Of a stretch of DNA of 61,795 bases, positions 1 through 61,795 are shown piece by piece. This stretch comes from Candidatus Zixiibacteriota bacterium (GTDB lineage: Bacteria; Zixibacteria; MSB-5A5; WJJR01): positions 608,206 through 670,000 of the forward strand of contig DASWIS010000008.1 of NCBI GenBank assembly GCA_036397555.1, in the 5' to 3' direction. Numbering within the stretch: the first letter of the stretch is position 1; each line of letters starts with the position of its first letter. The position numbers and the translations under genes are program-made. A model generated the notes under the pieces. It had not been told where the DNA came from and made no database searches. It saw only the letters and a list, made by a program, of their open reading frames with translations.

Positions 1-1647
1 GGCAATCCCAACCAGGACCGTATCCGGCTCTTTGCCTCTCCGCTGATCGCCGACTGTGATTCGACGGAATCCGGTGGGGTCGTGCGCCCCGACAACTGCA
101 TATCACAGGTGGCCGACCAGTATTTCTTCATCCGCGCGATCGACGATCAGGGGGACCAATCGACCATCAAGTATCGCAACTTCCTGCGCCGCAATCACTG
201 GCCGGAAACTTCAATTTCCCCGACGTTCGACGCTTATGATGAGTACATTTCGCTGCCGCAATTGAGCGAGACGTACCGCGGGATCCGCCTGACCTGGGGC
301 GGCGAGGATCGGCTCGATTTCGTGCCTCCCGCGCTGCCGGACTTAGAATACCACTGGCGCGTCTATGGCCCCTTTGATGCGCGTGCGACACTGGCCGATA
401 CGCTGGACCTGGATCCGGTGCTGCAATCCCAGAATGCCGACCCGCTGGTGGGTGTTTGGATTCGCGATACGACGGCCGATATATGGGATCTCTGGAATCG
501 CGCCGATGTCACAAATCCTTCCGACACGACACGCGAAGGTTTCTTCCTGTTCGCCGTGACCGCCCGCGATGACGCGTCGATACAGGACACGACGCCGGCC
601 TTTGTAAGTTTTAAGGCGGTCTATCCGCAATTCGAGCGCGAAGTTCTGCTCGTCGATGACAATGACTACAACTGCAGCACTCAGCCCAGCGGACTGGCCT
701 CGCGGGCACGGCCGGACAAGCCGCAGGAACTCCTGGTTCGATTGCTGGATGCTGCGTATCCCGAGTGGCAACACGGACGCGACGTGTGGTGGCGGCATCG
801 GGGTCCGGCGCCGGGTCTGCAGTGCCCCGGGTTCGTCCTCCCCTTTGATTCCAGTTGCGGCAACCTGATCAGCATGACGCAGATGGCCAAGCACAAGCTG
901 ACCATCTGGATCGATGATGACATCTGCAATCAGATCAACAGACCGGACGCCCCGCCCAAGAGTATGGGAGTCATGCGCCGGTATCTGGATGCCGGCGGCA
1001 AGTTATGGATCATCTCGCGCCATGGATTGCTGTCGAATTTCAACACGGCTCAGGCATCGCCGCCACGGCTCCTCAGCTTCATTGACACACCGAGCGAGAT
1101 TAATCCCCTGGCCGTCGATTACTTCGATATCGAAGCGATGTTTTACCCGGCGTGGCGTCGGGCGGTGATTCCTGCTGAAGTTTTTGGCTTCCCGACACCG
1201 GCCCCATCCTCCAATGACGAGTTCATTGGCGCCGTGAGCACGCCCGATGCCGTCGGTCTTCCGTCGATCTTGGAAATCGATCCGATTCGTGTGCGGGACA
1301 GCATGTACATCAACCAGGCCCTGTGGAATCTTCTCATTCCCAACGGCGTCGACCATATGACCGGCGTACCCGACGTCAACATTGTCGTGCGAGGCAATAC
1401 ATCGACCCCGCTCTACACATTCAAGAGCTGGCGCCCGAATGGTCCGATCCCGCCGTATGGCGCACCGTCGTTTGTTCACAACAAGCTCGTGATGCTGCGC
1501 CGCGTCGGACCCAACACCGATGTCCCGTTGTACAAGACCGCATACACCACATTCCCATTGTGGTACTTGAAGGAAGACCACGCGCGTGAGTTGGTGACAT
1601 CGATGGTGGACTGGTTCATGCTTCCCTATGAGTTGACTCCTCCATAA
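1..1647 (+). CDS. Large exported protein, C-terminal part (5' end outside window)
   Basis: The reading frame is open from the first base of the window, so this is the 3' part of a longer gene; at least 548 residues are present. The first part reads like extracellular beta-sandwich/fibronectin-type sequence (for example YHWRVYGPFD, and FLFAVTARDDAS followed by a change of domain). From about base 640 a second domain begins with EVLLVDDNDY and continues with LTIWIDDD and RRYLDAGGKLWI. This looks like the Rossmann-type, class-I-glutamine-amidotransferase-like domain that many secreted proteins of FCB-related bacteria carry, in which an agreed deadline or status string is replaced by a structural role; I see no clear catalytic Cys-His pair. 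No sorting domain is visible at the end. The gene ends just before an intrinsic terminator. Function is unknown. Confidence 0.8.
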   Translation, partial: GNPNQDRIRLFASPLIADCDSTESGGVVRPDNCISQVADQYFFIRAIDDQGDQSTIKYRNFLRRNHWPETSISPTFDAYDEYISLPQLSETYRGIRLTWGGEDRLDFVPPALPDLEYHWRVYGPFDARATLADTLDLDPVLQSQNADPLVGVWIRDTTADIWDLWNRADVTNPSDTTREGFFLFAVTARDDASIQDTTPAFVSFKAVYPQFEREVLLVDDNDYNCSTQPSGLASRARPDKPQELLVRLLDAAYPEWQHGRDVWWRHRGPAPGLQCPGFVLPFDSSCGNLISMTQMAKHKLTIWIDDDICNQINRPDAPPKSMGVMRRYLDAGGKLWIISRHGLLSNFNTAQASPPRLLSFIDTPSEINPLAVDYFDIEAMFYPAWRRAVIPAEVFGFPTPAPSSNDEFIGAVSTPDAVGLPSILEIDPIRVRDSMYINQALWNLLIPNGVDHMTGVPDVNIVVRGNTSTPLYTFKSWRPNGPIPPYGAPSFVHNKLVMLRRVGPNTDVPLYKTAYTTFPLWYLKEDHARELVTSMVDWFMLPYELTPP

Positions 1648-1669
1648 CCGAACGGACATTTGTCATTCA

Positions 1670-1701
1670 GCCTCCGGATGCCCGATCCGGGGGCTTTTTT
1701 T
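1670..1701 (+). terminator. Intrinsic terminator after the first gene
   Basis: A 10-base stem (GCCTCCGGAT / ATCCGGGGGC, one G-T pair) with a 5-base loop is followed directly by seven T on the plus strand. It ends transcription of the partial gene to its left. The minus-strand gene to its right ends at 1707, so the two transcripts converge here. Confidence 0.85.
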
Positions 1702-1706
1702 GCGAC

Positions 1707-3986
1707 TTACGGGAGTTGTCGAAGCAGTGCCCGGGCCGGGGCAAATGTGGAGTCGATGGCCAACGTCCGTCGCAGGGTCTCTATCGAGCCGCTCGAGTCC
1801 CCCCTGCTTCCTTGCACCAACGCCAGAGTATAGAGGTAAGTCGTGTTCTCCGGCTCCAACTTCACTGCCGTGGCGGCAGCGCTGAGCGCTTCCTCAGCGC
1901 GCCCGAGCGTGAGGTGGGCCGTGGCCAGATTCGACCATGCCGCACTGAGAGCACTGTCGCCGGTAACGGCGGTCGCCAGGTGCTGCGCCGCATCTTCCCA
2001 CTGATTCCGATAGCCGGCGATGACGCCCAGATTGTAGTGCGCCAGGGCCACGTCTTTGCTCGGGTCGTCGGCAATCAGACGCGTCGCTGCCAATTCCTGA
2101 TCGATTCCCGGCGAACCACGTTGAGACCCAGTGAGGTATGTGCGAAACCGGCTTGCGGCATCATCGAGTTCTCCGAGGTCAAGCAGCAGCACACCCTCCA
2201 GCAGCGTCTGCTCCGGGTCTGACCCACCGGACGCCCCAGCCATACGCAAGACACTCAGCGCCTGCCGGGAACGACCACTGCGGCGCAGCAGTCGCGCGGA
2301 CATCGGCAGGGCCTCACGCTGAGACGGGTTCTCCGCGAGAACACCCGAGAGCAACGAGGATGCCGCATCGAATTCTCCCCGATCGATCCAGGTCTGTGCG
2401 AGATTGACCCTGTTGCCGAGATTGCCGGGATGCAATTGCATCTCGCGTTCAAAACTTGATGCCGCCGAATCGTGGAGACCCAGGCGGTAAAACACGACAC
2501 CGCGTCCCTGCCACGCCCCGCGATAAGCGTGGTCATGCACGAGCGCCGAGTCGTACGCGGCCAACGCGGCCGCGTGGGCGGACGATCGGGCCAGTGTATT
2601 CCCGAGCGTAAAATATGATCGGGCCTGCGAATGCCGGCTCAGGCCGAACCAGTCGATGTGGACGAGGACACACAGCAGCGTGACCGCAACGGCGTCTCTG
2701 CTGAAGCTACGCCAATGGCGCGTCGACGCTGTCTTCCAAAGCGACACGACACCCGCGGCACAACCGATGGCGAGCACCCCGACGATCGGCAGACGAAACC
2801 GCGCGACAACGAAGAAGGCGCTGACAGCCATTGCATAGGAGACCGCCCACACAGCGATCCAAAATCGTCCTTCGCCCCCCGAACTATTCCGTCTGATCCA
2901 GCCATACAGTCCGACGGCAACCAGTAAACCGTACGACAGCGGAATCCAGCGAAGAACCTGTCCCCACCGCGCAGTCGACCAGTCGATATCGCGTGTATTC
3001 TCGAATTCGGTGTTTTGCCAAAATATCGCGAACTTGCGAACGTACAGCAGGAATGCGTCCAGCGGCGATTCCGTCCAATATTCCAGGGCACGGGAGGTCC
3101 AGTAGCCAGATACCCCCGATGCCGTCAGCGCGCGACCGCGGGCTTGCTCAGCCGCACGTTGCACATCTTCTGTCGCCCACTGATTTCCCCATGGTGCGAT
3201 CGACACGGAGACGCCGTCGGCATCAGCGTTGTTGCCGGCGTAGAAATTGACCCCGCCCTGCGTCGCAATCAGCACGAAATCGTCGCCGACAATCAGATTG
3301 CGCAATGTCACGGGTGCGATCAGCAGCACGATTCCCACCAGATAAACCAGCGCGTTGCGGATGCGATGTCCCGATGGTCGTTCACGTCTCCTGTCCCAAA
3401 CCATCCACGCCAGCAGAATCGGAACGGTTGCGAGAATTGTCGGCCGCGTGATGGCGAACAGCCCGACGGTAAGACCGCCCACAAACAGCAGCCACCGTCT
3501 GTGATCATGCAGTCCGCAGACGATCGTCAGCAGGATGACCGATGACAACGCAACCAGAATGGAGTCCGACAGAATCTCGCCCTCGAAGAAGACGGTCGTG
3601 GGATACAGAGCCATGATCCACGCCGTCATCGCCGCGACGCGGCCGTCCCACAAGCGAGCCGCGAGCCGCGCGGTTATCCAGACGCCCGCGAGTCCGATCA
3701 CGTGTTGGAGTACGCGCACAAGGATGAGCTCGTGCCCGAACAGGCGGTAGAGCAGACCGAGAAAGTAGGCATAAAACGGCGCGCGAAAATAGGGACCCGA
3801 TCCGTACACGTCCCCCGCCGCAATGGCCCGGCCCCACTGATCGAAGTGCGCCGCGTCGCTGATTAACCCGTCAAAGAATGGGCTGGCCGAGGATTGCCAT
3901 AGGTAGATGGCACGAATGATGCCGCCGGCTAACAGCGCACCGATTATCCAGAACGAGTAGGATTGCTTTTCGGGACTCCCCGTCAT
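1707..3986 (-). CDS. GT-C family membrane glycosyltransferase with C-terminal TPR domain
   Basis: This is a 759-residue protein. The N-terminal 430 residues contain roughly ten hydrophobic segments, and the first periplasmic loop carries acidic residues (SDAAHFDQW) followed by RAPFYAYFLGLLY, the pattern of PMT/ArnT/GT39-like glycosyltransferases that use a polyprenyl-phosphate sugar donor. From about residue 460 to the end there are repeated TPR motifs (for example AWSNLATAHLTLGRAEEALS), typical of protein-protein contacts. Such fusions are common in uncultured bacteria; acceptor and sugar are unknown. I chose the ATG at 3986. A longer frame from a TTG at 4046 exists, but the added residues do not look coding. 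No strong ribosome site is seen. Confidence 0.75.
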   Translation of the reverse strand: MTGSPEKQSYSFWIIGALLAGGIIRAIYLWQSSASPFFDGLISDAAHFDQWGRAIAAGDVYGSGPYFRAPFYAYFLGLLYRLFGHELILVRVLQHVIGLAGVWITARLAARLWDGRVAAMTAWIMALYPTTVFFEGEILSDSILVALSSVILLTIVCGLHDHRRWLLFVGGLTVGLFAITRPTILATVPILLAWMVWDRRRERPSGHRIRNALVYLVGIVLLIAPVTLRNLIVGDDFVLIATQGGVNFYAGNNADADGVSVSIAPWGNQWATEDVQRAAEQARGRALTASGVSGYWTSRALEYWTESPLDAFLLYVRKFAIFWQNTEFENTRDIDWSTARWGQVLRWIPLSYGLLVAVGLYGWIRRNSSGGEGRFWIAVWAVSYAMAVSAFFVVARFRLPIVGVLAIGCAAGVVSLWKTASTRHWRSFSRDAVAVTLLCVLVHIDWFGLSRHSQARSYFTLGNTLARSSAHAAALAAYDSALVHDHAYRGAWQGRGVVFYRLGLHDSAASSFEREMQLHPGNLGNRVNLAQTWIDRGEFDAASSLLSGVLAENPSQREALPMSARLLRRSGRSRQALSVLRMAGASGGSDPEQTLLEGVLLLDLGELDDAASRFRTYLTGSQRGSPGIDQELAATRLIADDPSKDVALAHYNLGVIAGYRNQWEDAAQHLATAVTGDSALSAAWSNLATAHLTLGRAEEALSAAATAVKLEPENTTYLYTLALVQGSRGDSSGSIETLRRTLAIDSTFAPARALLRQLP

Positions 3987-4291
3987 GCGGTTGCAGTATA
4001 TCGTTCCTGATTCCCCCCGACAGCACAATCCCACCGGTGTGTGCAACGCGCTGCGTCAGTGGATGGCCCACTCTTGCGCACCGGCACAATCTGCAATTTG
4101 TGTCCGCTAAAGCGAATCGGTCTTCACAATCCTCTCCATGCCGCGGCCCATCCGATGGGCCCATTCCAGGAATGCGACAGTAACGCATTACGCGGCAACA
4201 TGATAGAAACATTTCAAAAACCCGGATCAAAATCGCGTTTGGAGCTTAAATTATGAACAACGGCACTGGCCTTGCTCAAAGTTAGTCCATC
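3987..4291. other. Divergent intergenic region
   Basis: This 305-base gap separates the divergent glycosyltransferase and protease genes and must hold both promoters. The stretch around 4205-4260 is AT-richer (TTAAATTATGAAC). I could not identify a convincing -35/-10 pair, RNA gene or repeat. Confidence 0.4.
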
Positions 4292-7240
4292 ATGAAGCGC
4301 GCTGTTTTCTGCTCTGTTCTTGGTCTGATCATCGTCGTCCTGGTGTCTCCCGAGACGCGTGCCGCGCTGACTCCAAGGCAGCAATTGGTACTCTCTCCGG
4401 CCCTTCAGCAACTCATCGCCTCCGCTACGCCCGCTGACCGATTCGAAGTGCTCGTCGAATTGCGACAGGAACGTCCCGTCGATATATCCCGCGTTGCGGC
4501 CGCGTCTCTCAATCGCACCGATCGGTATCGGTCCGTCATGTCGCGGCTACAAAACGCCGCAGGGAATCATGATCGTACGCTCGACCGCGTGGCCGGGCAG
4601 TTGAACTCAGGCGCGGCCGAGATACTGCATCGATTCTGGATTGACAACCTCGCGCTCCTGCGCGTCGATCTTCATGCGTTGTTGGAACTGTCCGGAAACG
4701 ACGACATCGTTCGCATCATCGAGAACGGATCGATCGAGTTGATGGCGCCGGTTTCCATCGCCTCCGCCGAAGAGAGCCAAAGCGGTGCTCAATACAACCT
4801 CGCATTGGTTCGGGCACGGGCTCTCTGGTCCCGCGGTCTGACCGGCGCGGGACGTGTGATCGCCTCCATCGACACAGGGGTCGAGGGCAATCATCCGGCG
4901 TTGCGCCATCGCTGGCGCGGGCAGGATCACGGCAGCGCCGTCGGCTGGTTCGATCCGCTCAAAGGAGACACACCCCTCGACAACAACGGCCACGGCACCC
5001 ATGTCATGGGAATCATGGTCGGACGCGACGGCGCCGACACGATCGGTGTCGCGCCCGACGCGGAATGGATTACCGCAGGTGTTGTGGATCGCGGACGGCC
5101 GTTGGCGACGACCTTCGCGGACATTCTCTCGGCATTGGAGTGGGTTGTCGATCCCGATGGCAATCCGGCGACCGTCGACGATGTCCCCGACGTCGTCTGC
5201 AATTCCTGGGGCGTCACCCAGCAGGTCATCAATCCCTGCGATCAACTGTTTTTCGATGCGATCGATCATGTCGAAGCGCTCGGCATTGTGTGCGTGTTTG
5301 CGGCCGGTAATGAAGGGCCGTTCTCGATGTCGCTGCGCAATCCTGCCGACCGCGGCACCTCACCGACCTCCAGTTTCTCCGTCGGCGCCTGCTCGGAAGC
5401 CGACGGTGTCTTCGATATACCGTCGTTTTCCAGTCGCGGTCCCTCGGCGTGCGACGCTGTCTCCATCAAGCCGGAGATCGTAGCGCCGGGAGTCAACATT
5501 CGCTCCTCGTACAAGGACAATTCGTATCGAACCATTACCGGGACGTCGATGGCGGCGCCGCATGTCGCCGCCGCTGTTGCGTTGCTGCGCCAGTACAATC
5601 CCGATTTGACCCCCGAGGAAATCAAGCTCGCCCTGCTGAGCACGGCACAGGATATCGGAGCGGCCGGCGAGGACAACTCGTCGGGACGCGGACTCATCGA
5701 TCTGGAGGCGGCATTGGCAGCCGTCCGCCCCCCCGCCTCGCCATCGATCGTGATCGCCGGCATCATCGCCGACGCCTCCGCCGATGCGATCTTCGCTCCC
5801 GGTGAGACCGGGGATCTCGTGTTTTCGATCAAGGCGACCGGCGCTGGGGCATTTGCTGTCACCGCAACACTGACGAGTCTGTCGTCCTGCGCCACGGTGT
5901 CGGGCGATGCGATTCAGTTGGGGCAGCTTCAGCAGGGCGTTGTATTCGACAACAGCTCGTCGCCGTTTGTCGTCTCCTTGGACAACGAAGCGCGCATCGG
6001 CGACTCGGTGCTCTTTGAACTGCGGCTCAACGGCGATCCGGGCAACTGGCAGCAACTCGACACGATTGGGTTCATCTGCGGCTTGCCGGAGGGCGCTATC
6101 CTCGTCGATGCCGAACAAAGCGATGCGAAGCTCACCATCTCCAATTTCGGCCAGATCGGACTGGGCCCGGGATCGATCCTCGATGCTGGAGGCGTCGGCT
6201 GGAGAAGCCCGGGTGAGATCGGGAATATCCTTTACGAGGGCTCTCTCTATTTCGGCACTCCGAACGGCGCACCGGTCGGCTGCACTCGTGGGACCGATGC
6301 GGTGCCCGAATTCGGGTTCGCGCCGGTTTCACCGCCAGGGGGATCGGCATCAGGCAGCAACGATGCGCTGACATTCACCGATGAGCGGGCGCAAACTCCG
6401 GTCGGCGTCAGCGTCTCGCAGCGTCTATTGTCCAGCGTCACCGAATCATCCTACTCATTTAGCATCTTGTCGTGGGCCGTTTCTACGCGCGACGGTCTGC
6501 CGATCGACAATCTGGGGATGGCATGGGTATTCGACGTCGATCTGCCTGGCGCCGGGCACGGCCATGAACTGGTTTCATTCGATGCCGCCGCTGACCTTCT
6601 CAGTTTTGCCTCGGACCCGGACGGTTCAGTCATCGGCATCGCCGCGTTGGGTTTCACCCCGGCTGCGGTGCGGTATTTTGAGAACGGCAACGGTTACAAA
6701 CGCGGCCTGACACAAACAGACAAAAACAGCGCCTTCGAGTCAGGTCTCGATCCTTCGCCGCAAAGCGCCGCCGACTACATGGCCATCGTATCGACTCCGT
6801 CAGTCGATCTCAACGGCAACAGTACGGTCACCGTCGCCCTGGCACTGATCACCGCCAATGATCACAACGCATTGCGGGATGCCTCCGTGCATGCCTACCG
6901 CGAGTGGGCATTGATCCTCGGCATCACCGGCGGCGGCGGCACGCTTCACCCCGACGACTTTCGCCTGTCACAGAACTACCCAAACCCGTTCAATGCCGCC
7001 ACCAACATTCCATTCACACTCTCCGGCGATGGCATTCGCCGCGTTCGCCTGGACGTCTACAATGTGCTCGGGCAGCATGTGCGCACCCTCGTCGACGGTG
7101 TCCTGCCGACCGGCCCGCAGAACGTCACTTGGGACGGCAGCGGCGATTCCGGCCAGCTACTGTCCTCCGGTGTCTATCTCACACGGCTGATCGTCGACGG
7201 CGCCGCCGCGCAGACCCGCCAGATGGTCCTCCTGAAGTAG
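4292..7240 (+). CDS. Secreted subtilisin-like serine protease (S8) with type IX-style C-terminal sorting domain
   Basis: The product has 982 residues. A signal peptide (MKRAVFCSVLGLIIVVLV..) is followed by an inhibitor-like propeptide to about residue 160. The peptidase S8 domain has the full triad: Asp194 in ASIDTGVEGNHP, His234 in NGHGTHVMG and Ser419 in GTSMAAPHVA. A beta-rich region of unknown type follows. The last 90 residues begin LSQNYPNPFNAATNIPFTL and end QTRQMVLLK, the FlgD-Ig-like/T9SS type A C-terminal domain that directs export and surface attachment. The protein is therefore probably a cell-surface or extracellular protease. It stands alone, and the PorV-like gene at 52057 is the only other visible hint of a type IX system in the window. 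Confidence 0.92.
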   Translation: MKRAVFCSVLGLIIVVLVSPETRAALTPRQQLVLSPALQQLIASATPADRFEVLVELRQERPVDISRVAAASLNRTDRYRSVMSRLQNAAGNHDRTLDRVAGQLNSGAAEILHRFWIDNLALLRVDLHALLELSGNDDIVRIIENGSIELMAPVSIASAEESQSGAQYNLALVRARALWSRGLTGAGRVIASIDTGVEGNHPALRHRWRGQDHGSAVGWFDPLKGDTPLDNNGHGTHVMGIMVGRDGADTIGVAPDAEWITAGVVDRGRPLATTFADILSALEWVVDPDGNPATVDDVPDVVCNSWGVTQQVINPCDQLFFDAIDHVEALGIVCVFAAGNEGPFSMSLRNPADRGTSPTSSFSVGACSEADGVFDIPSFSSRGPSACDAVSIKPEIVAPGVNIRSSYKDNSYRTITGTSMAAPHVAAAVALLRQYNPDLTPEEIKLALLSTAQDIGAAGEDNSSGRGLIDLEAALAAVRPPASPSIVIAGIIADASADAIFAPGETGDLVFSIKATGAGAFAVTATLTSLSSCATVSGDAIQLGQLQQGVVFDNSSSPFVVSLDNEARIGDSVLFELRLNGDPGNWQQLDTIGFICGLPEGAILVDAEQSDAKLTISNFGQIGLGPGSILDAGGVGWRSPGEIGNILYEGSLYFGTPNGAPVGCTRGTDAVPEFGFAPVSPPGGSASGSNDALTFTDERAQTPVGVSVSQRLLSSVTESSYSFSILSWAVSTRDGLPIDNLGMAWVFDVDLPGAGHGHELVSFDAAADLLSFASDPDGSVIGIAALGFTPAAVRYFENGNGYKRGLTQTDKNSAFESGLDPSPQSAADYMAIVSTPSVDLNGNSTVTVALALITANDHNALRDASVHAYREWALILGITGGGGTLHPDDFRLSQNYPNPFNAATNIPFTLSGDGIRRVRLDVYNVLGQHVRTLVDGVLPTGPQNVTWDGSGDSGQLLSSGVYLTRLIVDGAAAQTRQMVLLK

Positions 7241-7347
7241 CCCTCGCCATTCTCCCGATTGTGAGCGACCGATTCGCGTGTCGATGACGCGTGCTTGGTG
7301 TTACAATGGGGTATGCCGGGCGCCATGCACCGCTCGACAATCCTTCC

Positions 7348-8196
7348 ATGCGGGCAATCGTGATGCGCATCGTAATCTGGCTCGGTATCCTAGCGGTTGC
7401 CGCTCTTGCGCTGAAGTTGTTCATGCGCTGGATCGAGCCGCGCATCGCGTTTCACCCCATCCCCGGTCCGACTCCGCCGCCGCCGGGTTTTGAAAGATTC
7501 GAAGTGACGGCAGCCGACGGGGTCCGCATCGTCGGCTGGAAGACGCCGTTGCCGGCTGATGAGCCGGTCCTGCTCTATTGCTGCGGTAATGCCGGAAACC
7601 TGACCGACCGAACCGACTTGTTATTCAACGCCGCAGCCCATGGCCTGCGCATTCTGGCGTTCAACTATCGCGGCACCGGGGAGTCGGGGGGAAGGGCAAC
7701 CGAAGAGGGGGTGTATCTCGACGCCGCGGCGGTCTACGACCATGCCGTTTCGACGCGGGGCAGTTCCGATGGCATTATCCCGTGGGGGCACTCGATCGGC
7801 GGCGTCGTGGCGGTCGAATTGGCTCACCAGCGCCCATGCGCGGCCCTGATTCTCGAATCGACCTTCCGTTCCGGGCGGCTGATGGCGCGGCGGATCTTCC
7901 CATTCCTGCCCACGTCATGGCTCATGTCATACGTCCTGGACAACGAAACCAAGCTCCCCCAGCTCACGGTACCGGTCTTGCTGATCCACGGCACCGCCGA
8001 CCGCACCATTCCTGTCGAGGATTCACAGGTCCTCCACGGCTTGGGGGGCGGTCCGCGTGAGTTATGGTTGATCGACGGCGCCGACCACAACGACACCCAC
8101 GAAGTCGCCGGAGCGGCCTTCTATGAGCGGATTGCGGCGTTTGTCAAACAGCCGACAGGCCAAACGGTCGATGAGCCCCGCCAAGTCCCGCACTGA
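7348..8196 (+). CDS. Membrane-anchored alpha/beta hydrolase
   Basis: This is a 282-residue alpha/beta hydrolase of the YfhR/BEM46-like type. One N-terminal membrane segment (IVIWLGILAVAALALKLF) is followed by the hydrolase fold. The nucleophile elbow is GHSIGG with Ser149, the acid is Asp218 in HGTADRTIP and the base is His247 in DGADHNDTHE. The oxyanion region is CCGNAGNL. The substrate cannot be deduced. The start is uncertain: a GTG at 7291 and an ATG at 7306 lie in the same frame, and none of the candidates has a clear Shine-Dalgarno site. I prefer the ATG just before the membrane segment. Confidence 0.85.
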   Translation: MRAIVMRIVIWLGILAVAALALKLFMRWIEPRIAFHPIPGPTPPPPGFERFEVTAADGVRIVGWKTPLPADEPVLLYCCGNAGNLTDRTDLLFNAAAHGLRILAFNYRGTGESGGRATEEGVYLDAAAVYDHAVSTRGSSDGIIPWGHSIGGVVAVELAHQRPCAALILESTFRSGRLMARRIFPFLPTSWLMSYVLDNETKLPQLTVPVLLIHGTADRTIPVEDSQVLHGLGGGPRELWLIDGADHNDTHEVAGAAFYERIAAFVKQPTGQTVDEPRQVPH

Positions 8197-8529
8197 CCCA
8201 CCCGCTGTCAGATCAGGACACCATCGGGGCGCATGGCACAGTGCTAATTTGAAATCTCTCCCGCAAGATTCTGTGTGGCAATCGCTTGGGGATAATCTCA
8301 ATGCAGCCTCGACGGAATACGCAGCTTTATCACCTTACGGCAGGACGGGTGATAAAACCGGCGCGTGGGCTTCCAAACAGAGAAACGTGATACAAGGTAA
8401 TCGCCATTACTGAACAAACGTTCACGGGCGTGGCAGATCGTTCGTAGTATAATAGGCGTTGCAGAAACTTCGAATATCGTGATTTTATACAATTGTGCAT
8501 ACGGCTTGGACGGAATTGAAGGAGAGGAC
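8197..8529 (+). promoter_or_regulatory. Leader/promoter region of the Panacea gene with two inverted repeats
   Basis: The base composition turns AT-rich here. Three things are visible: a 9-base inverted repeat, TTTATCACC (8326-8334) and GGTGATAAA (8348-8356); a short palindrome TGAAC-AAAC-GTTCA (8411-8424); and a perfect -10 box TATAAT (8448-8453) without a good -35. The palindrome sits where the -35 region would be, as expected for an autoregulatory operator of a toxin-antitoxin operon. That role is inferred. Confidence 0.45.
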
Positions 8530-9090
8530 GTGACGAACCTGGAACCACAGAGATTTGAGTTTTCGGAGGCCAAGTTTAAGGAATTGGTAATATACATCGC
8601 CAACAGGTGTCAGTATAGCCCTAAATCGGGCGACACCAAGCTCAACAAAATCCTCTTTTACTCCGACTTCATTTTCTACGCAAAGTATGGCCGACCGATT
8701 ACAGGTGAAGAGTATACAAAGCATCAGTATGGTCCAGTTTCTCGGCGACTGTTGCCCGTCAGAAACGCGATGGATGGCACAGATGTCCACATTCTTAAGA
8801 GACAGACCATGCGCGGGCAACAAACGCGAACCATTCCTCGCCGCGAAGCGGATGTGTCGATCTTCGATTCAATTGAAATCGAAATAATTGACCACGTGAT
8901 CGATGCGCTCATGGCGCATGATTCGGAGTCAGTTTCGGAGCTATCTCATACGTTCCGGGGATGGCAAATGACTCCAACGGGCGAGACGATTCCGTACGAG
9001 AGCGTGTTTCTTCCGGATAATCAGAAACACAATGTCTCTAAGCGGGAATTGGAGGTCCTTCAAAGACTTGCGACTGCCGACTCCAAATGA
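8530..9090 (+). CDS. Panacea (DUF4065/SocA-like) antitoxin-type protein
   Basis: This 186-residue protein matches the Panacea/SocA-like fold. Residues 37-50 (KLNKILFYSDFIFY), then GRPITGEEY and QYGPVSRRL (about 66-74), are the family signature of a short helix, a tyrosine-rich segment and the YGPV motif. Proteins with this domain act as antitoxins for many unrelated toxins (the PanA/PanT concept). The start is a GTG at 8530 with a strong ribosome site GGAG five bases upstream; a GTG at 8479 in the same frame lacks one. The stop codon overlaps the start of the next gene (ATGA), so the two are translationally coupled. Codon use and AT content differ from the core genes, which suggests horizontal acquisition. 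Confidence 0.82.
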   Translation: MTNLEPQRFEFSEAKFKELVIYIANRCQYSPKSGDTKLNKILFYSDFIFYAKYGRPITGEEYTKHQYGPVSRRLLPVRNAMDGTDVHILKRQTMRGQQTRTIPRREADVSIFDSIEIEIIDHVIDALMAHDSESVSELSHTFRGWQMTPTGETIPYESVFLPDNQKHNVSKRELEVLQRLATADSK

Positions 9091-9386
9091 ACCACGACCT
9101 CCAATTCAGTCTCCAACCCCGCCGCGTAATCGAGTCCAGCGAGTGCGTCCAACAGCTCAAAGAGCTTTGCGAAAAATTCCCACGTTTCCTCGAAGTTTGG
9201 ATATCAATCCGCAGAGAATTAACGGATCTCGCCCATCACGACGCCATTAAGCATCCAAACTTGGATGGATATCACTTTAAGCGAACCGCCGCGTGTTATG
9301 AGACCCCAAGCTTTACGTACTACTACAAGTACGACGAAAGCACAGCCACAATTATGCACATTGAAGCAACCGACGATTCCATGTAA
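9087..9386 (+). CDS. Small candidate toxin paired with the Panacea antitoxin (RelE/ParE-like fold suspected)
   Basis: This is a 99-residue protein translated from an ATG that overlaps the preceding stop by four bases. The predicted order is strand (LQFSLQPRRVIE), two helices (residues 18-55), then three strands (GYHFKRTAACYE, FTYYYKYDES, TATIMHIEATD). That is the topology of RelE/ParE-type ribonuclease or gyrase toxins, and the run of Tyr, His and Arg near the end is compatible with an RNase site. I recognise no named family, so the fold is inferred from pattern only. The operon position after a Panacea gene strongly suggests a toxin role. It could instead be an inactive accessory protein. 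Confidence 0.65.
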   Translation: MNHDLQFSLQPRRVIESSECVQQLKELCEKFPRFLEVWISIRRELTDLAHHDAIKHPNLDGYHFKRTAACYETPSFTYYYKYDESTATIMHIEATDDSM

Positions 9387-9392
9387 GGGTGG

Positions 9393-9917
9393 TCATTCAT
9401 CAGTAGCATCGTGACTTGATTCCCCGTTTGTTGATGATGCCGCTTCGGAGTCATTGTCGCCATTCCCGGGGCTATCCTGCTTGCCGCTCTTTGACCGTCT
9501 CAGCCTCGCAATCTCAGGGTACCACTCCACAAGCCCGAAACTGTCTGACCCTTTGACCTGAATGAAGGTCGCAGTGTTCTTACCCAAAGATATCCTGAGG
9601 CCGCGTTCGGCGAACTTTTCATCGCCGAAATCATATCCACCGCGTTTCATCGTATCCATGACTTCCGATACCTGCATGGCGTGCCCCCTCATCTCTAAAA
9701 CTTCTCGCACAACACTTGCCAGAGGTTTACCAAAGAACTGATCGGGTCTCATTGCCTGACTCTCCGTGCGCTCCGGCTCTACGCTCCTATAACGCGGAGG
9801 TTCATCCATTGCCTGACACAGGGCGTTGATCGCACGCTTGGTATTGGCGACCTCGTTCTCCTGTGCATTTAGACGGGCCGTTAGCTCCTCAATCGACTTT
9901 CTCAAATGCTCTGACAT
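9393..9917 (-). CDS. Coiled-coil protein with a winged-helix (HARE-HTH-like) domain
   Basis: The protein has 174 residues and runs convergent to the toxin gene, six bases away. Residues 1-45 form a coiled coil (LRKSIEELTARLNAQENEVA). Residues 58-135 (PLASVVREVLEMRGHAMQVSE.. through RISLGKNTATFIQV) resemble the HARE-type winged helix found in restriction, chromatin and transcription-linked proteins. The C-terminal 40 residues are Ser/Asn/Asp-rich and probably disordered. The start is firm: AAAGGAG lies seven bases upstream and a good promoter lies 35 bases further. A sequence-specific or modified-DNA-binding role is plausible but unproven. Confidence 0.7.
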   Translation of the reverse strand: MSEHLRKSIEELTARLNAQENEVANTKRAINALCQAMDEPPRYRSVEPERTESQAMRPDQFFGKPLASVVREVLEMRGHAMQVSEVMDTMKRGGYDFGDEKFAERGLRISLGKNTATFIQVKGSDSFGLVEWYPEIARLRRSKSGKQDSPGNGDNDSEAASSTNGESSHDATDE

Positions 9918-9951
9918 CTAAGGCTCCTTTCTCTTCGCCGAAATCGATCAG

Positions 9952-9980
9952 AAATAAACTATTTGAATCTTTTATGTCAA
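9952..9980 (-). promoter_or_regulatory. Sigma-70-type promoter of the HARE-like gene
   Basis: Read on the minus strand, TTGACA (9980-9975) is followed after 17 bases by TTATTT (9957-9952), 34 bases before the ATG at 9917. It lies in a strongly AT-rich stretch (9950-10030). Confidence 0.6.
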
Positions 9981-10145
9981 TTGAATTCTATGATTCTGAT
10001 TCTGAATTAGATATACACTATTTAATACCAATGTCTTGGGTGTTGCTTTGAGCTGACAAGAATTCCTTGGCGGATCGTCAGGAAATCGGTCAAGGGCGTG
10101 TGATTCCGCTTGACATGGAGCTTGAGACTGAGTTTTTTGGAGCAC

Positions 10146-10218
10146 AGAAAAGGGCCGGGTGCGATAACACCCGGCCCAAAAGTCGGAAAGTCCGCTCGGC
10201 GAAGAGAGGAGCTTTTCC
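10146..10218 (-). ncRNA. Candidate small RNA, about 73 nt
   Basis: No protein frame explains this unit. On the minus strand a near-consensus promoter (next entry) predicts a start at about 10218. The transcript would begin GGAAAAGCTCCTCTC. It would contain a small hairpin CGGA-CTT-TCCG and would end in a perfect 10-base-pair stem GGGCCGGGTG / CACCCGGCCC (10177-10152, loop TTATCG) followed by TTTTCTG, an intrinsic terminator. The CU-rich 5' part (CTCCTCTC) is complementary to Shine-Dalgarno sequences, which suggests a trans-acting regulator of translation. The promoter, length and terminator are seen; expression and function are inferred. It matches no RNA family I recognise (not 6S, SRP RNA, tmRNA or RNase P). 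Confidence 0.6.
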
Positions 10219-10224
10219 TATGCG

Positions 10225-10253
10225 AGGATACCTCATAACTGACTGTCTGTCAA
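10225..10253 (-). promoter_or_regulatory. Strong promoter for the candidate small RNA
   Basis: On the minus strand TTGACA (10253-10248) is followed by a 17-base spacer and TATCCT (10230-10225). This is among the best sigma-70 matches in the window, and it faces no protein gene. Confidence 0.65.
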
Positions 10254-10518
10254 GGGAAAAGAGACAGCTCAGTTATTCCATCTGGCCACGCGCGCCAAGT
10301 CCCTTTTCCAAGCCCCTTCGGGGGCTGAATAGACGCCCCGCCGTCCCGTTTGCGCGAGACGGCAGAGCTAACTCAAACCACGCGGATCGAGGCCACATGG
10401 CAAACGCTAATACCAATATCGGTGCCGGCCCGGGACATCGCAAGGGGGCCGTTCCGTCCATCGGCCCAGTAAGGCCGAGGAGTCGATGGCATAAGACTTG
10501 ACAGAAAGGAGGTGTGCG
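10254..10518. other. GC-rich intergenic stretch with hairpins, no gene recognised
   Basis: It includes a UUCG-type hairpin AGCCCC-TTCG-GGGGCT (about 10313-10328) and an imperfect stem CCGTC..GACGG around 10343-10365. It may be the leader of the small basic gene that follows. No known RNA family was recognised. Confidence 0.35.
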
Positions 10519-10650
10519 ATGTCGAAGCGAAAGACCACGCAACGTGGTCGAGATGCTGGGTCGGGCAAGTTTATTCCCGTCGACAAGGCGCGTAAGCAAA
10601 AGAATACCGCGGTTGTCGAACGAGTCCCGGTGCGCACGAAGAAGAAGTAA
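10519..10650 (+). CDS. 43-residue basic protein
   Basis: This small ORF has an excellent ribosome site (AAAGGAGG, seven bases before the ATG). The product starts MSKRKTTQRGRDAGSG and ends VVERVPVRTKKK, with 15 Lys/Arg and a net strong positive charge. The central pattern RDAGSGKF..V..A......T.VER resembles a widespread family of tiny basic proteins with no firm function (sometimes mislabelled as multidrug transporters). It could bind nucleic acid or the ribosome, and it sits just upstream of ribosomal protein genes. The assignment as a real gene rests on the ribosome site and the composition. Confidence 0.6.
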   Translation: MSKRKTTQRGRDAGSGKFIPVDKARKQKNTAVVERVPVRTKKK

Positions 10651-10685
10651 GATGTTGCATGGAGATTGTGAATCAATGGCTGGAC

Positions 10686-10725
10686 GGGCGGGCGGGCGGG
10701 CGGGTAGGCAGCCACTCCCCGCCCG
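10686..10725 (+). repeat. GGGC tandem tract (G-quadruplex type) with overlapping hairpin
   Basis: Five GGG runs separated by single C (10686-10704) form an ideal intramolecular G-quadruplex motif. Its last part, CGGGCGGG, can alternatively pair with CCCGCCCG at 10718-10725. It lies between the 43-residue gene and the rplM promoter, so it may stop or slow transcription between them. Confidence 0.6.
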
Positions 10726-10778
10726 TTGAGCATAAGACTCTCACGAATCGCGACATTTGAAGGTGTTCGATATCCCTC

Positions 10779-10807
10779 TTGACAGACAAGAGGATACGTG
10801 CTAAAAT
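10779..10807 (+). promoter_or_regulatory. Promoter of the rplM operon
   Basis: TTGACA (10779-10784), a 17-base spacer and TAAAAT (10802-10807) make a near-perfect sigma-70 promoter 36 bases before the L13 start codon. Confidence 0.85.
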
Positions 10808-10843
10808 TGTCGGCTTGTACGCGACTTGGGACGCGGCGTCGGA

Positions 10844-11275
10844 ATGAAGACATACATACCAAAACAGGGCGAGGTCGCGCGCGACTGGTACGTCGTCGAC
10901 GTGGGCGGTAAGATCTTGGGGCGGACCGCCGCCGGGATCGCCCGCGTGCTGCGCGGCAAGCACAAGCCGCAGTTTACGCCTCACATGGACATCGGTGATT
11001 TTGTGGTCGTGGTGAACGCCGCCGAGGTGCGTGTCTCCGGGCAGAAGGAAATCGGCAAGTCGTACTTTCATTACACGGGCTATCCGGGCGGGGCGCGGTT
11101 CCGTACGGTCAACGAGACGCGCCAGCGCCGTCCCGAAGATATCGTCATGCATGCCGTGCGCGGCATGCTGCCGAAGAATCGTCTCGGACGTCGGCTGTTG
11201 ACCAAGCTGAAAGTCTATCCCGGTCCCGAACATCCCCACGCGGCGCAGTTGCCAAAGCCGCTGGAGCTTACGTAG
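10844..11275 (+). CDS. rplM: 50S ribosomal protein L13
   Basis: The product has 143 residues, the usual length. It begins MKTYIPKQGEVARDWYVVD and contains the L13 core GKILGRTA.. and the signature MLPKNRLGRRLLTKLKVYPG near the C terminus. L13 is an early assembly protein of the large subunit. The ATG at 10844 is chosen because the family starts with MKTY; an in-frame TTG at 10826 would add six odd residues. It is the first gene after a strong promoter and is followed by rpsI, the normal gene order. Confidence 0.95.
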   Translation: MKTYIPKQGEVARDWYVVDVGGKILGRTAAGIARVLRGKHKPQFTPHMDIGDFVVVVNAAEVRVSGQKEIGKSYFHYTGYPGGARFRTVNETRQRRPEDIVMHAVRGMLPKNRLGRRLLTKLKVYPGPEHPHAAQLPKPLELT

Positions 11276-11322
11276 GCAGACCGCACGCAGGACTCTTTCG
11301 TCAATCGGATTCTGGAGGAGAT

Positions 11323-11715
11323 TTGGCCGAAGACACATTCTGGGCGACAGGTCGACGCAAGGAAGCCACGGTCCGTGTCGGCATGAAGCGCGGCAAAGGG
11401 CAGCACCGCATCAACGGTCTCTCGCTGAAAGACTACTTTCATCGCGAAACACTCGTGATGCTCATCGAGCAGCCGCTGAAACTGGTGGAGGTCGAGGGTC
11501 AGGTCGATCTGGTCTGCAGCGCCACCGGCGGCGGCAAATCGGGGCAGGCGGGCGCGATGCTGCTGGGCATCGCCCGCGCGCTGCAGATGATGAATCCCGA
11601 ATGGCGCGCCAAGCTGAAGAAAGCCGGATTCCTCACACGCGACGCGCGCGAAGTCGAACGCAAAAAGTACGGAATGGTCAAGGCACGGAAGCGCTTCCAG
11701 TACTCGAAGCGTTAA
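11323..11715 (+). CDS. rpsI: 30S ribosomal protein S9
   Basis: The product has 130 residues, with the N-terminal [12 protein letters not shown] motif and the basic tail ending RKRFQYSKR, whose last residues reach the P-site tRNA in the ribosome. The start codon is an unusual TTG at 11323 with GGAGGAG just upstream; there is no nearer ATG that keeps the conserved N terminus. It lies 47 bases after rplM and is very probably co-transcribed. Confidence 0.95.
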
Positions 11716-11746
11716 CCGCGAAGGAACCACGTCAACCGAGGACACA

Positions 11747-12511
11747 GTGCCGGTTCAATTACAAGAATTGTTGGAAGCGGGGGTTCACTTCGGCCATCAA
11801 ACGCGCCGCTGGAACCCCAAAATGAAGCCGTTTATCTTCGGCGCACGCAACGGCATCTACATCATCGACCTGCGCAAGACACTCATGTCGCTGGAAAAGG
11901 CCTGCCTCAAGGCGCGCGAGGTCGCCGCCGAGGGGCGGCCGATCCTGTTCGTCGGCACCAAGAAACAGGCGAAGGGCGTCATCAATGAAGAATCGCAGCG
12001 CTGCGGACAGTACAGCGTGACCGAACGCTGGCTGGGCGGCATGTTGACGAACTTTTCCACGATTCGCCAGTCGATCAAACGCCTCCGCGACCTCGAGACG
12101 ATGCGTGAAGACGGAACCTTCGAGAAGCTGACCAAGAAGGAACGTCTCAAAAACGAAAAAGAGATCCAGAAGCTCGAGAAAATCCTCGGCGGCATCAAAG
12201 ACATGGGGCGGCTGCCAGGACTGATCTTTGTCGTCGACACGCGCAAAGAACGCATCGCAGTCAACGAGGCCGGTAAGCTCGGCATTCCCATCATCGCGGT
12301 CGTGGACACCAATTGCGACCCCGACCCGATCGATTTCCCCGTCGCCGGGAATGACGATGCCATCAAGTCGATCCGTCTGTTGACTCGCGCCGTATCATCG
12401 GCGGTCATGGACGGCACCGGCAGCCGCAAATCGAAGTCGGCCGACGGCGCCGGCAACGGCGACACCCCCGACTTTGACGGCAAAGACTCCGACGCCGAAT
12501 CCGACAACTGA
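11747..12511 (+). CDS. rpsB: 30S ribosomal protein S2
   Basis: The product has 254 residues. It starts with GTG and shows the S2 hallmarks [39 protein letters not shown] and [12 protein letters not shown]. The coiled-coil domain is present at about residues 110-150. The last 30 residues form a Ser/Asp/Gly-rich acidic tail, an extension seen in several phyla. It lies 31 bases after rpsI and just before tsf, which gives the common rpsB-tsf-pyrH-frr order. Confidence 0.96.
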
Positions 12512-12558
12512 GCTTTCACGCGCCGCCATTGCATCTCCAATCAGCAACAAGGAACGAT

Positions 12559-13155
12559 ATGGCCACAATCACCGCCAATGACGTCAAAACACTGCGTGAA
12601 CGCACCGGCGTGGGTATGATGGAATGCAAGAAGGCGCTGACCGAAACCGGCGGCGATATCGAGAAAGCCATTTCCTTTCTGCGTGAACGCGGCTTGGCGA
12701 AAGCCGCCGGAAAGGCCGGTCGAAGTGCACGCGAGGGCTTGATCTTCTCCTATATTCACCCGGGCGACAAGCTCGGAGTCATGATCGAAGTCAATTGCGA
12801 AACCGACTTCGTGGCACGCACCGACGAGTTCAAGGACATCGTCAAGGACGTCGCCATGCAGGTCGCCGCCGCATCGCCGGTGGCGGTGCGTCGCGAAGAG
12901 ATCGATCCCGTGCTCGTCGAATCCGAAAAACAGATTTACCGTACCCAGGCCATCAACGACGGCAAACCCGAAAAATTTGTCGAAAAAATCGTCGAGGGGA
13001 AGCTCGAGAAGTTCTTCGCCGAGGCGTGCCTCCTCGAACAGCCGTTCATCAAGAATCCCGACCGCACGGTCAACGAGATCGTCCAGGAAACGATCAGCAA
13101 ACTGGGCGAAAACATCGTTGTCAAGCGCTTCACCCGTTACCGTCTTGGCGAATGA
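12559..13155 (+). CDS. tsf: Translation elongation factor Ts
   Basis: EF-Ts recycles EF-Tu by exchanging GDP for GTP. The product has 198 residues, which is the short form of the family (E. coli has 283), with only one core subdomain copy. The N-terminal UBA-like domain carries LRERTGVGMMECKKAL, and the catalytic region includes the second family signature LGVMIEVNCETDFVART. The ATG at 12559 follows AAGGAA; an upstream in-frame ATG at 12529 would add ten non-conserved residues. Confidence 0.95.
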   Translation: MATITANDVKTLRERTGVGMMECKKALTETGGDIEKAISFLRERGLAKAAGKAGRSAREGLIFSYIHPGDKLGVMIEVNCETDFVARTDEFKDIVKDVAMQVAAASPVAVRREEIDPVLVESEKQIYRTQAINDGKPEKFVEKIVEGKLEKFFAEACLLEQPFIKNPDRTVNEIVQETISKLGENIVVKRFTRYRLGE

Positions 13156-13272
13156 GCCACCGTCCGATTCTTCTCATGCCGCCTGTGGCGGTTTCCTCGG
13201 CTTATTCTCCGAACCCAGTCTGATTTTAGTTTACCCGCGACGCTATCGGTCCGTGGCGTCCAGGAGCGACGC

Positions 13273-14016
13273 ATGAGTGCGGCTGCCGCGAAGAACAGGT
13301 CGCCGCGATACAGGCGCATCCTCCTGAAAATGTCCGGCGAGATCCTCGCCGGGCAATCGGGATGGGGGATCGATCTTGACGTTCTGACGGCCCTGGCGGC
13401 GCAGGTTAAGGATGTCGTCACCGGCGGCACACAGACCGCTTTGGTCATCGGCGGCGGTAACATTTTCCGCGGTGCCGTGGCATCGGCCGAAGCGGGAATA
13501 CAACGCGCCACGGCCGATCAGATGGGAATGCTCGGCACCGTGATCAATGCGCTGGCGATGCAGGATGCACTGGAGCAGATCGAGATACCAACCCGTGTCA
13601 TGACAGCCGTTGAGATGGAATCGATGGCCGAGCCCTACATCCGCCGCCGCGCCGTGCGCCATCTCGAAAAGGGGCGCGTGGTGATCATGGCGGCCGGGAC
13701 CGGACATCCGTATTTCACCACCGATACGGCGGCGGCCTTGCGGGCACTCGAAATCGGCGCGGACGTACTCCTGAAAGGGACGAAGGTCGACGGCGTCTAT
13801 TCCTCCGATCCCAAGCGCGATTCCTCGGCGCGTCGATTCGACGCCCTCACCTTCACCGATGCACTCCGCGATGAACTGCATGTCATGGATGCCACCGCGC
13901 TGGCCATGTGCCGCGACAATGACATGCCCGTCATCGTATTCAATCTCCTCGACGCGGACAATCTCGCGCGTGTCGTGGCCGGTGAGGCGGTCGGCACCAT
14001 TGTTACTGCTTCGTAG
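13273..14016 (+). CDS. pyrH: UMP kinase
   Basis: Bacterial UMP kinase (amino-acid-kinase fold) phosphorylates UMP to UDP. The product has 247 residues. Motifs are RILLKMSGE (phosphate site), [23 protein letters not shown] and the late [13 protein letters not shown] loop that binds nucleotide. The ribosome site AGGAG precedes the ATG by seven bases. It is in the conserved tsf-pyrH-frr order. Confidence 0.96.
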
Positions 14017-14140
14017 TACACACTGCATACCGCCGGCATCCCATGGAAAGGCCGGTTTTGGCTTGATCGTCCCGCGGGCGTCGGCATAACTTCGTTGCGT
14101 GTAAGACCTCAGGAGGGATTGATCGTAGCAGGAGGGTACA

Positions 14141-14701
14141 GTGCCGGGAGAAACCATCAAAGAGGACGCGCGAGACCGCATGCAGAAGGCGGTCGCCGCC
14201 ACACAACGGGAACTGGCGTCAGTGCGCACCGGCAAAGCCAGCGCTGCACTCCTGGAGCCGGTTCGGGTGAGTTATTATGGCAGCGAAGTGCCGCTCAGTC
14301 AGGCTGCTTCGATTTCAGTCCCCGAGGCGCGTATGATTGTGGTACAGCCGTGGGAGAAGCAAATGACCGGAGAAATCTCCAAGGCGATCCTCAAGGCCGA
14401 GTTGGGGCTGAATCCCATCGTTGATGGCAACCTCATCCGCGTCCCAATTCCGGCACTGAACGAAGAACGACGCCGCGACATGGTGAAACTGGTTAAACGC
14501 CACGCCGAAGAAGGCAAGGTTGCCGTCCGCAACATCCGCCGTGATGCCAACGACCACCTCAAGAAGGCCGAGAAAGACAAGACGATATCCGAGGATGTGC
14601 ATCACCGTCTCTCCGATGAAATCCAGAAGCTGACCGACGAATTCATCGCCCAGATCGACAAAATGGTCACCGCCAAGGAGGCGGAGGTCATGGAGGTCTG
14701 A
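14141..14701 (+). CDS. frr: Ribosome recycling factor
   Basis: RRF splits terminated ribosomes together with EF-G. The product has 186 residues, the usual length. It shows the coiled domain I (MQKAVAATQRELASVRTGKAS) and the domain II region ISVPEARMIVVQPWEKQM, and it ends with the long helix DEFIAQIDKMVTAKEAEVMEV. The start is GTG at 14141, six bases after GGAGG. The 124 bases after pyrH may contain a separate promoter; none is obvious. Confidence 0.96.
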   Translation: MPGETIKEDARDRMQKAVAATQRELASVRTGKASAALLEPVRVSYYGSEVPLSQAASISVPEARMIVVQPWEKQMTGEISKAILKAELGLNPIVDGNLIRVPIPALNEERRRDMVKLVKRHAEEGKVAVRNIRRDANDHLKKAEKDKTISEDVHHRLSDEIQKLTDEFIAQIDKMVTAKEAEVMEV

Positions 14702-14706
14702 GGGGA

Positions 14707-15501
14707 ATGCCGGTCGACAGCGCCATCGCGTTGCCTCAGCGGACTATCGCGCCCGCCGTGGACCGCTTGTCACGCGTTCTGACCGCGCCGTCGCGCCCCG
14801 CACACGTGGCGATCATCATGGATGGCAACGGCCGTTGGGCGGCCAAACGCGGCCTGCCGCGCTCGGCAGGGCACCGGGCGGGTGTTCGCGCGGTCAAACG
14901 CATCGTCAAAGCCGCCGCCGAGGCCGAGATCGGGTACCTGACGCTGTACGCGTTTTCCATCGAGAACTGGGAACGGCCCAAAAGTGAGATTTCAGCGCTC
15001 ATGCGTCTGCTGTATGAGACGACCAAGCGCGAACTGCGCGAAATGGCCGAGAACAATGTCCGCATCATGACCACCGGCAACACCAACGCGCTGCCACGCA
15101 GCCAGCGCGACGCGATCCTCGAAGCGATCGAGCGCACGCGCGACAACACCGGGATGGTGCTCAATCTCGCGCTCAACTACGGCGGGAGAGCGGAGATCAT
15201 CGCCGCCGTGCGCGCCATCGCCGCGGAAGTGGCCGGCGGCTCGCTGGCCGTCGACGACATCAACGAGCGTGTCTTCGTCCGCCATCTCCAGACCAATGGC
15301 TTGCCCGATCCCGACCTGTTGATCCGAACGTCGGGTGAACAACGGCTCTCCAACTTCCTGCTGTGGCAAACGTCATACACTGAGCTCTACATTACGGACA
15401 CGCTGTGGCCGGACTTCTCCGCCGATGACTTCTACGACGCACTGATCGAGTATCAGTCGCGCGAGCGGCGCTTTGGTCGTGTAGGCCCGTCCGAAAAGTA
15501 A
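14707..15501 (+). CDS. uppS: Isoprenyl diphosphate synthase (undecaprenyl pyrophosphate synthase)
   Basis: This cis-prenyltransferase makes the C55 carrier lipid for cell-wall and surface glycans. The product has 264 residues. The catalytic Asp39 is in HVAIIMDGNGRWAAKRG, and the C-terminal signature DPDLLIRTSGEQRLSNFLLW with WPDF is complete. The ATG lies five bases after the frr stop, preceded by GAGGGGA, so the genes are coupled. It is followed by cdsA as in many bacteria. Confidence 0.95.
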   Translation: MPVDSAIALPQRTIAPAVDRLSRVLTAPSRPAHVAIIMDGNGRWAAKRGLPRSAGHRAGVRAVKRIVKAAAEAEIGYLTLYAFSIENWERPKSEISALMRLLYETTKRELREMAENNVRIMTTGNTNALPRSQRDAILEAIERTRDNTGMVLNLALNYGGRAEIIAAVRAIAAEVAGGSLAVDDINERVFVRHLQTNGLPDPDLLIRTSGEQRLSNFLLWQTSYTELYITDTLWPDFSADDFYDALIEYQSRERRFGRVGPSEK

Positions 15502-15725
15502 TTCTTTCGCCTTTACTCATTGAGTCGGTTTCCTAATCCGGACATGTCGTGTCACCCGCTCTCCGGTGACGACCCCGCTCGCCGCGTGGGAACACGTGGC
15601 AGGCACATACGAGTGCGTCGCAACTGGGTTCTGAGACCGTTTTTAGCCGGATTTGCATTGCCAGCGGCAACAGGCGCCGCGAGATTGCCGTTGTCGTCTT
15701 CTCAGCTCATGCTGCGAGATGAAGC

Positions 15726-16532
15726 GTGCGCACACTGATCACTCGCATCGCCGTCGCCGTCGTCGCCATCCCGCTGTTGCTGTGGGTGTTCCAGCAGGGG
15801 GGATGGTGGCTGCAGGGACTGATCGTTGTCCTGATCGTGATCGGTACCGGCGAAGCCGAACGGCTGCTGCGCATTGCCGGGAAGCCGGCGGAATTCGGGA
15901 CCCCTGCCGTCCTCGCGGTCCTCGTGGCATTCGCCGTCAGTCCGATGACTCGGTTCTATCTGCATCTGGTGGCCCCCGTTGTTGTCCTGATTGCGGGGTT
16001 GCTGGCGCTCGGTCAGCGGCGCTCCGAACGCGCATGGGACAGCGCCGTCGGGACGATCACCATAGCGTTCTGGCTCGGGCTGGGATTCGGCGCACTGGCG
16101 GCGCTGCGCGGACAGCGCGCCGACATCGGGTTTGCGCTGCTGTTATTCCTGTTCGCCAATCTGTGGATCGGAGACACGGCGGCGTATTTGTTTGGTAAGC
16201 TGCTCGGCAAACGTCGTCTCGCGGAGTCAATTTCGCCCAACAAGACCATCGCGGGCGCCGTCGCCCAGGTCTTGTCGTCGGCGGTTATCGGCTTGGTGTT
16301 CTTCCTGTTTCATTGGCTGCCGGGCGGCTGGATGTTCTGTGTCTCAGCGGCATTGACCATTGCCATCGTCGGACAGGCGGGAGATTTGTTCGAATCGTGC
16401 CTCAAACGCATGGCCGGCGTCAAAGACTCCTCCGCCGTGATCCCCGGACATGGCGGCGTCCTCGACCGCTTTGATTCGACGCTGTTTGCTGCGCCGTCGC
16501 TTTGGGTCCTTGTCCGTCTTTGGGGTCTGTGA
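15726..16532 (+). CDS. cdsA: Phosphatidate cytidylyltransferase
   Basis: CdsA converts phosphatidate and CTP to CDP-diacylglycerol in the inner membrane. The product has 268 residues and about eight membrane segments. The C-terminal family signature KDSSAVIPGHGGVLDRFDST is present, and SPNKTIAGAV lies upstream of it. The start is a GTG at 15726, directly before the first membrane segment. The usual next genes dxr and rseP are absent; a UbiA-like gene follows instead. Confidence 0.93.
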   Translation: MRTLITRIAVAVVAIPLLLWVFQQGGWWLQGLIVVLIVIGTGEAERLLRIAGKPAEFGTPAVLAVLVAFAVSPMTRFYLHLVAPVVVLIAGLLALGQRRSERAWDSAVGTITIAFWLGLGFGALAALRGQRADIGFALLLFLFANLWIGDTAAYLFGKLLGKRRLAESISPNKTIAGAVAQVLSSAVIGLVFFLFHWLPGGWMFCVSAALTIAIVGQAGDLFESCLKRMAGVKDSSAVIPGHGGVLDRFDSTLFAAPSLWVLVRLWGL

Positions 16533-16557
16533 TTCAGACTGCTGATCGATCGCCCCC

Positions 16558-17529
16558 ATGACGACTCCGGATTCGATCTCCGCAAAGACCCGGATGCCGG
16601 TAGTATCGATCTGCGGCCGGCACACTCCGCTGGACTATCTGTTTTTTACACGTCCTGTCCTGATGCCGCCGGTGTGGACGATTGCACTGCTGGGCACTGC
16701 CGTTTCGGCACATCCCGGCACGACGGCGACACGCTGGCTGCTCTTCATGCTGCAGTTGTACTGCATGGCGGGCGGGACTTACACGCTCAACCAAATCGCC
16801 GATGTCGAATCGGACCGGCGCAACCGCAAGCTGTTCTTTCTCGCCGAAGGTTTGATCGCGATGCGATCAGCGGTTGTGTTCACTGTCGCGTTACACAGTG
16901 CCGCGATCGTGCTGGGCGCCTGTCTGGGACTGGAGTACCTGCTTTTAACGATCATTCTGCTCGCATTGGGTGTCGCCTACTCGGCGATCGGTCCCGATTC
17001 GCTGAAGAACCGTCCGATCCTCGGACTGCTGGCCAACGCCATCGGACACGGGATGCTCATGTTTATGCTCGGCTCTGCGCTGAACAAGTCGCTCACACGG
17101 GATTCAGCCCTCGCTGCCATTCCTTACGCGCTGGCGGTCGCGGCAGTGTATCTCGCGACGACCGTTCCCGACGGCGACGGAGATGCCGCCTCGGGCAAAC
17201 GGACGCTGGCCGTCTGGCTCGGGGACAGGATCGCCATGATCGGCGCTTCACTGTGTGCGTCCGCGACCGTCGTCCTGACCTTGCTCCGAACGGATGACCA
17301 TCTTCTGATTCCGTCCATCGTCGTTTTGCCTTTGTTTGCTGCGGCCATCTGGCGTCCCGCCACCTTCTCCGCGCGTGCGGCCGTGGCGTCGGTCGTGCTC
17401 CTCTCGATCGCGGCATCTCTCGCGTACCCATGGTATGCCCCTGTCGTCGTCGCCGTCATAATCGGGACACGCGCATTTTTTATGTGGCGCTTCCGGATGA
17501 CCTATCCGACTTTCCTTCCGGGGAGGTAG
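16558..17529 (+). CDS. UbiA-family prenyltransferase
   Basis: This is a 323-residue membrane protein with about eight helices. The first Asp-rich motif is N78-x3-D82-x3-D86 in NQIADVESDRRNRK. The second is DGDGDAASGKRTLAVWLGDR. Both are the Mg-diphosphate sites of UbiA-type aromatic prenyltransferases or related geranylgeranyl transferases. The acceptor (quinone precursor, chlorophyll-like, lipid) cannot be read. It starts 25 bases after cdsA, probably in the same operon, which links it to isoprenoid/lipid metabolism with uppS and cdsA. Confidence 0.85.
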   Translation: MTTPDSISAKTRMPVVSICGRHTPLDYLFFTRPVLMPPVWTIALLGTAVSAHPGTTATRWLLFMLQLYCMAGGTYTLNQIADVESDRRNRKLFFLAEGLIAMRSAVVFTVALHSAAIVLGACLGLEYLLLTIILLALGVAYSAIGPDSLKNRPILGLLANAIGHGMLMFMLGSALNKSLTRDSALAAIPYALAVAAVYLATTVPDGDGDAASGKRTLAVWLGDRIAMIGASLCASATVVLTLLRTDDHLLIPSIVVLPLFAAAIWRPATFSARAAVASVVLLSIAASLAYPWYAPVVVAVIIGTRAFFMWRFRMTYPTFLPGR

Positions 17530-17544
17530 AAGGGGGGCAGGGTC

Positions 17545-18150
17545 ATGTCAGTTTCAGTTCACACACGGGCACATTACATGCTGTTCGGTCTGGCGATGGT
17601 AGTGCTCGTTTCCGCGTGCACGCCGTACCCGATGTACAACAACAGCGGCGAGGCGCCCGATCGTCACGCCACGCAGGGCGATACCGACCAGTCCGACGAG
17701 CCGAATGCCGAAGCCGGCGGCGTATATGCCGCTGCCGCCGACGAACGCAACCGTTCCGACGAGGTCATGCCATCGGCGATCGAGCCGCGCGTCTTTGAAC
17801 GGGTCGTCGACTCATACATCGGCATTCCCTACGCAGCGGGCGGTGACGGCAAAAGCGGGATCGATTGCTCAAACCTGGTCTCGGCCGTTTACCGTGATTA
17901 TGCCGGCAAACGGCTGCCGACATCGACGCGATCACAGTATCGATTGCCGCTCCAGATTGCGCAGGACGATCTGCAGGTCGGGGATCTGGTCTTCTTCAGT
18001 CTCCAGGGTGGACATTTGCCCGACCATGTCGGTCTGTACCTGGGCGATGGGCGCTTTGCCCACGCGTCGGAGAGCCGCGGCGTCATCTATTCGTCGGTCG
18101 GCATTCCGTATTTTCGCGATGCGTACCGAGGGGCACGCCGCGTCATGTAA
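17545..18150 (+). CDS. NlpC/P60 family lipoprotein (cell-wall peptidase)
   Basis: The product has 201 residues. A lipobox LVSAC ends the signal peptide (Cys25), so the protein should be membrane anchored. After a disordered linker, the NlpC/P60 domain spans about residues 80-201. The catalytic Cys108 is in GIDCSNLVSAVY and the His is in LPDHVGLYLGDG, with a further His in RFAHAS. It cuts peptidoglycan peptides (typically D-gamma-Glu to diaminopimelate). A strong purine-rich ribosome site (AAGGGGGGCAGG) precedes the ATG. It lies 15 bases after the UbiA-like gene. Confidence 0.93.
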   Translation: MSVSVHTRAHYMLFGLAMVVLVSACTPYPMYNNSGEAPDRHATQGDTDQSDEPNAEAGGVYAAAADERNRSDEVMPSAIEPRVFERVVDSYIGIPYAAGGDGKSGIDCSNLVSAVYRDYAGKRLPTSTRSQYRLPLQIAQDDLQVGDLVFFSLQGGHLPDHVGLYLGDGRFAHASESRGVIYSSVGIPYFRDAYRGARRVM

Positions 18151-18255
18151 TCGGCATTCGCAGTGCTCGATGTTCGTTCCGGCCGGGATGGGGGGGGTGT
18201 CTCGGCCGGACTTTCATTTGGGGGCTTCGTTGCGTACTCCCATGCGAGAGGACAC

Positions 18256-20133
18256 ATGCCGCCGCACCTGAGTCTCGATGAAAAGCTCAAGGTCCTGCCG
18301 GATCGCCCCGGCGTCTACCTGTTCAAAAATGCCAGGGGCGAATACATCTACATCGGCAAGGCGGCATCGCTGCGCAGCCGCGTGCGCTCGTACTTCCGCG
18401 GAGTCCCCGATCATCCCCGCACGGCGCGCCTGTTGGACAAGTTGGCCGATTTCGAGATCCTCTCGACCGATTCGGAAATCGAAGCACTCATCCTCGAAGC
18501 CAACCTCATCAAGGAACACAAACCCCGCTACAACGTCGCCCTCAAAGACGACAAGCGCTACCCGTACATCAAAGTCACGACCAACGAGCCGTATCCGCGC
18601 ATGCTGGTCGTGCGCCGCATGCGCAAAGACGGCGCGCGATACTTCGGACCGTACACGCAGGTCCGCAGCATGCGGGAAACGATCAAGACGCTGGGACGCG
18701 TCTTCCAGATTCGCACCTGCAACCTCGTGATTCCGTCACCGACGGGACGCCGGTATCGCGTATGTCTGGATTATTACATCAAGCGCTGTCCCGGGCCGTG
18801 CGAGGACTTGATCGCTCAGGCGGAGTATCGCCGGTTGATCGATGCCGCCTGCCTCTTTTTGGAGGGAAAGAGCGAACAATTGCTGCGCGAGCTGTCGCAG
18901 CGCATGGAGGAGGCCTCCGAACGAATGCATTTTGAAGAGGCGGCAGCGTGGCGCGACAAGCTGCGCGCGGTCGAATCGGTGCGACAGAAACAGAAGGTCA
19001 CCGACGGTCCGAATGTCGATCGCGATGTCATCGGCATCGCCCGCGCCGATCAGATCGTCGCAGCGGTCGTCCTGCAGGTACGCGACGGCGCCCTGATCGG
19101 CCGCCAGAGCTTTCAATTGCGCGCCGAAACCGACGACACCGATGCCGTCGTGCTCACGGAGTTCATCAAACAGTACTACTTAAACTCGCCCGCGATTCCC
19201 GATGCGGTCGATCTGCCCTTCGATTGCGCCGAGCCCGGCCTCATCGCCGAGTGGCTGACACGCGAGCACGGACGCACCGTGACGTTGACGCTCCCCAAAC
19301 GCGGCGAGCGGGCCGCGCTGCTGGAGATGACCCAGACCAACGCCCGACTTTCCCTTAACGAGTTTCTCTCGCAGCGTGAGAAGACGGCGGTACGCATCCC
19401 GGATGCCGTCTACCAATTGCAGCGCGATCTGCGACTGGCCACGCCGCCGCGCCACATTGCCGCATTCGATGTCTCCAACCTCGGCGCCACCGATCCGGTC
19501 GGCTCGATGGTGTACTTCCGCGACGCCAAACCCCTGAAGCGCAACTACCGCAAGTTCAAAATCCGCAGCGTCATCGGCCAAAACGACTTTGCCATGATGG
19601 GCGAGATCGTCGCGCGCTATTTCGAACAGGTGGTCGAATCGGGACAGGAGTTTCCCGATCTCGTGCTCATCGATGGCGGCGCCGGGCAACTCAAGTCGGC
19701 GCTGATGGCGCTGGATGCGCTCAACATTGCCGATGTCCCGGCGATTGGACTGGCGAAGCGCTTGGAACAAGTCATTTTGCCCGAATCGATGGATACCGAC
19801 GGACGCACGCTGACCATCCCGCGCGCGTCGCCCTCGCTGAGGTTGTTGCAGCATGCGCGCGACGAAGCGCACCGTTTCGCGCTGACATTTCAGAAGAACC
19901 GACGCAAGAAGCGCGTCCTGCGCTCCGAGCTGGATGCGATTCCCGGGGTCGGTCCCGCGCGGCGTGGACAACTATTGAGCCGCTTGGGCTCCGTCGAGGC
20001 GGTGCGTGCCGCCACGGAACCGGATCTGATCGAAAGGGGCGGACTGGATCGCCGGACCGCGCGCGCCGTCTGGGGGTTTTTCCATCAGGATTCGGCTGCC
20101 GCAGCCGTGCCGGCATCTCCCGAAACCGATTGA
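18256..20133 (+). CDS. uvrC: UvrABC excision nuclease subunit C
   Basis: UvrC makes the two incisions around a DNA lesion in nucleotide excision repair. The product has 625 residues. The N-terminal GIY-YIG domain is PGVYLFKNARGEYIYIGKA (about residues 15-35). The UVR motif (EQLLRELSQRMEEASERMHFEEAAAWRD) lies in the middle, the RNase H-like domain begins at AAFDVSNLG, and a C-terminal (HhH)2 domain begins IPGVGPARRG. The ATG at 18256 gives the conserved N terminus; the frame is open further upstream. Confidence 0.96.
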   Translation: MPPHLSLDEKLKVLPDRPGVYLFKNARGEYIYIGKAASLRSRVRSYFRGVPDHPRTARLLDKLADFEILSTDSEIEALILEANLIKEHKPRYNVALKDDKRYPYIKVTTNEPYPRMLVVRRMRKDGARYFGPYTQVRSMRETIKTLGRVFQIRTCNLVIPSPTGRRYRVCLDYYIKRCPGPCEDLIAQAEYRRLIDAACLFLEGKSEQLLRELSQRMEEASERMHFEEAAAWRDKLRAVESVRQKQKVTDGPNVDRDVIGIARADQIVAAVVLQVRDGALIGRQSFQLRAETDDTDAVVLTEFIKQYYLNSPAIPDAVDLPFDCAEPGLIAEWLTREHGRTVTLTLPKRGERAALLEMTQTNARLSLNEFLSQREKTAVRIPDAVYQLQRDLRLATPPRHIAAFDVSNLGATDPVGSMVYFRDAKPLKRNYRKFKIRSVIGQNDFAMMGEIVARYFEQVVESGQEFPDLVLIDGGAGQLKSALMALDALNIADVPAIGLAKRLEQVILPESMDTDGRTLTIPRASPSLRLLQHARDEAHRFALTFQKNRRKKRVLRSELDAIPGVGPARRGQLLSRLGSVEAVRAATEPDLIERGGLDRRTARAVWGFFHQDSAAAAVPASPETD

Positions 20134-20194
20134 TTTTATCGCCACCCGACTCCTATTTCTCCAGACACCCGTCTCCTCTCTCATCACTGTACTC

Positions 20195-20878
20195 ATGAGG
20201 CCGTTATCGCCGCGATTCTATGCCAGGCCGACGCTCGATGTCGCGCCCGACCTGCTCGGACGGATGCTCCTGGTCAACAACCGTGGCCGTCTGTGCGGCG
20301 GACGCATCGTCGAAACCGAGGCCTACATCGGCGAGAACGATCCCGCCTGCCACGCGCGCCACGGGCTGACTAAACGCACCCGCGTGATGTATGGTCCGCC
20401 GGGTCACGCCTATGTGTACTTCACATACGGTAATCACTGGATGCTCAACTTCGTGACCGAACGAGAAGGATTTCCCGCCGCCGTCCTGATCCGCGCGATC
20501 GAACCGCTGTTTGAAACAGCGCAGATGCAACGGCGTCGCAATGTGAGCCGCCAACGCGATCTCACCAACGGTCCCGGCAAACTGACACAGGCATTGGCGA
20601 TCACCGGCGACGACAATGGGACCGCATTGCAGGGTCCGCGCATCACGGTCGGCGGCCATGCCGATGGCTCATTCACAATCGCCACGTCGGGACGCGTCGG
20701 TGTTGGCGACGGTGAGGGCAGCATGTATCCATGGCGGTTCGTAATCGACGGCAACCCGTGGGTATCCGCCTACCGGCTCGGCCGAAGGTCCCCTCTTGGG
20801 GGCCGAAGGTCCCCTCTTGGGGGCCGAGGGTCCTCTTTTGGGGACGGCAAGACGAAAAACCGCATTGCCCGAGTGTGA
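20195..20878 (+). CDS. 3-methyladenine DNA glycosylase (AAG/Mpg family)
   Basis: This base-excision repair enzyme removes alkylated purines. The product has 227 residues. Visible family motifs are DLLGRMLL, RIVETEAYIGENDPACHA, MYGPPGHAYVYFTYGNHWMLN and DLTNGPGKL. The catalytic Glu is in ETEAY. The last 35 residues are not part of the family: they are encoded by three 21-base direct repeats (20780-20842) and read RRSPLGG repeated, followed by a basic tail. It follows uvrC by 61 bases, which makes a two-gene DNA repair pair. Confidence 0.93.
   Translation: MRPLSPRFYARPTLDVAPDLLGRMLLVNNRGRLCGGRIVETEAYIGENDPACHARHGLTKRTRVMYGPPGHAYVYFTYGNHWMLNFVTEREGFPAAVLIRAIEPLFETAQMQRRRNVSRQRDLTNGPGKLTQALAITGDDNGTALQGPRITVGGHADGSFTIATSGRVGVGDGEGSMYPWRFVIDGNPWVSAYRLGRRSPLGGRRSPLGGRGSSFGDGKTKNRIARV
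20780..20842 (+). repeat. Three 21-base tandem repeats inside the glycosylase 3' end
   Basis: Copies at 20780-20800 and 20801-20821 are identical (GGCCGAAGGTCCCCTCTTGGG with no change). The copy at 20822-20842 differs at three bases. The unit is seven codons long, so expansion keeps the reading frame. Confidence 0.9.
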
Positions 20879-21012
20879 CCGGGACTATGACCAAACACCG
20901 TGGCGACAACGATCTCCCGCTCCCAGTGGCCATCGGCCCCGAGTGCAGCCGAGGGAGAGAGGGTCGGAGTGAGGGAAACCGAAGCGGGATTCGATAGGGA
21001 CAGACCGATTCC

Positions 21013-22278
21013 ATGACCATCCACAGCACCGACATTCCGATTTCGACATTCGAAAGCGCGATGGAGCAGTTCGACGAAGCCGCCGCGCTGCTGAATCTTG
21101 ATCCCGGCCTGCTGGAAGTCATCAAACGTCCGCGCCGCTCGATCATCCTCGAGCTGCCGGTCACGCTCGACAACGGCACATTGCGCCTCTTCAAGGGATT
21201 TCGTGTCCAGCATTCGATCATTCGCGGCCCCGGCAAAGGCGGGATCCGCTACCACCCCTCGGTCACGCTCGACGAAATCCAGGCGCTGGCGGCCTGGATG
21301 ACCTTCAAATGCGCGACCGTAGGCATTCCCTTCGGGGGCGCCAAGGGCGGCGTCATCTGCGATCCGAAGACCATGTCCAAGGGCGAACTGGAACGCCTGA
21401 CCCGACGGTACACGGCCGAATTGATGGATGTCATCGGGCCGGAGCGCGATATCCCCGCGCCCGATGTCAACACCGACGAGCAGGTGATGGCATGGGTGAT
21501 GGACACCTACAGCATGCACGAGCGCCGCACCGAAACCGGCATTGTCACCGGCAAGCCGGTGTTCATGGGCGGCTCGCTCGGACGGCGCGAGGCCACCGGA
21601 CGCGGTGTCGAGTTGTGCGTGCTGGCCATGGCCGCGCATCTGGGGCTGCCGATCGATGGTCTCCGTGTCGCGGTGCAGGGATTCGGCAATGTCGGCTCGG
21701 TCGCCGCGTCACTGCTGGCCGCCGACGGGTGCCGCATCGTCGCCGTTGAAGATGTCAACGGGGCCATCGCCGACCCCAAGGGCCTGAACATGGAAGGGCT
21801 GCTTGGGCACTCTCGCCAGACCGGTTCGGTCGCCGGCTACTCCGGCGGCGAAGCGCTCAAGCGCGGCGAAGTCCTGACCTGCGACTGCGACGTGTTGATC
21901 CCCGCCGCACTCGAAAACGTCATCACCCGCAGCAACGCGCCGAAGATTCAGGCCAAGTTCATCGCCGAGGGCGCCAACGGCCCCACCACGCCCGCCGCCG
22001 ACAAGATTCTCGCCGAACGCGGCATCCCCATCATCCCCGACATCCTCTGCAACGCGGGCGGCGTCACCGTGTCATACTTCGAATGGGTGCAGGACCGCAT
22101 CGGCTACTTCTGGGACGAGGACGAAGTCAACCGCCGCCTTGCGCTGATCATGAACCGCTCCTTCGCCGACGTCCTGAACACATCGCTCGAATACAAGACC
22201 ACGCTCCGCGTCGCCGCTTTCATGCTCGCCATCCGCCGCGTCAGCGAGACGATTCTCGCGCGGGGGTTGTATGCGTGA
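21013..22278 (+). CDS. Glutamate dehydrogenase (Glu/Leu/Phe/Val dehydrogenase family)
   Basis: The enzyme interconverts glutamate and 2-oxoglutarate with NAD(P). The product has 421 residues, typical of hexameric GDH. The N-terminal catalytic domain contains GPGKGGIRYHP, PFGGAKGGV with Lys111, and PAPDVNTDEQVMAW. The Rossmann domain has VAVQGFGNVGSVAA and, later, EGANGPTTP and ILCNAGGVTVSYFEW. All core motifs are intact. The ribosome site is poor. Cofactor preference cannot be stated from sequence alone. The gene stands alone between DNA repair genes and a secreted protein gene. Confidence 0.95.
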   Translation: MTIHSTDIPISTFESAMEQFDEAAALLNLDPGLLEVIKRPRRSIILELPVTLDNGTLRLFKGFRVQHSIIRGPGKGGIRYHPSVTLDEIQALAAWMTFKCATVGIPFGGAKGGVICDPKTMSKGELERLTRRYTAELMDVIGPERDIPAPDVNTDEQVMAWVMDTYSMHERRTETGIVTGKPVFMGGSLGRREATGRGVELCVLAMAAHLGLPIDGLRVAVQGFGNVGSVAASLLAADGCRIVAVEDVNGAIADPKGLNMEGLLGHSRQTGSVAGYSGGEALKRGEVLTCDCDVLIPAALENVITRSNAPKIQAKFIAEGANGPTTPAADKILAERGIPIIPDILCNAGGVTVSYFEWVQDRIGYFWDEDEVNRRLALIMNRSFADVLNTSLEYKTTLRVAAFMLAIRRVSETILARGLYA

Positions 22279-22683
22279 GGGCGCAATGTGTCAGTTGAGC
22301 TTGGCACGCTGCCCCCAAAAACCACTTGCTTAAGCCGATACACTCGCTATTTTGACTTTGAACTTCTACTCTTCTGGCCATGACTATTAGGCCGCCAGCG
22401 AAGCGCTCACACTTGCCCCAGCCAAGAGGCGGGTGGAAGTGTCTGTCGCACGTGTGCCCCACCGCTTGCGGTGGGAGAGGCTCGTGGGCCTTCACTGCAG
22501 TAGATGCATGTAGACACGTTGTAACCGGCATAGTCTGGCGAAACGAATCTACCCCCACCGCAAGTGGTGGGGCATCGATGCGAGCATTCCTTGCGCTCAC
22601 ATCAGGTCTTTCCGCCCAGCGGCTTCGGTCAACTCGTTGTTAGATACTCCCAAGTTCGGTGACGGCGGTAAGTGTGCGTACCT
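22279..22683. other. Intergenic region with inverted copies of a palindromic repeat
   Basis: This 405-base gap carries two copies, in opposite orientation, of a GC-rich self-complementary element (separate entry). Apart from these I see no gene; the frame reading 22380-22643 has no ribosome site and no coding character. The promoter of the following gene must lie here but is not clear. Confidence 0.5.
22456..22573. repeat. Inverted pair of 20-base palindromic elements
   Basis: The left copy is GCCCCACCGCTTGCGGTGGG at 22456-22475. The right copy at 22553-22573, read on the minus strand, matches it at 19 of 20 positions. Each copy is itself a hairpin (CCCACC..GGTGGG). They resemble short interspersed palindromic repeats. 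Confidence 0.75.
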
Positions 22684-24234
22684 ATGGCTCTGTCTCTGAA
22701 CAGGTTCGTTGCTCTGACTATCGTGACGTCTGTCACCCTTGCGATCTGTCCGACGAATGCTGAATTGCAGTGGCCCGTCCCAACTCGTGCGACCCCTCTG
22801 TCACACGGATGGCGAGAGATCCCTGTCGAGAGCCCCAATGGACGTGACAGTGGAGTCTCCGTCGTGTCATCCGACTATGCCGGAGCGGTACCAGGCGGCA
22901 AGAGTTCGAGCTGTCCGTCATCGGTCGAGATACAATTGCCCATCCCGTACATGGCTCATCGCTTCGATAGTGTGCGCTTGATAACTGAACTGTATTCTCA
23001 GGATGTACAGAACAATGTCGTAGTCCGTTACGATGTCGACACTACACTGAGTTATACAGTAACGCCATTGCCGGGAACCGACGGTCTTCCCTGGATTGCG
23101 GCCGATTTGGACGACGACGGTGAGATTGAGCTGGTTACTCAAATCAGTGACGACTTGAACATCTACTCAGCGCCAGACTGGACACTAAGGGCGAGATCTG
23201 TTTGGCCGGGAATGAACATTGTCTCTCATGCCACTGCGGTGAACATCGACAGCGATCCGTACATTGAGATATTTGCGCTTCCGAACAGTGTCTTCAACTC
23301 CCGAGCGATCATAATCAAGTATGATGAGATTCTGGATACCTTCAAGGTCATCTCGGACATCGAAGGCGTGGAGTGGGCAAGAGGACAGTCCGCTGTCGCG
23401 GACTTCGATGATGACGGACGAGTGGAATTTATTGCCGGAAATCAGCTTGGATATGCACTGTTTGAATGGCAGAATGCCGGCCTTGCCTACATGGGACAAG
23501 TTGGCGGGGCACACTTGGCCAATGACTTCTTTGCAGCCACAGTCAAGCCCTATCCGGACGGCAATCTCTATGCGCTCTTAAGCCATAACTCGACTAGTGG
23601 GCTGTATCGATACGAATTGATAAGTGCCAGCGGTGACAATCAATTCGAGATCATTGACACGATCTCGCAGCAGACTGGATTTACTGGCTACGCACCATGC
23701 TGGGGCGCCGATACTGATTGTGATGGCATTGACGAGATGGCAATGACATTCTCCCCATGGTATAAGGTTATTCAATGGCATCCCGACACACAGGATTTTG
23801 TAGAGAGCTGCCAGTGGCATGAAAACGACATCGGCGGACTATATCAGTGGTACGACCTCGATCTCGATCAGGACGGCTCTTCAGAATGGGGTACGATTAA
23901 TCACAACTTCGTCTTTTACGACTTCCCCGACCCCGAAAGTGTCTTCTGTGATTCTGTCGGTCGCTGCCTATACGCCGACAGCACCTGCTACTGTTTCTGC
24001 TTTGGCGATCCGCAGTGCGACAGCGTGACCAATGTCTTCGATGTCGTCAAGTCTGTCGATGTGGCCTTCCGAAGCGCGCCTCCCGTCGGCGACCCGTACC
24101 CCCTCTGCCCGCGCGATCGTACCGACGTTTCCTGCGACGGGGTCACCAATGTCTTCGACGTCGTGGCATTCGTGGATGTCGCCTTCCGATCCGCCGATCC
24201 AGCCATCGCATTCTGCAATCCCTGCACGCCGTAG
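22684..24234 (+). CDS. Secreted FG-GAP/VCBS-like repeat protein with C-terminal Cys-rich dockerin-like module
   Basis: This is a 516-residue exported protein with a signal peptide (RFVALTIVTSVTLAICPTNA). The middle 300 residues hold repeats with Asp-rich loops (ADLDDDGEIELVTQ, ADFDDDGRVEFIAGN, GADTDCDGIDEMAM, DLDQDGSSEWGTI), the calcium-binding FG-GAP/VCBS type that folds as a beta-propeller. Residues 435-515 hold two copies of the unit CDxVTNVFDVVxxVDVAFRS, a dockerin type I-like calcium site framed by cysteines (CFCFGDPQC.. and CNPC). The same module sits at the N terminus of the metalloprotease at 32209. The ATG at 22684 is preferred over a GTG 12 bases upstream. Confidence 0.82.
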   Translation: MALSLNRFVALTIVTSVTLAICPTNAELQWPVPTRATPLSHGWREIPVESPNGRDSGVSVVSSDYAGAVPGGKSSSCPSSVEIQLPIPYMAHRFDSVRLITELYSQDVQNNVVVRYDVDTTLSYTVTPLPGTDGLPWIAADLDDDGEIELVTQISDDLNIYSAPDWTLRARSVWPGMNIVSHATAVNIDSDPYIEIFALPNSVFNSRAIIIKYDEILDTFKVISDIEGVEWARGQSAVADFDDDGRVEFIAGNQLGYALFEWQNAGLAYMGQVGGAHLANDFFAATVKPYPDGNLYALLSHNSTSGLYRYELISASGDNQFEIIDTISQQTGFTGYAPCWGADTDCDGIDEMAMTFSPWYKVIQWHPDTQDFVESCQWHENDIGGLYQWYDLDLDQDGSSEWGTINHNFVFYDFPDPESVFCDSVGRCLYADSTCYCFCFGDPQCDSVTNVFDVVKSVDVAFRSAPPVGDPYPLCPRDRTDVSCDGVTNVFDVVAFVDVAFRSADPAIAFCNPCTP

Positions 24235-24315
24235 ACTTCTCTCAGTGACTGCTCCACTAACCCTTATGGCATGTAGGGGTACGATCACTGGCTTCCCGCC
24301 AAATCCACGCGGCGA

Positions 24316-24337
24316 GCCACCGACTAAAGTCAGTGGC
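24316..24337. repeat. Palindromic hairpin element
   Basis: GCCACCGACT-AA-AGTCAGTGGC forms a 10-base stem with one mismatch in the 135-base gap after the dockerin gene. No T-run follows on either strand, so it is not an ordinary terminator. It resembles the repeat pair at 22456-22573 in size and position (flanking the same gene). Confidence 0.6.
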
Positions 24338-24369
24338 ACCAGTCGTATTCCCGCCCCTATCTTCCCCCG

Positions 24370-25050
24370 ATGCCCGACCCCGTCTTCATCATCACGTTCC
24401 TGCCGGTTCTGCTCTTCTCGCTGACATTTCATGAAGCGGCGCATGCGTGGATGGCGGCGCGACTGGGCGATCCCACCGCGCGCATGCTCGGACGGCTCTC
24501 ACTTAATCCGCTGGTGCATCTGGACCTCTTCGGGACGCTCATGCTGTTTCTCTCGGGGTTTCGCTTCGGCTGGGCCAAGCCGGTGCCGGTCGATCCGCGC
24601 AACTTCGCCGACCCCAAGCGCGGCATCTTCCTGACCGCGGCCGCCGGACCGGCATCGAACATCATCCTCGCCATCGTGTGCGGAATCGTGATCCGCTCGC
24701 TGATTGCCGGGGGTTGGGGGACGACAGTCAATGAGGGATTCATCGCCGGGCTGGGACGCATCGTCGGGCAGGGGCTGATCACCAATCTGGCGCTCGCATT
24801 CTTCAACTTGATCCCGCTGCCGCCGTTGGACGGCTCCAAGATTCTCTACGGTCTCGCACCGCATGAATGGGATGCCGCGCTCTTCCGTCTGGAGCAGGTC
24901 GGCCCGATGATTCTCATGGCAGTGATCTTCGCGGGGTTCTTCTTCAAGTTCTCGCTGATCTGGCTCTTCATCGGCCCGCCAGTGAGCATGATCGCACAGG
25001 CATTCTCCGGTGTGCCGCTCGGCATCCTCATGGCGCTGATCTATGCTTGA
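24370..25050 (+). CDS. Site-2 protease-like membrane metalloprotease (peptidase M50)
   Basis: The product has 226 residues with about six membrane segments. The zinc site is H21-E22-x2-H25 (FHEAAHAWMAARLGD), and the third ligand is Asp154 in LIPLPPLDGSKIL. The GPASNIILA motif is also present. It lacks the PDZ domain of RseP and matches the small Rip3/YwhC-like subgroup. Members cut transmembrane substrates, but the target here is unknown. It is followed 30 bases later by a lipoprotein gene on the same strand. Confidence 0.92.
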   Translation: MPDPVFIITFLPVLLFSLTFHEAAHAWMAARLGDPTARMLGRLSLNPLVHLDLFGTLMLFLSGFRFGWAKPVPVDPRNFADPKRGIFLTAAAGPASNIILAIVCGIVIRSLIAGGWGTTVNEGFIAGLGRIVGQGLITNLALAFFNLIPLPPLDGSKILYGLAPHEWDAALFRLEQVGPMILMAVIFAGFFFKFSLIWLFIGPPVSMIAQAFSGVPLGILMALIYA

Positions 25051-25080
25051 GGGCGCTGCGCGACGGGGGTAAGTTGCGCC

Positions 25081-25875
25081 GTGCTGTCTCCCTGGAATCC
25101 ATGCAGTCGCCTCACGTTACGCGCGGCGGTCATCGCCCTGTCCGTGTTCGGCTTGCTCTCCTGCTCCCGTCCCCCCTGGCCGTCAGCCGACGAAGCCGGA
25201 CGCGACGTCCGCGACCGCCTCAACGAACGCGCCGAACTGACCGAATCAGCGACCTATCGCATCCGCTGGGAAGCGGTCGGCACCGATCCCCACGGGATCA
25301 TCCTCGTCGATATTGCCTATCAAAAGCCCGAGAAGTTCTGGATCTCGGCGGAGGGACCATTCGGCTTGCCCAGTTTTACCGCGGTTTTGGTCGGCGACTC
25401 ATTTTGGTATGTCGATCATCAGCAGGAAGTCCTCGTTTGCGACCTCATCGACAGTCTGGGCAGGTACAATGTCCCGATGCCGGAATTTTTCTCCGGTGAG
25501 TGGCGCGCTATCTTCTCCGGCGGCTGGGGCGGGCACGAAACAATAGCTGGTATGATGCTGGGCTTTCTGCCCGGAACGAAGCGCAACCGATACGAGCTGG
25601 CGTCCGGAGGCACGATCTGGACAGTCGACTGGCATCACGGACACCGTGCTCCCAAATCGATGCTGATAGAAACCCTCAGCCCCGACAGCACCGTGATGAA
25701 CGTCGATGTGCGCTTCAGCTCTCACCGCGACCGCTATCCGTTCTGGGAGATCAAACGGCTGATCGTCAAAGGACTTCCCGGCGGCGGCGAGCATCGCTGG
25801 TATCTCCGCAGGCAAAACTACAACATCGCGATTCCCGAACGGTACTTTCGCATCCCGACCCCGAAGGGGAGATGA
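25081..25875 (+). CDS. Outer-membrane lipoprotein, LolA/DUF4292-like
   Basis: The product has 264 residues and starts with GTG. The lipobox LLSC (Cys28) ends the signal sequence. The rest is beta-rich, with the pattern of DUF4292/LolA-like proteins: ATYRIRWEAVG, then PEKFWISAEGPFGLPSFTAVLVGDSFWYVDHQQ, which describes a half-barrel that binds lipid or lipoprotein. The assignment to LolA-like fold is by pattern and is moderate. It may act in the outer envelope. Confidence 0.7.
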   Translation: MLSPWNPCSRLTLRAAVIALSVFGLLSCSRPPWPSADEAGRDVRDRLNERAELTESATYRIRWEAVGTDPHGIILVDIAYQKPEKFWISAEGPFGLPSFTAVLVGDSFWYVDHQQEVLVCDLIDSLGRYNVPMPEFFSGEWRAIFSGGWGGHETIAGMMLGFLPGTKRNRYELASGGTIWTVDWHHGHRAPKSMLIETLSPDSTVMNVDVRFSSHRDRYPFWEIKRLIVKGLPGGGEHRWYLRRQNYNIAIPERYFRIPTPKGR

Positions 25876-25993
25876 CTGAGTCCCGGGTGGGAAGTTGAAT
25901 CGTTCTTGACCTATTGTGGCGCATGAAGTAAATCGACCAAAGTGTATGAGGCACGGCGACTTGCAGAATATGTCGTGCCATTTCCAACACGTG

Positions 25994-26002
25994 TGTTATA
26001 CT
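25994..26002 (+). promoter_or_regulatory. Extended -10 promoter of the Pal-like gene
   Basis: TG-T-TATACT is an extended -10 box; no -35 consensus is seen. It lies about 90 bases before the ATG at 26091. Confidence 0.45.
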
Positions 26003-26090
26003 GGGCCTGCACGACGGAATCAGCTCCCAAGGGGAGCGTCGGCTACGTAGCAGGGAAAGGTCGGGAGAAGATTCTGTGAGGAGGCAATCG

Positions 26091-26741
26091 ATGAGAACAA
26101 TGTTGCGGACCGCCAGCGCTGTAGGACTGGCCATCCTGTTTCTGTCGCCGTTTATGGGCGGCTGTGCCTTCAACTGCCCATCGGAGGTGACCGAGGGCTG
26201 GCGCGAGAGCGCGGGCACAACCGAGGCGCGCGCAAAGACGCAGACTCAGGACGGCGCCAGTCAGAGCGATCTCGATGACCTGCGCAATCGGATCGCCGAC
26301 CTTGAGCGACGTCTGGCCGCCAACGAGCAACTGGCCGAAGACGCGATGAACGAAGCCGAGAAGGCGCTCAAGTGCTGCCGTCATGAGTACACGGTTCTAT
26401 CCACCGAAGAAGTCTATTTCGACTTCAACAAATATGACATCAAGTCGGAGTACTACGATGACTTGGACCGCGTCGGGGAGAAATTAAAAGCCGACCCGGA
26501 CCTCATTTGCGAGATTGGCGGACACTGTGATGCCATCGGCGGCACCGACTACAACATCGTTCTGGGCCAGAAGCGCGCCGATGCGGCCCGTCAGTACCTG
26601 ATCAGCAAGCACCAGATCAATCTGGGACGCATCGCCATCCGCACATTCGGCAAGGATGCACCGATCGCCACCAACGACAGCGATCAGGGGCGCTCGAAGA
26701 ATCGCCGTGTGACGATCGACGTCCTGGGATTCGCTCCATAA
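26091..26741 (+). CDS. OmpA/Pal-like peptidoglycan-associated lipoprotein
   Basis: The product has 216 residues. The signal peptide ends at the lipobox GGC (Cys near residue 23). A coiled-coil stalk (residues 55-90, DDLRNRIADLERRLAANEQ) leads to the OmpA C-terminal domain with VYFDFNKYDIKSEY, GGHCDAIGGTDYNIVLGQKRADAARQYL and the end GRSKNRRVTIDV. It binds peptidoglycan non-covalently and ties the outer membrane to the wall. The usual TD.. of the motif GHTDxxG is replaced by GHCDAIG. GAGGAGG before the ATG fixes the start. No tol genes are next to it. Confidence 0.92.
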   Translation: MRTMLRTASAVGLAILFLSPFMGGCAFNCPSEVTEGWRESAGTTEARAKTQTQDGASQSDLDDLRNRIADLERRLAANEQLAEDAMNEAEKALKCCRHEYTVLSTEEVYFDFNKYDIKSEYYDDLDRVGEKLKADPDLICEIGGHCDAIGGTDYNIVLGQKRADAARQYLISKHQINLGRIAIRTFGKDAPIATNDSDQGRSKNRRVTIDVLGFAP

Positions 26742-26764
26742 ACGATTCGCCGGTCAATCATACG

Positions 26765-26799
26765 AGAGGCGGGACCACATGGTCCCGCCTCTTTTGTTT
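26765..26799 (+). terminator. Intrinsic terminator of the Pal-like gene
   Basis: A 12-base-pair perfect stem (AGAGGCGGGACC / GGTCCCGCCTCT) with a 4-base loop is followed by a T-rich tract (TTTGTTTG). Confidence 0.88.
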
Positions 26800-26826
26800 G
26801 CAGATATTCGCACGCCGCAGATGCGG

Positions 26827-27195
26827 TCAATATGGCTTTGCATCGACTGAAACCACACGGTCGCCGTCGAAGCGCAGCGCGTAGATCGCGCGCGGCACCA
26901 CCGCCAGGGCTGTACCTCCGGACTGTGTGCCGCCGGCGCCCAGCGGCCGGTCATACTTCCAAACTTCAACTGTGGGTGTTTCGGAGTCATTCTCGATGCT
27001 CGCTGGGTCTCCCCAGACCTGGCGGACCTGGTCTTTCCTCATGCCGACGACCACCGAATCGGCCTGCATCGCCGCAGCGATTTCGCCGCGCGGTGTCGGG
27101 TTGGTGTCTCGGTTACGGGCCGATGTGCATCCCAGAACGATCAGGCAGCCCAACAGACCAGGACCGAGCCAATTGATGCGCTTCATGGCGACCAT
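26827..27195 (-). CDS. BamE/SmpA-like lipoprotein
   Basis: The product has 122 residues. A signal peptide ends at the lipobox VLGC (near residue 23). The following domain contains VVGMRKDQVRQVWGDPASIEND and then EVWKYDRPL, the BamE/OmlA-type pattern G-M-x4-V-x3-W-G-x-P...W-x-Y, which folds as alpha-alpha-beta-beta-beta. BamE proper assists outer-membrane protein insertion; related short lipoproteins have other roles. The ATG at 27195 is seven bases after GGAG. It runs convergent to the Pal-like gene. Confidence 0.75.
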   Translation of the reverse strand: MVAMKRINWLGPGLLGCLIVLGCTSARNRDTNPTPRGEIAAAMQADSVVVGMRKDQVRQVWGDPASIENDSETPTVEVWKYDRPLGAGGTQSGGTALAVVPRAIYALRFDGDRVVSVDAKPY

Positions 27196-27397
27196 GGGCA
27201 CTCTCCTCTCCGGATGAACACAAACTTTGGAACCAGTGACTGCAATTTATGTACAAACCCGCTTGATGGGGCCCGAAGACCGTAACCACGTGGCCCCTTG
27301 AATCTTCCGGGGCATCGCCCTATGTTTTGCTCTGACTGTTATACAGACTCAGCCGCATTTTGTTGTTTATGACAATTGACTGAACTGCCCATTCTCG

Positions 27398-28330
27398 ATG
27401 ATTGAAGTCAGGAATCTGACCAGAAAATACGGCCCCTCCGTCGCCGTCGACGCCATCAGCTTCACCATGAAGACCGGCGAAGTGCTGGGCTTTCTCGGTC
27501 CCAATGGCGCAGGGAAGACGACAACTATGAAGGTTATTACCGGGTACATGCCGCCGTCGGAGGGCGACGTGCTCATCGATGGCGTTGATGTGACAGAAGA
27601 CTCCGTCGAGGTACGCCGCAAGATCGGTTACCTGCCGGAAAACAACCCGCTGTACACCGATATGACGCCGCTGGAGTATCTCACCTTCTGCCAGCGTCTG
27701 CGCGGGATTCCCCGGTCCGAACACCGGCCGCGCAACGATCGCATGGTCGCGATGTGCGGGTTGGAAGAAGTCCTCAGGAAGGACATTGGCGAACTGTCGA
27801 AGGGATACCGCCAGCGCGTCGGATTGGCGCAAGCGATGGTCCATGATCCGGAAATCCTGATTCTGGATGAACCGACCGTCGGCCTCGATCCCAACCAGAT
27901 CGTCGAAATACGCGCCCTGATCAAGGAACTGGGGCGTGCCAAAACGCTCATCCTGTGCACGCACATTCTCTCGGAGGTCGAAGCGGCCTGCGACCGCGTG
28001 CTGATCATCAGCAAGGGGAAGATCGTCGCCGATGGGACCCCCGACACCCTGCGTGCCGCCGCCAGCGGACACGATCGCATCCATGTCGAAGTGCGCGGAC
28101 CAGCCCATGAAGTCCTCGATGCGCTCAAAGGCCTCGATGGCGCGGCACGTGTCTCCACCGACGGCCAGAGCGCCGGCGCATCACGATTTGTCATCGAGAC
28201 CGCACCAGCGGCCGACCTGCGGGAATCGGTGTTCAAGCTTGTGCGCGAACGCGGCTGGGTCTTGCTGGAACTGCGGCGTGAGTCTGTCCGACTGGAAGAT
28301 GTCTTCCGTCAACTGACCACTCAATCCTGA
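27398..28330 (+). CDS. ABC transporter ATP-binding protein, GldA-like
   Basis: The product has 310 residues. Walker A is GPNGAGKTTT (residues 34-43), the signature is ELSKGYRQRVGLAQ, Walker B is ILILDEPTVGLDP and the switch His is in CTHILSEVE. The C-terminal extension (about residues 215-310) is the one found in GldA/ABC-2 ATPases. It drives the permease encoded next. In Bacteroidetes the GldA-GldF-GldG set is needed for gliding; homologues occur in many non-gliding bacteria. Confidence 0.93.
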   Translation: MIEVRNLTRKYGPSVAVDAISFTMKTGEVLGFLGPNGAGKTTTMKVITGYMPPSEGDVLIDGVDVTEDSVEVRRKIGYLPENNPLYTDMTPLEYLTFCQRLRGIPRSEHRPRNDRMVAMCGLEEVLRKDIGELSKGYRQRVGLAQAMVHDPEILILDEPTVGLDPNQIVEIRALIKELGRAKTLILCTHILSEVEAACDRVLIISKGKIVADGTPDTLRAAASGHDRIHVEVRGPAHEVLDALKGLDGAARVSTDGQSAGASRFVIETAPAADLRESVFKLVRERGWVLLELRRESVRLEDVFRQLTTQS

Positions 28331-28342
28331 TCGGGCCATTCG

Positions 28343-29059
28343 ATGTTATCCAACACTCTGACGTTCGCCCAGAAGGAGCTGCGCAGTCTCTTCAATTCGG
28401 CGGTGGCCTATGTCATCCTCACGCTGTTTTTGCTGATCGCCGGATGGTTCTTCTCGTCGGGATTGTTCCTCGTGGGTGAGGCCGACATGCGTGACCTGTT
28501 TTCGGTCGTCATTCCGATCACATTTCTCTTCTTCGTGCCCGCCATCACCATGCGGACGATCGCCGAAGAACGGAAATCGGGCACACTCGAGCTCCTCGTG
28601 ACGCTGCCCGTGCACGACGTGGAAATCGTCCTCGGTAAATTTCTGGCCGCCCTCGGCCTGCTGGCGGCGGCGCTGCTGTTGACCTTCGCGTATCCATTGA
28701 CGCTGACCATGCTCGGCGATCCCGACGGGGGTGCGTTGATCGGCGGCTATCTGGGGCTGCTGCTCATGGGGGGCTCCTACCTGGCGATCGGGCTGTTCAC
28801 GTCAGGGCTGACGCAGAATCAAATCGTCGCCTTCATCACGGGATTCGTCGTCATCTTCGGGTTGTTCATGCTCGACAAAGTCTTGCCGTTTTTTCCCGGC
28901 GGCGTCGCGTCGGTGTTGCAGTATCTCTCATCGTCCTACCATTTCGAGAATCTCGCCCGCGGAGTCATCGACACGCGGGATGTGATCTACTATTTGTCGA
29001 TCATGACTTTATTTCTGTTTCTGTCAGTGCGAACACTGGAGTCGCGGCGGTGGCGGTAG
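28343..29059 (+). CDS. ABC-2 type permease, GldF-like
   Basis: The product has 238 residues with six membrane segments. The sequence FAQKELRSLFNSAVAYVILTLFL, followed by MRTIAEERKSGTLELLVTLPV, is the hallmark of GldF/NosY-type permeases. It starts 12 bases after the ATPase gene. It probably forms a complex with that ATPase and the two auxiliary proteins that follow. Confidence 0.92.
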   Translation: MLSNTLTFAQKELRSLFNSAVAYVILTLFLLIAGWFFSSGLFLVGEADMRDLFSVVIPITFLFFVPAITMRTIAEERKSGTLELLVTLPVHDVEIVLGKFLAALGLLAAALLLTFAYPLTLTMLGDPDGGALIGGYLGLLLMGGSYLAIGLFTSGLTQNQIVAFITGFVVIFGLFMLDKVLPFFPGGVASVLQYLSSSYHFENLARGVIDTRDVIYYLSIMTLFLFLSVRTLESRRWR

Positions 29060-29068
29060 GGTGATGGC

Positions 29069-30655
29069 GTGATCAGGCAGGGAGTCAGGCGGGGAATCGG
29101 ATCGCTGACGGCAGTGCCCATGCTGCTGGGCGTTGTCATCGCGGTCAACCTGCTGGCGCTGTTTTTCTTCGCGCGCCTGGATATCACCGACACGCGCGAG
29201 TACTCGCTGTCGGAGGCATCCAAGGAGATGGCGCGCGCGCTGGATGATCCGGTGATCGCCCGGCTGTACTTCTCCGAAGACCTGCCATACCCTTACAATC
29301 TCAATTCGCGGTATTTGCGCGACATTCTCTATGAATACCGTGCCTACTCTGGCAGGAATCTGCGCTTCGAGTTCGTCGATCCGGTCAAAACCGATCGCGA
29401 AGTAGAGGCGCGCGGCATGGGGATTCCCGCCATGCAGGTCAACGTGATCGAGAAGGATAAGTATGAACTGAAGAAAGTGTACATGGGTGTGGCGTTTCTC
29501 TATGAAGACAAGCGCGAAGTCATACCGTTCGTGCAGTCGCGCGCCAATCTCGAATACGAACTGTCCAGCGCCATCCGCAAAGTCACCGCCGACTCGCTGC
29601 CGGTCGTGGGATTCCTGACCGGCCACAGCGAGAACAGCTTCACGACCAATCTGCAGATCGCGCGGCAGGCGCTGCAACAGCTCTACGAAGTACAGACTGT
29701 TTCAATCACGCCCGGTGTGTTGATTCCCGGCGACATCACGACGTTGGTAATCGCGGGCCCGCGTGACTCGGTGGGACAATGGGATCAGTACGCCATCGAT
29801 CAATTCGTCATGCGCGGGGGGCATCTCGGCGTTTTCTACGATCCGGTCATCGCCGATATGCAACTGCAAACCGCGGCCAGCACCCAGGCCAACTGGCTCG
29901 AATTTCTCCGACACTATGGAATGGCGGTCAACGAGAACCTCGTGCTGGATGCGGCCTGCTCTGAAATCGCGGTCATGGAGCAGCAGGGTCTTTTCACCAT
30001 TCAGAATCGTGTGCGCTACCCCTTCATTCCCAACATCAGCGACTTCAACAACGAGCATCTCATCGGCAAAGACCTGCAGGGCGTTCTGCTCCCATTCGTC
30101 AGTTCGTTGGACTCGGCGGCGGCACAAGACGCCGGGCTGACCTTCCAGTGGATTTGCCGAAGCTCGGAACGCACCGGTGTGCGCCGTGCCCCGTACTACG
30201 TCTCCGCGCTGCAGGAATTCGTCCAAAGCCAGTTCACCGAGTCTCCACAGGTGCTGGCAGCGGCTGTCACCGGCGTATTCCACTCGATCTTCCCGACGGG
30301 ACCACCGCTGGATCCGGCAGCGGACGGCACGACGCCGGCCGATCACTTGTCGACCAGCGTGCCCAGTCGTATGGTGATCGTCGGCGACGCCGACTTTTGC
30401 ACCGATCAGGCCATGCGCTCGCCGTCGAACGTCAGCTTCTTCATGAACATCGTCGACTGGCTGACACAGGACGAACGGCTGATCACGATCCGCTCGCGCA
30501 ATGTGACAACTCGTAAGCTGGATGAAGTCTCCGATGCCAAACGGCGCACGGTCAAATATGCGAATATTTTCGGCCCGCCGCTGTTTGTGATCTGTGTCGG
30601 CCTCTGGCGTTGGCAGAGCCGCCGGCGGATGAAACGGGGATCGCAGATTACATGA
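29069..30655 (+). CDS. Gliding motility-type auxiliary protein, GldG-like
   Basis: The product has 528 residues and starts with GTG at 29069. A membrane segment near the N terminus is followed by FARLDITDTREYSLSEASKEMARALDDPV, the entry motif of the GldG/ABC_transp_aux family. The large periplasmic domain (residues 40-490) is followed by a second membrane segment near the C terminus (FGPPLFVICVGLWRW). It overlaps the next gene by four bases. The role is coupling an ABC transporter to a periplasmic partner; the substrate is unknown. Confidence 0.88.
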   Translation: MIRQGVRRGIGSLTAVPMLLGVVIAVNLLALFFFARLDITDTREYSLSEASKEMARALDDPVIARLYFSEDLPYPYNLNSRYLRDILYEYRAYSGRNLRFEFVDPVKTDREVEARGMGIPAMQVNVIEKDKYELKKVYMGVAFLYEDKREVIPFVQSRANLEYELSSAIRKVTADSLPVVGFLTGHSENSFTTNLQIARQALQQLYEVQTVSITPGVLIPGDITTLVIAGPRDSVGQWDQYAIDQFVMRGGHLGVFYDPVIADMQLQTAASTQANWLEFLRHYGMAVNENLVLDAACSEIAVMEQQGLFTIQNRVRYPFIPNISDFNNEHLIGKDLQGVLLPFVSSLDSAAAQDAGLTFQWICRSSERTGVRRAPYYVSALQEFVQSQFTESPQVLAAAVTGVFHSIFPTGPPLDPAADGTTPADHLSTSVPSRMVIVGDADFCTDQAMRSPSNVSFFMNIVDWLTQDERLITIRSRNVTTRKLDEVSDAKRRTVKYANIFGPPLFVICVGLWRWQSRRRMKRGSQIT

Positions 30656-31611
30656 AACGCAGCACCATCATCCTGGGCATTCTGGCGGTTGTCCTGCTGG
30701 CCGGTTGGTATTTCCTCCGCACGGCCGAGAAATCCGAACTGTCGATCCGGGAGTTGCACGATCTCTTCGCGGTGGACACGGCGCGGGTCGACTCGATCGC
30801 GTTTAAGTATGCCACCTGGACGCACCTGACGCGACGCAACGGCCGCTGGCAGGTTCTCAACGAAGATTGGTCTCATCCCGCCGACACCGCCATGGTGCGA
30901 CAAGTCTTCTCGACAACCAATGACATCGTTCTTGAGAATCTGATCTCCACCCGGGCGGACAAGCATGAAAAGCTCAAGATCGACATCGGCAGCGGCGCAT
31001 TGCTGCAATTTTTCCATCAGGGGACGCCGTTGGCCCAGTTCGTGCTCGGCAAGCGGGGGCCCGGCGCTTCGCACACGTTCATCCGTCGCTTGAAATCCGA
31101 TTCTGTCTATCAGGCGACGGGGGATCTGACACAAGTCTTTCGCCGTGTCCCTTCAGACTGGATGGCCAAGGAGATGCTCAGCTACGACACCGCGCAGATC
31201 GCCGAAATCCGCTGGACCGAGAACGGCCGTGAGACCGTGTTGAGGCGCGACGACGACCGTTCGTGGGTCGTGTCGCTTGACGACGGCGACGCCCGGCCCG
31301 TCGACACGTCGATTGCCAATTTCAAAATCGCCTACGTCAGCCGTCTGCGGGCCGATGCCTTGGTGCCTGAGTCAGCCGAGATCGTCGCGCAATTGGACAA
31401 TCCCGCGCAGCAGCTCGTCGTAGTCGGAGCGGATGGACGTGCCGACACGCTGCAGTGGAACACGATCCGCGAAGAGGATGTCGGACGCACCTACGCGTTC
31501 CGGTCCGGACATTCCAAACCGATCTACATCTTCTTCAAAGGGTCGTATGATCGGCTCTTTTCACGTTTCAGTGATTTGGTCCGGAAGGATTCGACCGATT
31601 CGGCATTGTAG
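30652..31611 (+). CDS. DUF4340-type membrane-anchored periplasmic protein
   Basis: The product has 319 residues. A single N-terminal membrane segment (RSTIILGILAVVLLAGWYFL) is followed by a beta-rich periplasmic part with repeats of the DUF4340 pattern (WTHLTRRNGRWQVLNEDW; EIRWTENGRETVLRRDDDRSWVV). DUF4340 genes regularly follow GldG-like genes, and here the start overlaps the previous stop (ATGA). It is likely the fourth component of the same transporter. Confidence 0.85.
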   Translation: MKRSTIILGILAVVLLAGWYFLRTAEKSELSIRELHDLFAVDTARVDSIAFKYATWTHLTRRNGRWQVLNEDWSHPADTAMVRQVFSTTNDIVLENLISTRADKHEKLKIDIGSGALLQFFHQGTPLAQFVLGKRGPGASHTFIRRLKSDSVYQATGDLTQVFRRVPSDWMAKEMLSYDTAQIAEIRWTENGRETVLRRDDDRSWVVSLDDGDARPVDTSIANFKIAYVSRLRADALVPESAEIVAQLDNPAQQLVVVGADGRADTLQWNTIREEDVGRTYAFRSGHSKPIYIFFKGSYDRLFSRFSDLVRKDSTDSAL

Positions 31612-31663
31612 GCGCAGCGGTACCGTTCGGCCATAGAGTGGCCCGGCGCCGCGCATTCATTCC

Positions 31664-32077
31664 ATGATATTAGGACTGGGCGTCGACCGCATAGAAATCG
31701 CGCGCGTCGCGCACACCGATCATCGCTTCGGCGAACGGTTCGGCCGTCGCGTCTATACCACCGCCGAATGGGCATACTGTCGCGCACGTCCGAATCCCGC
31801 ACAGTCGTTGGCGGCACGGTTTGCAGCCAAGGAAGCGGTGATGAAAGCATTGGGGCGCGGCTGGCCCGGCGGCATCGCGTACCGCGACATCGAGGTCGTC
31901 CGGTCACCGATCGGCGTGCCATCGTTGCACCTGCGGGGCGCCGCCGCAAAACGTGCCCAGGCGACCGGAATCCGCCATGCGGCAATCAGTCTGACGCACG
32001 ATAATACCTACGCGTCGGCAACCGTCATTCTGGAAGGGAACGACGGTCAGGGTGACCCCAGCGTCCTGTACTCGTAG
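31664..32077 (+). CDS. acpS: Holo-[acyl-carrier-protein] synthase
   Basis: AcpS transfers 4'-phosphopantetheine from CoA to a serine of acyl carrier protein. The product has 137 residues. Metal-binding Asp8 is in GLGVDRIEIARV and Glu57 is in ARFAAKEAVMKALG. ISLTHDNTYASATV closes the family. It lies 52 bases after the transporter genes on the same strand. Confidence 0.93.
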   Translation: MILGLGVDRIEIARVAHTDHRFGERFGRRVYTTAEWAYCRARPNPAQSLAARFAAKEAVMKALGRGWPGGIAYRDIEVVRSPIGVPSLHLRGAAAKRAQATGIRHAAISLTHDNTYASATVILEGNDGQGDPSVLYS

Positions 32078-32134
32078 TGCGATGACGCGGTTCCCGCTCG
32101 AACGAACGTTCGCCGTTCCGGATCAACCATCGGG

Positions 32135-32163
32135 TTGACAAAGGAGCCAGTCCGGCATATTCT
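32135..32163 (+). promoter_or_regulatory. Promoter of the metalloprotease gene
   Basis: TTGACA (32135-32140), 17 bases, TATTCT (32158-32163), about 46 bases before the ATG. Confidence 0.75.
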
Positions 32164-32208
32164 GGATCGTAGTATCCGCACAACCCGCCGAGCCGTTCGG
32201 AGGTTCAG

Positions 32209-33423
32209 ATGGGCGTTCGATGTTGCCGACAAGGGGGCGTGACGCTGGCGATCGTAGTCTTCACTGTCGCACTCGTACCGACGGTGGTCTCTGCTCAGTG
32301 TGACTGTACTTGTCACGCCGATCCCGTATGCGATGGTGTCACGGATGTTTTCGACGTGCTTGCGTTGGTCGACGAGGTTTTCCGGGGACGGACGACTGCG
32401 CCCGACCCCATGTGCCCGCACTCCAGCCGCAGCGATGTGGATTGCGATTGTGCGATCGATGTCTTCGATATGGTGGCGATGATCGATGTCGCATTCCGCG
32501 CGATCGATCCGGCCGACCGATTCTGCAACCCGTGCGCATTGACGCCCTTGGCCCCTGTCGCCGGCGGCGCACACGCAATCACTGCAAGTCGGAAAGCGAC
32601 GGAATCTTTAGACTGGTGCGGAACCGATCACACCATCCCGCTGACAAAGGGCGCCGGCTGCCCGTTACAGGGCCCGTGCGATGATCCCATGACGCGAGAC
32701 GGCACCCTATTCGTCGATATGCTCGTGAATGTGATCGTCCACGTGGTCGGCAGCGACAACTGTTGGGGCTTCCTGCCTCAGGAGACGGTCGATGCCACAA
32801 TCGACAAGATGAATCAGGATTTCGCCGTCAATGGCTCCGCGATCCAGTTCAACCTCGTCGCGACCCGCTTTCATGACGACATTCAGTTCGCCTCGGTCGC
32901 CAGCTTAAGCGAACTCGCGTCGCTGAAGGCCGTCTACGCGGAATCGCCCCAGACGCAGTGCAATATCTATATCTCTGATGCAAGTCCGGGATTCCATATC
33001 AGCGGGATCGCCACTTTTCCCTGGAGAGATGAAGCGCTGACCAATCAGGGGGGATTCTGGCTGAATCGGCTGGTGGCCGGTGGCGAATCCAGAATCGCCT
33101 CGCACGAGATGGGGCATTGTCTCGGACTGTGGCATACGCACCAGTACGTCTACTCGTCGGGTTCGTGCGCCGACTGCATCGGACTTGCCAGCGGATTCGA
33201 AGGCGATTTGCGCGGTGATTTTGCGGCCGACACGCCGCCCACGCCGGTCAACTACGCCTGCTTGCCGCCCGAGGGAGCCGACTGCGAAGGCACTCCCTGG
33301 GGACCCACGCAGCCGGAGAATTACATGGGGTACGGCCCCGATTCATGCTCGACCCTCTTTACGCCGAATCAAGTCAGCCGCATGCAGTGCTGGACACAGG
33401 ATGTGCTCACGGGGTGGTGGTAA
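32209..33423 (+). CDS. Secreted M43-type metalloprotease with N-terminal Cys-rich dockerin-like module
   Basis: This is a 404-residue exported protein. After the signal peptide, residues 31-109 form a Cys-rich dockerin-like module with two units (CDGVTDVFDVLALVDEVF and CDCAIDVFDMVAMIDVAF) ending CNPC. The same module lies at the C terminus of the protein at 22684. The catalytic domain follows: H299-E300-x2-H303-x5-H309 in HEMGHCLGLWHTH is the metzincin zinc site, and the Met-turn is in ENYMGYGPDSC; FTPNQVSRMQ completes the pappalysin/cytophagalysin (M43) pattern. GGAGG before the ATG fixes the start. It is likely a surface-attached protease. Confidence 0.9.
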   Translation: MGVRCCRQGGVTLAIVVFTVALVPTVVSAQCDCTCHADPVCDGVTDVFDVLALVDEVFRGRTTAPDPMCPHSSRSDVDCDCAIDVFDMVAMIDVAFRAIDPADRFCNPCALTPLAPVAGGAHAITASRKATESLDWCGTDHTIPLTKGAGCPLQGPCDDPMTRDGTLFVDMLVNVIVHVVGSDNCWGFLPQETVDATIDKMNQDFAVNGSAIQFNLVATRFHDDIQFASVASLSELASLKAVYAESPQTQCNIYISDASPGFHISGIATFPWRDEALTNQGGFWLNRLVAGGESRIASHEMGHCLGLWHTHQYVYSSGSCADCIGLASGFEGDLRGDFAADTPPTPVNYACLPPEGADCEGTPWGPTQPENYMGYGPDSCSTLFTPNQVSRMQCWTQDVLTGWW

Positions 33424-33433
33424 TCGCACTCCG

Positions 33434-34624
33434 TCATTCGGACCGCGCGGCCAGCGCCAGCCCGATCGCCTCCGCCGCCTTGCGTTCGACCGCGAGGACT
33501 TCATTAAGGAGAGCGGCGGCACGGCGCCGAACGGCGGCATTCCCCCACGATTGCGCCAGGGCCTCACCCGTCACATGTCCCTCGGAGCCATACATCACCT
33601 GTCTTAACTGCCCCAGTGATTCCTGCGACGACGTATAGAAGTACAGCGCGAGCCGCAACGGCTCTGTTAAGGATGTGTCGGCGGACAGTGGGATGACCTG
33701 ACCCAGGGCGTCCAGCATTCCGCCGCGCGCTCTGATTGCGGCGTCGATTCCAAGCGGATCGGCGATTGCCGTCGAATCGCGCAACAATGGCAGCGACAAT
33801 GACATCGTCAGACTGTCGCGCAGTTGCACGAGGGACTGCGGATAGGGGGGCAGATCGATCACGGGGTTCCCTTGCACCGAACGCTGAACCGCCTCCAGCA
33901 TCCTGAATTCCCTTTGCCCCGGCTCCGGGAGGCGAGTCTCAAACTCGGTCGTGCCGAACACCGCCCACATGATGTTGGCGGCTGGGTCGTCGTCCCACCA
34001 CACAAACCGCCTGATGCGCTCGGCCTCCAGGACAATCTGCGCCCTGTCGCCGGCGGTGACCCACCACCAGTGTCCGGGCTCGCGCCGGTCATATCCGTAG
34101 AAGACCGGGCTCTCCGGTGCATTGCCGGCGACCGGAATATTGTTGTCAAGTGCGGCCGTCAGGGAATCGAACATTTCCCGCTCGCCGCCGCAGATGATCC
34201 GGCGAAAAGCGAGGTTTTGCGATTGCAGGAGAATCTTCATCTCCGCACCGCTGCGGCGTGATTTCATTCGCTGCCCGGCGAAGATCGAAGGCCATTCCAG
34301 AGGCGAAGGACTTTGGCGCCACGCTTCGTCCGGGTCAAAATGCCGTCCATAGAAAGCACAGAGCCGAGCGACCGCCCGTTCCGGCGGTGTCGCCGTGGCG
34401 GCCATCGCGAAGTCGGCCTTCTCCTGCGCCGCCGGCCACCCATCGATCATGACGAATGGGGGGCGACGCGGAGGGTCCGTGGGCACGGTTTCTTCCGTCT
34501 GCGCACGAATAATCGCAGGAAACACGCAGAGCACTGCGATGGCAGGGAAAGCGTTCAGACACAACGTCCTTCGTGCCCGCGAACGCCTGATTTTTATCAC
34601 ATCCGGCCGTGATATCCGGGTCAT
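33434..34624 (-). CDS. Exported protein of unknown function
   Basis: The product has 396 residues. A basic n-region and a hydrophobic stretch (CLNAFPAIAVLCVFPAII) ending IRAQ make a signal peptide. The middle part has Trp- and Tyr-rich motifs (YGYDRREPGHWWWVTAGD, RRFVWWDDDP) in a layout that recalls cysteine-peptidase-like C39/BtrH folds, but I cannot name catalytic residues with confidence. The C-terminal third is helical. It begins 28 bases after the stop of the beta-barrel gene on the same strand and is likely the last gene of the five-gene run that starts with the kinase at 40248. Confidence 0.7.
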   Translation of the reverse strand: MTRISRPDVIKIRRSRARRTLCLNAFPAIAVLCVFPAIIRAQTEETVPTDPPRRPPFVMIDGWPAAQEKADFAMAATATPPERAVARLCAFYGRHFDPDEAWRQSPSPLEWPSIFAGQRMKSRRSGAEMKILLQSQNLAFRRIICGGEREMFDSLTAALDNNIPVAGNAPESPVFYGYDRREPGHWWWVTAGDRAQIVLEAERIRRFVWWDDDPAANIMWAVFGTTEFETRLPEPGQREFRMLEAVQRSVQGNPVIDLPPYPQSLVQLRDSLTMSLSLPLLRDSTAIADPLGIDAAIRARGGMLDALGQVIPLSADTSLTEPLRLALYFYTSSQESLGQLRQVMYGSEGHVTGEALAQSWGNAAVRRRAAALLNEVLAVERKAAEAIGLALAARSE

Positions 34625-34651
34625 CACCGCAATTTGTTTCCTGTGAGTGGA

Positions 34652-35803
34652 TCAGAGTTGAATTGTTAGACGTTCGACGATTTCGAATCCCGACAAATCG
34701 AGCCGATCATACGACGCCGATCCATCGGCCGATCCGCTCCAGACTCTGACACCGCCGCCGAGAGTGGCGTTGTCGTGGACTTTGAAATCGGCGCCGCCTC
34801 CGAAGCCGATCAGCCGCGCCGCGTCCTGATACAACGGGTCGGACGAGGCGTAATCATTCGCGCCGACAAACTTCCCCTCAAGTGCAATCCATGCGGAAAC
34901 GGCCGGGGTGATCATCATGTGCGGACTGAGCAGAAACCGGAATTCCGAGCCATTCGTGTTGTGTGTTTCCTTCACCAACTCGGATTGATCGGGATCGAGA
35001 CGGCGGTCCTCGCCGCGTATAATGTAACGCAGGCCCCCTTCGTACATCATTCTGCCGCGCACGCCCTGTCCATGCCAGCGCAGGTCGATTTGGCTGCCCT
35101 CGCGGAAGATCGCCTCCCCGTCGGCCTGATCATCGGTAAAGCCCACAAGGATAACGTCCGCCGACATCGAGCCGCCGTTGCGCCAGCGACGATCCGCGCC
35201 AACGGTGAAGACCCATCGTGATCCGGGTTTGTAGTCCAGGGGCGTTTCGTACGGGCTGTACTCGCCGTTGATCAGCAGTCCGATTGACGACCCCACGGCC
35301 CACGGTCCCGCCGGAGCCGCAACACCCAACTCACCGAACATGCCGAATCCTTCTCCCGGCAATTTCAGTGGAAAGTTGAATATGTCCGATGCCAGCCAGC
35401 CGACCAGTTGCTGTTCGGCGCGTGTCAGTTGCGTTTTCCCGGTCGGCAGCGAAACCCCGCCCGCCAACAGGATGCGTCCATCGGCAAACGATCCTTCCAC
35501 CTCCACCCGTGAATCCAACAATCCGCCGAGATTGTCGCCGTCCACATCCCAGTCGGCCGAGGAGTGAGATGCGCCGGAGTACACGGTCAGGCCGATGTTT
35601 TGGCGCAAAGGCGCGCGCAACATCAAAGGAGCGTGCAACTGCGCAATCTTGAAATCTTCATCCCCGCTGATTGTCCATGACAGGTACGTCAAGCCCTGAC
35701 TGACCACCGTCGGAACCGACACCGCAAGCGGCGCCTGTGCTCCGGCGTTCCCGGCGCACACAGCGAGCGCGCACCAAACGCCAATGACCTTACGGCCGAT
35801 CAT
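34652..35803 (-). CDS. Outer-membrane beta-barrel protein
   Basis: This is a 383-residue protein with a cleaved signal peptide (GVWCALAVCAGNAGAQA). The rest is an alternation of short amphipathic strands and Gly/Asp turns (QNIGLTVYSGASHSS, GRILLAGGVSLPTG, VGADRRWRNGGSMSADVILVGF), typical of a porin- or transporter-type barrel. No specific family is recognised, and the last residue is Leu rather than the usual Phe/Tyr. The start is the ATG at 35803, preceded by GAGG; it overlaps the end of the upstream gene by 14 bases. The frame remains open for 188 more codons upstream, but there it runs through the real gene in another frame. Confidence 0.78.
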   Translation of the reverse strand: MIGRKVIGVWCALAVCAGNAGAQAPLAVSVPTVVSQGLTYLSWTISGDEDFKIAQLHAPLMLRAPLRQNIGLTVYSGASHSSADWDVDGDNLGGLLDSRVEVEGSFADGRILLAGGVSLPTGKTQLTRAEQQLVGWLASDIFNFPLKLPGEGFGMFGELGVAAPAGPWAVGSSIGLLINGEYSPYETPLDYKPGSRWVFTVGADRRWRNGGSMSADVILVGFTDDQADGEAIFREGSQIDLRWHGQGVRGRMMYEGGLRYIIRGEDRRLDPDQSELVKETHNTNGSEFRFLLSPHMMITPAVSAWIALEGKFVGANDYASSDPLYQDAARLIGFGGGADFKVHDNATLGGGVRVWSGSADGSASYDRLDLSGFEIVERLTIQL

Positions 35804-37154
35804 CAAAGTGTCCTCGGATAATAACCGACGTCGGTGCCGGCGGCGGTGTCCTTGGCTGATCGCCGCGCGATGCCGTGCCGACTTCGGGGATGAATCCCGT
35901 GTTGCGGCTCTGCGTCGATAACCGGTCCCGTGGGTCGGTGAATTGCTCGGTCCACTCGGTGTTCTCCGAAGTCGATTCTCGGAATTGGTCGAGACTACCG
36001 GATTCACCGCCGGCCGCAGCGGCCGACAGGAGTTTGGCGTTCTGTGCGCTCTGTTTTGCCGCCGCAAAGTGCGGATCCAAATCGGCGGCGCGCTCGAATT
36101 CCCTGAGCGCATCTCCGTACAAGCCCCGATCCTGAAGGTCAAGCCCCCGCGCGTAGGCCAGAAATGCCACGAACGATTCGGTCGGCAATGCGTCGATCGA
36201 GTCCCTGTCCGCCTCCGAGAGCTTGAAGCCCAGACGGTCGGAAACATCGACGACAATCCGCTTTTGCATACGGAACAACTGGCTGAGTTCACCGCTTTGT
36301 TCTTCGGTGATCTGCACATTGCCGGTTTTTGTCGAGACCAATTGCGGATCGATGAGCAGACGGCCATGTGTCAATTCCGAGGCGTCGCCACCGAGCACAT
36401 GAGCCGCGCCGAGCAGCTTGCCGAGGCGCGGCGCACTGGATGAATCAAACGCCGCCGTCTGGGATATCTCCAGCTCCTCCAGCAGCTTCTGCGTCTGGAG
36501 TCGCTCGACCACACGCAGACCGGGGACCTTGGAGAAGTCGGTGACCAACATCTCCGCCAGCCCCTTCGCCAGCGGTCGCAACGATTCGGAGAGCAGTAGG
36601 GAGTTGAAGTAGACGACGCCGATGGTCGAATCCGAATACCGGCCCGGCTTCAGCTCATTCTCGCGGGCGATCTGTTCTTGCGCGAATGTCTGTGCGCGAT
36701 GTCTGCGCAACGTCTCGATGCGCATCGCGACATCGGCCGCCGCCGGCCCGTGTCCGCTTTTGATGTCCAAATACAGTTGATAACGGCGCAGTGCCTCTTC
36801 GACCTTGCCATCGCCTTCGGCGATGTACCCCAGATACAAATGCGCAGCGGCAAGGCGTGGATCCAGCGTCAGCGCATCGCCGAACGATTTTTCCGCCTCG
36901 ACGATCAACCCGGAACGGTACTGTGCTTCACCGAGACGCGCGCGGATTTTCGCATTCGTCGGTTTCTCGATGGCGAGCACGGTCAAAAACGACATGGCGC
37001 GCTCGTAATCGCCCTCCCGCATGGCGGTCGATGCCAAGCGGCTGCTGCTGGAGGCGCAGCCGCCGGCCAACAGGATGGCGAGTCCGGCTCCGCACAGCCA
37101 CAGCGCCGCGCCTGACGACGTACGGCAGCCCTCGGAATTCCTCATCACGGCCAT
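35790..37154 (-). CDS. Lipoprotein with TPRs and a CsgG/FlgO-like domain
   Basis: The product has 454 residues. The lipobox LLAGGC ends the signal peptide. TPRs occupy about residues 40-145 (NAKIRARLGEAQYRSGL, AAAHLYLGYIAEGDGKVEEAL). Then comes a domain related to CsgG/FlgO: IGVVYFNSLLLSESLRPLAKGLAEMLVTDFSKVPGLRVVERLQTQ, then RLGKLLGAAHVLGGDASEL. Another TPR follows and the tail is low in complexity. It is a clear paralogue of the next-upstream gene. CsgG-like proteins form or associate with outer-membrane export pores; FlgO-like ones act at the flagellar base. The start is uncertain (ATG at 37154 or 37145). Confidence 0.78.
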   Translation of the reverse strand: MAVMRNSEGCRTSSGAALWLCGAGLAILLAGGCASSSSRLASTAMREGDYERAMSFLTVLAIEKPTNAKIRARLGEAQYRSGLIVEAEKSFGDALTLDPRLAAAHLYLGYIAEGDGKVEEALRRYQLYLDIKSGHGPAAADVAMRIETLRRHRAQTFAQEQIARENELKPGRYSDSTIGVVYFNSLLLSESLRPLAKGLAEMLVTDFSKVPGLRVVERLQTQKLLEELEISQTAAFDSSSAPRLGKLLGAAHVLGGDASELTHGRLLIDPQLVSTKTGNVQITEEQSGELSQLFRMQKRIVVDVSDRLGFKLSEADRDSIDALPTESFVAFLAYARGLDLQDRGLYGDALREFERAADLDPHFAAAKQSAQNAKLLSAAAAGGESGSLDQFRESTSENTEWTEQFTDPRDRLSTQSRNTGFIPEVGTASRGDQPRTPPPAPTSVIIRGHFDDRP

Positions 37155-37204
37155 TACGAATACCGGCCACGCGGCCACGTGTCAATGATCGAGTTTCGGC
37201 CGCT

Positions 37205-38242
37205 TCAGCCCCCGGTCGCGAGCATGAGCGGCTCCAGTGCTACCAAACGGTTGCGCGCGGCCTGGTGTCCCGGATAGGCGGCCAGCGCTTCCTTGTATGC
37301 GGCAAATGCCTCCGTGAGCATTTGCTCGTCTTCGTAGTTGAGGCCGCGCGTATAGGCCAGGACGGCGTCCAGCGGCTGACGGCCCTCGTCACGGATGGCC
37401 CGTTCTACGGATTTCTGGATCGTGACGTCAAGGTGGGCGAATATCTTCAGAGCCAGTTCTGCCTGCAGTTTGGCGAAATCCTTTGGTTTGCCCTCGACTT
37501 TGTCGGCTTTGAGCAATTCGCCGGTCTCGGTTTTCACCAGTCGCGCATCGATGCGCATCTTGCTGTTGGAGAGTTTGGTGAAAGAGCCCATCAGCAGCAC
37601 GTGGGCGCCCAACAACTTGCCGACTCGCACCGCGCTCTGGTCCTCGAAGTATTCAGACTGCTCAAGTTTGATCTCGTCGAGGATGTATTGGATCCGTTCG
37701 CGTTCGACAACTTGCAATGTAGTACACGTCGTACACGTGGCCAAATCAGTCACCAGCATGGCAGAGAGCCCTTTGGAAAGCCCATCGAGCTTCTCTTTGT
37801 CGACGACCGAGGTATTCTCAAAATACAGCACCGCCAGCGTCTTGAGACCTGGGTCGGGACGATCACCAGACCGGCGTTCCTCGTCGACTTTCAGCCACAC
37901 ACGCTGCACCTGCGGCGGCTCGACCTTCAGGTCGAGTTCGAAGTCCGGGTCGATCTCCAGGACCTTTCGCAGATACTCCTCCGATTGATCGAGAAAGCTC
38001 TTCCCGGCGGTGGCTTTGGCCAGCAGCAGATACACCTCCTTCGCTTCCGGCTTTGCCAGCGATGGTTGCTCGGCCAGTGTCGTCAGAAGGTCGATGACCT
38101 CGGCAAACTTCCCCTGGTTGTACAGCTTTTTCGCCTGCGTGAGCGACTCCGGGACGTCGGCGGTGGCCACCAGCGGCTGCGCCAGCAACCCCAGGGCCAG
38201 CCCCAAGAGAATGGTCCATCGCGTCACTGTCTGTTTTTTCAT
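37205..38242 (-). CDS. CsgG/FlgO-like periplasmic protein with TPR ends
   Basis: The product has 345 residues. A signal peptide (RWTILLGLALGLLAQPLVATA) lacks a lipobox, so this protein is soluble or inner-leaflet, unlike its lipoprotein paralogue. TPR-like helices lie at residues 30-90. The CsgG/FlgO-like core reads LAVLYFENTSVVDKEKLDGLSKGLSAMLVTDLA.. LQVVERERIQYILDEIKLEQSE.. VRVGKLLGAHVLLMGSFTKL. A final TPR (AVLAYTRGLNYEDEQML) precedes the end. GGAGGG seven bases before the ATG makes the start firm. It lies 50 bases upstream of the paralogue. Confidence 0.8.
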   Translation of the reverse strand: MKKQTVTRWTILLGLALGLLAQPLVATADVPESLTQAKKLYNQGKFAEVIDLLTTLAEQPSLAKPEAKEVYLLLAKATAGKSFLDQSEEYLRKVLEIDPDFELDLKVEPPQVQRVWLKVDEERRSGDRPDPGLKTLAVLYFENTSVVDKEKLDGLSKGLSAMLVTDLATCTTCTTLQVVERERIQYILDEIKLEQSEYFEDQSAVRVGKLLGAHVLLMGSFTKLSNSKMRIDARLVKTETGELLKADKVEGKPKDFAKLQAELALKIFAHLDVTIQKSVERAIRDEGRQPLDAVLAYTRGLNYEDEQMLTEAFAAYKEALAAYPGHQAARNRLVALEPLMLATGG

Positions 38243-38343
38243 GCGAATCCCTCCGTCATGAGTACGGTACGGGTCGTCCGGTTGACGTAACCCTCATTAT
38301 ACACATCCCGCAGGCGCAAGCGTATCACGTAATCCGGAAACGG

Positions 38344-40248
38344 TTATGGCGAGTCCGCACCGATTGGGATCATCCGGCCATGAAATTCTGTGCGTCCCGC
38401 CGTCACGCGGACAATGTGCATGCCGCCATCCAGAAGATATCCGTCCAATATCAACTCGATCCGATGCGGCCCGACGACAATGTCGCGCAGATCGACCGGG
38501 GTCCCATAGGGCAGTTCGACGCCGTCCAATGCAATCTTCGCCGATCCCGCTCCGCCGACAATGTCTGCCGACACACTGAGACGTCCGCGCCCCTCGCCAT
38601 AGAACAATTCCAGCCGACGGTCCCCCTCGGCGATGGTGATTGTGTCGGTCCAGAGTCCCTCGCCGATCTGCCAGCGGATGGACCGCGTTCCTTTCATTGC
38701 CGCCGCCTGAATCGGCAGCGATCCGCCGTGCGGCCGTCCGTCGATCCACACCTGATCGACACGCCGGCGCAAATCAAATGGGACGATGTCGATGGTCAGA
38801 TTGTGCTGCACCGGCGGCGGTTTCGTCTCGGATCCGGACCGCGGCTGAGATTCGCCGCCGCTGCCATCGAGCGGGCGATCTTCCGCAGCGACTAATAATT
38901 TCCTGGCCGAGGGCGTCGTCGACAACACCACGGCGAAGCGTGCCGAGTCGGAATCGACAAATGCAGAGCGCTCGCCTTCGACCAGCGTGTCGCCTCCGGG
39001 GCCAAGGCCCAAAATGCTTACCCCAATCAGCGAACCATCCGGCACGAGCATCTGCGCCTGGATGAGTCCGCTCGTGACCGTCAGGGCCTGGGATTGTGGA
39101 ATGACCATGGAATCATCGACAGACAGTTCGAGTCTGTCGATGTGCTCCAGCAACGCCGGATTGTCGATCTCAGTCGTCACGAACATCACAAACTCAGTTG
39201 GCGCGGCGGCCGGTTGGTTTTTCATCCACGTGAACCATGCGGCGACCAGCACAACGATCACAACGACGCCGAGAATGGCATACCGTGCGCCGTGCATCCT
39301 CCTTCGGGGCGGCAGCTCCGGACCCTTCGCCGGCCGTCGCAATGTCTCCGCACGACGATTGGGCGCGTCGGCACCGGGGAATACCGTGGCTTCGTCCACA
39401 CCGGCAAGAGGATGCCGGGGAGTGCTCCGACCCTTGATCGCGCCGGAGACGGCCTCGGCGAATTCACGCGCGTTCTGGAAACGCAGATCGGGCGGTTTGG
39501 CCATGGCTTTCCGGACGACGTCATCAAGCGCCTCCGGCACCCGCCCATTGGTCGCCGAAGCTCGCGGCGGCTGCTGTTCCAGGTGCATAGTCATCATCTC
39601 GTATTCGTTTTCGCCCTGAAACGGCCGAACTCCGGTCAACAATTCAAAGAGCGTCACCCCAAGCTGATAGATGTCGGTCCTCGCATCGACATCGCCGCCC
39701 TTAATCTGCTCAGGCGCCATGTACGGCAGGGAGCCGGTCGCCATCCCGGTTCGCGTCTTGGCGGAAACACCGAGGATCTTGGCGATTCCGAAATCCGTGA
39801 CTTTGACCTGGCCATCGTCAGTGAGCAGAATGTTCGACGGTTTGATGTCGCGATGGATGACCGGCAGCGGACGGGAATGGGCATAACCGATCGCCGCGCA
39901 CGATTGCCCGATGATCCGGCCGACCTGTTCGAGCGGCAACAGGCCTTCCCGGCGCACATGAACTCCGAGATCGGAACCATTGACATACTCCATGACGATG
40001 AAATGCTCATTGCCTTCGACCAGGTAGTGCAGCAGCCGGGCAATGTTCGGATGATCGAGATGCGCCAGAGCCCTGGCTTCCGATTGAAGTTTTTCGAGCA
40101 GTCCCGGCTGATCCAACAGCTCCGGGCGCAGCGTTTTGAGACCGACGATTCTTTCCAGGCGCAGATCGACGGCTTTGTAGAACGTGCCCATACCGCCCTC
40201 GCCCCGTTTCTCGAGGATGCGGTAGCCGCCGACCGTGCGATCGATCAT
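38344..40248 (-). CDS. Membrane Ser/Thr protein kinase (Pkn type) with PEGA-like sensor part
   Basis: The product has 634 residues. The kinase domain spans about residues 9-270 with every key residue: glycine loop GEGGMG, Lys38, alpha-C Glu57, catalytic Asp134 in HRDIKPSN, Asp152 in DFG, and the PEL-like MAPEQIKGG. A juxtamembrane linker leads to one membrane helix (AILGVVVIVVLVAAWFTW, about residue 340). The extracellular part contains beta-rich repeats including PEGA-like sequence near the end (GSAKIALDGVELPYGTPVDLRDIVVGPHRIELILDGY). The start is the ATG at 40248 giving MIDRTVGGYRIL; the frame is open further upstream. A weak promoter-like TTGACA (40322-40317) lies 69 bases before it. It heads the five-gene run on the minus strand. 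Confidence 0.92.
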   Translation of the reverse strand: MIDRTVGGYRILEKRGEGGMGTFYKAVDLRLERIVGLKTLRPELLDQPGLLEKLQSEARALAHLDHPNIARLLHYLVEGNEHFIVMEYVNGSDLGVHVRREGLLPLEQVGRIIGQSCAAIGYAHSRPLPVIHRDIKPSNILLTDDGQVKVTDFGIAKILGVSAKTRTGMATGSLPYMAPEQIKGGDVDARTDIYQLGVTLFELLTGVRPFQGENEYEMMTMHLEQQPPRASATNGRVPEALDDVVRKAMAKPPDLRFQNAREFAEAVSGAIKGRSTPRHPLAGVDEATVFPGADAPNRRAETLRRPAKGPELPPRRRMHGARYAILGVVVIVVLVAAWFTWMKNQPAAAPTEFVMFVTTEIDNPALLEHIDRLELSVDDSMVIPQSQALTVTSGLIQAQMLVPDGSLIGVSILGLGPGGDTLVEGERSAFVDSDSARFAVVLSTTPSARKLLVAAEDRPLDGSGGESQPRSGSETKPPPVQHNLTIDIVPFDLRRRVDQVWIDGRPHGGSLPIQAAAMKGTRSIRWQIGEGLWTDTITIAEGDRRLELFYGEGRGRLSVSADIVGGAGSAKIALDGVELPYGTPVDLRDIVVGPHRIELILDGYLLDGGMHIVRVTAGRTEFHGRMIPIGADSP

Positions 40249-40417
40249 GTGCTGAACCTGCCCAAACCAAGCTGGGCCGAAACGAACGAAACAACGTATC
40301 GGCGCACTCTGAAAGGTGTCAACATACGAATTGCCTGCAAATGCGGCTACCGGATCGCGCAACGCGATGACGTGAATGGCCTTGACACACCTTGCATAAC
40401 GGGAAAGATTGCCTCTG

Positions 40418-41806
40418 ATGCGAACGGTCGACTCAAGCGCCTGGCACTATGTTCGGAGCATGCTGTTATGCCTCCTGGCGGCGTGTTTCGCCCCCGGATG
40501 CTCACTGGCCGATCGCTCAACTGCACCGGCAACGGAAACAGTTCTGAAAATCCGGCTGACCGATCCATCGCCGCAGTTGGCATCGCTGATCAGCATTGTG
40601 ACATTGTCGGTGTGCGAGGGTTTTGACACCACCTGTACGGCGTCGGTGGATACGAGCGCACTCGAAGGCGGCGAAGTCGAGTTTCGACTGGACCCCGAAA
40701 ATCTGGGCCTGTCCACCTTCGTGCTGCGGGCGTTCACGTCCGGCGACATCCTGTTGTTTCGCGGCTGGGATACCTTACGCATCGCCGAGTCGTTCCGCGA
40801 CACGCTGAACATTCGCCTGTGGCCGACCGTATTAATGCTGCGCCCGTCGCCGTTGTTCCAGCGCGTCTCGCTGCTCGGCGGATCATTGGTCGATGTGTCC
40901 GTCGACGTGCACAATGTCGACACGCTGTTTGGAGCGTCGTTCCGGCTCTTTTACGACACCGCCCTGCTCAGTTTTGTGGGTGACGAAGAAGGGGACTTCC
41001 TGAAGGGAGGCGATCCCTCCGCAGAACTCATCTCGCTGTCGCTCGATGAGGGGGAGGGATACATCGCCCATGCGATCTCACGGACGCGGCAGACAGGCGG
41101 CGACCAGTCCGGCGTCTCCGGATCAGGCCGGTTGGTGACGTTTACATTTGACAAGAAGAAGGCCGGTACGGCCGACATCACGCTGGGAGGCGCGATCCGC
41201 CTCGAGCGGCCCAATGGCGCGCTCGTGACCGGATTCGACGCGCTCATCCTGGAAACGGGGCAGGTCGAAATCACCACTCAACTGCTCGCGGCCGACATGC
41301 TGCTGCCGTTGAGTGACGGCAACCGTTGGACGTACGCCCGGTTCAAGCGTGAATCCTCCGGAATGAGACAGACCGGAGACGTCACAATGAGAGTCGCCGG
41401 GAGCGCGGTCGTCGACGGCGGTGCCTATCGTCGCCTGAGGCAATCCGACGGAAGCGAGAGTCTCGCGCAAGCGACCGATAGTGGAACAGTCATCGGGTTC
41501 TACGGCGACGGCGCCTGGCGCGATGATGTCTGCTTTCGCTATCCGGCGGATATTGATGATGGCTATCAATATGTGTCGCTGGCGACGGGTGAAGTGTCGA
41601 GCGTCAACGTGTCAGCCGAGTCAATCTCCGTTCCTGCAGGGACATTCGACTGCTTGGTCTATGTCCGGTCCGATGAAACCTACGGTACGCGCGAATGGCA
41701 CTTTGCCCCGGGTGTCGGCCTGGTACACACCAGCCAGGGGAAACCGGACGAGGCCGTGGCCGGACAGACGTCCTGGGGTCTCGTATCGTACTCGATTGTC
41801 AACTGA
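40418..41806 (+). CDS. Lipoprotein with cohesin-like domain
   Basis: The product has 462 residues. The signal sequence ends at a lipobox (CFAPGC, Cys near residue 28). About residues 140-285 form a cohesin-like beta-sandwich: SLVDVSVDVHNVDTLFGASFRLFYDTALLSFVG, then ISRTRQTGGDQSGVSGSGRLVTFTF and AGTADITLGGAI. The C-terminal 170 residues (LLPLSDGNRWTYARFK.. WHFAPGVGLVHT) match a beta-rich domain common in exported proteins of FCB bacteria. It is divergent from the kinase gene and lies 76 bases upstream of the giant dockerin protein, with which it may pair. An in-frame TTG at 40409 is an alternative start. Confidence 0.8.
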   Translation: MRTVDSSAWHYVRSMLLCLLAACFAPGCSLADRSTAPATETVLKIRLTDPSPQLASLISIVTLSVCEGFDTTCTASVDTSALEGGEVEFRLDPENLGLSTFVLRAFTSGDILLFRGWDTLRIAESFRDTLNIRLWPTVLMLRPSPLFQRVSLLGGSLVDVSVDVHNVDTLFGASFRLFYDTALLSFVGDEEGDFLKGGDPSAELISLSLDEGEGYIAHAISRTRQTGGDQSGVSGSGRLVTFTFDKKKAGTADITLGGAIRLERPNGALVTGFDALILETGQVEITTQLLAADMLLPLSDGNRWTYARFKRESSGMRQTGDVTMRVAGSAVVDGGAYRRLRQSDGSESLAQATDSGTVIGFYGDGAWRDDVCFRYPADIDDGYQYVSLATGEVSSVNVSAESISVPAGTFDCLVYVRSDETYGTREWHFAPGVGLVHTSQGKPDEAVAGQTSWGLVSYSIVN

Positions 41807-41882
41807 GCATTCGGAGAGGCGCCGACTCGTCGCGACCGTCGGTTCAGGGGGCTGCGACCTTCCGATCGGGTGCGTCTCTTAA

Positions 41883-44800
41883 GTGGTCAGGAATCTCTGC
41901 GTGACCCGCCGTGCCATCATCACCATCGCCGTTCTCGCGCCCACAGTCCTTCTCAGCGCGCGCAGCTCGACAGCACAGGACTCGCTGAAGATCGGAACTG
42001 TCGTCCTCACTCCCGGCGCGCCTGGCCAGGAGATACCGATTTATCTGCAGAATACTGCGTCCCTCAGCAGCGTTCGCGTGCCGCTGGAAATTCGCGCCTT
42101 CAGCACATACCCCACGAGTCTCGCTCTGGGGTATGGCGACCGGCTCCCGTTGCCCGGCCCTCTGGACGCGACTCTGATTTGGGATCACTTCGGCGATACA
42201 CCGATGGGCTGTTATCCCAGCATGGTTCTGGCCTCCGGCGCGGCGCCGGTGAGTTTGACCGGGCTGCGTTGGGGCTTCATGCTTTGGCGCGAAGACCTCA
42301 ATCCCACCAACATGCTCGGACCGGGCACCGATAGCGACGGCTCGATGAAGCTGATCGTCGACATCCCCCCCGGCATTGGGACTTTTACGATCGACACGGC
42401 CTGCATCGCGCCCAGCACCTCCATTCAGTTCATAGACGATCTGGGTATGAATCGCGACGTCAGTTTCGTGAAGGGCAACGTAACCGTCGATAATCGGCCC
42501 GTCATTGTTCCCATTCCTCCCCAATTCGTCAACGAAGGCGACCTCCTCGAGATCACCGTGAGCGCGACCGATGCCGACGGCACGTTTCCGGTCTTATCGG
42601 TTCTGGCGCCCGACATACCGCCGAATGCCAGTTTCATCGACTTAGGCAGCGGCAACGGGACCTTTTCGTTCGCACCGGACTACTCGCAGGCCGGAGTCTA
42701 TAACGTCCGATTCTTCGCCAGCGACGGTCTGTTGCCGGACACCGAGGTCGTCATGATCACAGTTGTCGACGCAGCGCCCCCGGGATCGGCGGATTCGATC
42801 ATCGTCGGTTCCAAAAGGGTTGCCGCCGGACAGACAGATAGTGTCTTCGTTCGACTCGTCAATCGCACACTGACGGTTCAAAGGATGACAGTGCCGTTGC
42901 GGATCGACGCGGGCACGACCGGATCGTTCATCACCGAACTGGCAATCCAATATCGCGAGCGTCTCGGCGTCGCAGGCGTGATGGATGAATCAGTGGCCAC
43001 GGCCCGATATGCCAGTGTCGAACCGGGCGTCTCCTGCTACGGCGAAATCGGCTTCGGCGGCGCATTCGCCTCGAACGACACCAGCATGCATCCGGTCGTT
43101 TCCTCCCCCGAAGGGGTTCTCTACAAACGCGACGCCGGGTTGGCCGCGGGGCCCCTGGCGCCGGAGGCCGACGTCGGCGGCTCGATGATGTTGCGGTTTG
43201 CCGCCAACGACAGCGCCGGTACGTTTACCATCGATCGCACCTGCATCGGCGTGGGACCGACAGACACAGTCGGTCTCTTCGATGGGACAGCCGAGTACGG
43301 CGTATCGTTCGTTCCCGGTGTCATCACCATCAACTCTCCCCCTGTTGCACACGACACCTGTGTCAGCGTCATCGTCGACGAGACGCAACAGATGGAGCTT
43401 CCGGCGACGGACGCTGACGATGACCCGTTGAGCTACGCGATCACCGGCGGCCCCATTGTGGGCGATACCAATTTCTTCAGCGCGGCCGACGGCAGCTTCG
43501 AATACATCGCCCCGTTGCTGCCGGGCACCGACACGATCTATTTCGTGGTCGACGATGGATACAACTCGTCGGACACCGGCTATGTCTGCTTCGAAATACT
43601 GAGCGCTCTGCCGGACACGTTCTGGGTTGACAGCGCGACCGGCGACGACTTCGACAACGACGGCTCCGAGGAGTTCCCGCTGAAGACGATTTCGAAGGCG
43701 ATGGGACTGCCGATCCCGAATCTCGTCGTGATCGTCGGGCCGGGCACCTATCCCGAGCGCGTGTTGTATCCGCAAAATCAAAAGGTCCGGCTCGTCTCCG
43801 AAGAGGGACCGTTTGCGACGCGCATTGTCGGCGACGGCAGCGGCGACGGATCGGCCGTCGTTCTGAATGCCGGCAATGTCGATGATGTTCAGGAATTGAT
43901 CGGGTTTACTGTGGCGGCAAACGTCGTGACGGACTCTGACTGCGACGGCTGCGCCGGGGGGATCACCGTTCGCGAGCCGACACGTGGAAATGTCATCAAC
44001 TGCGTCATCACCAGGAACGCAGGATTGAATGCTGCCGGGGGTATCGAGTACCAGGGAGGCGCCCCCGGCGTGATCGCCGGAAACTGGATCGTGGACAACG
44101 AGGCGGACAACGTCGCCGGAGCCGTGGCGCTGTATGCAACGGCCAACGTGACGTTCCTGAACAACACCGTTGCCTATAACAGCACGACAGGCAAAGACCA
44201 CGCGGGGCTGTTTGTCTCCGGCGTTACGCTGATCGATACGTCCTCGATACTGTTTTTTCAGAATAACATCATCGCCTTCAACGCGCCCGGATACGGATTG
44301 TACGCGTTGGCGGAATCGGAGCCGTTTCCCGAAATACTGCGGAACTGCGTGTACTTTGGCAACGGGAGCGGCAACGCCGTTCCGCCCAATTTCACCTCTC
44401 TGTCGGATTGGAAGTTCACCGATCCGTTGTTCCTTGGCGCCGCCGCCGGCGACTACCATCTGACTTGCCCCTCCCCGGCGCGAAATGCGGGGTACCCATT
44501 CATCCCTCCGGGAGGCGGATTCGATCTCGATGGACAGAGCAGGCCCAACGAAGGGGCGATCGACATTGGCGGCGATGAATTCTATGACGATCACAAGGTC
44601 GCGAGGTTCAGCCCGAGCGACACGTCGGGGTGCGTGCCGTTGGCCGTCACCTTCGTAAACTCCTCCGAGTGCCTTGATGAACAGTTCGCGTGGACATTCG
44701 GGGACGGAGGCAATTCGACGCTGAAGAACCCGACACACTCGTTCGTTAATCCCGGCGACTACACCGTCCGCCTCATCGCGTCCGGTGACTTGGATGCCGA

Positions 44801-47489
44801 CACGGCGTTTGGAACGATATACGTCGCCGCGCCGATCACCGGCGATTATACCATGAGCGCACCCGACGGATGCGCCCCGCATGCCGTCACGTTCGGTTTC
44901 ACCGCCGGCGCCGAGGTCGACTCGATCCATTGGTCGTTCGGCGACGGCGGGTCATCGACGCAACCCGCGCCGACGCACATCTACAACACTCCCGGAGTGT
45001 ACGGCGTCCGCCTCACGCTCGTCAACGCCTGCGACACGATCACCATCACGAAAGCCGACTCGATTCGCGTCGGCATGCGACCCGATGTCGCCATCGTGTC
45101 CTCCTACGATACGGCGGTGCCCCCTGTCTGCAATCCGCACACGGTGGACTTCGATTACATCAGCGATCGCCCGATCGTGGCGTGGTCGTGGGACTTCGGT
45201 GACAACACGACGTCGTCGGACTCGACGCCATCGCACACCTATGCCGAGGGCGACACGTTCAGTGTGCGCCTGATTGTGCAGGGCGAATGCGGAGCCGACA
45301 CGGCCATCCGGCAAAACTACATCAAGTTGGTCCCTCGCCCGACGGCCCTTCCCCGGACCGATACGCTCTTTGGCTGCGCCGGTGTCGACACGATCGCTTT
45401 GATCGGAAACATCACCGGGGCCGTGTCGACGAGCCGCTGGCTGTTCGGGGACGGGGATAGTGCCAACGGAAGCAATGCCTCACATCTCTATGCCGAAGTT
45501 GGACGGTACCTGCCAAAGCTGATTATCACCCATGTCTGCGGGACGGACACAGTCCCGATCCCGGACTCTCTCACCATCGGCTCGATACCGCAGGCGGTAT
45601 TCGATCTGAGCGCCGACAGTCTCTACGAGCCGGAGCTGGTCCAATTCACCGATCAATCGGGAAACAATCCGACCCAATGGTCGTGGCAATTTGGTGATGG
45701 AGCGGTTTCCGCTCTGCCGAGCCCGGCCCATGCCTACGCGCCGGGAGTTTACGCGGCGGGAATGTGGGTGTCAAATCCATGCGGCGCCGATACGTCATCG
45801 GAGCGGACGATTCGCGTCGGCGGTTTTCGCGCCGCCATCCTCGATTCTCTGGGCGCATCCGACGACACAGTGCGCTACTCATTCGAGACAGACACATTGA
45901 TTCTGCCGTACGACCATCCGCTCTATTTCTCCGCCGGATTGACCCCCGTGCCGTCGCGCGGCAGCGTGTCGTTTCAGTTTTCTTCGCAGGGGGACGTGCC
46001 GCCGACAGCCGATGGCATCCTGACCGTGGCGCCGACATCCGACGTGCCGTCGGGAACGTACGAGATCACGCTGTGGGCGGTCGACTCGCTCCGAAACATC
46101 ATCAAAGCCGCGGTCCGGCCGTGGAACCGCGTGGCCAGGTCACTCATCGAGATTGCGCCGGTGCCGCTGGACTTCGGGCGCCTGCTGGTCAACAGTTCCA
46201 TCATGCGCACGCTGACCGTCGTCAACGAAGCGGCCGTCGGTTCCGAGATTCTCGTGCGATTGGAAAAGCCGACATTGGTCGGATCGATGTACACGATGAA
46301 TGCCGATTCGGTTACGCTGGCACCCCAGGCATTCGTCAATTGGATCGTGTCATTCCGTCCCACCACGACCGGCAATCTCCCCGGCTCCGTGCGCATCCGC
46401 TCCAATGATCCGGCCGCCCCGGATACGACGATTATGCTGACCGGCCGTGGCGTATCGGAGCTGATTCCACCGCTGGTGACGGCGACGATCCCCGGGGCGG
46501 ATCAGGAACATTTGGTCAACGGCACACTCCGGGTGGAATTCGATGAGAACATGGTCTTCGGAGGTTTGGACACCGCCGTGCTTGTCAGCAGCCGCAAGGC
46601 CGGCCAGATCTCCGGCACCACGATCACAACCGCACGCACCCTCACCTTCGTGCCGGGCGCCTGGTTTCCCCCGGATGACACGGTAACTCTGACGGTCAGA
46701 GCCGTGATCACCGACAACAACGGAAACCGTCTCGATGGTGACGGCGATCGGATCGAAGAGGGCTCACCCGCCGACGATTTCGTGCTGCGTTTCTTCACGG
46801 GCCCGGCAGTGTATCCCGGCGACGCCAACCATGACGGTCGAGTCGATGAAGCCGATGTTCTGCCGCTGGGACGCTATTGGCGGCTCCTGGGTCCGTCGCG
46901 CCCGGCGGCGTCCAACGCGTTCTTTCTTCAGCCCGCCTTCTCGTGGAACCCGCGCGCGGCGACTCACGCGGATGCCAATGGAGACGGCGAAGTCGACTCG
47001 CTGGACATCTGCCCGATTGCCGAGCATTTCGACTCCGATACCGGCTTGGCCAAGACTCTGATGGCCGAGTGGATTTCCGAGGCGTCGACCTTTCCCGAGG
47101 GGATAGTGGACGCGCTCCTGGCCGCGCTGGAGTACTGCCCCGGAGAAGGTCCCGGTCATGCGGCGCTGGGCGGGATGCTGCGGGAGATTCGGACCAGACA
47201 CCTCGTGCCGGAGGACTACACACTGGCCCAGAACTACCCCAACCCGTTTAATCCATCGACGGTCATCTCGTTTTCGCTCCCTGTGCGTTCGATGGTCACG
47301 TTGTCGATCTATGACGTACTTGGTCGCCGCATCATGACACTGCTGGACGAGGAGCAGCCACCCGGAACACACTGGGTCGGCTGGGACGGGACCGATGAAC
47401 GAGGGGTTTCGATGGCAACCGGGATTTACTTCTACCGTATCGCGACAGGGCGCTTTTCGTCGACACGCAAGATGTTGTTGCTTAAATAG
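41883..47489 (+). CDS. Giant secreted multidomain protein: PKD repeats, beta-helix, dockerin, C-terminal sorting domain
   Basis: The product has 1868 residues and starts with GTG. The domain order is as follows. Signal peptide. Two tandem units of about 230 residues, each a beta-sandwich (pattern VPLEIR / VPLRID) followed by a cadherin/Ig-like module with DADG or DADD. A right-handed beta-helix at about residues 580-905 starting FWVDSATGDDFDNDGSEEFPLKTISKA. Five PKD domains at about 906-1316, each with a W-x-F-G-D-G core (one is FGDN). An OmpL/ASPM-type (choice-of-anchor D) module at about 1420-1525 (LDFGRLLVNSS). A bacterial Ig-like domain with VEFDENM. A type I dockerin at about 1645-1716 (YPGDANHDGRVDEADV, DANGDGEVDSLDI). 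Finally an LAQNYPNPFNPSTVISF sorting domain from about 1780. It is a surface adhesin or scaffold. Confidence 0.9.
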   Translation: MVRNLCVTRRAIITIAVLAPTVLLSARSSTAQDSLKIGTVVLTPGAPGQEIPIYLQNTASLSSVRVPLEIRAFSTYPTSLALGYGDRLPLPGPLDATLIWDHFGDTPMGCYPSMVLASGAAPVSLTGLRWGFMLWREDLNPTNMLGPGTDSDGSMKLIVDIPPGIGTFTIDTACIAPSTSIQFIDDLGMNRDVSFVKGNVTVDNRPVIVPIPPQFVNEGDLLEITVSATDADGTFPVLSVLAPDIPPNASFIDLGSGNGTFSFAPDYSQAGVYNVRFFASDGLLPDTEVVMITVVDAAPPGSADSIIVGSKRVAAGQTDSVFVRLVNRTLTVQRMTVPLRIDAGTTGSFITELAIQYRERLGVAGVMDESVATARYASVEPGVSCYGEIGFGGAFASNDTSMHPVVSSPEGVLYKRDAGLAAGPLAPEADVGGSMMLRFAANDSAGTFTIDRTCIGVGPTDTVGLFDGTAEYGVSFVPGVITINSPPVAHDTCVSVIVDETQQMELPATDADDDPLSYAITGGPIVGDTNFFSAADGSFEYIAPLLPGTDTIYFVVDDGYNSSDTGYVCFEILSALPDTFWVDSATGDDFDNDGSEEFPLKTISKAMGLPIPNLVVIVGPGTYPERVLYPQNQKVRLVSEEGPFATRIVGDGSGDGSAVVLNAGNVDDVQELIGFTVAANVVTDSDCDGCAGGITVREPTRGNVINCVITRNAGLNAAGGIEYQGGAPGVIAGNWIVDNEADNVAGAVALYATANVTFLNNTVAYNSTTGKDHAGLFVSGVTLIDTSSILFFQNNIIAFNAPGYGLYALAESEPFPEILRNCVYFGNGSGNAVPPNFTSLSDWKFTDPLFLGAAAGDYHLTCPSPARNAGYPFIPPGGGFDLDGQSRPNEGAIDIGGDEFYDDHKVARFSPSDTSGCVPLAVTFVNSSECLDEQFAWTFGDGGNSTLKNPTHSFVNPGDYTVRLIASGDLDADTAFGTIYVAAPITGDYTMSAPDGCAPHAVTFGFTAGAEVDSIHWSFGDGGSSTQPAPTHIYNTPGVYGVRLTLVNACDTITITKADSIRVGMRPDVAIVSSYDTAVPPVCNPHTVDFDYISDRPIVAWSWDFGDNTTSSDSTPSHTYAEGDTFSVRLIVQGECGADTAIRQNYIKLVPRPTALPRTDTLFGCAGVDTIALIGNITGAVSTSRWLFGDGDSANGSNASHLYAEVGRYLPKLIITHVCGTDTVPIPDSLTIGSIPQAVFDLSADSLYEPELVQFTDQSGNNPTQWSWQFGDGAVSALPSPAHAYAPGVYAAGMWVSNPCGADTSSERTIRVGGFRAAILDSLGASDDTVRYSFETDTLILPYDHPLYFSAGLTPVPSRGSVSFQFSSQGDVPPTADGILTVAPTSDVPSGTYEITLWAVDSLRNIIKAAVRPWNRVARSLIEIAPVPLDFGRLLVNSSIMRTLTVVNEAAVGSEILVRLEKPTLVGSMYTMNADSVTLAPQAFVNWIVSFRPTTTGNLPGSVRIRSNDPAAPDTTIMLTGRGVSELIPPLVTATIPGADQEHLVNGTLRVEFDENMVFGGLDTAVLVSSRKAGQISGTTITTARTLTFVPGAWFPPDDTVTLTVRAVITDNNGNRLDGDGDRIEEGSPADDFVLRFFTGPAVYPGDANHDGRVDEADVLPLGRYWRLLGPSRPAASNAFFLQPAFSWNPRAATHADANGDGEVDSLDICPIAEHFDSDTGLAKTLMAEWISEASTFPEGIVDALLAALEYCPGEGPGHAALGGMLREIRTRHLVPEDYTLAQNYPNPFNPSTVISFSLPVRSMVTLSIYDVLGRRIMTLLDEEQPPGTHWVGWDGTDERGVSMATGIYFYRIATGRFSSTRKMLLLK

Positions 47490-47564
47490 CCCGACCCTGG
47501 GCCGAATCGGGGTGGCGGCAATCATCGCGCGGACCTATATTGTCCGCTTGCAAAGGAGTAGACC

Positions 47565-47732
47565 ATGGCCAAAGCACGGACTTTCGCGGATAAGTTCAAG
47601 AAGGTCGGCAAAGACGAGAGCCGCCAGGTCGTCAAAATCGTGACCCCCGAAAAACTCGAGTCGGGCGGCTGGAAGTTCCGAACGCGCGTGGTGGTCGTCA
47701 CCGACGAGAACAAGAAGGAAATCTTCGGTTAA
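47565..47732 (+). CDS. 55-residue protein of unknown function
   Basis: This small gene has a strong ribosome site (AAAGGAG, seven bases before ATG). The product starts MAKARTFADKFKKVGKD, continues with two strands (QVVKIVTPEKLESGGWKFRTRVVVVTD) and ends NKKEIFG. It has many Lys and no signal peptide, so it is cytoplasmic. The fold looks like a short helix plus a beta-hairpin. I do not recognise the family. It stands alone between the giant gene and the radical-SAM-like gene. Confidence 0.7.
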   Translation: MAKARTFADKFKKVGKDESRQVVKIVTPEKLESGGWKFRTRVVVVTDENKKEIFG

Positions 47733-47782
47733 GCACCAATCCTCTCGTGGGCGCAGACGTTTTGTCTTCACGGTCCGCCACG

Positions 47783-50134
47783 ATGCCGTCGTCCGCCGCC
47801 GACTCCCAAAGTGGGCGAACGGGGGAATCGCCGTTTCGATTCGCCGGCCCCGCCTCGCCTGCTGACGACGCCTTTTTCTATCACATCCTCAAACCCGGCC
47901 GTTACCTCGGCCGTGAATTCGGCATCGCGCCGCGGTCGCACGGACGGTCGGTTGCGTTGGTGTATCCCGGTTCGTACGAGGCGATGTTCGCCGACGCGGG
48001 TTGGCGCCGGGTCAGTGTCCAATTGGCGTCAACAGAGGGCATCGACTGCATGCGCGCATTCGACTATGGTCCCGATCTGTGGATCAAGATTGCCGAGACC
48101 CAGTGCGCGCCCTTCGCTATCGATGGGCGCCGCGATCTCCTCACCGTCGACGAAATCGTCTTTTGGGCCGCCGACGTATTGGCGGCAGCACGCATCCCAT
48201 CGGTCATGCGCAAAATCGGGCGGCCACGGCACGCGCGGCTGGGTGTCATCACGTCGGGAAGCTGGGCGCCCCGATTCCTGATCGGGCATGCCGATTGGGT
48301 CGCGTCCAGTCAGGGTGGTTGGCTCTCGACATCGATCATCGAACTGTTGCGGGGTGCATCGAACGTTCCCTCGGATGTTTGCGACGCCCGTGACGCTGCG
48401 CTATGGGACAAGTATTGGGATGGTCGGCGTCCCTTTCCCGAACCGAGTACGACGCCACAGCGGTACACCGCGCCCGTCCTGTCCAAAGTCGACATCGGGG
48501 AGGATTGCGTCGACGTGGACCTGGAGCGCGTCAACACGCATGGCCAATTGGAATGCCGCTCTCAGACCGCACTCGTGTCGGATGCGCACAGCGGATTGCG
48601 CGCCAGTGGTGTTGACGGTCTGCGGTTTTGCACTGTCGGCGACGGTGATGCGGCAACGCTCGCCGCGGCACTGACCGACCTCGGACGGGTATTCAACACA
48701 CGCACGGTTCGTGCCCAGTGGCCCGCCGTATGCGTCGATGACTTCAACACGTACTGGTCGGGCATCAAGCCGCACTTGATAAAGCCCTCATTCCCGCTGC
48801 TGCTGGCGCACGATTCTGATATTGCCGGTTTGCAGAACGCCGGTCATCGGGCGCTGAACGCCGGATGGCAGTCGCTCGCGCTGGTCATGCGGTTTGCTTC
48901 CTTCGCCGAGGCGATTGCGCTCATCGAACCCGCTCGGGCGATAATCGAATCGTGGGCCCAATCAGCGAATGGTTTTGCCGACCGCCGCTCGTTGCGCCTG
49001 CACTTCGATCCGGCGGAAATCAGCGAGTGGACCGACGCACCGAATGTTCCCGGAGAGGACGATTGGCGCGGGATCGTCGCCGAATTCCGGCATTTCTGTG
49101 AGGCGATGTCGCGCCCGGCGTCTTGCAAACGTTTCGGCCTGGATCAGATCATCGTGCGCAACCTCCTGGCTGTGTCGGGACCGAAAATCTGGGAACCATT
49201 AGCGCTGCTCGACCTGCCCGACCGGGAAGAGCCCGAAATCCCGCCATTCGACTGGCTCTCGTGGTATCGCAGCCAGTCGGGGATGTCGACCGTGCCGGAG
49301 TCGCAGTTCTCCCGCATCGCGCCCTGTCCGAAGCCGCTGCCGCATTCTGAGGATCGCGAGGAAACTCATATCGCAGACGTCGGCGAGTCGTCGATCGAGT
49401 CCTTCGGGCGGCGCAAACGGCGCGCGGCGCTCACGCGACGGCTGGCGGCACCATTGCGCATGCGCATGAGAGTCCGATGGTCCAAAGACGGATCGTGGCG
49501 GTTGTATTCGCATCTGGACATGGTGCGCATCATCGAGCAGTCGATCCGTCGCGCCGGCATCCCGGCGGCGTATTCGGAGGGATTTCACCCGCGTCTCAGA
49601 GTGTCGTACGGCCCGCCGTTGCCGTTCGGGATGACCTCCGACGCGGAATACTTCGATATCATTCTGAATGAAGATTGCGATGATTCGCATGCCGCGGCGT
49701 TGCGCGACGTCATGCCCGAGGGCATATCCATGGTCGAACACCGTGCCATGCCGACAAACATGCCGTCACTATCCGAGTCGATCAACGAGCAGGAGTTTTC
49801 GGCGTTGTTACCGCTTGATGCAAATGTCGCCGCACAGTTGGTCGGTGCGTTCCAAGCCGCGCCACGGGTGGAGTGGCGTCGCCCCGACCGTCCCGAGCGC
49901 AAGCCAGTCGACCCCCGACGCTCGTTGCGTAAAATCAGCCTTGAGCCGGTCGCTGAAGGCATCGAGTGGGTGCAGCACGTCACGATCGGGGGTGAGGGTT
50001 CGATCCGTCCCGCCGATTGGGCGGTCTTGTTGTTTGGACTGTCACCCGAACAGCTCGCGCAGACGATCCTGTGCCGCCGAAACCTCATCTGCCGACGCGG
50101 CACACAGGCAAAGTCGCCATTTGAAATCGTCTAA
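47783..50134 (+). CDS. Degenerate radical SAM (TIGR03960-like) protein fused to a DUF2344 domain
   Basis: The product has 783 residues. The N-terminal 280 residues follow the B12-binding-like start of TIGR03960 radical SAM proteins (ILKPGRYLGREFG, VALVYPGSYEAMFADAGWRRV, DEIVFWAADVLAAARIP). The next part aligns with the radical SAM barrel, but the expected CxxxCxxC motif is absent: the only cysteines are scattered singles (for example LECRS, RFCTV). From about residue 555 the DUF2344 domain is clear (RMRVRWSKDGSWRLYSHLDMVRIIEQSIRRAGIPAAYSEGFHPR..). In other bacteria the fused protein sits near Rne/Rng and L21 genes; none are near here. The start could be 47747 (GTG). Confidence 0.82.
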   Translation: MPSSAADSQSGRTGESPFRFAGPASPADDAFFYHILKPGRYLGREFGIAPRSHGRSVALVYPGSYEAMFADAGWRRVSVQLASTEGIDCMRAFDYGPDLWIKIAETQCAPFAIDGRRDLLTVDEIVFWAADVLAAARIPSVMRKIGRPRHARLGVITSGSWAPRFLIGHADWVASSQGGWLSTSIIELLRGASNVPSDVCDARDAALWDKYWDGRRPFPEPSTTPQRYTAPVLSKVDIGEDCVDVDLERVNTHGQLECRSQTALVSDAHSGLRASGVDGLRFCTVGDGDAATLAAALTDLGRVFNTRTVRAQWPAVCVDDFNTYWSGIKPHLIKPSFPLLLAHDSDIAGLQNAGHRALNAGWQSLALVMRFASFAEAIALIEPARAIIESWAQSANGFADRRSLRLHFDPAEISEWTDAPNVPGEDDWRGIVAEFRHFCEAMSRPASCKRFGLDQIIVRNLLAVSGPKIWEPLALLDLPDREEPEIPPFDWLSWYRSQSGMSTVPESQFSRIAPCPKPLPHSEDREETHIADVGESSIESFGRRKRRAALTRRLAAPLRMRMRVRWSKDGSWRLYSHLDMVRIIEQSIRRAGIPAAYSEGFHPRLRVSYGPPLPFGMTSDAEYFDIILNEDCDDSHAAALRDVMPEGISMVEHRAMPTNMPSLSESINEQEFSALLPLDANVAAQLVGAFQAAPRVEWRRPDRPERKPVDPRRSLRKISLEPVAEGIEWVQHVTIGGEGSIRPADWAVLLFGLSPEQLAQTILCRRNLICRRGTQAKSPFEIV

Positions 50135-50176
50135 CCTCACGTTCACAGCAGACGCTGGCTGGCTGCGCCTCATGCG

Positions 50177-51445
50177 ATGATCAGAGCCGATCTCGTCATT
50201 TACGGCGCCCGGCAACTGGTGACGCTCGCGGACGTGACAGTCCCGCCGGGACCGCGTCGCGGACACGATCTGGCGGAGTTGTCGGTTATCGAACAGGGAG
50301 CGCTGGCTGCCAGGGACGGCAAGATTGTATGGATCGGACCCGCCGACGCACTGCCCCGTCAGGTTTCCCAATTGTCGGGCTGTGGTGTCTTCGACGCCAC
50401 CGGGCATGTCGTCACGCCCGGACTCGTCGATCCCCACACTCATCTGGTCTTCGCCCGCGGACGCGCCGTCGAGTTCTCCCAGCGGGCCGCGGGGAAAAGT
50501 TACAGCGAGATTGCCCAGGCGGGGGGAGGGATCGCCCGCTCGGTGGCCGACCTCAGAGCCGGTGCGTTCGACGAGCTGTGTCGCAACGCCGGAAAGATTG
50601 CATCCCGGATGTTGACTTACGGAACGACAACCGCTGAAGCAAAGAGCGGGTACGGCCTGGATCTGGAACATGAACTGAAGATGTTGCGCGCCATCCGAAC
50701 CGTGGACTCGTCCCACGCGATCGATCTCGTGCCGACGGCATTGCCCGCGCACACCATCCCCGTCGAGTACCGGAGCAGACCGTCCGACTATGTCGATCTC
50801 GTCTGCCATGAAATCCTGCCGGCGGTTGCACGTGAGAAGCTGGCTGTGTTCAATGATATTTTTGTCGAATCCGGCGCCTTCAGCATCGCTTGGGCCGAAC
50901 GCATCCAGTCAGCCGCTGCCTCGCTCGGATTCGGACTCCGGTTTCATGTCGATCAACTCAGCCCGATGAAGGGTACCGAACTGGCGGTGCGGCTGGGGGC
51001 TATCTCTGCCGACCACCTCGATTTCATCTCCGACGATGGAATCCGGTGCCTCGCCGACAGCACGACGATCGGTGTACTGATCCCCGGGGTCTCTTATTTT
51101 CTGGATTGCACGCAGCGTCCCCCGGCGCGGCGCATGATCGAAGCCGGTGTCGCCGTTGCGCTGGCGACCGACTGCAACCCCGGCAGCAACATGTGCGAAT
51201 CGATGACGCAGACGATGAATCAGGCATGTGTTCTCTACAGAATGTCTCCCGAGGAAGCGCTCACCGCCGCGACCGTCAACGCCGCATGGTCGCTTCAGCG
51301 TGCCGATCGCATCGGCTCGCTGTCGGTCGGGAAACAATGCGATTGTGTGATATGGGATACCGACGATTACCGGGATTTATCCTATCATTACGGCGTGAAT
51401 CTCGCGGTTCATGTCATCAAGAACGGGATGCGCGCGGCCCCATGA
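50177..51445 (+). CDS. hutI: Imidazolonepropionase
   Basis: HutI opens imidazolone-5-propionate to N-formimino-L-glutamate in histidine degradation. The product has 422 residues of the amidohydrolase fold. Metal ligands His87 and His89 are in DPHTHLVFARG; the substrate loop GKSYSEIAQAGGGI, the motif YGTTTAEAKSGYGLD and the late ATDCNPGSN are all present. No other hut genes (hutH, hutU, hutG) are in the window. The stop overlaps the next start by four bases. Confidence 0.95.
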   Translation: MIRADLVIYGARQLVTLADVTVPPGPRRGHDLAELSVIEQGALAARDGKIVWIGPADALPRQVSQLSGCGVFDATGHVVTPGLVDPHTHLVFARGRAVEFSQRAAGKSYSEIAQAGGGIARSVADLRAGAFDELCRNAGKIASRMLTYGTTTAEAKSGYGLDLEHELKMLRAIRTVDSSHAIDLVPTALPAHTIPVEYRSRPSDYVDLVCHEILPAVAREKLAVFNDIFVESGAFSIAWAERIQSAAASLGFGLRFHVDQLSPMKGTELAVRLGAISADHLDFISDDGIRCLADSTTIGVLIPGVSYFLDCTQRPPARRMIEAGVAVALATDCNPGSNMCESMTQTMNQACVLYRMSPEEALTAATVNAAWSLQRADRIGSLSVGKQCDCVIWDTDDYRDLSYHYGVNLAVHVIKNGMRAAP

Positions 51446-51945
51446 GTCGGACAACGGCACTGTGCTCCTGTGTAGCGGCGACCGGCCTGATGGCGCTGGG
51501 TTGTGCGCCGTACTCCTTCACCGGCGGACGGACCGCGCTGGTCAATAGCGTCCATGTCAGCGTCTTCGAAAACGAAACTCCCGAATTCGGAATCGAGGAA
51601 GCGCTCACGAAGGGAATTATCGAGGGATTCTTAGACGACAATCAAATTCGTGTCGTCGAACCCACCGCCGCCGAGGCGATCCTATCCGGACGGGTCGTTC
51701 AGTATGAACGTCGCGCCTATACTTTCGACGAGACGGACCGCGTCACCGAATATATCGTCGAAATCTGGGTCACGGCGAATCTTGCCAAACAAGGGAGCGG
51801 CGGGCCCGAATCGATCTGGAGCATCGAACGCCAGCGCGGGTTCGGCATCTACAACGCCGACAACGAGGACGAACAGGCCGGACAGCAGCGCGCCATCGAC
51901 AAGATCGGCGAGGACCTGCTCAACCGCACGATCAAGAGCTGGTGA
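51442..51945 (+). CDS. LPS-assembly lipoprotein LptE-like
   Basis: The product has 167 residues. A signal peptide ends with lipobox LMALGC. It matches LptE: CAPYSFTGGRTALVNSVHVSVFENETPEFGIEEALTKGII, then AEAILSGRVVQYERRAYTF. LptE plugs the LptD barrel that inserts lipopolysaccharide in the outer membrane. Overlap ATGA with hutI implies coupled translation although the functions are unrelated. The match supports a Gram-negative envelope. Confidence 0.85.
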   Translation: MSRTTALCSCVAATGLMALGCAPYSFTGGRTALVNSVHVSVFENETPEFGIEEALTKGIIEGFLDDNQIRVVEPTAAEAILSGRVVQYERRAYTFDETDRVTEYIVEIWVTANLAKQGSGGPESIWSIERQRGFGIYNADNEDEQAGQQRAIDKIGEDLLNRTIKSW

Positions 51946-52056
51946 CAGCGTCGATTCGGCATTCGAACGGAACTGCCGTCGCGCCACTGTGTTCAAGAGA
52001 GTTGTTGCCCCCCGCGAACGAATGAGTACAATACGTTCGAAGCTGCCGGAGATCTG

Positions 52057-53013
52057 ATGACGAATCCTCGAGTACCGTGTAAGCAGTTGCTGCTGGCGCT
52101 ATCGCTGACCGCAGCAGCAGCCGGCGTTTCAGCGCGCTCATGGGCTGCCGAACCCGGAAAGGCCGGTTATCTCTTCCTGACAGTCGGTCCGGATGCCCGC
52201 GCCGAAGGAATGGGAGGCGCCCAGACCGCAGTTGCCGATGGTCTCTCTGCGATCAGCTACAACCCGGCATCTCTGGCCGATGCCCGGCCGCGCGACTGGA
52301 CTTTGTCCTACACCAACTGGGTCACAGACATCCAGAGTGGGTTCATGGCCGCCGCAATACCGATTGGATCGGGCCTGATGATGGCGGCCGGCATTCAATA
52401 CTTTGATTACGGCGATTTTGACGGTTTCGACGGAGATGGCGTGGCGTCCGGACAGTTCGGCGCATCCGACTTCTCTGGGGCGCTGACTGTGGCCGGTCGG
52501 GTCGGCGCGCCGGCTGCCTGGGGCGTAACGGGCCGGTTCATCAGCGAATCGATCGACAGCGAATCGTCAACGGGTTTTGCGCTCGATGCCGGGGCGCGAT
52601 ATGAGTTGGGCGACGGACGCACACGCGTTGGCGCATCGATTCGCCACTTGGGATCGCAAACAAAGGCGCTCGGCGGCGGGAAGAAGGATGACCTGCCGGT
52701 GACTGGTACATTCGGAATTGCCCATCGGCTGCGAGGCGCGCCGCTCCTCGCCGCGCTGGATATTGTCAAACCCAGCGACGATGACTTCGGATTTCTGGGT
52801 GGACTGGAATTTGCCGGTCTGAAACCGTTGACTCTTCGTGCAGGATACAATTCTCTGACCGGACAAATCGAGACCGGTTCGGGCCGCGACGATCTGGCAG
52901 GGTTCAGCATCGGCATCGGTATCCTGCTGCGCGGCATGATGCTCGACTATGCCTATGGTTCGCTCTCTGTGCTGGGCGACTCACACCGGTTCGGGCTGCG
53001 CTCGGCGATCTAA
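52057..53013 (+). CDS. PorV/PorQ family outer-membrane protein
   Basis: The product has 318 residues. A signal peptide is followed by KAGYLFLTVGPDARAEGMGGAQTAVADGLSAISYNPASLADA, the entry motif of the PorV/PorQ (FadL-like barrel) family. The remainder is a run of antiparallel strands ending with the aromatic-rich HRFGLRSAI. PorV proteins shuttle type IX cargo from the translocon to the attachment complex, which would fit the two sorting-domain proteins in this window. The ribosome site is GGAG, seven bases before the ATG. Confidence 0.88.
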   Translation: MTNPRVPCKQLLLALSLTAAAAGVSARSWAAEPGKAGYLFLTVGPDARAEGMGGAQTAVADGLSAISYNPASLADARPRDWTLSYTNWVTDIQSGFMAAAIPIGSGLMMAAGIQYFDYGDFDGFDGDGVASGQFGASDFSGALTVAGRVGAPAAWGVTGRFISESIDSESSTGFALDAGARYELGDGRTRVGASIRHLGSQTKALGGGKKDDLPVTGTFGIAHRLRGAPLLAALDIVKPSDDDFGFLGGLEFAGLKPLTLRAGYNSLTGQIETGSGRDDLAGFSIGIGILLRGMMLDYAYGSLSVLGDSHRFGLRSAI

Positions 53014-53055
53014 GACCATTCGAGACCCGGCTATCGCGTTTCAGCGGGAGTTACG

Positions 53056-53523
53056 ATGAACGACGATCGCTTCATGGAGCGAATCGTTGCGCGTGCAGCC
53101 GTGCTCGCTGCCCTCTGGGTCGTAGCCGGCTGTCCAGGTACGAGTCGTCCCGATGCGAAGAGCACCGTCCACGCATTCTTTGCCGCCCTTCATTCCGATG
53201 ACACCACCGCTGTGCAGGCGTGCCTGGATTTGTCTGCCGCGGCCCGGAGTGTCCGTGACGAGTATCCCGACCTGTTCGGTCCCTCTGACAGTCTCAACCC
53301 GGACCCTGGGGCGACCTTGCTGATTGCGTTGTCCGGTGACGGCATCGTGCGCCGGCGCTGGATGGAGGATCAAATTGTCCTCGGGAAGGAAACGGTTCGG
53401 GGAGACACCGCCCTGGTGGAAGTGTCGTTTATTGATCGGGTGACACGCGTGCAATACTATAACAAGATGCGATTGGAATACCGCACGGACCGCTGGGTCA
53501 TCACCCACTTCCGCACCCCATGA
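53056..53523 (+). CDS. Small lipoprotein with SnoaL/NTF2-like (DUF4878-type) domain
   Basis: The product has 155 residues. The lipobox VAGC ends the signal sequence. The following domain reads DAKSTVHAFFAALHSDDTTAVQACLDLSAAARS and ends KMRLEYRTDRWVITHFRTP, the NTF2-like cone fold of DUF4878 lipoproteins. Function is unknown. It overlaps the next gene by four bases. Confidence 0.75.
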   Translation: MNDDRFMERIVARAAVLAALWVVAGCPGTSRPDAKSTVHAFFAALHSDDTTAVQACLDLSAAARSVRDEYPDLFGPSDSLNPDPGATLLIALSGDGIVRRRWMEDQIVLGKETVRGDTALVEVSFIDRVTRVQYYNKMRLEYRTDRWVITHFRTP

Positions 53524-53993
53524 GATCCCCGGATGCCCAGCCCGACTTGAACGACGAGAGACGAATCGAGATCGCCGCCCTTCGGCCCGGCCACCTGACC
53601 GCGCTCATCGAATTGTGGACACAGTCAGGTCTGGAAGTCCGTCGGGGCGGTCGTGACGCGCCGGCGGAATTGCAGCGACAATTGTCGCGCAATCCCGAGG
53701 GGTTTATCGGCGCGTTTGTTGCGGGGCGGCTCGTCGGTTTCGTGCTGGCAACCGATGATGACCGTCGCGGCTGGATCAACCGTCTGGCGGTGCATCCCGA
53801 TTACCGGAGACAGCGGCTCGCACGGCGGCTGATTGCCGCCGCAGAAGACGTGTTGAAACGACGGGGAATGAGGATCATGGCCGCCCTCATTGATGATGAA
53901 AACATTGCGTCCATCGCGACATTCACCGCCGCGGGATACGTCGATATGCCCGATGTCACCTACTACTCCAAGCGGGACGACCCGGATGTCTGA
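53520..53993 (+). CDS. GNAT family N-acetyltransferase
   Basis: The product has 157 residues. The acetyl-CoA motif INRLAVHPDYRRQRLARRLIAAAEDVLKRRG (about residues 85-115) is a variant in which the usual G-x-G reads L-A. The preceding strand GAFVAGRLVGFVLATDD and the later AALIDDENIASIATFTAAGYVD complete the fold. The acceptor is unknown (amine or protein N-terminus). Confidence 0.88.
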   Translation: MRSPDAQPDLNDERRIEIAALRPGHLTALIELWTQSGLEVRRGGRDAPAELQRQLSRNPEGFIGAFVAGRLVGFVLATDDDRRGWINRLAVHPDYRRQRLARRLIAAAEDVLKRRGMRIMAALIDDENIASIATFTAAGYVDMPDVTYYSKRDDPDV

Positions 53994-54540
53994 GAATGGT
54001 GTCAGTCTTGCACGGACACGCTGTGCCGCTCAGACTCGCACACTCCTCGCGGTGCTCATCCTGGTCGGGTCCGTGTGCCGTGATACCAAGGCACAGCCAA
54101 CAGTGACTTTGCCCCCGCGCGTGACCATCCGACAATTCATCGAATCCGGATCGTTCGATTCGGCGCAGGCACGCATCGATTCGGTGTTGTCGGGAGATTC
54201 GACCCTCGCCTGGCCATGGCTGATGCGTGACGACATTGCGCGCCGACTCGAGAATCCCGCCAGGCGGCGTCATGCGCTGCAGGAAGCGCTGCAACGATCA
54301 CCCGAGGGACGCGAAGTCCGTCTGCGACTGGCTGAATTCTTCCTGTCGGCGTCGTGGCCCGACAGCGCGCGGCCGCATATCACATGGCTCGAAAAATCCA
54401 GTGCGGAACCGGACCTGCAGACCCTGTTTCTCATTGGCCGATTCGCCGAGCAGGCCGGTATGCCCGATTCGGCGGTGCAGTGTTACATGCGCGTGTGGGA
54501 TGAAATCGACCGCCGGAAGCTGTTTTGGCTGATCGAGTGA
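53986..54540 (+). CDS. Exported TPR-like protein
   Basis: The product has 184 residues and overlaps the previous gene by eight bases. A signal peptide (RTLLAVLILVGSVCRDTKAQ) is followed by helical repeats of TPR type (FDSAQARIDSVLSGDSTLAWPWLMRDDIARR, GREVRLRLAEFFLSASWPDSAR, LQTLFLIGRFAEQAGMPDSA). It is probably a periplasmic scaffold working with the next gene product. Confidence 0.7.
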   Translation: MSENGVSLARTRCAAQTRTLLAVLILVGSVCRDTKAQPTVTLPPRVTIRQFIESGSFDSAQARIDSVLSGDSTLAWPWLMRDDIARRLENPARRRHALQEALQRSPEGREVRLRLAEFFLSASWPDSARPHITWLEKSSAEPDLQTLFLIGRFAEQAGMPDSAVQCYMRVWDEIDRRKLFWLIE

Positions 54541-54552
54541 CGAGATCGTCGA

Positions 54553-55656
54553 ATGAGAATCGTGTCTGAAGGTCAGGTCCGGCGGCGGCCGTATTGGCTG
54601 CTGATCGCACTGCTGGTCGGAAGTAGCTCGCTGTCGAAAGCGGATGAGCTGCCCGCGCTGCTGATCGATGCCGGTGATCGGGTCGGCGCCATGCGTCTGT
54701 CAACACTCGACACGCGTTCAGACAGTATCCTCGCACCCGGACCGCCGACCGTATACCTGTTCTGGGCAACCTCGTCTCCGGCCTCGATCCAGGCGCTGGG
54801 TGATTTGGCGGCATGGACCGCCCGGACCAGAGTTCGTTGGCGATTCGTCCCCCTCAACATCGACGCGCGCACTCCTGCCGAAGCGGATGCCGCGCGAACT
54901 GTCACGATCGCGCGGACCTCAGGATACAAAGATGATCCCGTCTGGATCGACTCCGGATTGGCTGTCTCGAAGCGCTTCGGTCTGATCAGCGTGCCCACGA
55001 CGATTGTGTGTGAACTCGGAGGGCGTGTCCAATCAGTCGAGCGCGGATGGGATCACAGTGTGACAGAGCGATTGAAGACTCTTTTCGGACAAATCGGGGA
55101 TCCGCCTGCGACAGGAGCCGAGCCAGACACCGCGCAGATCCGTTGCGATGCGTACATCGCAGAATTGAGACGACTCTTTGGTATGGGGCGCTATCTGATG
55201 GCGTCCGAGACGATCCGCCGACGTCGGGATGACTGCATCGGCACGGCATTACCACACGTCTACGCTGCACTCGCGTGCTTGCAGACGCAGTCGTTGCCCT
55301 GCCTGCGCGCTGCGGTCGGCGCTGCCCGACGGCAAGCTCCTCACAGCCCGCTGACATCTCTGCTCCAATCGGCCCTCGCATTCTACGACGATAAAATGGA
55401 TACCTGCCTTCAGCACGCCGCCGATGCCATCTCGATGGACTCGACGCTCGCGCCGGCGTGGGGGCTTCTGGGCAGAGCCGCGCTGGCGTCCAACGACACG
55501 GCCCAGTCTGCACGGGCTCTGTCGGCGCTGGAACAGATCAACCCGTATCATCCCACACTGGAATTATTGCGTGCCGAGCGGGAGATGCGCCGGGGTCGGT
55601 CTGCCGAATCCGCCGCGCGGCTGCGGCGACTGATACAGAGTCGCCGTACCTTCTAA
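54553..55656 (+). CDS. Exported thioredoxin-fold protein with TPRs; active-site Cys replaced by Ser
   Basis: The product has 367 residues. After a signal peptide, residues 30-180 follow the TlpA/thioredoxin plan: PTVYLFWATSSPASIQALGDL at the active site and the cis-proline loop SVPTTIV later. In redox-active members this site reads W-C-P-P-C; here both cysteines are Ser (SSPAS). The C-terminal half holds TPR helices (ALACLQTQSLPCLRAAVGAARR, LAPAWGLLGRAALASNDTAQ). It is therefore not a disulfide reductase; binding or scaffold roles are likely. It ends the plus-strand run of six genes starting at 52057. Confidence 0.82.
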   Translation: MRIVSEGQVRRRPYWLLIALLVGSSSLSKADELPALLIDAGDRVGAMRLSTLDTRSDSILAPGPPTVYLFWATSSPASIQALGDLAAWTARTRVRWRFVPLNIDARTPAEADAARTVTIARTSGYKDDPVWIDSGLAVSKRFGLISVPTTIVCELGGRVQSVERGWDHSVTERLKTLFGQIGDPPATGAEPDTAQIRCDAYIAELRRLFGMGRYLMASETIRRRRDDCIGTALPHVYAALACLQTQSLPCLRAAVGAARRQAPHSPLTSLLQSALAFYDDKMDTCLQHAADAISMDSTLAPAWGLLGRAALASNDTAQSARALSALEQINPYHPTLELLRAEREMRRGRSAESAARLRRLIQSRRTF

Positions 55657-55697
55657 GATCGCAAGGAACTCCATCGCCGTGTTTTGCCCGAGGGCGG

Positions 55698-55726
55698 TTG
55701 AATCCGTTGCCCACAGATTGTATAAT
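55698..55726 (+). promoter_or_regulatory. Sigma-70 promoter of the gene at 55811
   Basis: TTGAAT, 17-base spacer, perfect TATAAT. The predicted transcript would begin about seven bases downstream, right at a hairpin. Confidence 0.75.
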
Positions 55727-55733
55727 GCATTGC

Positions 55734-55752
55734 GCCCGGCCTCGAGCCGGGC
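55734..55752 (+). promoter_or_regulatory. 5'-end hairpin of the mRNA for the gene at 55811
   Basis: GCCCGGC-CTCGA-GCCGGGC is a perfect 7-base-pair stem placed just where transcription should start. No T-run follows; it may stabilise the mRNA, or alternatively act as a weak terminator for the upstream operon. Confidence 0.5.
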
Positions 55753-55810
55753 GTTGTTGTGGACGATAGATCATACAGACTTACGGGAAAACCAGATGGG
55801 AGTTATTCCG

Positions 55811-56398
55811 ATGATTCTGATGTCAGTGCGATGGTTGATCGCGGTTCTGTGCATTGTCGGTGTATTCGCGCCTGCCCAAGCCGGTGAGCAGAAACTCGAC
55901 AATCATGTGACCGCCTATCTGTCAGCGGGTGCCAACGACAGTTCTGCCGTTCTCACGCTGTGGATGTCCAATGTCAATCCGGTGATCGGTGTCACGTTGC
56001 CGCTGAAGTTCGTTCCCGGCGACAGCGTCATGCATCTGGATTCCGCGTTATTTACCAATGGCGTCGTGGGACCATTCCTCAGCCTCGGACCGCGCTACAC
56101 ACCGAAAAACCAGTCTTTGCTGGTCAACTTCAGACGCCATCCCGATTCCACCAAGGCCAATGTCGGCGCCATCCCCGTCGGCCACGGCCTGATCGGCCAA
56201 CTGTTTTTCAGCTCGAAGAAGCAGTTTCCAATGCAGGCGTTCATGGCGGCCGCGATCAAACTGCCACCGGAGGCGCGCCTCATGTACGTGACCGATACTT
56301 ACAACTCGGTATTGCCGGAATTCGTCTTCAAAAAAGAGTCGCCGCCGCAGTGGCCTCCCGATGCTCCCAAAGACAGCGGGAAGTCGGCACCCCAATGA
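55811..56398 (+). CDS. Exported beta-sandwich protein of unknown function
   Basis: The product has 195 residues. The signal peptide (SVRWLIAVLCIVGVFAPAQA) precedes a domain with SSAVLTLWMSNVNPVIGVTLPLKFVPGDSVM, a beta-sandwich pattern also seen twice in the giant protein at 41883 (PL-I/F after a turn). The C-terminal 25 residues are Pro/Ser/Lys-rich. I favoured the ATG at 55811 because GGGAG lies eight bases before it; an ATG at 55796 is also in frame. Confidence 0.7.
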   Translation: MILMSVRWLIAVLCIVGVFAPAQAGEQKLDNHVTAYLSAGANDSSAVLTLWMSNVNPVIGVTLPLKFVPGDSVMHLDSALFTNGVVGPFLSLGPRYTPKNQSLLVNFRRHPDSTKANVGAIPVGHGLIGQLFFSSKKQFPMQAFMAAAIKLPPEARLMYVTDTYNSVLPEFVFKKESPPQWPPDAPKDSGKSAPQ

Positions 56399-56422
56399 TG
56401 CCTGAGCGGGGGGAGAATGCTG

Positions 56423-56451
56423 TTGACTCTCCCCGATGCCACGGTTTATCA
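56423..56451 (+). promoter_or_regulatory. Promoter of tRNA-Phe
   Basis: TTGACT (56423-56428), 17 bases, TTATCA (56446-56451), 44 bases before the tRNA. A hairpin GGGGAGA..TCTCCCC (56410-56434) overlaps its -35. Confidence 0.55.
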
Positions 56452-56495
56452 AGCGCGTCCGGTCAAATCGCTCGGTTGGACCGGATTGCGACCCT

Positions 56496-56568
<73 letters not shown>

Positions 56569-56659
56569 CTTGACAGCATGGGCCTGCTTGACACCCTCCG
56601 CTTTTCCCCCATCTTACAATCGCCTCACAAGTTTGCGCACCCGATCGGAGCACGTCACA

Positions 56660-58453
56660 TTGAAATCCCCGAGGTCACATCTCGAAGCTGCCTTGGAAAC
56701 GCACGACAGGTCAGGCTGCGGGGATGCGGCCGCGACGGATGATGACTCTAAGGCGCCGGAGGAATTGCCCTCGATTCAAAAAAGTCCTTGGCACTCACCA
56801 CGCAGATCGCAACTCGAATCCCGTATCGCATTGGGTGCGGTGCTCGTGGCGCTGCTGGCTTCGCGGTGGATGACGCATGCGGATTACCTGTTGCACCTAG
56901 ATGCGGGCTGTTTCGCTCGTGCCCTGACGCAGTTTGATCTGTCGGCGCTCAGTCCTCATCCGCCGGGGTATGTGCTGTTTGTCTTGCTCGGTCGGCTGGC
57001 GCGGCTCATTGCGAACGATGCCAATCACGCGTACCTGATCGTGAATGTCGCAACGCAAGTCGGAACAGTCCTGATTCTCTTTCGCCTGCTGCGTGCTTCA
57101 CTGGACACACTGTCGACGACCCTTGCCGTCGCGATTGTCATTTTTCACCCGCTGTTCTGGTATTACGGCACGACGACATCCATCTACGCGACGGAAGTGT
57201 TTCTTGCGGTGGCGATCATCGGCGCCTTAGACGATGATCACAGACATCCATCATCCCGGTGCCTGGGGTTCCTTGGCTTTCTGTGGACATTCGTGGGAGG
57301 GATCAGGCCAACAACTGTATTATTTCTTGGGCCGGTATTCCTCGATCACTTATGGCATCGTCGTCGCGACGGTCGAGGAGTTTTGTTGGCGCTTATGATG
57401 TCCATAGTTGGTGCCACGATGTGGGTTGTCCCGCTGATGATAATGTCAGGCGGGAGCAGCGCATACGTCGACGCCACTGGAGAGTACTTCGATCACTTTC
57501 TGACTGCCAGTTCAATCTTTTTTGCCGACGATGCGTCAGTCGCACTGAAGTACGGAATGGTAACCGGACTAGCATTCGCACTTTTGCTGATGCCGCTTGC
57601 TCCGATGGTCATCGCTGGATACCGACGTAGGCGAGTATTGGTGATCGACTCCGGCGTTGCGTCGTCTCGATTCCTCCTGCTGTGGAGTCTTCCGGCACTC
57701 GGCTTCTTTCTCTTGCTGCATATGGGGCAGCACGGTTACGCGCTGTGGTTTCTCGCGCCGCTCGTCATCTACCTGGTCACTCGTAGTGCCTTGGCATCCA
57801 CGCGAGCGCAATCGCCTTGGGCATGTCGTTGGCCTCTTCTGGCGACACTCGTGCTTGAATTTGGATGGTACCTGGGAGCGCCGGCGCTCGTTAAGAATTA
57901 TCCGAAGATGGCGGACGCGTCCTTCCTGAACGACCGCGCCAATTGGAAGTATCTTCTTGGTAAGGCCTACCGCATTCAATCGGACTTTTCGTTGAACGGC
58001 GTGCGACTTTGGGAGAATATAACACGGGGTTACCTTGAAGCTCTTCTGCAATATGCGCCGGACAGCGTTCTGTTCATTGAGCACAGTTACCGGGAGACCA
58101 ATGCCTGGCTGCTGGTCGAACATGCCCCGGAATACACGTTTTTGGCCCGGCGGATGAAAACTGCCGAGTGGGCTATCCTCGGCGGCCAGTTGGAGGGTTT
58201 GGTTGTTGAGGCAGAGGACGGCGAAACGCGACTGTACGTACCGAGTCCGGTGCGAGCGGTACTGCTCATGGATGAGGGCTTTGGGGCCGTTTGGCCTCGT
58301 CGCGTGGAGTCTCCTCGACTCACTCAGTGCGGAAAGAGCCTGTATCTCTTTTCACGGGGCGACACCGTCGAGTTGCCTGACCTCCATCTCATTCTTGGGG
58401 ATATCCACTTCACGGCTCCAAGCATGTTGAACGCCGGCCCCCAGGATCAATGA
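56660..58453 (+). CDS. GT-C type membrane glycosyltransferase-like protein
   Basis: The product has about 597 residues with ten or more membrane helices. The first loop contains HLDAGCFARALTQFDL and HPPGYVLFVLLGRLARL, the pattern (D.. and HPPGY) of DUF2723/PMT-like GT-C enzymes that transfer sugar from a lipid carrier. The C-terminal part (VEAEDGETRLYVPSP..) is soluble. The frame extends back into the tRNA-Phe, so the start must be internal. I chose a TTG at 56660 with GGAG nine bases upstream; no ATG occurs before residue 70. Confidence 0.72.
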   Translation: MKSPRSHLEAALETHDRSGCGDAAATDDDSKAPEELPSIQKSPWHSPRRSQLESRIALGAVLVALLASRWMTHADYLLHLDAGCFARALTQFDLSALSPHPPGYVLFVLLGRLARLIANDANHAYLIVNVATQVGTVLILFRLLRASLDTLSTTLAVAIVIFHPLFWYYGTTTSIYATEVFLAVAIIGALDDDHRHPSSRCLGFLGFLWTFVGGIRPTTVLFLGPVFLDHLWHRRRDGRGVLLALMMSIVGATMWVVPLMIMSGGSSAYVDATGEYFDHFLTASSIFFADDASVALKYGMVTGLAFALLLMPLAPMVIAGYRRRRVLVIDSGVASSRFLLLWSLPALGFFLLLHMGQHGYALWFLAPLVIYLVTRSALASTRAQSPWACRWPLLATLVLEFGWYLGAPALVKNYPKMADASFLNDRANWKYLLGKAYRIQSDFSLNGVRLWENITRGYLEALLQYAPDSVLFIEHSYRETNAWLLVEHAPEYTFLARRMKTAEWAILGGQLEGLVVEAEDGETRLYVPSPVRAVLLMDEGFGAVWPRRVESPRLTQCGKSLYLFSRGDTVELPDLHLILGDIHFTAPSMLNAGPQDQ

Positions 58454-58512
58454 CGGCCTGCGATTGTGCAAGCGAATCGGGATCGCCCGCTGTGCACGAC
58501 CGCAAGAATCAA

Positions 58513-58541
58513 TTGCCCCCGCCGAGTGCCTGTTGTTATCC
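58513..58541 (+). promoter_or_regulatory. Promoter of tRNA-Thr
   Basis: TTGCCC (58513-58518), 17 bases, TTATCC (58536-58541), 14 bases before the tRNA. Confidence 0.5.
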
Positions 58542-58555
58542 TGCCGCCGCCGGCC

Positions 58556-58628
58556 GCCACCGTAGCTCAGCTGGTAGAGCAGACGATTCGTAATCGTCAG
58601 GTCAGCGGTTCGATTCCGCTCGGTGGCT
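58556..58628 (+). tRNA. tRNA-Thr (anticodon CGT)
   Basis: This is a 73-base cloverleaf: acceptor GCCACCG/CGGTGGC, D-arm GCTC..GAGC, anticodon stem GACGA/TCGTC with loop TTCGTAA, T-arm AGCGG/CCGCT with loop TTCGATT. The discriminator is T. CCA is not encoded. The anticodon CGU reads ACG codons. Confidence 0.96.
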
Positions 58629-58819
58629 GAATCTGAGGCGTTCCGTTGGGACCCTCCATCGGTCGCAATAAGTGTTGACATCTGATCCCGCAGGCCAAAC
58701 CATTCACCCTCGATTCCTGCCGACAGTTGGTCGGTTGATCCAGTTTAGAATAGCTTAGACGATTGATACGCCTGCGGGCCGAACGTTCAACTTGCATGCA
58801 CTGACGGAGGGCCGTCCGC

Positions 58820-60442
58820 ATGTCCGCTGACCACAAGCATCACACTGAACAGTGGGGAACCCGGCTCGGCGTGATCCTTGCCGTCTCGGGATCCGCTGTC
58901 GGCCTGGGGAACTTTCTGCGTTTCCCCGGCCAGGCAGCGGCCAACGGTGGTGGGGCATTCATGATCCCGTATTTCTGCGCCCTGCTGCTTGTTGGCATCC
59001 CGATCGGCTGGGCGGAGTGGACGATGGGACGCTACGGCGGACTGAAGGGCCTGCACTCGGCGCCGTCGATTCTGGGGGTGTTTGCCAAGGGCGGCATAGG
59101 ACGGTATTTGGGTGTCATCGGTGTGCTCATTCCTTTGGCAGTGTCGTTCTACTACACCTACATCGAGGCATGGTGCCTTGGCTATTTCTGGCAGTATATC
59201 TCCGGTGGCATGGGAATCGACGCGGCCGCGCCGATCGCCGAGCAGACGGCGCGCGCCGCGGAGTTCTACTCGGATTTCACGGGTCGCGGGCAAAACGGCG
59301 TCATCGCGGGCGGGTCGCTGGCGACGTTCGTGTTTTGGGTGGTCACGTTCGGCATCAATATCTGGCTCGTGTTCCGTGGCATTTCCCGCGGTATCGAGAA
59401 GTTCGTCAGTTGGGCCATGCCGATCATGGCCGTCTGCGCGGTGATCGTCCTGATTCGCGTCCTGACGCTCGGGACACCCGACCCCGCGCATCCCGAGCAG
59501 AGCGTTGTTAACGGTCTTGGGTATATGTGGAATCCCGACTTCAAAGCGCTGGGGAATCCGCAGACATGGCTGGCCGCAGCCGGGCAGATTTTTTTCAGCT
59601 TGTCGGTGGGATTCGGCGTCATCATCAACTACGCATCGTACATGAAGCGTAAAGACGATGTCGTTCTCTCCGGATTGACTGCGTCGGCCACCAACGAACT
59701 CTTTGAAGTGGGATTTGGCGGATTGATCACGCTGACTGCCGCATTCGTGTTTCTCGGCACGTCCAACATCATCGGCGCAGTGCAGGGCGGGACGTTCGGG
59801 CTCGGCTTTACGACGCTCCCGGTGGTATTCGCCCACATGGGACCGATCGGCAACATCATCGGCGCCATCTGGTTTCTGATGCTGTTTTTGGCGGCGGTGA
59901 CCAGCTCCATCTCCATGTATCAGCCCGCATTGGCGTTCATTCGCGAGTCGCTGGGATGGAATCGGCTACGCGCAACGACTCTGATGGTCGGCATCTGTGT
60001 CGTTGGCTCAGCGCTGGTGATGTACTACAGCCGCGATGGCTTGTTCTGGTCCACCATCGACGACTGGGTCGGTACGTTCCTGATTTTTGTTCTGGCCATG
60101 GTACAGATCATTTGCTTCAGTTGGGTGTTCGGCATTGACCGTGGGATGAAGCTCGCCCACCAGGGATCGCACGCAAAGATTCCCCGCGCGTATCGATTTA
60201 TCATGAAGTATGTGACGCCGACTTATCTGGTCGTGGTCTTCATCGCGTTCTGCTGGAGCAACCTCGGTTCCTGGGTCGGTTCGATCTTCGCTGATGTCGA
60301 TCGGCCGTATGCTCCGGGACTGCGGCAAGGGGCGATGATCCTGATTGCCGGCGTGACGATCCTACTGGTCATTCTGACACGGATCGGCGAGAAACGTTGG
60401 CGGGCAGCCGGGCTCGACATCGACGGGAAAAAGGACGATTAG
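58820..60442 (+). CDS. Sodium-dependent transporter of the NSS (SNF) family
   Basis: The product has 540 residues with 12 expected membrane helices. The first helix holds the sodium/substrate signature WGTRLGVILAVSGSAVGLGNFLRFPGQAAANGGGAFMIPY, close to LeuT and MhsT. The family imports amino acids (or related compounds) with sodium; the substrate is not readable. GGAGGG lies nine bases before the ATG. A 49-residue membrane protein follows immediately, as is usual for MetP/MetS-type pairs. Confidence 0.94.
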   Translation: MSADHKHHTEQWGTRLGVILAVSGSAVGLGNFLRFPGQAAANGGGAFMIPYFCALLLVGIPIGWAEWTMGRYGGLKGLHSAPSILGVFAKGGIGRYLGVIGVLIPLAVSFYYTYIEAWCLGYFWQYISGGMGIDAAAPIAEQTARAAEFYSDFTGRGQNGVIAGGSLATFVFWVVTFGINIWLVFRGISRGIEKFVSWAMPIMAVCAVIVLIRVLTLGTPDPAHPEQSVVNGLGYMWNPDFKALGNPQTWLAAAGQIFFSLSVGFGVIINYASYMKRKDDVVLSGLTASATNELFEVGFGGLITLTAAFVFLGTSNIIGAVQGGTFGLGFTTLPVVFAHMGPIGNIIGAIWFLMLFLAAVTSSISMYQPALAFIRESLGWNRLRATTLMVGICVVGSALVMYYSRDGLFWSTIDDWVGTFLIFVLAMVQIICFSWVFGIDRGMKLAHQGSHAKIPRAYRFIMKYVTPTYLVVVFIAFCWSNLGSWVGSIFADVDRPYAPGLRQGAMILIAGVTILLVILTRIGEKRWRAAGLDIDGKKDD

Positions 60443-60460
60443 ATTTTTGGAGGAATCGAC

Positions 60461-60610
60461 ATGACCGCGCTGGGATGGGTATTCCTGACACTTTCGATGA
60501 TCTTTGTCTGGGGGCTGGTCATCTGGTGCTATGCCAAGGTCTTCACGATCCCGGAAGAGGAATTCGAGCGGCAGGAAGCTCACCCTGCAGAACACACTTA
60601 CATACCGTAG
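60461..60610 (+). CDS. Small membrane subunit paired with the NSS transporter (MetS-like)
   Basis: This 49-residue protein is preceded by an ideal ribosome site (TTGGAGGAA, seven bases). It has one membrane helix (GWVFLTLSMIFVWGLVIWCYAKVF), then an acidic tail ending AEHTYIP. Single-helix partners of this size (MetS) are required by some NSS methionine/alanine importers. It begins 19 bases after the transporter gene and should be co-translated. Confidence 0.75.
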   Translation: MTALGWVFLTLSMIFVWGLVIWCYAKVFTIPEEEFERQEAHPAEHTYIP

Positions 60611-60944
60611 CGTTGGCGCCGGTCGTTCGCCGCTGTGATCGGAAAGCCAGCCAACACAGCCCGGCGGCGACCGTATGATGCTTTGGCCGACCTTCTTGTA
60701 ACTGCCAGTTCGATTTCGGCTTGACTTTGGTTTGGCCTCTTGTATCTTCAGCGTTTGCCGCTTCGGGCAGAAGCGGTGTTTTGTCTTGCTCTTTGAAAAT
60801 CGAATAGCGTAGACAGGCCTAAAGCAGATTTGGTGCGGGCCAAGGGGTTTCTCTATGAAGCCCCGAGGTCAATGCAATTGTTTGGTGATTTTCCGAGGCG
60901 TTCCATTCGGATCGTCTCTTGAGCAAGAAATCGAAGATTTCTTT
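60611..60944 (+). promoter_or_regulatory. rRNA operon promoter and leader
   Basis: TTGACT (60721-60726), 16 bases, TATCTT (60743-60748) is a likely rRNA promoter. A boxA-like antitermination site TGCTCTTTGAAA lies at 60787-60798. A hairpin AAGAAATC-GAA-GATTTCTT (60925-60943) lies directly before the 16S start, perhaps part of the processing stem. The first part (60611-60720) shows nothing I recognise. Confidence 0.65.

Positions 60945-61795
<851 letters not shown>

Follow-up and report, generated by a model that had tools for sequence, protein, structure and literature searches.

Trans-encoded sRNAs with C-rich loops directed against the Shine-Dalgarno (SD) sequence are a known style of sRNA, in which the CUCC of a hairpin loop pairs with the SD and a Rho-independent terminator ends the RNA. 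In type I toxin-antitoxin systems, the target encodes a small hydrophobic membrane toxin, typically under 60 aa. The unconventional type I pairs ZorO-OrzO, TisB-IstR-1, and ShoB-OhsC of E. coli have about 18-21 nt of complementarity between the sRNA and the 5' region of the mRNA (PMC3919570). Here, we describe a locus from a member of the Zixibacteria, found in a 61,795-nt stretch of DNA that is referred to as the window. The window spans positions 608206-670000 of contig C8 (genome G000), and its assignment to the Zixibacteria is based on rplM, which is 70% identical to that of a named Candidatus Zixiibacteriota MAG. As in the three E. coli pairs, an independent sRNA gene adjoins its putative target without overlapping it, complementarity is limited, and the target is proposed to be repressed at the level of translation, here as a prediction from sequence. 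Unlike in these pairs, the sRNA gene lies on the same strand as its target gene and upstream of it, the pairing would cover the SD directly, and a predicted winged-helix protein of 174 aa takes the place of a short hydrophobic toxin. An sRNA gene that adjoins a protein gene and is antisense to its mRNA is thus found here as in type I systems. We did not class the locus as type I, since its target falls outside the short hydrophobic toxins: the target protein and its homolog have 174-188 aa and consist of a charged coiled coil and a predicted winged helix, and neither is a small hydrophobic membrane toxin.

Our main reading, to which we assign a probability of roughly two in three, is that a neighbour-encoded antisense sRNA covers the SD of a mobile HARE-HTH-like gene and thereby prevents its translation. 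An RNA of ~75 nt would be made from its own promoter and ended at its own terminator, its 5' hairpin would display CUCUCUUCGCC beside GCUCC, and these two elements would pair with the mRNA of the gene that follows on the same strand, at its 5' leader and SD. Because the duplex would hide the SD, translation of the HARE-HTH/RpoE-like winged-helix protein would be repressed. The steps that we infer are that the RNA is transcribed, that the duplex forms in the cell, and that repression results. The locus represents a small, testable sRNA-target pair and ties RNA control to a mobile HARE-HTH-like protein family.

A promoter, a terminator, a hairpin, complementarity to the neighbouring gene, and a homologous RNA-gene pair whose sequences have changed and would still pair can be read in the DNA. 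The predicted promoter of the sRNA (10225-10253, minus strand) has 10 of the 12 consensus bases at optimal spacing, with TTGACA at 10253-10248, a 17-nt spacer, and TATCCT at 10230-10225, followed by GGAAAAGCTCCTCTC. From the sequence, its fold, and the homolog in genome G028 described below, an RNA of about 74-75 nt is predicted (10146-10219, minus strand; 5' AGGAAAAGCUCCUCUCUUCGCCGAGCGGACUUUCCGACUUUUGGGCC). It would begin with a stem-loop (10185-10218, minus strand), whose outer stem GGAAA/UUUCC occurs in both members and whose loop region carries the pairing stretch, and finish with an intrinsic terminator (10146-10177, minus strand) made of a stem, the loop UAUC, and a U-run. The minus-strand promoter, predicted RNA, and GC stem with U-run were found at 10253-10146 just as the initial annotation had placed them. 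Its perfect 10-bp stem, GGGCCGGGTGT-TATC-GCACCCGGCCC at 10177-10152 and followed by TTTTCTGT, indeed has 10 Watson-Crick pairs, and extends to 11 pairs when one G:U is counted. The ~73 bases that it had described as free of any ORF are overlapped by a mechanically called 48-aa ORF on the minus strand (10236-10090), but this ORF has a negative codon score, and its ATG lies upstream of the predicted RNA start.

A scan of positions 9800-10400 returned one promoter (0.5 expected by chance) and two terminators (0.5 expected), so that each of these elements alone is near chance expectation and not beyond it. The 79-nt RNA folds at -36.6 kcal/mol (z = -3.9) into the 5' stem-loop and terminator hairpin, with the z-score being largely due to the terminator. 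It is the pairing with the neighbouring gene, together with the homologous element in G028, that raises the RNA element above chance. As separate observations, GGCCGGGTG...CACCCGGCC hairpins recur across Zixibacteria genomes, at L004, L006, L007, L008, L013, and window positions 10152-10177, several of them followed by a U-run, and we read this recurrence as a possible preferred terminator sequence of the Zixibacteria class. The putative promoter of the rplM operon (10779-10807, plus strand; TTGACA-17-TAAAAT with TG before the -10) and the sRNA promoter have the 11-mer CTTGACAGACA in common.

The antisense stretch GCUCC-UCUCUUCGCCGAG (10195-10212, minus strand) finds its complement in the leader and SD of gene 9917-9393, where the target site 5'-UUCGGCGAAGAGAAAGGAGC (9923-9942, minus strand) includes the SD AAAGGAG. 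Between RNA 10212-10195 and mRNA 9942-9923, 5 pairs are followed by a 2-nt bulge in the mRNA, 12 Watson-Crick pairs, and one G:U, amounting to 17 Watson-Crick pairs (5+12) and one G:U, or 18 pairs in total. When the SD regions of 1982 possible gene starts, taken from 462 kb of genome, were each searched for inverted matches in their own preceding 400 nt, gene 9917 ranked first. Scored against the window RNA, gene 9917 reached 28 and the runner-up among 2113 starts (~460 kb of genome) reached 22, with the SD itself making up part of the match and any anti-SD stretch being able to hit an SD. When the part of the leader preceding the SD was shuffled, none of 5000 trials reached the observed score. 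In a comparison of 55-nt windows by raw duplex energy, the target of gene 9917 was placed near the top ~1% and not first; since GC-rich windows dominate this measure, it was not kept for ranking. Overall, the comparisons support the anti-SD stretch as the core of a complementarity that is specific to one leader and not a generic motif. One precedent counts against repression: the pairing of the window RNA has an interrupted form similar to that of an OrzO variant in E. coli with 5-(2)-11 pairing, which failed to repress zorO (PMC3919570). The zorO site, however, lies within a long 5' UTR (PMC3919570), whereas the site in the window is directly over the SD.

A second example of the arrangement was found in G028, which belongs to another Zixibacteria family and encodes a homolog of the target protein (32% identical) in a gene neighbourhood unrelated to that of the window. 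Upstream of this gene and on the same strand, TTGACA-17-TATATA is followed by GGAAACTCCTTTCTTTTCGCTTGAGTGTTTCCAAATTTGGCCGGTAGCTCAAACTACCGGCTTTTT, and the parts follow each other in the same order as in the window, GGAAA-CTCC..TTTCTTTTCGC-..GTTTCC-AAATTT-terminator. The TATATA was not called as a -10 by the promoter scan and would place the RNA start ~40 nt further upstream. Both RNAs align in the outer stem, loop core, spacer, and terminator stem, and when the two upstream regions of ~400-500 nt are aligned locally, the top-scoring segment is exactly the RNA element, at a score reached by 14 or 6 of 1000 shuffles, depending on the scoring. In line with the initial annotation, which had proposed a search for compensating stem changes in related genomes, the terminator stem carries two compensatory pair changes; this covariation is a single comparison, since only two members are known. 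The G028 RNA has a fold z-score of -5.4.

The leader of the G028 gene differs around its SD (AAGCGAAAAACAGGAGG), and the loop of the G028 RNA, CUCCU..UUUUCGCUU, pairs with it at a score of 25, which only a handful of the 1982 background starts reached, the window locus included, and which shuffled versions of the leader sequence before the SD reproduced in 2 of 5000 trials. The window RNA is predicted to form a duplex of -32.2 kcal/mol with its own target compared to -14.9 kcal/mol with that of G028. The G028 RNA reaches -25.0 kcal/mol on its own leader and -29.3 kcal/mol on the window leader; as it would pair well with the window target too, a divergence of specificity in both directions is not clear. 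Because the same arrangement is present in G028 with RNA and target both changed, the comparison argues that the pairing between RNA and leader is real. A natural second example in which loop and leader have both changed is evidence usually missing for sRNA calls made from sequence only.

The alternative that survives best is a leader acting in cis, which we consider unlikely. Transcription would then stop at the terminator by attenuation, and in read-through mRNA the hairpin loop would pair with the SD of 9917-9393 on the same molecule. Such a leader would account for the shared strand, the order, and the gene start 230 nt downstream, and the pairing would work equally well within one molecule; yet a joint transcript is unnecessary, given that the terminator is strong and that the gene has a separate TTGACA immediately upstream, at 9981. 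This TTGACA is part of a sequence, TTGACA-16-TTTATT (9954-9981, minus strand), that may be the target gene's own promoter, with a weak -10 and a leader of ~29 nt. Likewise at odds with a cis-acting leader, both loci have ~230-240 nt of unconserved sequence between the terminator and the gene start.

The complementarity could also reflect a ribosome binding site on the opposite strand, where GAGAGGAGCTTTTCCT-ATG at 10204-10222 provides a good SD and start codon for a 93-aa ORF, whose leader would merely resemble that of gene 9917. The opposite strand of the G028 element likewise reads AAAGGAG and then ATG, and a divergent gene pair on the phage contig L226 truly has similar leaders. Nevertheless, we judge this explanation improbable: the codon score of the 93-aa ORF is -0.26 bits per codon, compared to +0.2 to +0.3 for rplM and rpsI, and it has no Pfam match, while the corresponding ORF in G028 is unrelated and only 20 aa long, so that no peptide is common to both loci. 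Moreover, a plus-strand promoter was not found, and at both loci the terminators with their U-runs and the TTGACA-17 promoters point the same way, opposite to such an ORF.

We give similarly little credence to a general trans-acting sRNA with many mRNA targets, the role that the initial annotation had favoured. The window RNA does resemble trans-encoded sRNAs with C-rich loops in its CUCC loop facing an SD, its CUCCU stretch, and its Rho-independent terminator, and the prediction of an sRNA with an anti-SD stretch stood. Binding to ribosome sites in general gave way to a match with one adjacent leader, since among the 2113 starts this leader is far apart from all others; unlike in that style of sRNA, the match runs on for the 12 further Watson-Crick pairs at one neighbouring gene. 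A wider target set was not found in the tested ~460 kb of genome, and genomes without the adjacent gene also lack the RNA. That the region is untranscribed, and its promoter, inverted repeat, and terminator are products of chance, is very improbable, as the near-chance counts of the single elements would allow it but the G028 locus with its homologous layout, and the complementarity that matches at both loci, speak against it.

The gene proposed to be controlled by the antisense sRNA (9393-9917, minus strand) encodes a 174-aa protein with an N-terminal coiled coil, whose C-terminal domain is predicted to be a HARE-HTH/RpoE-like winged helix. Against PF05066 (HARE-HTH), it scored 12.9 bits (E 0.16), below the cut-off of 25.9, and a paralog in the same genome scored 19.3 bits (E 0.0015), also below the Pfam cut-off. 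The AlphaFold model has a mean pLDDT of 71 and a pTM of 0.40, and the best Foldseek match of the predicted winged helix was an S. aureus RNA polymerase chain (8x6g_E; E 0.067, probability 0.99), with the B. subtilis delta subunit (2m4k) among further structural matches. In its predicted winged helix, the protein may resemble HARE-HTH (PF05066) proteins, including the RNA polymerase delta subunit RpoE; it differs from them in falling below the Pfam cut-off and in its N-terminal coiled coil. Unlike the polymerase subunit RpoE, several of its homologs are encoded next to an IS1-like transposase.

The locus is part of a ~2.6-kb insertion (8197-10858) between a hydrolase gene and rplM, defined by comparison with family relatives, in which the alpha/beta-hydrolase gene (ending at 8196 here) lies ~100 bp from rplM instead of 2.6 kb. 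The insertion contains a SocA/Panacea antitoxin-like gene, a 99-aa ORF, gene 9917-9393, and the predicted small RNA, in addition to short ORFs whose codon scores are negative. As the locus is accessory DNA, its conservation must be judged with the linked genes and not with rplM. Persistence of the flanks without the element, which the initial annotation had considered telling, was ambiguous in outcome, with the family relatives lacking the whole 2.6-kb block. In G028, by comparison, the RNA element is kept with the HARE-HTH-like gene at a different genomic place. Besides the sRNA locus, the SocA/Panacea antitoxin-domain gene (8479-9090, plus strand; Pfam E 3e-17) overlaps by 4 bp with the 99-aa ORF, which has no family match, and the two genes (8479-9386, plus strand) are a candidate PanAT-type toxin-antitoxin pair.

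In Rfam release 15 (the initial annotation had suggested consulting Rfam), nothing in the window reached the gathering score, and the locus and its G028 homolog had no match at E up to 1. A covariance model built from the two RNAs scored them at 98 and 93 bits in 132 genomes of the phylum; the next hit had 36.8 bits, and no further convincing member was found in these genomes, the inspected hits below 37 bits matching mainly the terminator. A pattern search of the 132 genomes with up to 3 mismatches found the hairpin and terminator elsewhere only at G028 among the loci inspected, and a DNA search of 98 relatives returned the own locus and otherwise short, mostly chance matches and recurrent GGCCGGGTG...CACCCGGCC terminators near genes. 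Searches for the RNA in plasmids, phages, and viral contigs yielded nothing meaningful, and a search of a paper collection found no study of sRNAs in Zixibacteria. The RNA would represent a new sRNA family of a kind already known. Six protein homologs came from the phylum of L087 (labelled Acidobacteria; 396 genomes) and one from viral contigs (L226), none of them with a window-type RNA; the phylum of L064 (labelled Desulfonatronospira; 395 genomes), 33 other genomes, plasmids, and phages gave none.

HARE-HTH-like homologs lie beside a divergent IS1-like transposase, which we take to belong to the IS1 family, in the window's own genome (contig C18), in G072, and in three genomes labelled Acidobacteria, and we regard these genes as a mobile family because of this proximity. 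IS1-like transposases with a divergent HARE-HTH-like passenger gene thus occur in Zixibacteria and Acidobacteriota, and those at L125 (174-1025, minus strand), L188, L190, L191, and L192 are 52-71% identical to the copy of the window's genome. At L189 (contig C18), L188, L191, and L192, the region between the divergent transposase and the HARE-HTH-like gene holds, 260 nt upstream of the latter, a structured stretch of very high stability (-88 to -116 kcal/mol per 263 nt). An AGAAAGG...ATG core is common to these stretches by eye and L191 has a clear terminator; Rfam gave no match and automatic alignment no consensus fold for the four stretches, which are possibly an unrecognised transposon ncRNA. 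A broader and doubtful idea is that mobile winged-helix genes of Zixibacteria and Acidobacteriota form RNA-controlled HARE-HTH modules with an ncRNA gene upstream on the same strand, either a short antisense RNA (two loci) or a larger structured RNA (four loci beside an IS1-like transposase), in which RNA and DNA-binding protein would be one transferable unit that controls transposition or defence. On the phage contig L226 (2740-3001), the gene of the HARE-HTH homolog runs divergently from those of an XRE-like regulator and an IrrE-like protein, and TACAACA(N)AAAGGAC is common to both divergent leaders, which suggests an operator overlapping the ribosome binding site.

Follow-up and report, generated by a model that had tools for sequence, protein, structure and literature searches.

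Repeated loss of the radical-SAM motif from a TIGR03960-DUF2344 fusion protein in a class of Zixibacteria, with constraint kept on DUF2344

The closest described system to the gene analyzed here is the intact TIGR03960-TIGR03936 fusion. Proteins of this type, such as P0002 (see below), have the same domain order as P0001, the protein encoded at the locus under study, with a homologous N-terminal half and a similar DUF2344 domain. P0001, in contrast, lacks the cluster loop, keeps 13 of 69 conserved columns in its middle part and has its constraint moved to DUF2344. TIGR03936/DUF2344 (PF10105) also occurs as a stand-alone protein in Bacillota and Chloroflexota, and P0001 matches this family over its full length, well above the cut-off; in complete loci of Bacillota the stand-alone gene adjoins a Cys-bearing radical-SAM gene, whereas P0001 has no adjacent intact partner. 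The B12-dependent radical-SAM methyltransferases MgmA, CysS and TsrM, as well as MiaB, align to the N-terminal half of P0001, which differs from them in lacking the [4Fe-4S] ligands. Finally, the pseudouridine synthases TruA, Pus1 and PUS3 share with DUF2344 a predicted fold over 190-210 residues and detectable sequence similarity, but DUF2344 is missing the Asp of the TruA RTDAGVHA motif, which we take to be the catalytic residue. One published study lists DUF2344 in Pfam's pseudouridine-synthase clan (PMC7955657), so the link itself was already known. In the literature searched, no function was found for the widespread TIGR03960/TIGR03936 pair. While the component families are known, the pseudo-radical-SAM variant and its repeated origin, neither of which was found in that literature, appear to be new. 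To our knowledge, it is unusual for a radical-SAM active site to be lost repeatedly while the domain fused to it is retained.

The window, that is the whole stretch of 61,795 nucleotides that was analyzed (contig DASWIS010000008.1, positions 608,206 to 670,000 of the forward strand, from a Candidatus Zixiibacteriota bacterium), carries an open frame on the + strand that ends at 50134 and starts at GTG 47747 (795 aa) or ATG 47783 (783 aa). The following features were assigned:

47783-50134, + strand: coding sequence of the motif-less TIGR03960/DUF2344 fusion, P0001, 783 aa from the ATG; orthologs are open over equal length.
47852-48352, + strand: N-terminal Rossmann-like domain, a predicted B12-binding-type remnant, residues 24-190 (AlphaFold2 model, TIGR03960 match at residues 33-127, VIA-align to B12 radical-SAM enzymes).
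48488-49327, + strand: eroded radical-SAM barrel, residues ~236-515 (model, structure and profile alignments; 13 of 69 conserved columns kept).
48527-48556, + strand: site of the lost cluster loop, residues 249-258, facing RGCxxxCRFCQAG of intact relatives (alignments).
49334-49447, + strand: disordered linker, residues 518-555 (pLDDT <50).
49448-50131, + strand: DUF2344/TIGR03936 domain, residues 556-783, with a predicted TruA-type fold lacking the catalytic Asp (HMM, model, structure and profile comparison).
50177-51445, + strand: hutI (imidazolonepropionase), the next gene downstream (TIGR01224, 425.7 bits).

A first-pass annotation made from the sequence alone had described the locus as a TIGR03960-DUF2344 fusion without a CxxxCxxC motif, and a regular-expression search of the full protein indeed found none anywhere in P0001. 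The "six or so" N-terminal Cys residues counted there were too few, as 10 of the 13 in P0001 precede the DUF2344 domain, but none of the 13 is common to all same-order orthologs, the best kept, C283, being found in 5 of 8 same-order rows with a residue at that column. DUF2344 is matched by TIGR03936 at residues 561-768 with 150.6 bits (cut-off 71.9) and by PF10105 with 127 bits (cut-off 23.8). The TIGR03960 half is barely recognisable: its model aligns to residues 33-127 only, at 16.2 bits (E 0.0028), far below the cut-off of 462.3 bits that defines membership. Searches for Pfam B12-binding or Radical_SAM_N2 domains in P0001 gave no match, leaving DUF2344 as the sole Pfam domain at E 0.01. With CxxxCxxC absent and its loop deleted, P0001 falls outside the active radical-SAM proteins.

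The N-terminal half does align with radical-SAM proteins, as the first-pass annotation had assumed. A profile of seven full-length same-order motif-less proteins matched the profile of intact class members with an hhalign E value of 1.9e-30 over 457 columns; TruA as a control query in the same comparison gave E 0.23. In the alignments, the loop carrying the motif is gone between R249 and about C258 of P0001, and VEIMRGCxxxCRFCQAG of the intact relatives stands opposite a gap after VDLER. Among the columns common to at least 90% of 25 intact rows, P0001 keeps 16 of 54 in the N-terminal part, 13 of 69 in the middle and 18 of 21 in DUF2344. An AlphaFold2 model of P0001 had a mean pLDDT of 85.3 and a pTM of 0.86 (42-row alignment). 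Modelled residues 56-466 were aligned by VIA-align to the B12 radical-SAM enzyme MgmA with Z 15.3 (rmsd 4.0, 344 residues), and the modelled N-terminal half to CysS, TsrM and MiaB with Z 12.3, 12.2 and 11.2, respectively. The N-terminal 460 residues are homologous to B12/radical-SAM relatives, the cluster loop being deleted, and this half, which by fold belongs to the radical-SAM superfamily (partial TIM barrel), keeps a predicted B12/radical-SAM-type fold without cluster ligands and with few other conserved residues.

Same-locus orthologs were found in five of the six family mates (G001-G005) and in both order mates (G007, G008) among 38 related genomes searched. All seven likewise lack the motif cysteines, which leaves the earlier suggestion of a pseudo-radical-SAM protein standing. 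Directly downstream, hutI is present in 8 of 8 f1/f2 loci, including the window, with gaps of 17-78 bases. Close pairs usable for dN/dS were few. In the close same-family pair G003/G005, dN/dS was 0.018 for DUF2344, 0.078 for the middle part and 0.109 for the N-terminus; in the more distant same-family pair G002/G004 the corresponding values were 0.276, 0.265 and 0.435, with dS >1 and near-saturated. The G005 gene consists of two contig-end pieces and was left out of trees and pair counts. The motif-less gene is under purifying selection. Of the proposal that a pseudo-radical-SAM protein is kept for binding or as a scaffold, the part concerning its being kept holds (dN/dS 0.02-0.11 in the closest pair), and binding or scaffolding would be the likeliest reading of its role. 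The annotation had also noted that the usual Rne/L21 neighbours are absent. RNase E/G is located on a different contig and L21 about 54 kb from the window gene, and an intact copy on contig C31 of the same genome lacks these neighbours as well. Their absence carries no weight, however, because the single-copy gene of the class sits beside rsmB rather than Rne/L21, and this context was dropped as evidence. A 447-aa neighbour family taken for RNase G proved to be RsmB.

The class was surveyed in 132 genomes, and the motif region was read in every genome whose sequence reached it. TIGR03936 scored above its cut-off in 122 genomes and TIGR03960 in 98; among high-quality genomes, 77 of 78 had DUF2344 above cut-off, the exception (G021) giving a weak match only. 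The native gene could be judged in 116 genomes, of which 92 have the motif and 24 have lost it. The 16 genomes left without a verdict comprise seven with partial genes at contig ends (G026, G042, G049, G058, G075, G079, G092), eight without a usable match (G018, G021, G051, G057, G064, G073, G091, G131) and G006, with an acquired copy (see below) only. Eight of the 24 motif-less genomes belong to the window's order, 13 others have full or nearly full-length proteins (G011, G016, G020, G023, G030, G034, G037, G061, G080, G096-G099), and in three (G028, G059, G060) the radical-SAM half is gone and DUF2344 stands alone. No other TIGR03960-DUF2344 gene with the motif was found in the 16 motif-less genomes outside the order. 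The stages of decay range from two of three Cys left (G080; G011/G037) through remnant loops and a deleted loop to loss of the whole half. Since G080 passes the TIGR03960 cut-off narrowly (463.4 bits) with its first Cys gone, the TIGR03960 score alone would miss recent losses. Outside Zixibacteria, all 31 fused proteins reaching the motif in a sample of 80 loci have it.

With loss treated as irreversible, nine separate losses are needed on the DUF2344 tree, reduced from 74 rows to the 46 of native class genes (23 motif-less and 23 of the 92 intact); in 100 bootstrap trees the number was 8 (6 trees), 9 (92 trees) or 10 (2 trees). Among the class loci, rsmB lies downstream of 20 of the 23 intact genes, all 13 motif-less genes and all three DUF2344-only genes; in the window's order, all seven full-length loci have hutI there. 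Because these neighbours are kept, decay occurred in place. Transfer of one motif-less version among lineages is disfavoured, as the motif-less genes cluster by family with their intact counterparts and still have rsmB beside them.

Two kinds of additional gene were encountered in the survey. Besides its intact native gene, G038 carries a separate DUF2344 gene (L089:1366-2328, 321 aa) that groups with other phyla and was not counted as a native-locus gene. Several families carry second, shorter TIGR03960-like proteins of ~550-640 aa (for example G121:C115, G122:C176, G125:C114, G126:C22 and G009:C37); the three that were read (L090, L091, L095) carry the Cys motif and gave no match to DUF2344.

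Conservation within the protein differs sharply between the two groups. DUF2344 exceeds the rest of the protein in conservation in 4 of 253 pairs of intact class members, 0 of 153 pairs from outside and 0 of 36 pairs of the acquired copy, as against 21 of 21 same-order and 78 of 78 other motif-less pairs. In same-order motif-less rows, mean identity is 0.33 for the N-terminal and middle parts versus 0.45 for DUF2344; mean DUF2344 identity is 0.37 among intact class members versus 0.36 among the other motif-less ones. Motif-less members are constrained mainly in DUF2344, whereas in intact members the pattern is the opposite. As DUF2344 is conserved with or without an intact radical-SAM half, we conclude that the domain has a role for which radical-SAM chemistry is not needed. 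The motif-less proteins separate the two halves naturally, the remaining activity being the job of DUF2344 without radical chemistry, and the function of DUF2344 is thereby open to direct testing.

The DUF2344 domain was modelled with a pLDDT of 95.2 (70-row alignment). Foldseek matched the model to TruA, Pus1, PUS3 and PUS10 with E down to 7.5e-8, and VIA-align to pseudouridine synthases gave Z 11.4-13.8 over ~190-210 residues (12.8-13.7 for the best TruA and PUS3 chains), in agreement with a two-repeat, TruA-like fold. Moreover, chain 6sga_FB of a mitoribosomal small-subunit assembly intermediate ("mt-SSU assemblosome") aligned with Z 12.4; from its place in the match list, we read this chain as pseudouridine-synthase-like. 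Comparison of the DUF2344 and TruA profiles by hhalign gave E 4.5e-5 (probability 68.8, 62 columns) at the default setting and no useful match in global mode. The DUF2344 HMM matched 15 of 19 class TruA proteins above the HMMER inclusion threshold, and five weak TIGR03936 matches of the class survey fall inside TruA genes. Because a sequence search of DUF2344 against solved structures reached E 0.37-0.44 at best, the link to TruA rests on fold, profile comparison and these weak TIGR03936 matches. At the column opposite the TruA Asp, all 70 DUF2344 rows have P, A, S or T, and none has Asp there or at either neighbouring column; the RTDAGVHA Asp of active TruA-type synthases is therefore lacking. 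Equating YSxGFHP of DUF2344 with TDAGVHA of TruA was not borne out, as hhalign and hmmsearch place the register ~15 residues later. The comparisons support for DUF2344 a predicted TruA-type pseudouridine-synthase fold without Asp at the catalytic position. Its net charge is mostly positive, with means of +6.6 and +7.8 in two motif-less groups, and ranges from 0 to +12 across motif-less same-order rows, so that the domain is not uniformly basic.

The explanation that we consider probable is that the window gene represents the class's native ortholog of the B12/radical-SAM-DUF2344 fusion, with the radical-SAM active site deleted, and that it encodes an RNA-binding protein consisting of a dead pseudouridine-synthase fold and a radical-SAM remnant. 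The evolutionary part is held with far greater confidence than the whole; the RNA part stands at about an even chance. The protein would have gone on being used despite this deletion. DUF2344 may bind folded RNA (tRNA or rRNA) and, in intact members, would hand it to the B12/radical-SAM domain to be modified. Motif-less members would be left with RNA binding alone, acting as an RNA chaperone or ribosome-assembly-type factor, with the old barrel persisting as a structural remnant. RNA binding, the identity of the RNA and a role at the ribosome are suggested by the fold, the neighbours (rsmB, mtaB, miaB) and the mostly positive charge; a pseudouridine-synthase fold by itself shows no function. 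Against the RNA reading counts the position of the window copy beside hutI, which is not a translation gene, and against the explanation as a whole the fact that the acquired intact copy in the same genomes also keeps DUF2344, so that a shared pathway is possible. More tentatively, at slightly less than an even chance, DUF2344 could be an old, radical-SAM-independent, non-catalytic RNA-binding factor of pseudouridine-synthase fold, acting in ribosome or tRNA maturation. About nine times in one class, destruction of the B12/radical-SAM enzyme fused to it would have dissected it out, in the extreme leaving nothing but DUF2344; in one order, the native motif-less gene and the acquired intact gene would each have taken one of the two jobs.

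The intact copy in the window's genome (G000) lies on contig C31, a different contig from the motif-less gene, and encodes a TIGR03960-TIGR03936 protein (P0002, 940-955 aa, CTEGCRFC, 653.4 bits) followed by mtaB and miaB. All nine genomes of the order have such a copy, among them the eight whose native gene is motif-less, whether full or partial; neither rsmB nor hutI was found downstream of it in the nine loci, two of which are too short to tell. Its radical-SAM half groups with other phyla, as does its DUF2344 (90/94), while the DUF2344 of the window gene groups with the class (96/83, DUF2344 tree). The window gene is probably native and the intact copy acquired, the alternative being that the intact copy is an old paralog retained in this order alone. 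Duplication followed by decay inside the order is disfavoured, since the f1/f2 intact copy falls outside the class in both the radical-SAM-half and the DUF2344 trees; an earlier full-length tree had no outside rows and thus no bearing on this question. The coexistence of both genes in all eight genomes would suit a motif-less protein acting as non-catalytic partner or regulator of its intact paralog, as would their opposite constraint: in all 21 genome pairs, the rest of the protein is less well conserved than DUF2344 in the motif-less version and better conserved than DUF2344 in the intact one. Yet the two genes are on different contigs in G000, and outside the order a motif-less (13) or DUF2344-only (3) gene is the sole copy in 16 genomes. 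A partner is therefore not generally needed, and we regard such a partnership as unlikely.

It appears very doubtful that remodelling gave the barrel a new activity other than radical-SAM chemistry. The N-terminal half is well predicted and under purifying selection (dN/dS 0.08-0.11 in G003/G005), as such an activity would have it, but it has no conserved Cys and few conserved residues, is less conserved than DUF2344 in same-order rows (0.33 against 0.45) and is wholly gone in G028, G059 and G060. It is likewise quite improbable that DUF2344 is an RNA-modifying enzyme with a non-standard catalytic residue whose activity has been kept: the enzyme-type fold and the near-invariant His, Arg, Glu and Asp positions across the 70 sequences speak for it, and P, A, S or T at the catalytic Asp position in all 70 against it.

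A decaying pseudogene is disfavoured and extremely unlikely. The graded series from two remaining Cys through an eroded half to its complete loss might suggest one, but the frame is open in all full-length relatives read, DUF2344 has a dN/dS of 0.018 in G003/G005 and its identity is unaltered by the loss (0.37 and 0.36). An assembly error or frameshift hiding the cysteines, which the first-pass annotation had raised, is refuted, as no support for it was found, the frame is unbroken and separately assembled orthologs share the loop deletion.

A motif-less f1-type gene with 45% identity to P0001, followed by hutI, was also found in a sequence titled Acidobacteria (L101, JACQDE010000018.1), which is probably a misnamed genome bin. 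As to other genes of the window, 41883-47489 (+), directly upstream of the fusion gene, encodes a secreted-looking protein of 1868 aa in which PKD-like repeats, dockerin-like segments and a C-terminal sorting-signal-like tail were named by eye; in most loci of the order, relatives (family F5) are found close to the motif-less gene. Downstream, 52057-53013 (+) encodes a PorV/UPF0164-like outer-membrane protein (Pfam 22.3 bits, below the cut-off), with relatives in L054 that precede the DUF2344-only gene by ~6 kb, and the gene family that follows it is conserved beside the locus in the order. Further on, 58820-60442 (+) encodes a sodium-dependent transporter (NF037979, 58.6 bits).
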